DNA from: Microcoleus sp. GA_180221_E-2-1-MAG-45_12
Lineage (GTDB): Bacteria; Cyanobacteriota; Cyanobacteriia; Cyanobacteriales; JAAUUE01
DNA length: 38,524 bases
Direction of reading: 5' to 3'
Assembly: GCA_020692245.1 (NCBI GenBank)
Contig: JAIMKT010000013.1
Coordinates: forward strand, 24,553 to 63,076
Shown: positions 1 to 38,524 of the stretch, piece after piece
Layout: the number at the start of each line of letters is the position of its first letter
How positions within the stretch are numbered: the stretch's first letter is position 1
Position numbers and translations under genes: made by a program
Notes under the pieces: generated by a model
Seen by the model: the letters and a program-made list of their open reading frames with translations, nothing else
Databases searched by the model: none
What the model was told of the DNA's origin: nothing

Positions 1-404
1 ATAGCAAGTTTTTTGGCTACCCCTTCTAGATGGATCCGCCGAGCCTCTATTTTACGATCGCGTTCAATCTGGCGACAAGCACGACAACGATTTGCAAAAG
101 ATAAAACATTTCCCTTAGCTACTTCATACCACCACTGCTGCTGAGTCGCCGTCCAAATTTCCTGTTTTTGGCAATCTACACACTGGAAGGGCAAGTCGAT
201 ATAGTAGCCTCGATCGACAAAAGGTAGCACAGTATAATAGCTACTGGATGGAGCTAGGGCTTCTGGATTGCAACGCACTGCATTAACAGGAATTTTTCCC
301 GGAGATTGATCCTGCTTCAGGGCGCTCGCTTTTTCCTTGTGTTTTTCTTTCCGTTTTTGCCGAAGTTCTCTAAGTTCAGTCCGGCGTTGTTTATTGCTCT
401 TCAT
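1..404 (-). CDS. zinc-ribbon domain protein, partial (C-terminus beyond window start)
   Basis: My reading of the minus strand from ATG at 404: MKSNKQRRTELRELRQKRKEKHKEK...YYIDLPFQCVDCQKQEIWTATQQQWWYEVAKGNVLSFANRCRACRQIERDRK. It has paired CxxC motifs and stays open to the window edge, so it is absent from the ORF track. Confidence 0.7.
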   Translation of the reverse strand, partial: MKSNKQRRTELRELRQKRKEKHKEKASALKQDQSPGKIPVNAVRCNPEALAPSSSYYTVLPFVDRGYYIDLPFQCVDCQKQEIWTATQQQWWYEVAKGNVLSFANRCRACRQIERDRKIEARRIHLEGVAKKLA

Positions 405-642
405 AGTTAATGTAAAAGCTCTAAATTAAACTTTTGATAACAACTCTTAATTATAATTTTTTTAGCTGGGAAATACGGTATATCTAGAGACTAGAAAAAA
501 TCAAGTTATATCATCTCTAGGATTACTATTTTAGGAGTTAGCGATCGTGGACATTTTCAAAAATTATCATTTAGCATACAGTACATTAGGAAATGAAATA
601 TAGATTCTGCATTAAATTAACCTTTAGGAGAAGAATAAAGCT

Positions 643-1491
643 ATGGAACCTGAGTTAGAGAATCAAAATTATCCAAATCATCCAAATTATCCAACCAATT
701 ATCAACCAGAATCTGAAATACTAAATAAAAAGGGTGGGGCGAAGAGTAGATTTGATTATTCGACCCAAGATTTTCAAATGCTGCGGACTGCGATCGAGGA
801 AAGTAGTTTAATTCGTCTAGCTTTTTATTTTCTCGATTACATTCTACGAGCGCAGACATCCCTGTTTGAGCAGATTCATACCCAGCAAGATTTACCGAGA
901 ATTATTGCTTCTATGTCGATCCTCTCTGCCTGTTTGTCAGCAATCTATGGGGCAACGATGGGCATGAATCATAGCTTCTTGTTAGTAGTTTCCTCGGCTA
1001 TTAAACTGCCAATTTTATTTTTATTAACCGCCCTGATCTGTATTCCTTCTCTCTATACTTTTAATGTTTTACTAGGGCAGAGATTTAAATTTTTGCAGAC
1101 CGTAGCTCTGATGGCGATGACCTTAGGGACAACTACAATTCTCTTGGCTAGTTTAGCTCCCTTGTCCTTTTTCTTTGCTTTGACTACTAATGATTATTAT
1201 TTCTTACTCCTCATGCACGTGGCTATTTTTGCTTTGTGCGGCATCTATGGAGTGCAGTATTTATACCGGGGTTGTTCCTATATTGCCTTTCGGATGGAGC
1301 AGCCTTTGAATAATTTGTTATTACGGATTTGGATTGCTATTTATGCCGTTGTGGGGATGCAGTTGGGCTGGAGATTACGTCCCTTTGTGGGGAATGCAGG
1401 TAGCCCTTTTGAAATCTTTCGTAGTGAGGAGGCTGGCAATTTTTATATAGCAGTTTGGAATAGTATTATTAATATTTTTGGTGGGCGTTAA
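643..1491 (+). CDS. conserved multi-pass membrane protein of unknown function
   Basis: 282-aa ORF with a hydrophilic N-terminus and several hydrophobic segments (e.g. LPILFLLTALICIPSLYTFNVLLG). Plausible RBS (aggagaag) upstream of the ATG. Confidence 0.7.
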   Translation: MEPELENQNYPNHPNYPTNYQPESEILNKKGGAKSRFDYSTQDFQMLRTAIEESSLIRLAFYFLDYILRAQTSLFEQIHTQQDLPRIIASMSILSACLSAIYGATMGMNHSFLLVVSSAIKLPILFLLTALICIPSLYTFNVLLGQRFKFLQTVALMAMTLGTTTILLASLAPLSFFFALTTNDYYFLLLMHVAIFALCGIYGVQYLYRGCSYIAFRMEQPLNNLLLRIWIAIYAVVGMQLGWRLRPFVGNAGSPFEIFRSEEAGNFYIAVWNSIINIFGGR

Positions 1492-1635
1492 ACTCTTCAC
1501 AGTTGATAGCTAAAACTTTTTGGTGTCAAGAGTGTCAAGAAAAGTATCAAGAAAATTTCGTCACCTCAAAAAGGCTATGATCTATAATCATGTTTGCTTA
1601 CAGTAATTACGATCTTAATGTTTCAGAGGTAAAGT

Positions 1636-1875
1636 ATGGCTAGTGTTCGGAATGTTGATGGCAGCCCTGATGAAGTTTGGGATGATTTGGAATGGGCTGA
1701 TATGAATGAGGCAGAACAAGCTCTATGGGCTGTTTTAGGCTGGGACGAAGACAGTTGGCAAGAAGAAACGGATCCGCCAGAGTCAGACGAGCTATATTGG
1801 GCAGATTTGAGTAGCGCTCAACAAAAAGCCGCCGGGGAATTGGGATATACCCAAGAACTGTGGGATGAAGAGTAG
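1636..1875 (+). CDS. small acidic Trp-rich protein with internal repeat
   Basis: 79-aa ORF. Two similar segments: EAEQALWAVLGWDEDSWQEE and SAQQKAAGELGYTQELWDEE. Confidence 0.65.
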   Translation: MASVRNVDGSPDEVWDDLEWADMNEAEQALWAVLGWDEDSWQEETDPPESDELYWADLSSAQQKAAGELGYTQELWDEE

Positions 1876-1977
1876 GTAAAGGGTCTGGGCTTGGAAGATA
1901 AACCTCGATCGAGTTTGGTAGCAATTTCCTGTTTAAGCAGATTCCCTCCTTCCTAGAAAGAAATGTTGAATCCAAGC

Positions 1978-2190
1978 CTATCTCGAAGACAACTCATCAC
2001 AGACGTGAATCCGACCTTTAACAAAGGAGCGTAGGAGACGATCGAGACAACCCCGTTCTTCCTCACTGGTAGATTCATCAAGGATTGCCGCCATCATGCC
2101 GTAGCGGTCAGCCTTGGTGAAGCAGTGAGTGTCATTAACTGTGGCGATTAAATCGTTGATGGCTCCGGGGATTAAATTGAGAGACGACAT
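1978..2190 (-). CDS. small conserved cyanobacterial hypothetical protein
   Basis: 70-aa ORF MSSLNLIPGAINDLIATVNDTHCFTKADRYGMMAAILDESTSEEERGCLDRLLRSFVKGRI. Its composition and pattern look like a real protein. Confidence 0.6.
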   Translation of the reverse strand: MSSLNLIPGAINDLIATVNDTHCFTKADRYGMMAAILDESTSEEERGCLDRLLRSFVKGRIHVCDELSSR

Positions 2191-2380
2191 GGGCTAACTC
2201 CTTGAACTTCATGTATTCATCATCCCTCAGATTTCTTGAGCCAAGGGTGATGAGGTGGGGATCAGTTCAGTGATAATACGCAGATAATCTAGGCATTCAA
2301 GTCCGAGTTAGGAGCGATCGAGATCACTTGATTACCTAGAGCAAGCTGGTTGGTTAGGCAAAGAGAACTAGAGGATCGCC

Positions 2381-5300
2381 ATGATTTTAGATAATCAAAA
2401 TGATGAAAAGAAAGTCTATACATGGATTTTCAAATATACAGAAGAATTGGGAACTTTTGACATCGTTACAGGTTACTTTACCATTGGGGCTTTAGCCGAT
2501 CTTTCCCAACAGGTTAATCATCACATCACTAGATATCGACTGGTTTTGGGGGATATTGTGAATTTAGGTCAAATTGACGATCGTCCCCTAGATTTGCTCA
2601 ATGAAAATATCACGATCGAGGCGGCTCTAAATCTAAGTCGTTCAGCAAGGGAAGTAGTCGCTTTCTTAAAGCAAGAAAAAGTCAAGGTCAAAACCCTAGA
2701 GCCAAATTTTTGTCATGCGAAGTGCTATTTGTTTGACCCATTAAAGAGAGACGATCGCAAAAAATATTTTATTTCCGGTAGCTCCAATTTAACAGAGGCA
2801 GGAATTGGCTTAAAGCCTACTAATAATTTGGAATTAAATATTGCTGAGACTGGCAATAATAACCAATATAAGGAATTAGTAGAGTGGTTTGAATCTCTCT
2901 GGCATAAACCTCAAGCTCATGATCAGAAGACAATTATCGGTAAGGATGGGACAAAGAGAAAAGTAGATTTTAAGCAATATTTGATGGCGGCGATCGAGCA
3001 AATATTTATTGAATATTCTCCAAAGGATATTTACTACAAAATTCTATTTGAATTATTTGGCAATCAAATCCTCGAAATTGAGAATGATCCAGAGTTTAAT
3101 CGTCAAGTAGGCAGATTAGAAAATACGGCTATTTTTAGTGCGCTCTATGACTTCCAGAAGAAAGGTGTATTGAGTTTGATTCGGATGTTGCAAAAATATA
3201 ACGGGGCAATTTTGGCAGATGCGGTGGGTTTGGGGAAAACTTGGAGTGCCTTGGCTGTGATGAAATTCTTTGCTAGTACCCATGAGATTATTTTGATTTG
3301 TCCCAAGAAACTAGAACAGAATTGGAGTCAATACCTCAAAAGAAGAGGCTCAAAATTTGAGACAGATCAGTTTGATTTTTTGGTGAGGTTTCATACAGAT
3401 TTAAGCGAAGTGCGGATGGATTCCTATGGTGTGGGAATGGCACATTTAACCAGTGAGAAAGCAAAGTTAATTGTAATTGATGAAAGTCATAATCTACGAA
3501 ATAGCAAGGCAAATCGCTATAAATTTCTCATGGAGCAGATTCTCCAGAAAAATCAAGATGTTAAAGTTCTATTAATATCAGCCACCCCAATTAATAACTC
3601 TTTGGATGATGTGAAAAATCAGTTTAAGCTCATGGTACAGGGAGATGTGCAGGGCTATGAGGATAAGTTGGGAGTCAGAAATATTGATTCTTCTTTTGGG
3701 CAGGCTAAAACTGCTTTTAAGCAATGGCGTGAAGAAGCTAATCCGTGTATTGGAGATTTCATTAAAAAACTTTCGGGGAATGATTTCTTTAGGTTAACGG
3801 ATTCTTTGCTAGTAGCTCGGACTCGGAAGATGATAGAAACCCAAGAAACTGGTTTATTATTTCCTACCAAAAACAAGCCAGAAAATTTATTTGTTACTCC
3901 TCACCAGCTTGGCAATTTTGAAACCTTTGAGGAATTATTTGATCACTTTCCACCAAGGTTATCGGGTTATCAGCCAGCTTTCTATGCCGATGATGGTTCG
4001 GGAGCGAAGAAAAACACAACGGAAGATGAAAAACTGCGTGATTATTTTCTAGCAAAAATGATTTATATTCTGATGGTGAAGCGGCTAGAATCTTCTTGGT
4101 TTTCTTTCTATTCAACAGTTAAAAAGATTCGGGATCATCATCAGAATGCTTTGGATAAAGTTAAAGCCTACCAAGACGATCGAGCTAATTTAGGAGCTAA
4201 TTTAGGAGCTAATTCAGGAGTTAACTCAGGAATAGATATTAATTTTGATATTAATAACCTAGATGTAGAGGAAGAAGATGATGAATTTGTCAAAGAAATA
4301 GAAGAATATACCCTTGGCAAAAAGCGTAAAATTAGGATTGCGGAGATCGATCGAGCTGGGAATCTGGACAAGTTTAAGACCGACCTAAAAATAGACTTAA
4401 ATGATCTGGATCATCTCTATATAAACTTACAAAAATTTGCTCAAAAGCTAGAAAAAGAGCTATCTAGTACAGTCAAAAAAGTATCTAGATACAAATCTTG
4501 TGATGATAAGTTAGAGGTATTAATTAGTAAGATTTTAGATAAGCAGCGATCGGGCATAAATAACCATAATCAAAAAGTAGTTATCTTCACAGTTTATCGA
4601 GATACAGCTAGATATTTGTATGGCCAACTCCGGGCTAGGGGCTTTGAGAAAATTGCCATGGTTTCGGGGACAGAGGCTTACAGTGATGATCATGATCAGC
4701 CGCAAAAAATGTCAACAATCCTTGAAAGATTTGCCCCCTACACTAAACTATTTTCTGAAAAACAATGGGATTTTTTATCTGAGCAAACAGGACTAGCTGC
4801 CTTTGGAACATGGCAAGATTGGATTGCGGAAAATCATCCAGAGACTTACCAGAAATTGACTAAACCCCTTGATATTTTAATTGCTACGGATGTTCTCAGT
4901 GAGGGGCAGAACTTGCAGGATGCTGACATGGTGATTAACTACGATATCCATTGGAATCCGGTCAGAATTATTCAACGCATGGGACGGATCGATCGCTTAG
5001 GAAGTCCCAATGAGCAAATTTTTGGCATTAACTTTTGGCCTTCGGATAATATTAATTCCTATCTCAATCTCCAAGGCAGGATCGAGCAACGGATGGCGGC
5101 GATGCGGTTGGCTGGCTCGGAGGTAGATATGCAGTTCTCGGAGAGTTTTGCCAAGATGGCTCATGATGAGGAACTCGATCGAAAAATGAACGATCGGATG
5201 ATGGAGCAGATGCAGATCACTTGGGATGATATTGAGGGGGGCGATCAGGGTTTGGGCTTTGATAGTTTATCTTTGGAGCGCTATCGACAGGATCTATTGG

Positions 5301-5788
5301 CGGAGTTTAACCGGGATAAGGATAAGTATCGGCAGATGCCCAAGGGGGTATATTCGGGCTTTGGGGGAGAATTGGCGGGAGATGGTTGCCAGGAGGGAAT
5401 TGTGGCTTTGTTGGGCTATCCGGCGAAACCTGCGAAGAGTGTCGATCATCAATATCAGGTGTTTGATTTAATTTATATCGATAAGTCGGGCCAGTTAATT
5501 TTGAATAATCAACAGGAAGTGTTAGATTTTTTGATTTTGCAGAAGGAAAAGGCGAGATTTATTCCGTCGGGGGTCGATCGAGGAGAACCGGAGGCGATCG
5601 ATGAGTTGGTGAAGGCGCTGAAAACTTGGTTGAGTAGTCAAGGAGAGCAGGAACCACGAGATCTATTAGCTAAAATCAAGAAGGGGGATAAGGTTACTTT
5701 AGAAAGCATTAAGCAAAATATCAAAGTTGAGGAGAAATTTCAGATGGATAAGTTTGATTTGGTGGGGTGGATGTTGGTGAGTAAATGA
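2381..5788 (+). CDS. phospholipase D-like nuclease domain fused to SNF2-type helicase
   Basis: N-terminal HKD-like motif (HAKCYLFDP...FISGSSNLTEAGI). Helicase motif I ILADAVGLGKTWSAL, motif II VIDESHNLRN, motif III LISATPINN, motifs V/VI ATDVLSEGQNLQDADMVINYDIHWNPVRIIQRMGRIDRLG. Confidence 0.9.
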   Translation: MILDNQNDEKKVYTWIFKYTEELGTFDIVTGYFTIGALADLSQQVNHHITRYRLVLGDIVNLGQIDDRPLDLLNENITIEAALNLSRSAREVVAFLKQEKVKVKTLEPNFCHAKCYLFDPLKRDDRKKYFISGSSNLTEAGIGLKPTNNLELNIAETGNNNQYKELVEWFESLWHKPQAHDQKTIIGKDGTKRKVDFKQYLMAAIEQIFIEYSPKDIYYKILFELFGNQILEIENDPEFNRQVGRLENTAIFSALYDFQKKGVLSLIRMLQKYNGAILADAVGLGKTWSALAVMKFFASTHEIILICPKKLEQNWSQYLKRRGSKFETDQFDFLVRFHTDLSEVRMDSYGVGMAHLTSEKAKLIVIDESHNLRNSKANRYKFLMEQILQKNQDVKVLLISATPINNSLDDVKNQFKLMVQGDVQGYEDKLGVRNIDSSFGQAKTAFKQWREEANPCIGDFIKKLSGNDFFRLTDSLLVARTRKMIETQETGLLFPTKNKPENLFVTPHQLGNFETFEELFDHFPPRLSGYQPAFYADDGSGAKKNTTEDEKLRDYFLAKMIYILMVKRLESSWFSFYSTVKKIRDHHQNALDKVKAYQDDRANLGANLGANSGVNSGIDINFDINNLDVEEEDDEFVKEIEEYTLGKKRKIRIAEIDRAGNLDKFKTDLKIDLNDLDHLYINLQKFAQKLEKELSSTVKKVSRYKSCDDKLEVLISKILDKQRSGINNHNQKVVIFTVYRDTARYLYGQLRARGFEKIAMVSGTEAYSDDHDQPQKMSTILERFAPYTKLFSEKQWDFLSEQTGLAAFGTWQDWIAENHPETYQKLTKPLDILIATDVLSEGQNLQDADMVINYDIHWNPVRIIQRMGRIDRLGSPNEQIFGINFWPSDNINSYLNLQGRIEQRMAAMRLAGSEVDMQFSESFAKMAHDEELDRKMNDRMMEQMQITWDDIEGGDQGLGFDSLSLERYRQDLLAEFNRDKDKYRQMPKGVYSGFGGELAGDGCQEGIVALLGYPAKPAKSVDHQYQVFDLIYIDKSGQLILNNQQEVLDFLILQKEKARFIPSGVDRGEPEAIDELVKALKTWLSSQGEQEPRDLLAKIKKGDKVTLESIKQNIKVEEKFQMDKFDLVGWMLVSK
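4184..4231. repeat. 4 x 12-bp tandem repeat within the PLD-helicase gene
   Basis: gctaatttagga gctaatttagga gctaattcagga gttaactcagga, encoding ANLGANLGANSGVNSG. Confidence 0.9.
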
Positions 5789-6048
5789 TAAGGTGGCTAA
5801 AACATGCAGAAGAAAATTTGTTAGAGCGAGAAATATCAAGGGAAGTAGTAGAAAAGACTATTTTGTCTCCTGAATTGATTGTTCCAGATAAAATACACCT
5901 AAATCGACAAGTTTATATGCGACGGTATTTTGATGAGTTATTAGAAAGTGAAATGCTCTGTCGAGTTGTCATTGAAGAAGAGATCGGGGGTAAGTTGGTA
6001 GTAACAGTTTATAAGACATCACAAATTAAACGATATTTCAAGGTATAA
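5785..6048 (+). CDS. DUF4258-like small protein (putative toxin of a TA-like pair)
   Basis: 87 aa, MIRWLKHAEENLLEREISREVVEKTILSPELIVPDK...GGKLVVTVYKTSQIKRYFKV. 4-bp ATGA overlap with the helicase stop. Confidence 0.75.
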   Translation: MIRWLKHAEENLLEREISREVVEKTILSPELIVPDKIHLNRQVYMRRYFDELLESEMLCRVVIEEEIGGKLVVTVYKTSQIKRYFKV

Positions 6049-6077
6049 AAATCAAATTAGGAATTTATAGAGACTAT

Positions 6078-6281
6078 ATGAAAATTAAATTTGATCAAGA
6101 GAGTGATACTTTAACTATTATTTTTCGAGAGGCAAGGATTAGGGAATCTGATGAGATCCGCCCGAATGTGATTGCAGATTTTGGGTATGACGGTAAACTG
6201 GTGCGGTTGGAGATTTTAGATGCTCAGAGTGTAGTGGAAAATACCCATGAGTTTTTATATGCGTTTGAGGAAGCAAAATGA
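6078..6281 (+). CDS. DUF2283 family protein (putative partner/antitoxin)
   Basis: 67 aa, MKIKFDQESDTLTIIFREARIRESDEIRPNVIADFGYDGKLVRLEILDAQ, which matches the DUF2283 pattern. Follows the DUF4258-like gene. Confidence 0.8.
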   Translation: MKIKFDQESDTLTIIFREARIRESDEIRPNVIADFGYDGKLVRLEILDAQSVVENTHEFLYAFEEAK

Positions 6282-9200
6282 ACTTAAATATTTTCAATCA
6301 ATCAGATTTTTTAGTAGCTTTACGGGATTTTTTTGCGGCGTTGCAAGTGCCAATAAATATGGTGACGGATAAGCCAATTTCTGTTAGGAATATTCTCGAA
6401 AATAGTTATCAAGATAAGGAATCTTTTCGGTTGATGGATGAGGTGTATTTTTTGGGGATGGTGGATGATGGGGCGTTTCGGGGGTGTGAGGGTTTAGATT
6501 TGGCGGCGGTGCAAGGGCTGGAGGAAGATTATGATGGGATTGTGATTTTTGGGGTGACTTTGAAGAGGCGGGATCAGGGGAAGTTGCCGACTCGATCGCA
6601 GTTAGCAGAAATATCACGGGCGTTTAATCGAGAGTTTTGGCATACTCCGGTGGTGGTGGTGTTTCGGTATGGGGGTGTTGAGGGGGAATATCTGGCTTTT
6701 GCGAATACGGAGCGATCGCAGTACAAGCAACAATGGCGGGAGGGAGAAAAGGCGGGCAAGGTGACAATATTACGGGATATTAATATCAGGGAAACCCACG
6801 TAGGACACCAGAAGATTTTGGCAGAGTTAAGGATTCCGACCACGGGAAAAGATCGGGTAGATTCTTTTGCAAAGTTATACGCTTATTGGCGCAAGGTTTT
6901 AGATGTTAGTTTGCTAAATAAAGAATTTTATAAGGAGGTATCTAATTGGTATTTTAATGCTTGTAAGAAGGTGATTTTTCCGAAGGATGCGAAGAGCAAT
7001 CAGGAGAGTTTGATTCGCTTAATTACTCGTTTAATGTTTGTGTGGTTTTTGAAGGAGAAAGGGCTGGTTCCTGATGATTTATTTAAGGAAGGGGACGTAC
7101 GGCAGATTCTGAGGAGTTTGGAGCCGCAGGAAAGTAGCTATTATAAGGCGATTTTACAAAATTTGTTTTTTGCAACGTTGAATACGGAATGGGGGAAACG
7201 GAAGTTTATTAAAGAGAGTTCTGGAGGCAGAAATTCTCAACATATGGTACACAATGTATTGCGGTATCGGGATTATTTCTCTGAACCCGATCGAGCTTTG
7301 TTAGATTATTTTGTGAATGTACCTTTTTTGAATGGGGGTTTGTTTGAGTGTTTGGATGTGGAGCTAGAGAAGGGAAAACCAGAGACAAGAAGGCGGATTG
7401 ATGGGTTTAGTAATGGTGCTGATAATGTTCTATCAATTCCTAATGAGTTGTTTTTTGGGGAGGTGAGGGAGGTTGATCTTAATGCAGATTTTGGGACGAG
7501 TCGGAAGAAGTATCGGGTGCGGGGTTTGATTGATATTTTCAATGGTTATAAGTTTACGATCGCTGAGAATACGCCTTTTGAGGAAGATGTGGCGCTGGAT
7601 CCGGAGCTTTTGGGGCAGGTGTTTGAGAATCTATTGGCGGCTTACAATCCTGAAACTCAGACGACAGCAAGGAAGCAAACGGGTTCTTTTTATACGCCCC
7701 GTGAGATTGTAAATTATATGGTGGATGAGAGTTTGATTGCGTATTTTAAGGAAAAAGTAGAAAGGAAAAGGGAAAAAGTATCGGCTGAGGTGTTGGAGAA
7801 TCGGTTGAGGTTGCTTTTGGATTATCAGTCGGCGGTTAATCCGTTTGGGGATGATGAGGCGACTACTTTGGCTCTGATTGCGGCGATCGATGGTTGCAAG
7901 ATTTTGGATCCGGCGTGTGGGTCGGGGGCGTTTCCCATGGGGGTTTTGCAGAAAATGGTGCATATTTTGAGCAAGCTCGATCCTCATAATGAACGTTGGT
8001 GTACTCAACAAAAGGAGAAGGCGATCGCTCCGCTTTTGGCTGATATCCAGACGGCGGAAAAGATTAGTTATGAGGCAGCACGGGAAAGGGCGATCGCTGA
8101 GTTGCAGGAGGAGCTGGCGAAGATTGAGGCGAGTTTTGAGAATGAGATGGATTATCCCCGGAAGTTGTTTTTGATTCAAAATTGTATTTTTGGGGTGGAT
8201 ATTCAACCGATCGCTGTGCAGATTTCTAAGCTACGTTTCTTTATTTCGTTGATTATTGACCAAAAGGAAGATCATGATGCAGAGAATCGGGGGATTTTGC
8301 CTTTACCGAATCTAGAAACTAAGTTTGTGGCAGCAAATACGCTGATTGGCATGGAGAAGGTAGACCAGTTAAATGTGTTTTTGAGTTTGGAATCTATTGA
8401 GACAAAGAAAAGAGAGTTGGAGAAGTTACGCCGGGAACATTTTTTTGCAAGAAGTCTAGAAACTAAGCGGAAGAAACGAGACCTCGATCGACAGTTACGC
8501 CAAGAAATTGGTCAGATTCTTAAGGATAATAATTATCCCGGTGATAGTGCGGATAAGTTGGCAGCATGGGAACCGTACAATGCAACTATTGCAGCAAGTT
8601 TCTTTGATCCTGAGTGGATGTTTGGAATTGGTGATGGTTTTGATGTTGTGATTGGGAATCCGCCTTATGGAGCGAAAATTACTGATGTTCAGAAAAAATA
8701 TTTTAATAAAGATTATCAATATCAAGACTATCAGCTTGATAGTTATCTATTATTTATAGAAAAATCTTTTTCTTTGGCAAAGAAGTACGGGCAAATTGTT
8801 TTAATTATTCCAAACACATGGCTTCTTAATTTACTATCAAAGAAAATCAGGAAATGGTTATTTAAAGAAAAAACATTTTCTAAAATGATACATTTTAAAA
8901 CTTCTATTTTTGCTGCCGTGGTTGATACAGAAGTTATCATATTTTCAAATAAATTTCCTGATAAAACAAATTTAATATCTATCTCTCTTTACGATGATCA
9001 AGGAATTAACGTTCCGTATAATATAGAGCAAAAAAGGTGGAGTGATACTAATGGAGAGGCTATAAATATATTTGAAACTCCTGAAATTTCTATCATCAGT
9101 GACAAGCTGCGAAAAAACAAACTTCTAGAAGAAATATGTTTTATCACGCAAGGAGCAAAGCCATTTCAAGTTGGGAAAGGTAAACCTCCTCAAACAAAAG

Positions 9201-10003
9201 AAATATTAGAATCTAAACCATTTGTATCCAATTATAAAAAAGATGAAACCTTTCGTCCTTTGCTACGTGGAAGTCTCATCAACAAATATCAAATTCTATG
9301 GAATAAAGACTATTGGATAAGTTTTGGAGATTGGTTGGCTGAACCAAGATATTCTGCTAACTATGATGCTCCAGAGAAAATTGTAATTCGACAAACTGGG
9401 GATTCTCTAGTAGCAGCTTTAGATGACAAACAATTTATTATAAGAGACAATCTGTACTCTATTACGTCAAAAAGTAATGAAATAGATATTTATTTCTTGA
9501 TATCTCTTATTAATTCTCCACTTCTAAATTGGTTTTATCAGACAGTTATTAATCCAGAAAGAGGTGAAGCTTTAGCACAGGTAAAACGAGGTCATTTAGC
9601 TAGATTACCTATAATTGAATGTTCGTTTAAAGAACAAGCTATTTTGAGATGCTTAGTTAAATATATTATCTACCTTAAAGAGCTTCTTAAAGGCATTCCT
9701 AGTAGTGGCAAAGAATTTATGGCATCTGCTGATGACCAGTTAATGCTTAGTTACTTCGAGCAAATCATTGATGCCGCAGTCATGGAGCTATATTTACCTG
9801 AAGAACTCCATACAGGAGACAAATACTTCATGCGTCATCTCTTGTCAGAAAACCTCCCAAACATAGACAAAATCAAAGGCGATAAAATAATAGAATTGCG
9901 TGTAATATTTCGGCGGCTTTTTAATAGAGATCATCCGATTAGAACTAATATTTACTTTCTTGGCAATCTTGACATCGTAAAAATCATCAGAGGTCAAATA
10001 TGA
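6278..10003 (+). CDS. Eco57I/type IIG-like N6-adenine DNA methyltransferase
   Basis: SAM motif I ILDPACGSGAFPMGVLQKM, catalytic motif IV VIGNPPYG, and a conserved-looking tail HPIRTNIYFLGNLDIVKIIRGQI. 4-bp overlap with the preceding gene. Confidence 0.9.
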   Translation: MNLNIFNQSDFLVALRDFFAALQVPINMVTDKPISVRNILENSYQDKESFRLMDEVYFLGMVDDGAFRGCEGLDLAAVQGLEEDYDGIVIFGVTLKRRDQGKLPTRSQLAEISRAFNREFWHTPVVVVFRYGGVEGEYLAFANTERSQYKQQWREGEKAGKVTILRDINIRETHVGHQKILAELRIPTTGKDRVDSFAKLYAYWRKVLDVSLLNKEFYKEVSNWYFNACKKVIFPKDAKSNQESLIRLITRLMFVWFLKEKGLVPDDLFKEGDVRQILRSLEPQESSYYKAILQNLFFATLNTEWGKRKFIKESSGGRNSQHMVHNVLRYRDYFSEPDRALLDYFVNVPFLNGGLFECLDVELEKGKPETRRRIDGFSNGADNVLSIPNELFFGEVREVDLNADFGTSRKKYRVRGLIDIFNGYKFTIAENTPFEEDVALDPELLGQVFENLLAAYNPETQTTARKQTGSFYTPREIVNYMVDESLIAYFKEKVERKREKVSAEVLENRLRLLLDYQSAVNPFGDDEATTLALIAAIDGCKILDPACGSGAFPMGVLQKMVHILSKLDPHNERWCTQQKEKAIAPLLADIQTAEKISYEAARERAIAELQEELAKIEASFENEMDYPRKLFLIQNCIFGVDIQPIAVQISKLRFFISLIIDQKEDHDAENRGILPLPNLETKFVAANTLIGMEKVDQLNVFLSLESIETKKRELEKLRREHFFARSLETKRKKRDLDRQLRQEIGQILKDNNYPGDSADKLAAWEPYNATIAASFFDPEWMFGIGDGFDVVIGNPPYGAKITDVQKKYFNKDYQYQDYQLDSYLLFIEKSFSLAKKYGQIVLIIPNTWLLNLLSKKIRKWLFKEKTFSKMIHFKTSIFAAVVDTEVIIFSNKFPDKTNLISISLYDDQGINVPYNIEQKRWSDTNGEAINIFETPEISIISDKLRKNKLLEEICFITQGAKPFQVGKGKPPQTKEILESKPFVSNYKKDETFRPLLRGSLINKYQILWNKDYWISFGDWLAEPRYSANYDAPEKIVIRQTGDSLVAALDDKQFIIRDNLYSITSKSNEIDIYFLISLINSPLLNWFYQTVINPERGEALAQVKRGHLARLPIIECSFKEQAILRCLVKYIIYLKELLKGIPSSGKEFMASADDQLMLSYFEQIIDAAVMELYLPEELHTGDKYFMRHLLSENLPNIDKIKGDKIIELRVIFRRLFNRDHPIRTNIYFLGNLDIVKIIRGQI

Positions 10004-11523
10004 GAATTATAAAACTAGAAATTCAAGACTTTCGAGCTTTCTATGGTAATCACATCATCGAATTTGCTAAAGAAGGAGAAAGAGGTAAGCAAAATTTATT
10101 ACTCTATGGTGAAAATGGTAGTGGGAAATCATCATTATTACTTGCTGTTCAATATATTTTAGAGTCTGCAACCAAAGACTTAAACTTTGATAATTATAAG
10201 AATATCTTTCGTGAACTGTCAAGTTCCCGTTATATCGAATTAACTCTTAGAGAAACAGTAAACAAACCAAGTCTAGTTAGTAAATGGTCGCCTGATATTA
10301 TCACTACTGATATTCAAGACATTAGAGACGCATCCCAAGCCAAAGGAATTTTAGATTATAAAAAACTGCTTGAAGTTCATTTTATCCATCGTCAAGAATC
10401 AAAAGTTAATATCTTTGATTTACTAGTTAAATCCCTTTTAGCACAATGTATTAACGATATCACCCCTACCAAAACCTTCTCCCAACAATGGCAAGACCTA
10501 GTAGATACAGTCCCCAAACGCCCTAGCAACACTCGTCAAATTCCTCAATTTCAACAATCAGCTAATTTATTTAATAGTGGACTGCAATCAAAACTAAATG
10601 AATTACAAAATGAAATTAGTAGCCTCATGAGTTACTTTAGTCATGCAGTTAAAATATCCTTTGATTTTCAAGGTGTCAATTTTAACTATGATGCCAAATA
10701 CAATCCAGAAAACAAAGAAAATAGTATTAAAGACAAAGAAATTTTCTTAAATGTTGAACTACTTAACGAACCAGTTGATAGCCCTCACCACTTTCTTAAC
10801 GAAGCAAAACTCACAGCAATCGCTATTAGTATTTATCTAAGTTCCTTATTAATTGCCCCCAAACCAAAACTAAAACTATTAGTCCTAGATGATATCTTCA
10901 TTGGCTTAGATATGTCTAACCGTTTACCATTAATAGACATTATCAAAGAAAAATTTTCTGATTACCAAATTTTCTTAATGACCTACGATCGTGAATGGTA
11001 TGAAATTCTTAAACAAAGGCTAGATGGCAACAAATGGATATATAAAGAACTCTATCGTGGCGAACTGAAAATTAAAGATGATGATGGTAATGAAAAGGTA
11101 ATTGCGGAAATCCCCATCTGGAAACAGGACAAAGATTATTTAGAAAAAGCTAAGGATTATCTCAACATTCACCACGAACCAAGAATAGCGGCTGTCTATC
11201 TACGTATCGCCTTTGAAGTTATTCTTAAAGAGTTTTGTAATGCAAAAAGCATAAAAGTTATTTATAAAGAAGAAGTCAAAAAACTATCAAGCGATGATTT
11301 TTGGAAAGAAGTCAGAAAAGCTAAGAAAAACGATGGTACTTTATACGTTAATGAATTCTTAGCCTTTGATATCGATATCTACCGTAGTATCATCATGAAT
11401 CCCCTCAGCCATTCACGTATTACCCAGACTTATTCAGGAGAGGTTGGAGAGGCGATCGCTAAGGTTGAAAAGCTAAAAGATGCCCTCTTCCCACCGCCAC
11501 CGAAGCAGAACAAAAAGCAATAG
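10000..11523 (+). CDS. RecF/SMC-like AAA ATPase with extra C-terminal helical domain
   Basis: Walker A LLLYGENGSGKSSLL, signature-like LNEAKLTAIAISIYLSSLL, Walker B KLLVLDDIFIGLD, then FLMTYDREWYEILK. C-terminal helical region IHHEPRIAAVYLRIAFEVILKEFC...NPLSHSR. 4-bp overlap with the MTase stop. Confidence 0.88.
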   Translation: MRIIKLEIQDFRAFYGNHIIEFAKEGERGKQNLLLYGENGSGKSSLLLAVQYILESATKDLNFDNYKNIFRELSSSRYIELTLRETVNKPSLVSKWSPDIITTDIQDIRDASQAKGILDYKKLLEVHFIHRQESKVNIFDLLVKSLLAQCINDITPTKTFSQQWQDLVDTVPKRPSNTRQIPQFQQSANLFNSGLQSKLNELQNEISSLMSYFSHAVKISFDFQGVNFNYDAKYNPENKENSIKDKEIFLNVELLNEPVDSPHHFLNEAKLTAIAISIYLSSLLIAPKPKLKLLVLDDIFIGLDMSNRLPLIDIIKEKFSDYQIFLMTYDREWYEILKQRLDGNKWIYKELYRGELKIKDDDGNEKVIAEIPIWKQDKDYLEKAKDYLNIHHEPRIAAVYLRIAFEVILKEFCNAKSIKVIYKEEVKKLSSDDFWKEVRKAKKNDGTLYVNEFLAFDIDIYRSIIMNPLSHSRITQTYSGEVGEAIAKVEKLKDALFPPPPKQNKKQ

Positions 11524-11660
11524 AAACCCTTGTCCAGAAATGCCTTGATGCCAAAGGTCAAAACGTCACCCACTGGGAACAACAAATAGATGAAATAGTA
11601 GCCCGGCTCTATGGATTGACCGATGAAGAGATGCAAATAATCAGAGGGAACACGGAATAG
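11496..11660 (+). pseudogene. C-terminal remnant of an Eco57I/type IIG-like methyltransferase
   Basis: In the frame starting at 11496 the sequence reads ATEAEQKAIETLVQKCLDAKGQNVTHWEQQIDEIVARLYGLTDEEMQIIRGNTE*. This resembles the usual ...EID.LVY.LYGLTEEEI.IVE tail of such enzymes. There is no start codon in frame and an upstream in-frame stop. Confidence 0.6.
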
Positions 11661-11755
11661 AACACGGCTTAAGGGGATTGTATAGATTGCACGGATTTTT
11701 TAGAGATTGAATAGATTAAAATCAGTGAAATCAGCGTAATCCCATCTAATCCGTG
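11661..11755. repeat. left copy of ~95-bp imperfect direct repeat flanking the GxxExxY gene
   Basis: aacacggcttaaggggattgtatagattgcacggattttt...gaatagattaaaatcagtgaaatcagcg...atctaatccgtg; counterpart at 12175-12267. Confidence 0.85.
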
Positions 11756-11770
11756 ATTCTGCCTTTTTAT

Positions 11771-11795
11771 TTAATCCGCATACAAACACATGGAC
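11771..11795. repeat. 25-bp repeat overlapping the GxxExxY start codon
   Basis: ttaatccgcatacaaacacatggac versus ttaatccgcacataaacacttgaac at 12153-12177 (21 of 25 identical by eye). Confidence 0.8.
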
Positions 11796-12167
11796 TTAAA
11801 ACACCAAGACATCACCCAAAAGATCATCGGCGCATCCTTTGAAGTCCATAAATTTCTTGGTAACGGTTTCCAAGAAGTAATCTATCAACGTGCTTTAGCC
11901 TACGAATTTCATCAGGCAGGCTTAACTTTTGCTAGGGAAATTGAACAACATATCTATTACAAAAACCTACCAGAGCCGATCGGGACACGCCGGGCTGATT
12001 TTGTTGTGGAAGAAAAAATATTAGTCGAACTCAAAGCCAAGAGCGAACTAGAACCCGCACACTTTGCCCAAGCCCTAAACTATCTGAAAGTCTATAAACT
12101 CGAAATCGGACTATTGATTAATTTTGGAAGTAAAAGTTTAGAATTTAAGAGATTAATCCGCACATAA
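11790..12167 (+). CDS. GxxExxY family protein (predicted PD-(D/E)XK-like fold)
   Basis: MDLKHQDITQKIIGASFEVHKFLGNGFQEVIYQRALAYEF...RRADFVVEEKILVELKAKSELEPAHFAQALNYLKV. It has the GxxExxY-type GNGFQEVIY motif and a D...ELK core. Confidence 0.92.
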   Translation: MDLKHQDITQKIIGASFEVHKFLGNGFQEVIYQRALAYEFHQAGLTFAREIEQHIYYKNLPEPIGTRRADFVVEEKILVELKAKSELEPAHFAQALNYLKVYKLEIGLLINFGSKSLEFKRLIRT

Positions 12168-12177
12168 ACACTTGAAC
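12153..12177. repeat. 25-bp repeat overlapping the GxxExxY stop codon
   Basis: Paired with 11771-11795; contains the TAA at 12165-12167. Confidence 0.8.
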
Positions 12178-12294
12178 ACGGATTAAGCGGATTGCACAGA
12201 TTGCACAGATTTTTTTGATTGGAATAGATTAAAATCAGCGAAATCAGCGAAATCCGTCTAATCCGTGTCCAGAATCCGTGTCTTAATCCGTGTC
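12175..12294. repeat. right copy of imperfect direct repeat, ending in a short (a)atccgtgtc array
   Basis: aacacggattaagcggattgcacagattgcacagattttttt...ggaatagattaaaatcagcgaaatcagcg...gtctaatccgtgtcc, then agaatccgtgtc and ttaatccgtgtcc. Confidence 0.85.
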
Positions 12295-12304
12295 CTATTC
12301 CTGA

Positions 12305-13063
12305 CTATTTTTTCACCCAAAATAACTTCCCATCGTAGAGTTCCATCACTGGCAATTGATTTAATCTCTGCCCACCAATTTCCCCCATTCTAATCAGGTT
12401 TTGATCATGGGTAGTAACAATAATAGTTGCCCCAAGACTCTGCATTTTTTCTAACAAACGGAGGATTTGCCGAGAATTTTCTACATCCAAATTTCCTGTG
12501 GGTTCATCGGCCAAAATTACCGACGGAGTGCTGATAATCGCTCTGGCAAGGCTGACCCGTTGTTGCTCTCCCCCCGATAGGTGCTTCGGATATCGATCGA
12601 CCTTATCTGCCAAACCTACGAGATTTAGAGTCGGAATTAATCGGCGGCGGATTTCTTGGGGAGCATAGCCCTGAGCCCAGAGAACAAAAGCGACATTTTC
12701 CCCTACAGTACGGTTCTCAATCAGCTTGTAATCTTGAAAAACTATGCCAATTCTGCGCCGTAATCTGGCTAGTCGATCGCCCCGGAGTTTGCCCACGGAA
12801 TGCTGCTCCACCAACACCTGCCCCGCCGAAGGTCTTTCTGCCCCATAGAGCAACTTCAGTAAGGTTGATTTCCCCGCCCCCGAAGCTCCCGTAATAAATA
12901 GAAATTCCCCTTTATTAATCCGTAAATTAATATCAGTCAAACAGCGATGCCCATTCGCATAAACCTTGCTCACACCCTCTAGGCTAATCATTACCTGAGC
13001 CGGAGTGGGGGCAGCTTTTGTGAGGGGTGCAGAAGAGTAGGGAAGAATTTTAGCTGATTGCAC
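12305..13063 (-). CDS. ftsE: ABC transporter ATP-binding protein, FtsE-like
   Basis: Walker A GASGAGKSTLLKLLYG, signature LSGGEQQRVSLARAI, Walker B VILADEPTGNLD, and the FtsE-like IGIVFQDYKLIENRTVGENVAF. Confidence 0.8.
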   Translation of the reverse strand: MQSAKILPYSSAPLTKAAPTPAQVMISLEGVSKVYANGHRCLTDINLRINKGEFLFITGASGAGKSTLLKLLYGAERPSAGQVLVEQHSVGKLRGDRLARLRRRIGIVFQDYKLIENRTVGENVAFVLWAQGYAPQEIRRRLIPTLNLVGLADKVDRYPKHLSGGEQQRVSLARAIISTPSVILADEPTGNLDVENSRQILRLLEKMQSLGATIIVTTHDQNLIRMGEIGGQRLNQLPVMELYDGKLFWVKK

Positions 13064-13118
13064 GTCGGTAATTTCGGGGATTAAATTTCTGGATGCTGTT
13101 AATTTTACCCATGATTGA

Positions 13119-13865
13119 CTAATTTTTACTAATTAAGGCTCGGAGGGCAAATTTGGGCAGGGCTAACATTCTTTTCCACCGCCAAGGCTCTTGATAGAGA
13201 CGATACAACCACTCCAGATTATTCTCCCGTAACCAAGACGGCGCACGGGTTTTGACTCCTGCCCAAATATCAAAGCTGCCCCCGACTCCGATCCAAATTG
13301 CGTGGGGACAAAGATGACGATACTTAGCAATCCATAGCTCTTGGCGAGGAACTCCTAAACCCACAAGGACAATTTTTGGCTGAATCAGGGCTAACTCTTC
13401 CAGAAAATTGGGGGTATCTTCAGGGGTGAGAAAGCCATGCTGGATGGCGGCGATCGCCAAGCCCGGATATTTTTCCTGCCATTTTGCTGCGGCTGTTGCT
13501 GCCACTCCCACCGCCCCGCCATAGAAGACCACGGGATATTCTTTCCCCAGTTCCCCGGCTTTTTCAAGGAGAGAAGCTGCAAGTTCAATCCCCGGACAGC
13601 GCTGCGATCGCTCCCCCTTCAACCGCAGATACAACACCACCCCCGCCCCATCAGGAATCACCAACTCTGCCCCGTGAATAATCTCTCCCAACTCTGGAAC
13701 CTGTTCTGCCTGCAAAGCCATCTCGGCATTCAGCGTCACCACCTGCACCCCTTGTCTTTTTTGCATCCTGTCCACCAGCCAACCAGTGTAGTCATCAAGT
13801 AAATGCACAGGAGAACCCAGTACTAAAAATTTTTTGAGGGGGGCAGCAGAACTAGTCATAACCAA
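13119..13865 (-). CDS. WecG/TagA/CpsF family glycosyltransferase
   Basis: NAEMALQAEQVPELGEIIHGAELVIPDGAGVVLYLRLKG, VFYGGAVGVAATAAAKWQEKYPGL and VLVGLGVPRQELWIAKYRHLCPHAIWIGVGGSFDIWAG are family hallmarks. Confidence 0.92.
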   Translation of the reverse strand: MVMTSSAAPLKKFLVLGSPVHLLDDYTGWLVDRMQKRQGVQVVTLNAEMALQAEQVPELGEIIHGAELVIPDGAGVVLYLRLKGERSQRCPGIELAASLLEKAGELGKEYPVVFYGGAVGVAATAAAKWQEKYPGLAIAAIQHGFLTPEDTPNFLEELALIQPKIVLVGLGVPRQELWIAKYRHLCPHAIWIGVGGSFDIWAGVKTRAPSWLRENNLEWLYRLYQEPWRWKRMLALPKFALRALISKN

Positions 13866-13954
13866 ATAATTACAAAAATTACTAAAATTACCAAACTTTA
13901 ACTAAACCTTATAAGACTCCATCAGACAATCAATTATAACCTTGGAGTGTAGTC

Positions 13955-13969
13955 ACGACTTTAGTCGCT
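13955..13969. repeat. short dispersed palindromic element (acgactttagtcgct)
   Basis: Exact reverse complement of 34294-34308 (agcgactaaagtcgt). Confidence 0.6.
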
Positions 13970-14015
13970 TTTACAGCGTTTTTCAGCTAGATGAAGACAC
14001 ACTTTCCCCATATAA

Positions 14016-14035
14016 CAAGAGGCTTAAGCCCCTTG
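14016..14035. repeat. near-perfect palindrome caagaggcttaagccccttg
   Basis: Inverted repeat with perfect core ggcttaagcc; the 10-nt arms have one mismatch. Confidence 0.6.
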
Positions 14036-14175
14036 CCTGTCATCCACAAACCAGAAAAGTGCTGTAAGTTGCTGGAGACTTTTTAGACATTCTCTAAGTA
14101 AAAACTCCGCCAGAAGTTAATATCTAGACGGAGCTGCTTATATAGCTTCAGGCTGTAGCTCGAACTAACTTGGAT

Positions 14176-14511
<336 letters not shown>

Positions 14512-14742
14512 TTAAATATTTTCCTGCAAAAGGTTATAGTCTCTAATTCTTAGCTAGATTCAGGAATTAAAGCTATTCCCTTTGCTTCATTTCTGATACT
14601 AAGGTAAAAGGATTGACAATCCTAGCAGGATTAGGAATGAAATTTTTAATCTGAGATTAGATTAGTTCTACTTATGACTCCTAGGGGCAAGTCTCTACTT
14701 AATGGCGGTGATCCTCAATGAATTACCTCGATAGTTATTGAT

Positions 14743-14787
14743 GATTTTAAAAGTAATGATCTTAAAAGTAACGATCTTAAAAAATAG
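14743..14787. repeat. 3 x 15-bp tandem repeat at the 3' end of the phytochrome gene
   Basis: gattttaaaagtaat gatcttaaaagtaac gatcttaaaaaatag. Confidence 0.8.
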
Positions 14788-14792
14788 CTAAC

Positions 14793-17700
14793 TTACAGGA
14801 TAAAGGGACGGGGCTTGCCGATCGCATAGCCTTGGGCATAGTCAACGCCAATTTGCTGTAACTTTTTGAAGATGAGGGGATTTTCCACAAATTCAGCAAT
14901 GGTTTTCATCCCCATCACCTTACCCACCCGATGAATTGCTTCCACAATCTCGTAGGCGATCGCATCTTCCCCAATCTCCCGCACAAACGCCCCGTCAATT
15001 TTGAGGTAATCCACGGGTAAATTTTTTAGGTAGGTAAAAGAAGACATGCCACTGCCAAAATCATCGAGGGCAAAGGAGCAGCCCAGAGCCTTAAGGGAAT
15101 GGATCAGGTTCATGGCGGTCTTCAGGTTTGTGATCGCTAGGGTTTCGGTGATTTCAAAACAAATTAACTGAGGGGAGACTTGGTAGAGTTCCAACTGCTC
15201 ATGAAGAAAATCGACAAATTGCTCATCATTGATACTGGCTCCCGAAAGGTTAATCGCATAAAGAGAGGGATGATTGTGGGGAGGATGCTGCCCATAATTC
15301 CTGAGAGGATTTCTGAGGGGATTTCTGAGAGAATTTTTGAGAGTTTCCTGCTCTTGGAGATGGCTAAATACTTTCCGAATCACCCAGCGATCGATCTGGC
15401 TCATCAGGTCATAACGTTCCGCCGCCGAGATAAAGCTAGTAGGCGCAATTAACTGCCCTGAAGTATCCCGCAATCGGAGGAGAATTTCCCCATGATCATC
15501 AGCAGATATCCGGTTAAACTCCCCAGCCGTATTTTTATGAAAATCGCTGAGATTACCCCCAAGGGCAATATAGTTCACCGGGATAATAGTCTGGTAATAC
15601 AGACAGAAACGATCCTCTGCTAGGGCTTGGGGAATTTGCACCGCCCACCGCATTTCGCCCCGTTGTTTAATTAGCTCCTGATCATCAGCTTGGTAGATGT
15701 GGATCCGATTTCTTCCTTGGTTTTTGGCAGCATAACAAGCCGCATCCACCGCACTCAAGGCACTAGTTAAATCTTGGGTGTCGGCATTAATCGTCACTAA
15801 GCCAATACTCACCCCGATTTGAAAGGTTTTATCTTCCCAAATAAACCGAAATTTTTGGAGCTGCTGCTGGAGAGATGTGGCAACCCGGTGGGCAGCGGCA
15901 GGGGAAGACTGGTGCAACAAAATCCCAAATTCATCTCCCCCTAAGCGAGCGAGGGTATCGGTTTGGCGAAGACGATGATCTAATAAATTGCTGACTTGTC
16001 TGAGGAGTTCATCCCCCGCTAGATGTCCACAGGTATCATTAACGATTTTGAACTGATCTAGGTCTAGGTAACAGAGGGCAGACTCTAGACCAGAGGATTT
16101 GGCGAGGGCAATTTCTTTTTCCAAACGGCTTTCAAACTCCCGGCGATTTACTAACCCGGTGAGGTTGTCATGGGTGGCTTGCCAAGATAGTTGCCCTGCG
16201 AGTTTGCGTTCTTCGGTCACGTCCCGAAATACCAACACAGCTCCGATGATCTCGCCGTTGCGATTGCGGATGGGAGCAGCAGAGTGACTAATAATCCATT
16301 CTTGTTGGGTACGATCGACCAACACTGCATAATTTGCCAAACTCACAATACATCCTTCTTGGAGAGCTTTTTGGGCAGGGTTTTGAATCTCCTCTGAGTT
16401 AGAGTTTAAAGCATTGAGATTAGTATTAATTAGATGAAATACTTCGGAGAGTTGCCGTCCCCTAGCCTCAGCCTCACTCCAGCCAGTAATTTGTTCTGCC
16501 ACCGGATTGCAAGATTGGACATAACCGAGGCGATCGACCGTGATTACCCCGTCAGCGATCGATTGCAGGGTCACCTGAGCTAATTCCTGACTCTGACGCA
16601 ACTGATACTGGGAAGATTCCAATGCTGCCAACATCAACGCACTCCGCAATTCCAACGCCGCCTCAATTTCCCCCGACTCCCAAGGCAGGGATTGAAATTT
16701 CACTGTTTCTTTCCAAAGAGCAAAGGAACGTCGGGGGCTAAGACGCTGATGATTGAAGGAATCCACCTCTAGGGACTCATGGGGATTTCCCGCCCAGTTC
16801 ACCGTCTGCACCACCTCTGGGCGAAACCAGATCACCTGATAACTCTTCTGGCTCCGGGCAATGGAAATAGCTAAAACCCCGCTCACTTGGTCTTTGAAGT
16901 CTAGAGCTTCTGGATAAAGTTTTGCTAAGTGGTTGGTATAAAAAATCTCATCTTGATAATTAGCTTCGAGCCAGCCCATCAAAGCATAAATAAATTCTTG
17001 GGGGGGAGTTTGTCCCAAAATCAAAAAATTATTCCCTAGGGAGACCACCGCTCCTGTTGCTTTCACAAGGTCGAGGAGTACCTGTTGATCTTTGATGAGG
17101 CTTTTGGCAAAGTTATGTTCTTGGGGATTGATTTCTAGGAGATTATCTAGTACCGTCCGCAGTTTATCTTTATAGAAAAAGCTCTTTTCCTGTTGTTCTT
17201 TATAAATCAGTTCCACCGACATTACCTGCCCCAAAAATTCACAGGCTTTGCGGATATTGTAGGGAATGTAGCGATGACTGTAATGGTGGCAGGCAATCAA
17301 GCCCCAGAGTTTGCCGTGCTGCATTAGGGAAATACAGAGGGTCGCTCTAACTCCCATATTTTGGAGGTATTCGATGTGAATGGGGGAAACCGCTCGGAGG
17401 ATCGCCTGACTCATATCTAAAGGTTCTTGGGTCAGGGGATTTTGCTGGGGAATGATCTCCACAGGCTCATAGGCTACATCGGCAATTAACCTTGTCCAGT
17501 TGGATTTATAGAGTTCCCGAGCCTGAGCCGGAATATCTGTGGCTGGATAGTGCAAACCTAGGTAGGGTTCCAAATCTGGTTGTTTATCTTCGGCAATCAC
17601 AGAGCCATTCTTGAGGTGATCAAACTGGTAGACCATGACTCGATCGAACCCAGAAATCCGCCGTACTTCTTGGGTCAAAAAATCACACAGTTCCTTAAAT

Positions 17701-18173
17701 CCCGTTGCTCCTTGGAGCTTGAGTACGGAAGAACGCACCAAATGGTAAAACTCTAAAAAAGATACCTGTTCCTGATGTACCACAGGTTCAATCTCTAATA
17801 GCAATAACTCTTCGGAAGCGTGAATAATGCTATCAAATATGAGAGTCTGTTGATTTACCTTAATAACTAGTCGCAGGGGGTTTATACTATCTAAATCCTC
17901 TAAAACTAGTGATTGCTTTAGGTTTTTAATTTGTTGAGCATCTAAGATAAAATCAAGGTTTTGATTAAGTAATTCCTCTGGAGAAATAAATATAAATTCT
18001 TGAGTGTTCTCACTAACTTGAAGAATAGTAAAATCTTGCTTATTGACTACTAGCAGCATCCCATAGGGCTGAATTAGTCCCGGTTTACGGATACACTCTT
18101 GGTCACAGGGAATGTAACGAGTATTTGCAGAAAAGGCAGTTTTTCTATTGATCATGTCATAATCACCTAGCAC
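14793..18173 (-). CDS. bacteriophytochrome (PAS-GAF-PHY) with PAS, GGDEF and EAL output domains
   Basis: N-terminal [53 protein letters not shown], PHY tongue [60 protein letters not shown]. Confidence 0.93.
   Translation of the reverse strand: [1126 protein letters not shown]
15301..15348. repeat. 4 x 12-bp degenerate tandem repeat within the EAL region of the phytochrome gene
   Basis: ctgagaggattt ctgaggggattt ctgagagaattt ttgagagtttcc, encoding (minus strand) [16 protein letters not shown]. Confidence 0.85.
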
Positions 18174-18589
18174 GTTTTAACTAGTGATCAAAGTAGAGAG
18201 AGAGGCAATTTTAAGCCATTGATCCCAGCATTAATTTACTTAGTATTAGTACCCTAGTTCTTTGTCTATATCTTACCCTATAACTGTAGCACACTATACT
18301 TAATATCTGGTATTAAAAATGATAAATTCAATATATAAGTTTATACAATTTAAGTGTTTTACTATTAGTTTGTTAATTTTTGTGTAGAGAAAAATAGTTA
18401 AAAATTATCTGATCCCTCAGTCAATCTCAGCTAGGGGACTGCCAATTCTGGCGAGGAAAGACTGGAAATAAATTTGTGTCAGTAAAGCCAAAAAAACTTT
18501 AGCTCAGACCCAAACTCAGCATAAACACTGCCTCGATCGGGTAAAATGTAAACATTAGCTTAAGATACTTTCAACACCTCAAGTAAAAA

Positions 18590-19009
18590 ATGAAAATCAC
18601 CATAACTTTGCCTCGCTTGGTAGGAATGATCCTATCTACCCTCCTTGTAATTACCTCCAGTTTCATCTTTTCTGTGGCTCCGGCGGCAGCAGAAACCTAC
18701 ACAGTAAAAATGGGTGCTGATAATGGACAACTCCAGTTTGTTCCCCCTACTTTGACTGTCAAACCCGGTGACACTGTGAAATGGGAAATGAACAAGGTTG
18801 GTCCTCATAATGCAGTTTTTGATACCAGTGCTGTTCCCGGTGGCGATGCTGCCTTGGCGACCAAGCTATCTAAGTCCAAGTTGATGTTCACTGCTGGTGA
18901 ATCTTACGAATCCACAATTCCTAGCGATGCTCCTGCGGGAACTTACACCTATTTCTGTCAGCCTCATCGTGGTGCTGGCATGGTAGGCAAAATTGTTGTC
19001 GAAGGCTAG
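18590..19009 (+). CDS. petE: plastocyanin precursor
   Basis: Signal peptide ending APAAAE, then [44 protein letters not shown]...[21 protein letters not shown] with His/Cys/His/Met copper ligands. Confidence 0.97.
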
Positions 19010-19046
19010 AATTGATACTCGATAAATACCGAATATCTAACAACTG

Positions 19047-19085
19047 AGGAGGACTAGGATTATCTGGTTCTCCTTTTGTTTTTAG
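19047..19085 (+). terminator. probable intrinsic terminator downstream of petE
   Basis: Stem aggaggac / gttctcct (one G.U pair) followed by tttgttttt. Confidence 0.5.
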
Positions 19086-19086
19086 G

Positions 19087-19524
19087 TTATTCAGCTTGAG
19101 CTTTAGTTGCTTTGGGAAAGTGGGTTTCTAGGCAAGACTGGAGTTCTTGGAAATTGAACAGTATGGGCAGAAAATGAATACTCTTGACCTCACGAAAATA
19201 AAACAGAACAGGAAACACGGGACTGTAGATTTCCCAATTTAGCCAATCTTGGTACGGAAAGCTCCGAATTAGAGTCTGATTTTTGTTCATGGCTCGGTAA
19301 ATATCGAGGGCTTGGGCGGTGAAGTGGAGGCGCAGAGTTAGGGCTTGAAAAAGCAGAAATCCCCCAAATAGGGCGATCGCTAGTCCCAGCCATTTTTGAT
19401 ATAAAACTACGGGAATCGAGCTAATAATTAAAACCAAAGGAATTCTAAAGCTAGGAGCTAGGATTTGAGGGGAGTCAGCCACCTCTGTCGTCACATTAGT
19501 CACATTAGTATTCATAGATGACAT
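19087..19524 (-). CDS. DUF3119-like membrane-associated protein
   Basis: LTLRLHFTAQALDIYRAMNKNQTLIRSFPYQDWLNWEIYSPVFPVLFYFREVKSIHFLPILFNFQELQ, a pattern I associate with cyanobacterial DUF3119. Confidence 0.75.
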   Translation of the reverse strand: MSSMNTNVTNVTTEVADSPQILAPSFRIPLVLIISSIPVVLYQKWLGLAIALFGGFLLFQALTLRLHFTAQALDIYRAMNKNQTLIRSFPYQDWLNWEIYSPVFPVLFYFREVKSIHFLPILFNFQELQSCLETHFPKATKAQAE

Positions 19525-19768
19525 TTACTTAATTAAATAGAGTTAACTTGAATTTACTTAATTTTAATTATTGACTTATATTAATTTGAATTTATTGAGA
19601 TTTATCACAGATCACTGTTCTTGAAATTGTATCCTATGAGTAGGGAAAATATTAAAGGTCATCTATACTGTTTCTCTGTTGCCAAAAGTCCTATACAATG
19701 AGTACTTATCAAAAATCCGTTACACTAATCCGCCATACTACCGATCGTGGTCTCAAAAACTTAGATAA

Positions 19769-20980
19769 ATGCAGACAGATAACTTAAACTATCCCCTAGA
19801 TATTATTAATGCCAGACTTCCCGGATACAAAGGACTACAGAGAGTAGTAGTTAACGCCACTGGCTTGATTACCCGAATTTCTCCCATGAGTAAAGTCCGG
19901 GGTTTAGACTCTAGAAGCATTGATGTATATAGCTCTTGGATTTCTTTGGGAGGGGTAGATTTACAGATTAACGGAGCCTTAGGGCTACCCTTTACAGATG
20001 TCCAGAAGCAAGACATAGATAAGATCAAAGAAATTTGTCAACTTTTATGGAATCAAGGGGTAGATGCTTTTCTGCCGACGATCGTCACTACCTCCATCCA
20101 AAAAATTCATCAAGCCCTAGAAGTATTTACTGAAGTCCGTAATCTCCAAAAGCAAGAAACCAATACAGCCAAGATTTTGGGTATACATCTAGAAGGACCC
20201 TTTCTAAATCCAGATAAACGGGGTGCTCATCCCCAAAAATATCTACTACCTCTAACGATCGAGCAAGTCAAGCGGGTACTAGGTAACTATCAAGATATTG
20301 TCCAAGTGATTACCCTCGCTCCAGAGTTAGATACTACCGGGGCGATTATTCCCTACCTGCGATCGATGGGAATCAAGGTTAGTCTTGGACATTCTCTTGC
20401 CACTGCCGAAGAAGCAAACCTAGCTTGGCGGCAGGGAGCCAGTCTTGTTACCCATGCCTTCAATGCCATGTCTCCTCTCCATCACCGTCAACCCGGACTT
20501 TTGACCTCTGCAATTACTAACCCCAAGATTTACTGTGGTCTGATTGCCGATGGGGAACACGTAGCTCCCTTGATGATTAAGCTCCTCCTCGCTGCTAGTG
20601 ACTACGAAGACGGGGTATTTCTGGTTAGTGATGCCCTGGCACCTTTGGGTATGGAGGATGGGGTTTATCCTTGGGGTCAACAAAAAATGGAGGTCAAACA
20701 GGGGACAGCCCGCCTTCCTGATGGGACTTTGGTCGGCACAACCCTACCGCTATTGACGGGGGTAAGAAATTTGGTGAAGTGGAAAATCTGTCCTCTAGAG
20801 CAGGCGATCTCCCTCGCCACGATCGCTACAAGAAAAGCCATTTACTGGAATAGCTCCGAAGAACGGAAACCCCACGCCTATTTAGGTCAGCCAGCCCACT
20901 GTATGTTGCGGTGGACAAATACCCCAGAGGAAGGAGTCCGGTGGTCTAGACTATTTAACCCAGACCCTTCTTTTTTCTAG
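19769..20980 (+). CDS. nagA: N-acetylglucosamine-6-phosphate deacetylase
   Basis: GVDLQINGALGLPFTDV, ILGIHLEGPFLNPDKRGAHP, VSLGHSLATAEEA, VTHAFNAMSPLHHRQPGL, LIADGEHV, FLVSDALAPLG. Confidence 0.92.
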   Translation: MQTDNLNYPLDIINARLPGYKGLQRVVVNATGLITRISPMSKVRGLDSRSIDVYSSWISLGGVDLQINGALGLPFTDVQKQDIDKIKEICQLLWNQGVDAFLPTIVTTSIQKIHQALEVFTEVRNLQKQETNTAKILGIHLEGPFLNPDKRGAHPQKYLLPLTIEQVKRVLGNYQDIVQVITLAPELDTTGAIIPYLRSMGIKVSLGHSLATAEEANLAWRQGASLVTHAFNAMSPLHHRQPGLLTSAITNPKIYCGLIADGEHVAPLMIKLLLAASDYEDGVFLVSDALAPLGMEDGVYPWGQQKMEVKQGTARLPDGTLVGTTLPLLTGVRNLVKWKICPLEQAISLATIATRKAIYWNSSEERKPHAYLGQPAHCMLRWTNTPEEGVRWSRLFNPDPSFF

Positions 20981-21016
20981 TCCGGTTCCCTCAAAAATTT
21001 TGGTAATAGCCTAGGC

Positions 21017-21799
21017 TTAAACTAGGGTAACTTCTACGGGATCACCCCAGGTGCATTCGAGTTCTTGGGAAGCATTACCTTGATTTGTGGCAATTTCAAT
21101 GTAGCCATGACTGCCAATGAGCGCGATCGACTGTCCCACGGGAACTCCACCATAGGTATGACGATAACTAATTCTTTTGCCCCCGACCTTGAGATACCAA
21201 ATCTTCCCTGCCACTCGATCGCTAGAAATATTTGTAATTAAATTCCCAAAGTGATCAATATATTGGATTCTGCCCAACAAGCCTGTGGGAGTCGGCACTA
21301 CGTCAAGGGCTGGTAGCACCACCAAAGATTCGAGGGCGATCGCCTCTCCCAACTCCTGCATCGCCAATCCGCCTGCCAAATAAGCCGCCACCGGAGCAAA
21401 AATATCCCGTCCGTGAAAAGTCTTACTAGGGCTGGGGGTGAGCCAATACTTGAAATTAGTTAGATTCACTGCCCCCAGAGCTTTATGCTCTTGCATCAAT
21501 TGGCTACACAAACCATTATCTGGAGCAACAACATAACCTTGCTCAAACTTGATCGCCACCGATTTGCGGGAGCTACCCACCCCCGGATCCACCACGGCCA
21601 GATGTACGGTATTTGGGGGAAAGTAGGGAAATGCGTTGGCAAGACAAAAACTAGCTGCTCGGATATTTTGGGGAGGGATATAGTGGCTGAGGTCAATCAC
21701 CTGAATTTGGGGATTAATTTTGGCGATCGTCCCTTTCAACACCCCCACATAGGCATCTTGCAAGCCAAAGTCAGTTAATAGGGTCAAAATAGCAGCCAT
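21017..21799 (-). CDS. S-adenosyl-L-methionine hydrolase (SAM hydroxide adenosyltransferase, DUF62 family)
   Basis: ILTLLTDFGLQDAYVGVLKGTIAKINPQIQVIDLSHYIPPQNIRAASFCLANAFPYFPPNTVHLAVVDPGVGSSRK...VAPDNGL...IQYIDHFGNLITNI. Confidence 0.92.
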   Translation of the reverse strand: MAAILTLLTDFGLQDAYVGVLKGTIAKINPQIQVIDLSHYIPPQNIRAASFCLANAFPYFPPNTVHLAVVDPGVGSSRKSVAIKFEQGYVVAPDNGLCSQLMQEHKALGAVNLTNFKYWLTPSPSKTFHGRDIFAPVAAYLAGGLAMQELGEAIALESLVVLPALDVVPTPTGLLGRIQYIDHFGNLITNISSDRVAGKIWYLKVGGKRISYRHTYGGVPVGQSIALIGSHGYIEIATNQGNASQELECTWGDPVEVTLV

Positions 21800-21840
21800 A
21801 GTTGCTCACTGATAGATGCGGTGGTAGTTCTAGACTCACG

Positions 21841-21927
21841 GACTAGATTTTGGGGCTAGATTCTGGGATTAGATTTTAGGATTAGATTTTGGGAAATTTT
21901 CGAGATAAATTTGGGGTTAGATTTTTT
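21841..21927. repeat. degenerate ~13-bp tandem repeat (ttagattttgggg-like)
   Basis: gactagattttgggg ctagattctggg attagattttagg attagattttggg ... gggttagattt. Confidence 0.75.
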
Positions 21928-22840
21928 TACTATAGATTGAGTCGGGTAAAGAAAATGATATAGCTAAAAGGTCTCGATAACCCGCTTCCTCTTTTTCAGA
22001 CTCTTTTCTAGACTCTTTTTCAGAACCCTTTTCATGACTACAGGCGATATCAGTAACGCTGTGCTTCAAGTGTCGGTCTTCTAGCCATAGGGAGTCAAGG
22101 GGCTGGGTAAAAGTGATTTTAGCAAGGGGAGTTTCATCAAGTTGATAAATTGTCGTTTCACCACCCACAACATCCACGCGATCGAGCAGGTGTAGCCCCG
22201 CAAAGGGATAGCCATCAGAATGAATCCCCTCTGGAGTAATCGCCGTAGTCTGCCCCGCCCCGACAACAATTCGCATAATGTGGACTTGGCAAATCCACGA
22301 TCGATCGAGCCACAGCTCCTCTAGGGGAAATAAACTGAAATTGTATTCTACTAAATCTTGAAATAAAGGATTTTCATAGGTGTCTGTCTGCAAAGCTCCA
22401 AAATGTCGAACCTTGCCCCCAGCGTAGGAGTTCATTTCTTTGCTTTGGATGTAGGGTACTCGCTGCCTAGGCTTCAAGGTTCCTGCCTTGGGATTGAAGT
22501 CAAACTCAGTGTAGCGTCGCCGTCTCTGACAGGAGGGATGTTTCTCTCCATAGAAAGGGTCGTATTCAAGGGAATCCCAACATTTTTGGAGTTGTTCTAG
22601 GGCGATCTTGCCAGTATTACTCAAATGAAAATTTTCGGCAGTGGCGATCGCATACTTGTGCTGCTCAACTTGAGGACGGAGATCTGTGGCGATCGAGAAG
22701 GTTCCCCGGCGAGAGGTGAAAGGTAAATTTGGGGTCGATGGCTTTACTTGAATAACCTTTCCAGACTGCTCTAACTGCTCTAATTGCTTAGAGTTGCTGG
22801 GTTGTGCCATATCTTGTTCAATGTTTAGGGAATTTAGCAT
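21917..22840 (-). CDS. 2OG-Fe(II) dioxygenase family protein (PF10014-like)
   Basis: EMNSYAGGKVRHFGALQTDTYENPLFQDLV...HIMRIVVGAGQTTAITPEGIHSDGYPFAGLHLLDRVDVVGGETTIYQLD...WLEDRHLKHSVTDI, with an HxD...H metal site. Confidence 0.85.
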   Translation of the reverse strand: MLNSLNIEQDMAQPSNSKQLEQLEQSGKVIQVKPSTPNLPFTSRRGTFSIATDLRPQVEQHKYAIATAENFHLSNTGKIALEQLQKCWDSLEYDPFYGEKHPSCQRRRRYTEFDFNPKAGTLKPRQRVPYIQSKEMNSYAGGKVRHFGALQTDTYENPLFQDLVEYNFSLFPLEELWLDRSWICQVHIMRIVVGAGQTTAITPEGIHSDGYPFAGLHLLDRVDVVGGETTIYQLDETPLAKITFTQPLDSLWLEDRHLKHSVTDIACSHEKGSEKESRKESEKEEAGYRDLLAISFSLPDSIYSKKI

Positions 22841-23172
22841 AAAAAAATAATTACTTGAGCGCTTAAGTGTTGATCTAAATAATCTAAGTGTTTAGTTTAG
22901 GTTTATTTGATTTGGGTGTTTTGCAGAAATTACGGCAACGATCAAGGCAACTACTGAATATTAACTAGCAAATCTCGATAACTTTCAGAGTTTCAGCCAG
23001 CGTAAAATCGCTAGGAAATTATAGTGTATAAATTGCTACTAAAATAGAGGGAATTTGCCGATCGACCAAAAAATCATCCCCTAATTCTAGATAAGCAGGT
23101 GATATTAATCATCTTTGTCAAAATCTGATGTCAAAATCTGAATTTGGAATTGCTGCAATTCTTTGACCGGAA

Positions 23173-26100
23173 TTACCTCGCCTCGATCGCTCCCTCCGAT
23201 TGATGGACGATCGCCCGTAATTTATCCACTGTCTCGGTGCTGACTTCCTGCCACAAACCCCGTTGCTTGGCTTCTAGCAATCTTTCTGCCATATCTCGCA
23301 AAGCCCATGGATTATTAGTCTGGACAAATTCCTGCACTTGGGGATCGAAAATATAAGCCTCGGCAACTCCTTGGTACATATGGTCGGAAACACAGTGGGC
23401 GGTGGCATCGTAGGCAAATAGAAAATCCATCGTCGCTGCCATTTCAAAGGCTCCCTTATAGCCGTGGCGCATCACTCCCGCAATCCATTTGGGATTCACC
23501 ACCCTCGATCGATAAACTCTGGTAATTTCTTCTCGTAGCGATCGCACCTTAGGATTTTCAATCAGGGAATTATCACCAAAATAAGTCTGGGGATTTTTTC
23601 CAGTCAAGCTCCGCACCGCCGCCGTCAAGCCTCCTTGAAACTGATAATAATCATCGGAATCTAATAAATCATGCTCCCGGTTATCTTGGTTATGCAACAC
23701 GATCTGGGTCGATTGCAATCTCTGTTGGAGGCTCTCTGGGACATTCTCTCCCTGAATCTGCCCCGTGTAGGCATAGCTACTCCAATTCAGGAACGCCTTA
23801 GCTAAATCCTCATCCCCTGACCAGTTCTGGGCTGCCATCAATCCCTGTAAACCCGCCCCGTAAGCCCCCGGTTTCGAGCCAAAAACTCGGTACTGCGATC
23901 GACGTTTTGCCTCTTCCAGTTCCAAACCCTGCTTCTGCCAAAACTCACTTTCCTTGTATACCTTCGCTGCCAAGGGATTCATCTCCTCTGGTTCCTCTAG
24001 TTGGGACACCGCCACCACCGCCTGATCAAATAAATCAATCAAATTGGGAAAGGCATCCCGAAAGAAACCAGAAATCCGCAAAGTTACATCTACCCGTGGT
24101 CGATCGAGGATTGACAAAGGCAGAATCTCGAAATCTACCACCCGCCGGGAAACCCCATCCCACACTGGCTGCACTCCCAACAGGGCAAGGGCTTGGGCAA
24201 TGTCATCCCCTCCAGTCCGCATAGTTGCCGTCCCCCACACCGAGAGGGCAAGGGTTTGGGGATATTCCCCCTGTTCTTGGGTGTAGCGTTCAATGACTAG
24301 GGCAGCCGCTTTCCGCCCGATCGACCAAGCCGTTTCCGTAGGCAAAGCTCGGATATCCACAGAGTAAAAATTTCGCCCCGTAGGTAAGGTCTCTGGTTTC
24401 CCTCTAGTAGGCGCTCCCGCCACCCCACTGGGAATATGTTTACCATCCAGCCCTTGCAGAAGATGAGTAATTTCTTGGGAAGTTTTAGTTAAGTTCGGCA
24501 GCAAATAATCAGCAATCCACGTTAATTCCTTGACCGTATTAATTCTGCCCAATTCCTGTTGATAATTAATCACTTGCGGTGCATCTTCAAGGAGAGCTTC
24601 AACTAATTTTCCTGCTTGTATTTCCAAGAACTCCACCACATCCCCATGATGACGACAGGCATTTAATTCTAAGAACTCTGGCAACTCAGAAATATAGTTG
24701 GGCGAGATAAAACTTGATGAGCTTTCTAAACTAAAATTCTTTACCTTCTTTACCTCCTCTACCTCCTTTACCTTCTCTACCTCCTTCCCCCAAAACTTCT
24801 CCGTAGCTACCGCAGTTAAAGGATCAAAATCCAAACCAAAATCCAAAGCTAAGGCACGGGTAATTCCTTGGTGAGCAGGAGAGGGATGACGAGCGATCGC
24901 CACAACTAAATCTCGTAATAATCTCCCCTCTGGACACTGCCCAAAAATGTGTAAGCCATCCCGAATTTGGGCTTCTTTTAATTCACAAAGATAGTTATCT
25001 GTACGATTTAGAATATCAGTAAAATATTGAGATTGGCGGAGAGTTTTCTGAGATTTTTTGAGGACTTCTTCAGGAATATCTAAATCTTGATCTAGATTAT
25101 TTTCTTTAATGAGGGCGGTGATGCGATCGCTGATCAGATTTAACCGACTGGGGTCTAAACTTTCTGCCGTATAATACTCATCAATTAAGCCTTCTAAAGC
25201 TAATAAATTGCCATACAATTCTGCCCTAGTCAAAGGAGGAGTTAAATGATCAATAATCACAGCCTGAGTCCGCCGCTTGGCTTGGGAACCTTCTCCCGGA
25301 TCGTTAACAATAAATGGATAGAAATGGGGCAGCGCTCCGAGGGCAATTTCTGGATAACATTTATGAGATAAAGCAATACTTTTTCCCGGTAGCCATTCGA
25401 GATTGCCATGTTTCCCCACATGAATAATCGCCTGAGCTTGAAACACTTCCCGGAGCCAATAATAGAAAGCTAAATAGTCATGGGTAGGGACTAGATCAGG
25501 GGCGTGGTAATTGAGACTAGGCTCCAAATCGTAGCCCCGGCTGGGTTGAATGCCGAGGAAAATATTCCCTAGTTTTTGTCCGGCGATCGGGATCACAGAT
25601 TTGTCAATACTATCTACATGATTAGTTTGGGGTTCACCCCAGCGTTGAGATATTTCCTGTTGAGTAATTGGCGATAAATTTGCAAAATATGCTTGATAAT
25701 CATTTAAAGATAAAGACTGATTAACTGCTCTTAATCCCCTTGCTTCAGAATCATTAGTCACCCCAGTGGTTAACAACTCAATTAATTCATTACCAGTGCT
25801 AGGAATTGTATCTAAATTATAACCAGCTTCTTGTAGAGCCTTGAGGATTTCCACACAACTAGCAGGAGTATCTAAGCCCACACCGTTGGCAATTCGACCA
25901 TCTTTGTTGGGATAATTTGCAAGGATTACGGCAATTCTCCGTTCTTGGGGCGGGGTATGTTTTAGCCTTAGCCAATTCTGGGTGAGATCTGCTACAAAAT
26001 CTAGGCGATCGACCACTCCTTGATAGGTAACAACATCGGTTTGTAATCGTTCATTTCTAGTTTGTACTGCCTTAAAAGAAATTGCCCTAGTAATAATTTT

Positions 26101-27057
26101 TCCATCCATTTCTGGCAGAGCAATATTCATCGCCATATCCCTTGGAGATAGTCCTTGGGAGCCACTTTCCCAGTCTTCTAACGTGCCGCTACTGAAAATA
26201 GCTTGGAGGATGGGGACACCTAAATTAATTAAAGGATTCTCAGTATCATTTTCTTTTTTGCCAATAGTAAAACTAGTAGTATTAATAATTAAATCTACCC
26301 CAGTCAAATAGTTGATTAATTCTGCTTGAATACTGGTATCTCGCAAGGAAGAAACAAATACCGGAACTACTTCTAAATCTCGTGCTTGTAAGCATTGCCC
26401 CAACGCCTCAATCACCCCTGTATTTCCCGCCAAATAGTGCGCTCGATAAAACAAAATCCCCACTCTTCCCTTACTTTTTCCTGTAGGGGTTCCACTCTCC
26501 TTTGGCATAGCAGAAATCTCGTACACGCCCACACGAGGCACAATCTGGGGTGGGGGTGGTTGATAGTCATAATCCAACAGAGTCGCCGCTACAAACTCTA
26601 AACAATGGCGATAATTAGTAATCCCGCCTTCGATGAAATAACGCCACACTTGGTTAACCAGTGCTAAATCTACGGTGGAATGGCTGATTAAATTTGGGTC
26701 TGGTCGATCGCACCCCGGCATAATCAACAACTTCACCCCATACTTTCTCGCTGTCTCCTCCAATACTTCCAATCCGTAAGCCCAGTAGGAAACTCCCCCC
26801 AACAGCCGGAGGATAACTACTTTGGCTTGGCTTAATACCTCTGTGGCGTAGGTATCAATGGTGAGTTGTTGTTGGAGTTGGAGGAGACTCACCACCCGGA
26901 GTTCGGGGAAATCTTCAGGAAAAGTGGCGGCGGCGATCGTCTGAATTTCAGTATCGGCGGCGGTGATGATGACTAGGGGTGCAGGGTCTTGATTAATCAA
27001 AATTACCCCATCAATATTGGGGTTCCAACCACCCGGAATAGAAGCGATCCGGTGCAT
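23173..27057 (-). CDS. cobN: cobaltochelatase subunit CobN
   Basis: 1294 aa with CobN/BchH features: GILFYRAHYLAGNTGVIEALGQCLQARDLEVVPVFVSSLRD, RRIAVILANYPNKDGRIANGVGLDTPAS, IHVGKHGNLEWLPGKSIALS, GGLTAAVRSLTGKNPQTYFGDNS. Confidence 0.95.
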   Translation of the reverse strand: MHRIASIPGGWNPNIDGVILINQDPAPLVIITAADTEIQTIAAATFPEDFPELRVVSLLQLQQQLTIDTYATEVLSQAKVVILRLLGGVSYWAYGLEVLEETARKYGVKLLIMPGCDRPDPNLISHSTVDLALVNQVWRYFIEGGITNYRHCLEFVAATLLDYDYQPPPPQIVPRVGVYEISAMPKESGTPTGKSKGRVGILFYRAHYLAGNTGVIEALGQCLQARDLEVVPVFVSSLRDTSIQAELINYLTGVDLIINTTSFTIGKKENDTENPLINLGVPILQAIFSSGTLEDWESGSQGLSPRDMAMNIALPEMDGKIITRAISFKAVQTRNERLQTDVVTYQGVVDRLDFVADLTQNWLRLKHTPPQERRIAVILANYPNKDGRIANGVGLDTPASCVEILKALQEAGYNLDTIPSTGNELIELLTTGVTNDSEARGLRAVNQSLSLNDYQAYFANLSPITQQEISQRWGEPQTNHVDSIDKSVIPIAGQKLGNIFLGIQPSRGYDLEPSLNYHAPDLVPTHDYLAFYYWLREVFQAQAIIHVGKHGNLEWLPGKSIALSHKCYPEIALGALPHFYPFIVNDPGEGSQAKRRTQAVIIDHLTPPLTRAELYGNLLALEGLIDEYYTAESLDPSRLNLISDRITALIKENNLDQDLDIPEEVLKKSQKTLRQSQYFTDILNRTDNYLCELKEAQIRDGLHIFGQCPEGRLLRDLVVAIARHPSPAHQGITRALALDFGLDFDPLTAVATEKFWGKEVEKVKEVEEVKKVKNFSLESSSSFISPNYISELPEFLELNACRHHGDVVEFLEIQAGKLVEALLEDAPQVINYQQELGRINTVKELTWIADYLLPNLTKTSQEITHLLQGLDGKHIPSGVAGAPTRGKPETLPTGRNFYSVDIRALPTETAWSIGRKAAALVIERYTQEQGEYPQTLALSVWGTATMRTGGDDIAQALALLGVQPVWDGVSRRVVDFEILPLSILDRPRVDVTLRISGFFRDAFPNLIDLFDQAVVAVSQLEEPEEMNPLAAKVYKESEFWQKQGLELEEAKRRSQYRVFGSKPGAYGAGLQGLMAAQNWSGDEDLAKAFLNWSSYAYTGQIQGENVPESLQQRLQSTQIVLHNQDNREHDLLDSDDYYQFQGGLTAAVRSLTGKNPQTYFGDNSLIENPKVRSLREEITRVYRSRVVNPKWIAGVMRHGYKGAFEMAATMDFLFAYDATAHCVSDHMYQGVAEAYIFDPQVQEFVQTNNPWALRDMAERLLEAKQRGLWQEVSTETVDKLRAIVHQSEGAIEAR
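24740..24784. repeat. 5 x 9-bp tandem repeat inside cobN
   Basis: tttaccttc tttacctcc tctacctcc tttaccttc tctacctcc, encoding EVEKVKEVEEVKKVK. Confidence 0.85.
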
Positions 27058-27218
27058 AAATAATTTTCCTCAGTTAACTCTTGGTTACTTTAGCATTAAC
27101 CTAGAATAAAACCTAAGCTAAAGGCATTATGTCAATTTTAGAGATGAAGAATACTCTAGAGATTATACTAAGATAGAGATTAAGGGTCTTTGTTGGGAAG
27201 TTTTTAGAAATTTTTTAT

Positions 27219-27614
27219 ATGTCATTACAGGAACTCAAGGAAAAAGCCTATCAACTTTCTGTGAACGATCGCCTCACCCTCGTTAGTGCGGTTATTCAAT
27301 CACTGCAAGGGACATCTTTGATCGAGAATTTTGAAAATTGGCAGTATCTAGTTACTCGCCCCCATCCTTGGCGGAAACAACTTTATGTCAAAGGGCATAA
27401 ATTACTGGCTTCAACAGTCTGGCAAGACACACTCACGAACCAACTATCTCCAGAGCAAACTGCGGAAAACTGGGATTTGCCGATTTCTGCAATCTACGAA
27501 GTGATGCAATACTGCGAAAGTCACCAAGAATTATTGAAATTAGAAGCTGACGAAGAACGTTATAGATTACAAGCTAAAGGAGTTACTCTTGAGTCTACGC
27601 ATGTTACTGGATGA
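27219..27614 (+). CDS. DUF433 domain protein (putative antitoxin)
   Basis: C-terminal VWQDTLTNQLSPEQTAENWDLPISAIYEVMQYCESHQELLKLEADEE is DUF433-like. Overlaps the downstream PIN-like gene. Confidence 0.85.
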   Translation: MSLQELKEKAYQLSVNDRLTLVSAVIQSLQGTSLIENFENWQYLVTRPHPWRKQLYVKGHKLLASTVWQDTLTNQLSPEQTAENWDLPISAIYEVMQYCESHQELLKLEADEERYRLQAKGVTLESTHVTG

Positions 27615-27948
27615 GGATTCTCAAGCAAAGTATTTAGTTAATCTTCTGCAATCAGCAGGTCATGATGTTATTACAGTCAAGTCAGTAGATTTGATGAATC
27701 ATCCAGATGCCATTGTTTTAGATTTTGCTAGACAGAGTAAACGAGTTTTACTCACACGTAACTGTGATGATTTTCAGGAACTACATCAAATCAATCCATT
27801 GCATTCAGGAATTTTTGCAGTTTACCAAGGTTCTGACGTAGCTAAAAATATGAGTTACCAAGACATCCTAAAAGCAATTACAAATTTAGAGTTAGCAGAA
27901 TATGCAATTCAAAACCAGTTTATTATTCTTAATCAGTGGAATTATTAA
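27589..27948 (+). CDS. DUF5615-like PIN-fold protein (putative toxin)
   Basis: MLLDEDSQAKYLVNLLQSAGHDVITVKSVDLMNHPDAIVLDFARQSKRVLLTRNCDDFQELHQ. Start is TTG at 27589 or ATG at 27601. Confidence 0.85.
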   Translation: MSLRMLLDEDSQAKYLVNLLQSAGHDVITVKSVDLMNHPDAIVLDFARQSKRVLLTRNCDDFQELHQINPLHSGIFAVYQGSDVAKNMSYQDILKAITNLELAEYAIQNQFIILNQWNY

Positions 27949-28089
27949 CTTTCTAAATTTAGGATATTGGTCGATCGCCTCATTATCAACAGATAGACTA
28001 GAATGATCGGCTGCCTATAGAGAATAGAATCAATTTTTAAGGTAAAAAGGCTGGGAAAATTGGGTACTAAAAATCTAAAGATGATTTTA

Positions 28090-29700
28090 TTAGCTCAACT
28101 GCACCACGGGAATATCGTTGAGGAGAGTGGCTCCGGTGAGGAGGTCTTGGACGGTGATCCGCAGAGAGCGCTGCTGGTCTACCTGAAATTCCACTTTAAT
28201 ACGATCGCTCCCCGGTGTGCCTCTGGGGTCTAGGTGAGCAATGGTCTTCGCTGCTTCGTTGAGGGGTTTCACCGCCGAGATTCCTGCGGTTTTCTTGGTG
28301 ATTAAGCGATCGCCATCAAAATAAACTTCCGTACCTTGGTCTTCTGCCCCCAATTCCCCAATGATTAATTCCACACTGGGTTGATTTTCCACCGAAGCGC
28401 CTAATACTAGGGGGACAGGGATGGTCATGGGGTAGGGTTGCCCCGCATGGATTAGGGGATGCCAACTGTGGCAATTTTGGCGGCGGTTCCAGTAACGAAT
28501 TCCGTAGCTATGGTAGAGAAAATCTTGAATTTTGATCCCTCTACCCACCTGTAAGGCTCCTTGGGCGATCGCTGTGAGGGGTTGATTGGCTTTAATTTTA
28601 TCCAGTGGGAAATATTGACGAATCCAATCTTGCACTGCCGGAATCTGGGTTGTCCCTCCTACTAGAAGTACCGATTCAATATCTGTAACTTCTACCCCCC
28701 GCCGTCTTGCTTGTTGGAGAAGTTGAGTCATGGCATTGTCTAGCTGCTCAAAAAATCCCCGCTGCCTGAGAATCTCTTGGAACTGGGAGCGATCGAGCTG
28801 GAACTCATAACTGTCAAAGGTTTGCTCATTAAAATAAACCTCTGTGGCTTCTTGATCCTCAGAAAGTTGGATCTTGAGCTTCTCCATCAATCTAGTCGTG
28901 AGGGGCGTTTGGGGAATTTGTTGATTCTCAGATGCTGGACTCTGGGCAAAATAATCAAACAACCAACTATCAATATCTGTACCACCTAAATTCAGCCCCA
29001 CCTTTGCCAATACCTTCGCAATCCGGCTTTGCTGGGGAGAGTTTTCACTAAGGTTCTTATTACCCCATTTGAGAAGAAATCCTAGGGGTTGTTTCTGCAC
29101 TGAGGATTCCAGCTTAATTAAGGATAAATCCAAAGTCCCGCCCCCAAAATCCACCACTAGCAATAACTCCTGTTCCCTCGTTCCATAGCCCAGAGCCGCC
29201 GCCGTAGGTTCATCAATAATCCGCACCTGAGCCACGGGTAGAGCTTGACACACCTGAGCCAGCCAGTAACGGTAGGCTTCAAAACTATCCACGGGAACGG
29301 TAAGAATTAATTCCTCAAGGGTCTGGTCGTTGGTTAATTCCGGGGGCATGGCTCTGATGATTGACTCCAAAAACCACTGCCCCACCTGTTCAAAGGTAAT
29401 GGCAACTCCATCTAGTTCTGGCAGAAATCCTTGGACATTTGCCCCGATGCCCCGCTTGAAACTACGGAAAAATCGGCTATCAGTTGTGAGATTGTAGCCT
29501 CGATCGATCACCGCCTGTCCAGCCATTACTTCTCCTGCTTGGGCTGCCACCACGTAGAGCAAACTGGGGATGATGGGGGGATTCTGCCCCAAAGTCTGGG
29601 ATAGCTGGGGAAAATTTAGCACCTCGGTCTGTTGGGTCAACTCATTCCAGCGAGTCACCACAGTATTACTAGTCCCGAAATCAATTGCGATCGCGCTCAT
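28090..29700 (-). CDS. Hsp70-family protein (DnaK-like ATPase)
   Basis: AIDFGTSNTVVTRW, IIDEPTAAALGYGTREQELLLVVDFGGGTLDLSLIKL, VLLVGGTTQIPAVQDWI. Confidence 0.9.
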   Translation of the reverse strand: MSAIAIDFGTSNTVVTRWNELTQQTEVLNFPQLSQTLGQNPPIIPSLLYVVAAQAGEVMAGQAVIDRGYNLTTDSRFFRSFKRGIGANVQGFLPELDGVAITFEQVGQWFLESIIRAMPPELTNDQTLEELILTVPVDSFEAYRYWLAQVCQALPVAQVRIIDEPTAAALGYGTREQELLLVVDFGGGTLDLSLIKLESSVQKQPLGFLLKWGNKNLSENSPQQSRIAKVLAKVGLNLGGTDIDSWLFDYFAQSPASENQQIPQTPLTTRLMEKLKIQLSEDQEATEVYFNEQTFDSYEFQLDRSQFQEILRQRGFFEQLDNAMTQLLQQARRRGVEVTDIESVLLVGGTTQIPAVQDWIRQYFPLDKIKANQPLTAIAQGALQVGRGIKIQDFLYHSYGIRYWNRRQNCHSWHPLIHAGQPYPMTIPVPLVLGASVENQPSVELIIGELGAEDQGTEVYFDGDRLITKKTAGISAVKPLNEAAKTIAHLDPRGTPGSDRIKVEFQVDQQRSLRITVQDLLTGATLLNDIPVVQLS

Positions 29701-29795
29701 AGAAAATTACACAGGTTTTCTCTATTCAATAATTTTCTTTATTCAATAATAGTATGATTAGTCTACAAACCCTTGCAAATCGTCCCAAGTCAACC

Positions 29796-30437
29796 ATGCA
29801 AATTCACGAAACCCGCCCCAGCAATTTACCCCTAACAATACCTACTCTTAGCAGAAGAGCCACCGTAAAGCGCACCACAGGAGAGACAGATATTCAAGTA
29901 GCCATCGATCTCGACGGTACGGGAAAATGTTTAGTAGATACGGGGCTACCTTTTTTGGATCACATGCTCCACCAACTTGCTTCCCACGGCTTGATCGATC
30001 TAGAAATTACTGCCAAAGGAGATTTACACATTGATGGGCATCATACCAATGAAGATGTGGGGATTACCTTGGGGCAAGCGTTGAGTCAGGCTCTGGGCGA
30101 TCGTAAAGGCATTAGCCGCTTTGGACATTTTATTGCTCCCCTCGATGAAGCGTTGGTTCAAGTCACCCTAGATTTCTCTGGCAGACCCCACCTGAGCTAT
30201 GGCTTAGAAATTCCGACTCCCTTAGTTGGTACCTATGACACCCAGCTAGTCCGGGAGTTTTTTGTGGCGATCGTCAACCATAGCCAAATGACTCTGCACA
30301 TCCGCCAACTAGACGGGATTAATTCCCACCACATCATCGAAGCAACTTTTAAGGCTTTTGCACGAGCGATCCGGATGGCTACGGAAGTAGACCCCCGGCG
30401 GGCGCATCTGATCCCTAGTTCTAAGGGCGTTATTTAG
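29796..30437 (+). CDS. hisB: imidazoleglycerol-phosphate dehydratase
   Basis: [77 protein letters not shown]...[22 protein letters not shown] prefer the internal ATG at 29796 over the track start 29754. Confidence 0.96.
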
Positions 30438-30446
30438 GTTTCGATC

Positions 30447-30764
30447 GTGAGTCTAGGTATAGTTATTGGCTTTAATCTTGGCTTGTCTTTGATCCTGCTG
30501 TGGCTGGCGGGGTGGTTTTGGCAATGGCGGGGTGTATTGCAAACTAGTGAGACAGAAATCTCGATCGCCACCCAACAAACCCAAGAGTTTCTCCAAAAAA
30601 CTATCCTCCAGTGCCAACAGCAGCGCCTCTTCCTCCTCAAAACCCGCTATCAATACCAGCAAATCCAGAAATATCGGCAACAACTACAACAACTACTCCA
30701 GTTAATTAGTTTCCTGAGTTGGCTAGGCAACCAGTTGCTCCCCGCCATCCCTAGACGCAGTTAA
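30447..30764 (+). CDS. small protein with one N-terminal TM segment and Gln-rich coiled-coil
   Basis: GTG start; MSLGIVIGFNLGLSLILLWLAGWFWQWRGVLQ followed by a helical Q-rich tail. Immediately downstream of hisB. Confidence 0.55.
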   Translation: MSLGIVIGFNLGLSLILLWLAGWFWQWRGVLQTSETEISIATQQTQEFLQKTILQCQQQRLFLLKTRYQYQQIQKYRQQLQQLLQLISFLSWLGNQLLPAIPRRS

Positions 30765-30879
30765 GATTTAACTAAAAATCAAAAATTTAGCTAGAATTTT
30801 AGCTGGGAATTCGATTCAGGTTTATAAAATCCGCAAAAAGAGCTAGAGTAAAGAAAAGTATTGCTGTCAACCCTAAGCC

Positions 30880-31521
30880 ATGGTAACTCCCTCCTCGATC
30901 GCCGTCAGAGAACTCCCGCTATTTCCTCTGCCAGAATTGGTTTTATTTCCCGGTCGTCCCTTGCCTCTGCACATTTTTGAGTTTCGTTACCGGATTATGA
31001 TGAATACGATCCTAGAGAGCGATCGACGCTTTGGAGTATTGATGTACGATCCTCAGCAAAGCCAAGTCGCCAGTGTGGGTTGTTGTGCCGAGATTATTCA
31101 TTTTCAGCGCCTTCCAGACGATCGGATGAAAATCCTTACCCTCGGACAGCAGAGATTTCGCATTCTGGAATATATCCGAGAAAAACCCTACCTTACTGCC
31201 CTTGTGGAATGGATCGAAGACTCTCCCCCTAGTAAAGACCTGCGCCAACTAGCCGGGGAAGTTAAGCAACTCCTCCAAGATGTTGTGAGATTATCAGGAA
31301 AATTAGCAGACCAAAAGCTAGAACTACCCACAGATTTACCATCTCTGCCCCTAGAGCTTTCCTACTGGGTTGCCAGCAATCTCCAAGGAGTTCCCCAAGA
31401 ACAGCAATCTCTCCTAGAAACCCAAGATACGATCGCTCGCCTCGAACGAGAATCAGAAATCCTCACTTCCACCCGCAATCATCTTGCCGCCCGCACCGTC
31501 CTCAAAGATGCCCTTAACTAG
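30880..31521 (+). CDS. LON N-terminal (substrate-binding) domain protein
   Basis: RELPLFPLPELVLFPGRPLPLHIFEFRYRIMMNTILESDRRFGVLMYDP...VGCCAEIIHFQRLPDDRMKILTLGQQRFRI. Confidence 0.92.
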   Translation: MVTPSSIAVRELPLFPLPELVLFPGRPLPLHIFEFRYRIMMNTILESDRRFGVLMYDPQQSQVASVGCCAEIIHFQRLPDDRMKILTLGQQRFRILEYIREKPYLTALVEWIEDSPPSKDLRQLAGEVKQLLQDVVRLSGKLADQKLELPTDLPSLPLELSYWVASNLQGVPQEQQSLLETQDTIARLERESEILTSTRNHLAARTVLKDALN

Positions 31522-31525
31522 TTAC

Positions 31526-34099
31526 CTAATAATTTTCATCCTTACCATTACCATTGTTATGACTATTTATAACTACCAAGTTGGGAGTTGCCGCAGTTAG
31601 CCGGAGAGGGATTTCGATCGTAAACTCTGTACTCTGTCCGGGAGTCGATCGACAGAAAATTTTACCCTTGTGCTTTTCTGTAATAATTTGATAGCTAATG
31701 GACATGCCAATCCCTGTACCTTTACCGACAGGTTTAGTTGTAAAAAATGGATCAAAAATTCGGCTTTTGATCTCTTCAGGAATCCCCGTGCCATTGTCAG
31801 CGATCGACACCTGTACCCATTCTGAATTAGTCAGTAAAGTCCGCACCGTAATACAGGGAGAACGCCCCATAGATTCACCACAACCCAATTCTCGTAGAGC
31901 ATCGATCGCATTTGCCAGAATATTCATAAATACTTGATTCAACTGTCCCGGATAACACTCCACTGGGGGCAATTCTCCGTAGTCTTTGATTATCTTAATT
32001 TCTGGTTCCTCCGCATTAGCTTTAAGACGATGTTGCAAGATCATCAAGGTACTATTAATCCCACTGTGAATATCAATAGTTTTGCATTCTGATTCATCAG
32101 TCCGAGAAAAATTTCGTAGGGATAAAACAATCTCCCGGATGCGATCGGTTCCTACCTGCATGGAATTAAGAAGTTTGATAATATCTTTTTGTAAAAATTC
32201 GAGATCGATTCTATCAGCTTCCGCCGCAATTTCTGGATTAGGTTCTGGGTATTGTTGTTGATAAAAATCAATGAAACTTAGTAAGTCTGTAACGTAGGTT
32301 TGAGCATAGGAAACATTGCCATAAATAAAGTTGATGGGATTATTAATTTCATGGGCAATTCCGGCAACTAACTGCCCCAAGCTCGACATCTTTTCTTGTT
32401 GTACCATTTGTAGTTGGGTTTGTTGCAGAGCAGCGATGGTTTGTTGCAGGTCTGCCGAAAGTTTTTCTGCCTGTTGTCGGGCGGTATTTACAGCAACAAT
32501 TTGGGGAAAAATAGTCCAGCAGGCGATCGCCACCCCAATAAAAGACAGCACCAAAATTAACACAATTAATAAATCTGGATGAGCTTGATTATTAACAGGG
32601 CTTCTGGTGACTAAAGTGCTACTAAACCAGCTAATAATTGTGGCTCCACCAATAAATAAAGTTAGGATCAAAACTTGCAGACCAATAAAACTCTGGAGAC
32701 TTTTTTGACGACGAAGTTCGTAATGTTTTATCCACCATTCAGGTTTCAGCGGTTGCCAAGACAGGTTTTGTAGGAGTCGATCGATCAGCAGGACGGCGAT
32801 CGGCAATAGCAATCCAATTAATAAATCTGGCAGTCCCCAAGCCAACCCCCCCACCACTAACACCACCAATTCCATGGCACAAAACCCCAAGGACAACCAC
32901 GGAAATAGTACTCCCGGATACTGGTGACGCTTTTTCCACAAACCCCAATGCAAAACTATAAAACATACCAACCAACCCACCACCGTAATCATCACGATCC
33001 GGTTCACATTGCCAAAGGTTAGCCATACCAAACTCAAAACTAAGGTCAACAGCAGACCCGGTGTAAAAACTCCCTGCCGAGAAGTCACCCCCAAGACCGG
33101 AGAGATGTGATGATCTTGAGCCAATTGATAGAGAATCCGAGGGCAGACCGCTACCGCCGAAGCACTGGTTAGGAGGCTACTAGAAACCACTAAAAACGTC
33201 ACCAGAAATGGTGTATATTTTCCCCAAAAAGTTTGCGCTGCCGAGAACAAAGTCAAAAAAGTGTCATCCCTCAACCCCGGTGTTTGTACCAAGTGCAACA
33301 ATAGCCAAGAACCACCAATATAGACAAAGGGGAGCAACCCCGCCGCCACTAATAAACTTTGTAGAGTTCCCTGGGGACGCTTACTATCGGCAACGAAAAC
33401 CGCCGCCGTTTCACAGGCATAGAAGGCATAAGTCCCGTTTAGATACCATTTTGCCCATCCCTGAAAAGAAAAGGTCGAACCATCGCCGGGGAGAAAATCG
33501 AGGTTTGCCCCAGAGAAAAATACCGCTTGGCTACCTTGGAGACAGAAGGCAAGGAGAAAGCCCACGGCTGGCACAATGAAAATTAGATGTAGGGTTCCCA
33601 AGGCATGACTGCCACTCAGAGCCACAATAAAAGCTAACACCGTAAATCCGATCTGCAAGACGGCATCGGGCAGAAAAATACCCAGAGGTTCAAGAATGGC
33701 TTGGACTAAATTACTGAGAATAATGCCATTAATTGGCAGCACAGCGACCCAACTGATGAAATACCCGATCGCTGCATAGCTAGTTAAGCGGGGATACTCT
33801 TTTAATAAATGGGTGACATAACTGGGAGTTCCCCCAGAAATATTGGGCAACAACAGCCCCAACTGTCTAACTTGCAAATTTACCAACACTCCGACGATCG
33901 CCCCCGGAACCCACACCCACATTGCTTGCGCCCCCAACTCCTCCTGAGTCCCCGGAGCTACGCCAATCCAGAGTAACAAGCCCGTTAACCCAAAGCCCCA
34001 AGTTTCTAGAAGGCTAAGATTCCGCAATAGTTGAGGCTCGGTGGTGGCTGATGTTGGTTTAAGTAGGGGATCAAGGGAATTGCCGGAATTTTGTAACAT
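31526..34099 (-). CDS. APC-superfamily permease fused to sensor histidine kinase
   Basis: The first ~520 aa are a multi-TM APC-like permease ([23 protein letters not shown]...[22 protein letters not shown]...[24 protein letters not shown]). The C-terminus is a histidine kinase: [54 protein letters not shown]. Confidence 0.92.
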
Positions 34100-34293
34100 C
34101 GTGAAAATCTGTGTTAAGGGAGTCTATAGTAGACCCGTTGTACACCTATTTCCGATCTGTTTCCGACTTGTTTTATACCTATTTAGTCAGTCTTTAGTTA
34201 GTCTTGAGACAGTTGCTGAAAGCAGTTTTAAGTCAAGTTGTTTAAGGGCAGTTGTTTAGAGGAAGCCTGAGAAACCAATATTTGTTTGACATT

Positions 34294-34308
34294 AGCGACT
34301 AAAGTCGT
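34294..34308. repeat. short dispersed palindromic element (agcgactaaagtcgt)
   Basis: Exact reverse complement of 13955-13969. Confidence 0.6.
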
Positions 34309-34325
34309 AAATACTTTAAGCCATC

Positions 34326-35624
34326 CTAAGAGCCAAGGAGAAATTCATTAACTACACTCCAATCTCCGGCGATGGTGATGTGGTTGGCAAGATTTCTGGT
34401 AGCAATGGCAGCAATACGATCGCTCAGATAATTAGCATCCCGGGCAATCCCCGAAAATCGAGCCGAACCCCATGTATACAACCAAGGCAGACCCAGAAAA
34501 TATAAACCCGTCACCCCAGTTACACCTCGATCGTGTCCCGGATAACCCTTACCATCAAACACCGGGACTTCAATCCAACTAAAATCTGATTCATAACCCG
34601 TACTCCAGATCACCGTGCCGATATTTGCCTGCTCATAGTTAAGCTCTGGCTGAAATTCTTGGGGCTGCCATTTCGGTTCATAGGGTGGTTCCGTGGGGGC
34701 AGCAATTTGGTTTTTGGCAATAAATGCGTCGATCGCCTTCTTCATATTTTCCGCCACCGCATCCGCCCCATCTAGATTTTGTTTGAGGTCGTCTTGAAAT
34801 TCCAGCTTGCCATCCCGGATATTTTTAAGCCTGCCATGGAGTTGCATTCCCTCTAGGGCAAATTGCCTGAGATCAATCTCTCGTCCGCCATCCCGCCCCG
34901 TGACGTAATGGTTAGTATTTCTTCGAGCCTTTTCTTTTTGGGGATGTTCATCAATGGACAGGTCATAATAACCCATCTGATCCAGCCATTCCACCACATC
35001 TTTCCCTCGGTATTGCCGGGGCGATCGAGGCGCACCACCAACGCAGAGATGTACCTGTTTCCCAGCAAGGTGCAAATCTTCGGCAATTTGACAGCCAGAC
35101 TGCCCTGTTCCCACAATCAGCACCGCTCGATCGGGCAAAGATTCAGGATTTTTGTAGGCTGAGGAGTGAATTTGGAGGAGGCGATCGGGCAATCTTTCCG
35201 CTAGTTTAGGAATTCTGGGAGTATGGTAACAACCCGCCGCCACAACCACTTGATCGGCAGTATATTCCCCAAAATCTGTACTCACTTCAAAAATAGCTTG
35301 ATGGTTTTTACAAATTCTTAAAACAGTAATTCCTTCCTTGAGAGGAGGTGCAAAGAAAGCAGCATAATCTTCGATGTATCTAACAATTTCATCCTTCTGC
35401 ATAAAGCCTTGGGGATCACGCCCCCCATAACCATAGCCCGGTAGTTGACATTGCCAATTGGGAGTAACTAAACAAAAGGAATCCCAACGTTTCGATCGCC
35501 AAGAATGGGCAATTTTATGCTTTTCAAAAATAATATGCTCAATACCCTTTTGCTTGAGGCAGTAGCTCATAGATAGCCCCGATTGACCGCCACCAATAAT
35601 AATTACGGGATAGTGATTTGTCAT
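34326..35624 (-). CDS. FAD/NAD(P)-dependent oxidoreductase (possibly MSMEG_0569-like)
   Basis: YPVIIIGGGQSGLSMSYCLKQKGIEHIIFEKHKIAHSWRSKRWDSFCLVTPNWQCQLPG and VLIVGTGQSGCQIAEDLHLAGKQVHLCVG (two GxGxxG dinucleotide sites). Confidence 0.85.
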   Translation of the reverse strand: MTNHYPVIIIGGGQSGLSMSYCLKQKGIEHIIFEKHKIAHSWRSKRWDSFCLVTPNWQCQLPGYGYGGRDPQGFMQKDEIVRYIEDYAAFFAPPLKEGITVLRICKNHQAIFEVSTDFGEYTADQVVVAAGCYHTPRIPKLAERLPDRLLQIHSSAYKNPESLPDRAVLIVGTGQSGCQIAEDLHLAGKQVHLCVGGAPRSPRQYRGKDVVEWLDQMGYYDLSIDEHPQKEKARRNTNHYVTGRDGGREIDLRQFALEGMQLHGRLKNIRDGKLEFQDDLKQNLDGADAVAENMKKAIDAFIAKNQIAAPTEPPYEPKWQPQEFQPELNYEQANIGTVIWSTGYESDFSWIEVPVFDGKGYPGHDRGVTGVTGLYFLGLPWLYTWGSARFSGIARDANYLSDRIAAIATRNLANHITIAGDWSVVNEFLLGS

Positions 35625-35820
35625 AGATTTAATCTCTCCTTTGCTGTCAGAGTAAGGGTTGCTTCTAGGAGGGTTTTGTATCTCTGACTACGGAAAACCT
35701 AAAGCTATTGATAAGGCTAGTCAGGGCGATCGAACCCAGTTTAATTAGGACTTATTTAGGGCAGTTAAGCGCACCTACCCATCGAAATCGACAGGTGTGT
35801 TCAGGTACTATCATTAACTT

Positions 35821-36663
35821 ATGAAAACCGATAGTTTGTTTTATACGATTTTTCAAGAACTACCTTTTGTATTCTTTGCTCTCCTTGGTGTGCCGGAATC
35901 TGCCACCAGTCAATACCAATTCACTTCCCAAGAACTAAAACAATTAGCCCTACGCTTGGATGGGTTATTTTTACCCCTTGAGCCGAATCCAGCCCTGCCC
36001 TTTTATATCGTGGAGGTGCAATTTCAACCAGACCCACAACTCTATGACCGCCTCTTCAGTGAACTCCTCCTCTACATCCGCCAATACAAACCACCCCACC
36101 CTTGGCAACTAGTCGTTATTTATCCCGATCGCCAAATCGAGCGAATAAATACTCTCCATTTCACCGGATTTCTCCAACTCCCCAACATCACCCGCATCTA
36201 CATCAACGAACTCACCCCCTCTGAATCCACCTCTCTATCAGTACAATTACTCAAACTAATCACTGCCCCAGAAGCCACCGCTCCAGATTTAGCCACTCAA
36301 ATAGCTAGACAAGCCAAAGTTGAAATCCTTGATTTAGCTATCAAAAAAAACCTAATCAATTTACTAGAAACTATAATTGTCTATAAATTACCCTACAAAT
36401 CCAGAGAGGAGATTGCCGCCATGTTGAACCTCAGTAACTTAAAAGAAACCAAGTTTTATCAAGAAGTCTTTGCTGAAGGAGAGGCTGAAGGAAAAGCTGA
36501 AGGAAAAGCTGAAGAAAGGGCTGAAGCCAAACAACGAGAAAAGGCTGCAATCCTCAGAATGTCTAACCGGGGATTATCTGTAGCAGAAATTGCAACATTT
36601 CTAGACTTGCCTGAGGCAGAAGTAGAGGCGACGATCACTCAAGCTGCCCAAGAACAAAATTAA
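35821..36663 (+). CDS. DUF2887 / Rpn-like PD-(D/E)XK nuclease-family protein
   Basis: MKTDSLFYTIFQELPFVFFALLG...LRLDGLFLPLEPNPALPFYIVEVQFQPDPQLYDRLFSELLLYIRQYKPPHPWQLVVIYPDR; D...EVQ core. C-terminal EGEAEGKAEGKAEERAEAK repeats. Confidence 0.85.
   Translation: MKTDSLFYTIFQELPFVFFALLGVPESATSQYQFTSQELKQLALRLDGLFLPLEPNPALPFYIVEVQFQPDPQLYDRLFSELLLYIRQYKPPHPWQLVVIYPDRQIERINTLHFTGFLQLPNITRIYINELTPSESTSLSVQLLKLITAPEATAPDLATQIARQAKVEILDLAIKKNLINLLETIIVYKLPYKSREEIAAMLNLSNLKETKFYQEVFAEGEAEGKAEGKAEERAEAKQREKAAILRMSNRGLSVAEIATFLDLPEAEVEATITQAAQEQN
36472..36531. repeat. 5 x 12-bp tandem repeat within the DUF2887 gene
   Basis: gctgaaggagag gctgaaggaaaa gctgaaggaaaa gctgaagaaagg gctgaagccaaa. Confidence 0.9.
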
Positions 36664-36696
36664 AGCTAAAGCAAAAATTAATTAGATAAGATATTT

Positions 36697-37560
36697 ATGA
36701 ATAGTTCCACTAATTTATTGGCTCATTTATTAACTAGTAGATATAATTCACTAACTAATGTATTGAGTAATTTACAAACCAAGAAATTATCTTTTATTAT
36801 TATTAAAACTAGCCTATTGATAATTTTTGTCGGCATTATTACTGGCTGTGGTGGAGAATCTCAGAATACAAGTAATTCTAATAATCCGAGTAATAATACA
36901 TCAAGTTCTCCAAATACAACTTCTGCTAGTCCAGCCCCAATTCTTAATTCCCAAAATAATTCTCTTAGCAAATCTGGGTCGATCGCCCCTTCTCCAACTC
37001 AAGGAACTAATCAACAAAATTCGCTACTTAATTCTAGCCCTAATTTGGGACTTGCTGAGGTCAAAATTGACAAGCTAGAAACCTATAATCATCCCAATGG
37101 TCTCTTTTCTCTGGAGGTTCCCACAGGATGGACAAAGCAAAATGTTAACAAGTCTAACGAAATAGTAGCTTCTTGGACGAACCCGGCTCAGAATGCTCAA
37201 ATCCTTGTAGATATTTTTGAAGTGGAAGTGGAAGTTACCCCTACTCAAGCAGAATTAGGAGAGGCTCTCAAGGAACTAGTTACTAATTCTTTTGGGAAAC
37301 AACCTAAATTTACTATATCTAATCCTGAAGCCCAACCCGACGGAACTGTGCGCCTCGAATATTCCTACGAAGTAGTCTTAGAAGGGCAGAGCATAATCAT
37401 TGTCGATAATAGTTTGATCGAACAAATAGGCGATAAAGTTATGGTGTTTTCCATTGCCCTACCCCAAACCCAATTGGCTAAACTCAAAACAAGTATGGAT
37501 AAAATTATTGCTAGTCGGAAAATCAATCCAGAGGTGAAAATAGCGGAAGGAAATAACTAA
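36697..37560 (+). CDS. putative lipoprotein with PsbP/DcrB-like C-terminal region
   Basis: Lipobox-like IIFVGIITGCGG, Ser/Asn-rich linker, then YNHPNGLFSLEVPTGWTKQNVNKSNEIVASWTNPAQNAQILVDIFEVEV. Confidence 0.65.
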   Translation: MNSSTNLLAHLLTSRYNSLTNVLSNLQTKKLSFIIIKTSLLIIFVGIITGCGGESQNTSNSNNPSNNTSSSPNTTSASPAPILNSQNNSLSKSGSIAPSPTQGTNQQNSLLNSSPNLGLAEVKIDKLETYNHPNGLFSLEVPTGWTKQNVNKSNEIVASWTNPAQNAQILVDIFEVEVEVTPTQAELGEALKELVTNSFGKQPKFTISNPEAQPDGTVRLEYSYEVVLEGQSIIIVDNSLIEQIGDKVMVFSIALPQTQLAKLKTSMDKIIASRKINPEVKIAEGNN

Positions 37561-37698
37561 ATGATGGCTAGTGGATCAAAATAAGTTGACAAAACTAAAC
37601 GATATCTGAGACTCAATCCAAGGTGGGAATAACTGTCTCTGTGGTACAATTTCTGTCACTGGAGAACCCTTGCTAATATTCTGTTTATACTTGCTGCC

Positions 37699-38524
37699 AT
37701 GCTAACGCCAGACCAAAGATATTACTCTTACACCCTAGAATCAGAACGGACTGGGATTCACCGTCCCCTGCTGGCTGCTCTCTATGCAGTCCAGAAGCGC
37801 CCTAACCTGCCCGAAGAAGAAACAGGCTTAGGAATTTCTCCGGCAAACCAGATTACCCTCGATCGAGTCAATACCTTTGAGCAGCAGGTCAATTTTGCCG
37901 CCAGCACTCTCCGGGCTTTAATGGCAGATTTGCCCAATCGGGGTTGGGGAGCCAGCGATCTTTGGGATACAGAAAAGGGAATTTATACAGAGAAATTTAT
38001 TCGCCAAGTTGCTATGGGTTACACAGCCCCAGCGACAGATTTGGGAGCAGCCCTCCTAGAGAGTAGTAATCCAGAGCAGTTGTTAGCCGCCTACCAACAA
38101 GCCTATCAAGAAGAACTGAATCCCCCAGAAGTCAAGCCTCCGGTAGCGATCGCCGCCAGTGCAGTGCCTACCAATCTTGCTTACCTAGACCCAGCCCTCC
38201 TGAGCTTGACGGAACGGATTCCTAGTTTTTATCAAGGTTTAGAATACCAAAGGACAGCTATTCTCGAAGCGGTGCGGATCTGGCGACGTTTGGATACGAC
38301 CCAACAGGCGATTACCTCCCTGCTGCCTAACCAAAATCCTAGCCAAGCGATCGATGAAACTGCGCTATTTAGTCAAATGCGGTTGTTTCTGCAACGGGTA
38401 TTGACAGCCTACGGTGGATTTCCCCAAGAGCGGGAAGCCCTGATCCGTCTAACTCAGTTGTGGCGACAGTTACCTAGTCGAGAGCAGGCGATTACCTCTC
38501 TGCAAACCAATACTTCCCCAGAGC
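37699..38524 (+). CDS. conserved cyanobacterial hypothetical protein, partial (runs off window end)
   Basis: My reading from ATG 37699: MLTPDQRYYSYTLESERTGIHRPLLAALYAVQKRPNLPEEETGLGISPANQITLDRVNTFEQQVNFAASTLRALMADL... It stays open to the window end, so it is not in the ORF track. Confidence 0.75.
   Translation, partial: MLTPDQRYYSYTLESERTGIHRPLLAALYAVQKRPNLPEEETGLGISPANQITLDRVNTFEQQVNFAASTLRALMADLPNRGWGASDLWDTEKGIYTEKFIRQVAMGYTAPATDLGAALLESSNPEQLLAAYQQAYQEELNPPEVKPPVAIAASAVPTNLAYLDPALLSLTERIPSFYQGLEYQRTAILEAVRIWRRLDTTQQAITSLLPNQNPSQAIDETALFSQMRLFLQRVLTAYGGFPQEREALIRLTQLWRQLPSREQAITSLQTNTSPE

What the first reader, a model, noticed from the sequence alone, without database searches (positions are those of the whole stretch)
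2381..11523. Five-gene translationally coupled cassette: PLD-SNF2 helicase, DUF4258, DUF2283, Eco57I-like MTase, RecF-like ATPase
Seen directly: all five genes are on the + strand. Helicase/DUF4258 overlap at 5785-5788, DUF2283/MTase at 6278-6281 and MTase/ATPase at 10000-10003, each a 4-bp ATGA. Only a ~30-bp gap separates DUF4258 from DUF2283. Established knowledge: a helicase plus PLD nuclease plus methyltransferase recalls DISARM, and a methyltransferase plus ATPase recalls BREX-like systems. But I see no DUF1998 (DrmB), no PglZ, no BrxL and no separate type III Res. Inference: this is a self-contained modification/anti-phage system in which MTase-marked self DNA is spared, the PLD-helicase is the effector or translocase, and the ATPase is a sensor or regulator. 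It may be an undescribed or poorly described variant.
Basis: partly seen in the sequence, partly recalled or inferred. Interest (0 to 1): 0.78.

Follow-up and report, generated by a model that had tools for sequence, protein, structure and literature searches.

The report
Restriction-modification operon with tethered guard ATPase
A cyanobacterium carries an intact DNA-cutting and DNA-marking defence pair (a nuclease-helicase plus a methyltransferase) with add-on genes, including an ATPase that looks built to watch over the pair and perhaps shut the cell down if a virus disables it; the core pair was already known, and the add-on arrangement is the new part.

Summary
In detail: five intact + strand ORFs at the stated coordinates, with 4-bp ATGA overlaps at 5785, 6278 and 10000. 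The five genes are not one conserved unit. The core is two genes: a PLD(HKD)-SNF2 helicase and an Eco57I/TaqI_C-type N6-adenine methyltransferase. They stay paired in most relatives, down to ~25-30% helicase identity, in cyanobacteria, Bacteroidota and Lactobacillales. This pair is not DISARM, BREX or Hma/BR, and its architecture was described, unnamed, on a Lactococcus plasmid in 2018. DUF4258-DUF2283 is a separate two-gene toxin-antitoxin-like pair found elsewhere in this genome. It sits in a slot where most relatives carry an HsdR-N-like nuclease. The ATPase is a module present in a subset. It follows the methyltransferase with an ATGA overlap, and it co-occurs with a conserved ~110-residue methyltransferase C-terminal tail (8/8 with ATPase, 0/10 without). 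Its own C-terminus carries an invariant R-x3-E...N-x2-S-H motif shared with RloC anticodon nucleases, though profile comparison and fold search do not confirm homology. Best reading: an ATP-dependent R-M system with a methyltransferase-docked, PrrC-like guard ATPase. The R-M core is well supported; RNase activity is inferred. New variant of a known kind.

The parts
2381..5788 (+). HKD/PLD-SNF2 helicase (1135 aa): PLDc_2 86-174, SNF2 258-, Helicase_C 821-874. Predicted ATP-dependent translocase-nuclease effector
   Evidence: HxK, GSxN and helicase motifs Walker A, DESH, SATP, V, VI intact
2714..2737 (+). HKD signature HAKCYLFD (residues 112-119); GSSN follows at residue ~133
   Evidence: HxK and GSxN kept in all cyanobacterial, Bacteroidota and Lactobacillales copies tested that pair with this MTase family; not alignable in the four type III-associated homologues tested
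5785..6048 (+). DUF4258 (BECR/RelE-ParE-superfamily toxin-like), 87 aa; ATGA overlap with helicase
   Evidence: family listed as a BECR-fold toxin family in PMC11980606
6078..6281 (+). DUF2283, 67 aa, presumed partner (antitoxin-like) of DUF4258; ATGA overlap with MTase
   Evidence: the same two-gene pair occurs away from the R-M genes in this and related genomes
6278..10003 (+). Eco57I/TaqI_C-type N6-adenine methyltransferase-specificity protein (1241 aa); no recognisable nuclease motif
   Evidence: DPACGSGAF at residue 544 and NPPY at 794
9230..9637 (+). TaqI_C-type target recognition region (res ~985-1120), hypervariable (~20-30% identity between orthologues)
9665..10000 (+). MTase C-terminal tail (res 1130-1241), present only in MTases followed by the ATPase; proposed docking element
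10000..11523 (+). SMC/Rad50-type ABC ATPase (507 aa), Walker A GENGSGKS at 10108-10131; ATGA overlap with MTase
11062..11520 (+). ATPase C-terminal helical domain with invariant R402-x3-E406 ... N467-P-x-S470-H471 (R codon 11203-11205, H codon 11410-11412); candidate HEPN-type RNase domain
   Evidence: not confirmed by profile or fold search
11790..12167 (+). GxxExxY (PDDEXK_3) gene, downstream neighbour, recurring near this system in six loci; accessory, role unknown

Best explanation
This is an ATP-dependent restriction-modification operon with accessory modules. Step 1 (well supported): the MTase carries methylation and target recognition and marks self DNA as N6-methyladenine. The HKD-SNF2 helicase is the restriction subunit: it translocates along unmarked DNA and cuts with its PLD domain. 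Step 2 (inferred): the ABC ATPase docks on the MTase's dedicated C-terminal tail and acts as a guard that senses whether the R-M complex is intact or engaged, as PrrC does on EcoprrI. Step 3 (inferred, weakest): when the R-M complex is blocked or bypassed, the ATPase's C-terminal R-x3-E...N-x2-S-H domain cleaves RNA, perhaps tRNA, and stops growth. DUF4258-DUF2283 is a toxin-antitoxin-like pair inserted in the helicase-MTase slot, where it may stabilise the locus. It is not part of the restriction mechanism. Separate confidence: step 1 ~0.8, ATPase-MTase coupling through the tail ~0.65, RNase effector ~0.35.
For: Core: helicase and MTase are adjacent in relatives at 68-80% helicase identity and at ~30% (L059, L060, L065, L066), in Bacteroidota (L126) and Lactobacillales plasmids (L128, L130, L131). 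All catalytic motifs of the helicase and MTase are intact. Among MTases with ~72% identical N-termini the TRD is too diverged to align well, as expected for a specificity domain. Coupling: the MTase tail is present in 8/8 MTases followed by the ATPase and 0/10 without (Fisher p 2e-5, not corrected for relatedness). It is discordant with N-terminal relatedness: L114, 72% N-terminus, lacks it; L020, ~50%, has it. In a 386-genome search the strong hits to intact MTase tails fell in the same five genomes as the ATPase. The MTase-ATPase ATGA overlap is invariant. Effector: the R-x3-E...N-x2-S-H motif occurs in 9 members of the ATPase family, 4 RloC-type (AAA_13) proteins and only 3 other proteins among 412 ORFs. 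The RloC/PrrC triad is described as Arg-X3-Glu-Xn-His with Ser often before His (PMC2610378). PrrC sits on an R-M system that silences it (PMC3710099).
Against: hhalign of the ATPase C-terminal profile against RloC C-termini gives probability 0.1, no better than shuffled columns. The AAA_13 profile does not hit the ATPase. The E-to-H spacing is 64 versus 31 in PrrC and 36-52 in RloC. The AF2 model of the domain is low-confidence (mean pLDDT 64.8) and Foldseek found nothing. Tail-ATPase co-occurrence could reflect co-transfer of contiguous DNA rather than a protein contact. No methylation or phage data.
Confidence: 0.55

Rival explanations
1. Plain two-gene R-M system; the ATPase is a DNA-binding clamp or translocation regulator of restriction (DndD/MAD3-like), with no RNase activity.
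For: Only an SMC_N/Rad50-type head is detected with confidence; weak local N-terminal similarity to mad3, PbeC, DndD; the core occurs without the ATPase in many relatives.
Against: Invariant R-x3-E and N-x2-S-H residues at the C-terminus are more than a clamp needs.
Confidence: 0.35
2. All five genes are one functional system in which DUF4258 and DUF2283 are structural or regulatory subunits of the restriction complex.
For: 4-bp overlaps at both ends of the DUF pair; a DUF2283 gene with a short DUF4258-like ORF also occupies the slot in L057, and DUF2283 in L114.
Against: Most relatives lack the pair. The pair occurs without R-M genes elsewhere in this genome and in relatives. DUF2283 of L057 is only 30% identical to the window's.
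Confidence: 0.1
3. A catalogued type IIG enzyme: the MTase itself cuts, and the helicase is accessory.
For: Best PADLOC family is REase_MTase_IIG (1.4e-66); the N-terminal 226 aa model is alpha/beta.
Against: No nuclease Pfam hit in the N-terminus; the conserved D..YDGI(L/V)IF.(V/I)TL strand lacks the (D/E)xK pair. The low-confidence fold gave no significant match.
Confidence: 0.1

Closest known systems
PLD-SNF2 + type IIG-like MTase pair of Lactococcus lactis pLd8 orf33/orf34 (PMC6098607)
   Same: Same two proteins with the same domains (PF13091, PF00176, PF00271; MTase with PF12950 and no nuclease domain) and the same assignment of restriction to the PLD domain.
   Different: No ATPase with MTase tail and no DUF pair described there. 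pLd8 itself was not compared; same-architecture lactic plasmids L128 and L131 are only 27-34% identical.
PrrC with EcoprrI (and RloC)
   Same: ABC-ATPase with a C-terminal R-x3-E...(S)H motif, encoded with an R-M system.
   Different: R-M partner is HKD-SNF2/IIG-like rather than type Ic hsdMSR; no AAA_13 match; longer E-H spacing; homology of the C-terminal domain not detected.
DUF499-centred BREX-related (Hma / BR) systems, Type-2 BR
   Same: HKD-SNF2 helicase + N6-MTase + ATPase logic (PMC12839542).
   Different: ATPase is SMC/Rad50-type ABC, not DUF499; no DUF3780.
CxC-ABC/Pbe systems
   Same: HKD-SF2 helicase + ABC ATPase, sometimes with a methylase (PMC10853773).
   Different: ATPase has only two cysteines and no CxC/CxxC; no DndE partner found.
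DISARM
   Same: SNF2 helicase, PLD, IIG-like MTase domains.
   Different: No DrmA/DrmB (DUF1998); DrmD model 124.8 bits vs 610 cut-off.

Membership tests
Unnamed PLD-SNF2 + IIG-like MTase two-gene R-M (L. lactis pLd8 orf33/34 type) | PLDc_2 + SNF2 + Helicase_C in one protein | tested here: met
   motifs intact
Unnamed PLD-SNF2 + IIG-like MTase two-gene R-M (L. lactis pLd8 orf33/34 type) | Adjacent large MTase with TaqI_C and no nuclease domain | tested here: met
   in the window about 490 bp holding the two DUF genes lie between the helicase and MTase genes
DISARM | DrmB (DUF1998) and DrmA present | tested here: not met
   no DUF1998 in the five proteins or the flanking ORFs scanned; DrmD 124.8 vs 610 bits
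BREX | PglZ and BrxC present with PglX | tested here: not met
   no PglZ/BrxC domain; PglX 82.8 vs 500 bits
DUF499-centred BR / Hma | DUF499 ATPase (and DUF3780 for Type-2) | tested here: not met
   ATPase hits SMC_N/AAA_23 only; no DUF3780
MADS | MAD2 MTase above NCBIfam cut-off, with other mad genes | tested here: not met
   45.7 vs 720 bits
Type IIG | Nuclease catalytic site in the MTase polypeptide | tested here: inconclusive
   no Pfam nuclease and no (D/E)xK at the candidate strand; low-confidence model uninformative
[quoted passage not shown]
PrrC/RloC anticodon nucleases | C-terminal Arg-X3-Glu-Xn-His triad, Ser before His | tested here: met
   R402, E406, S470, H471 invariant in the family; spacing 64 exceeds the published range
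PrrC/RloC anticodon nucleases | Profile similarity to AAA_13 or to RloC C-termini | tested here: not met
   no AAA_13 hit; hhalign probability 0.1
PrrC/RloC anticodon nucleases | tRNA anticodon cleavage | not testable with these tools
   needs biochemistry
Type II toxin-antitoxin (DUF4258-DUF2283) | Recurrent compact two-gene pair with a BECR-family toxin | tested here: met
   all six DUF4258 loci in G000, G394 and G172 (window's included) are directly followed by DUF2283; DUF4258 is BECR-fold
Type II toxin-antitoxin (DUF4258-DUF2283) | Toxicity neutralised by the partner | not testable with these tools
   no paper found that holds both names or DUF2283 with antitoxin

The most novel reading that the evidence does not exclude
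The ATPase is a new family of R-M guard ribonuclease: it docks on a dedicated C-terminal tail of a IIG-like methyltransferase and, when the HKD-SNF2 restriction complex is disabled, cleaves RNA with an R-x3-E...N-x2-S-H site, so PrrC-type back-up immunity is not tied to type I enzymes.
Probability: 0.3. Interest if true: 0.7.

Novelty: new variant of a known kind. Interest (0 to 1): 0.45.

Why it matters
It separates a conserved, widespread but unnamed R-M core from exchangeable slots: an HsdR-N-like nuclease or TA pair in the middle, a guard-type ATPase or GxxExxY at the end. It also gives a specific testable rule (MTase tail implies ATPase partner) for how back-up effectors attach to R-M systems. 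If the ATPase is an RNase, PrrC-like second-line defence would extend beyond type I systems.

Tried and rejected
DISARM, BREX, Hma/BR, MADS and Pbe membership: rejected on profile scores or missing components. A fixed five-gene unit: rejected by neighbourhoods. AF2 of the ATPase C-terminus and MTase N-terminus with shallow permitted alignments: low confidence, Foldseek uninformative. Profile searches of the ATPase C-terminus in PDB, Pfam and PADLOC gave only weak hits, a few of them to HEPN-type families (DUF4145 0.059, PaREP1 0.08, Csx1/Csm6 0.013) among other weak non-HEPN hits. hhalign to RloC C-termini: negative. The 2020 ABC-ATPase classification paper (doi 10.1093/nar/gkaa726) was not held, so prior description of this ATPase there could not be excluded. 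Type III-associated HKD-SNF2 homologues on plasmids are a different system: DUF4391 + Mod (+ Res in most).

Full report
Observation. Pfam gives PLDc_2, SNF2 and Helicase_C for the first protein, DUF4258 (marginal) and DUF2283 for the small ones, Eco57I and TaqI_C for the MTase, and SMC_N/AAA_23 for the ATPase. The window lies in a 4.2-Mb assembly whose closest relatives found by the search for related loci are cyanobacteria. The locus has G+C of 35-42% against mostly 44-47% downstream, consistent with acquisition, though the 2 kb upstream is also low (40%).

What is conserved. In whole-genome searches and annotated plasmids, close helicase orthologues (68-80% identity) are followed by this MTase in L003, L021, L022, L023, L024, L057, L058, L072, L114, L115, L116, L117 and L119. 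L118 has lost the MTase and L120 keeps only a helicase fragment. The pairing extends to helicases only ~30% identical with MTases 43-53% identical (L059, L060, L065, L066), to Parabacteroides (L126; helicase 25%, MTase 46%) and to Lactobacillales plasmids (L128, L130, L131). HKD (HxK), GSxN and the helicase motifs are kept in these pairs. So the core is two genes. The architecture was described on L. lactis pLd8 in 2018, where the PLD domain was proposed to do the cutting.

Exchangeable slots. Between helicase and MTase, nine relatives carry a 204-205-aa protein. Pfam matches it to HSDR_N in the two copies scanned (L003, L023), and all nine keep the RID, (V/I)EAK and QALxY residues expected of an active PD-(D/E)XK nuclease of the HsdR type. 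The window has DUF4258-DUF2283 there instead. L057 has a 54-aa DUF4258-like ORF, a DUF2283 and the nuclease, L114 a DUF2283 and the nuclease; L021, L022 and L117 have nothing. DUF4258-DUF2283 also occurs as a stand-alone pair elsewhere in this genome and in two relatives, and DUF4258 is listed among BECR-fold toxin families. I therefore treat it as a TA-like insert. Downstream, GxxExxY, a PIN gene pair, or the ATPase can follow.

The ATPase. It is present with the core in the window, L003 (split there by a frameshift), L021, L022 and (distant) L023, as a fragment in L024, and with at least part of an MTase in L002, L020 and L071; L004 holds only an ATPase fragment. Every MTase-ATPase junction of the close family overlaps by ATGA. 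MTases followed by this ATPase share a ~110-residue C-terminal tail (52-89% identity) even though their TRDs are barely alignable; MTases without the ATPase lack the tail (8/8 vs 0/10; p 2e-5 uncorrected for relatedness). L023, with a distant ATPase, has a different tail. In a 386-genome search, tail hits were the five genomes with the ATPase plus one orphan pseudogene remnant (G197) and one marginal hit. Tail presence does not follow N-terminal relatedness. This argues for functional coupling, with contiguous co-transfer as the main alternative.

The ATPase C-terminus. Across ten sequences only eleven columns are invariant; R48, E52, N113, S116 and H117 (window R402, E406, N467, S470, H471) are among them. 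The published RloC/PrrC triad is Arg-X3-Glu-Xn-His with Ser often before His. RloC-type proteins from this phylum have R-x3-E and N-x2-S-H in the same order. Among 412 ORFs of at least 250 aa from the session's loci, the combined motif is in nine members of this ATPase family, four RloC-type proteins and three others; shuffles of the window domain give it with p 5e-4. Against homology: hhalign probability 0.1, no AAA_13 hit, longer spacing, no fold match. So the motif is a lead, not a demonstration.

Mechanism. Shown by sequence: intact MTase and helicase-nuclease motifs, conserved pairing, variable TRD. Inferred: methylation protects self and the HKD-SNF2 protein restricts unmarked DNA. Further inferred: the ATPase docks on the MTase tail and guards the system, PrrC-like. 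Least certain: RNase action.

Relation to known systems. It fails defining features of DISARM, BREX, BR/Hma, MADS and Pbe (membership table). It meets the features of the unnamed PLD-SNF2 + IIG-like MTase pair. It may work like, but cannot be filed as, a PrrC system.

Noticed in passing
L061:6835-12483, L062:7838-13486; also L129:12616-17365: An HKD-SNF2 helicase is followed by a 1882-aa protein; in L061 it contains complete sigma-70 regions 1.2-4 and an AAA domain. On a Planktothrix plasmid a separate sigma-70 gene sits next to the SNF2 gene and a related MTase. A sigma factor inside a defence-like locus is unusual.
   Followed up: no
L063:4793-9283: One 1496-aa ORF joins the N-terminal half of the helicase to the C-terminal half of the MTase, apparently an in-frame deletion fusion of the two core genes.
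   Followed up: no
L003, L023, L024, L057, L058, L114, L115, L118, L119 (helicase-MTase slot): A 204-205-aa stand-alone HsdR-N-like nuclease with invariant D, ExK and QxxxY, absent from the window copy.
   Followed up: partly
L075-L081 (plasmids): HKD-SNF2-family helicases sit with DUF4391 and a type III-like Mod (plus a DEAD/DEAH Res-like protein in most) on plasmids of Firmicutes, Proteobacteria and an archaeon; the HKD motif did not align in the four tested.
   Followed up: partly
L148:3273-3572 (G197): Orphan, degraded copy of the MTase tail with neither MTase nor ATPase beside it.
   Followed up: partly
window:11790-12167; L002, L057, L114, L115, L118: A GxxExxY (PDDEXK_3) gene, 86-92% identical, recurs just downstream of this system in six loci.
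   Followed up: no
L119 (G394, same genus): MTase fragment carries the first 40 residues of the tail at 82% identity and ends at the contig edge, which predicts an ATPase beyond the gap.
   Followed up: no
window:14793-18173: Phytochrome with GGDEF and EAL domains; the genes scanned downstream of it (CobN, Hsp70-like, SAM hydroxide adenosyltransferase and others) look ordinary, so the scanned part of the window is not an extended defence island.
   Followed up: no
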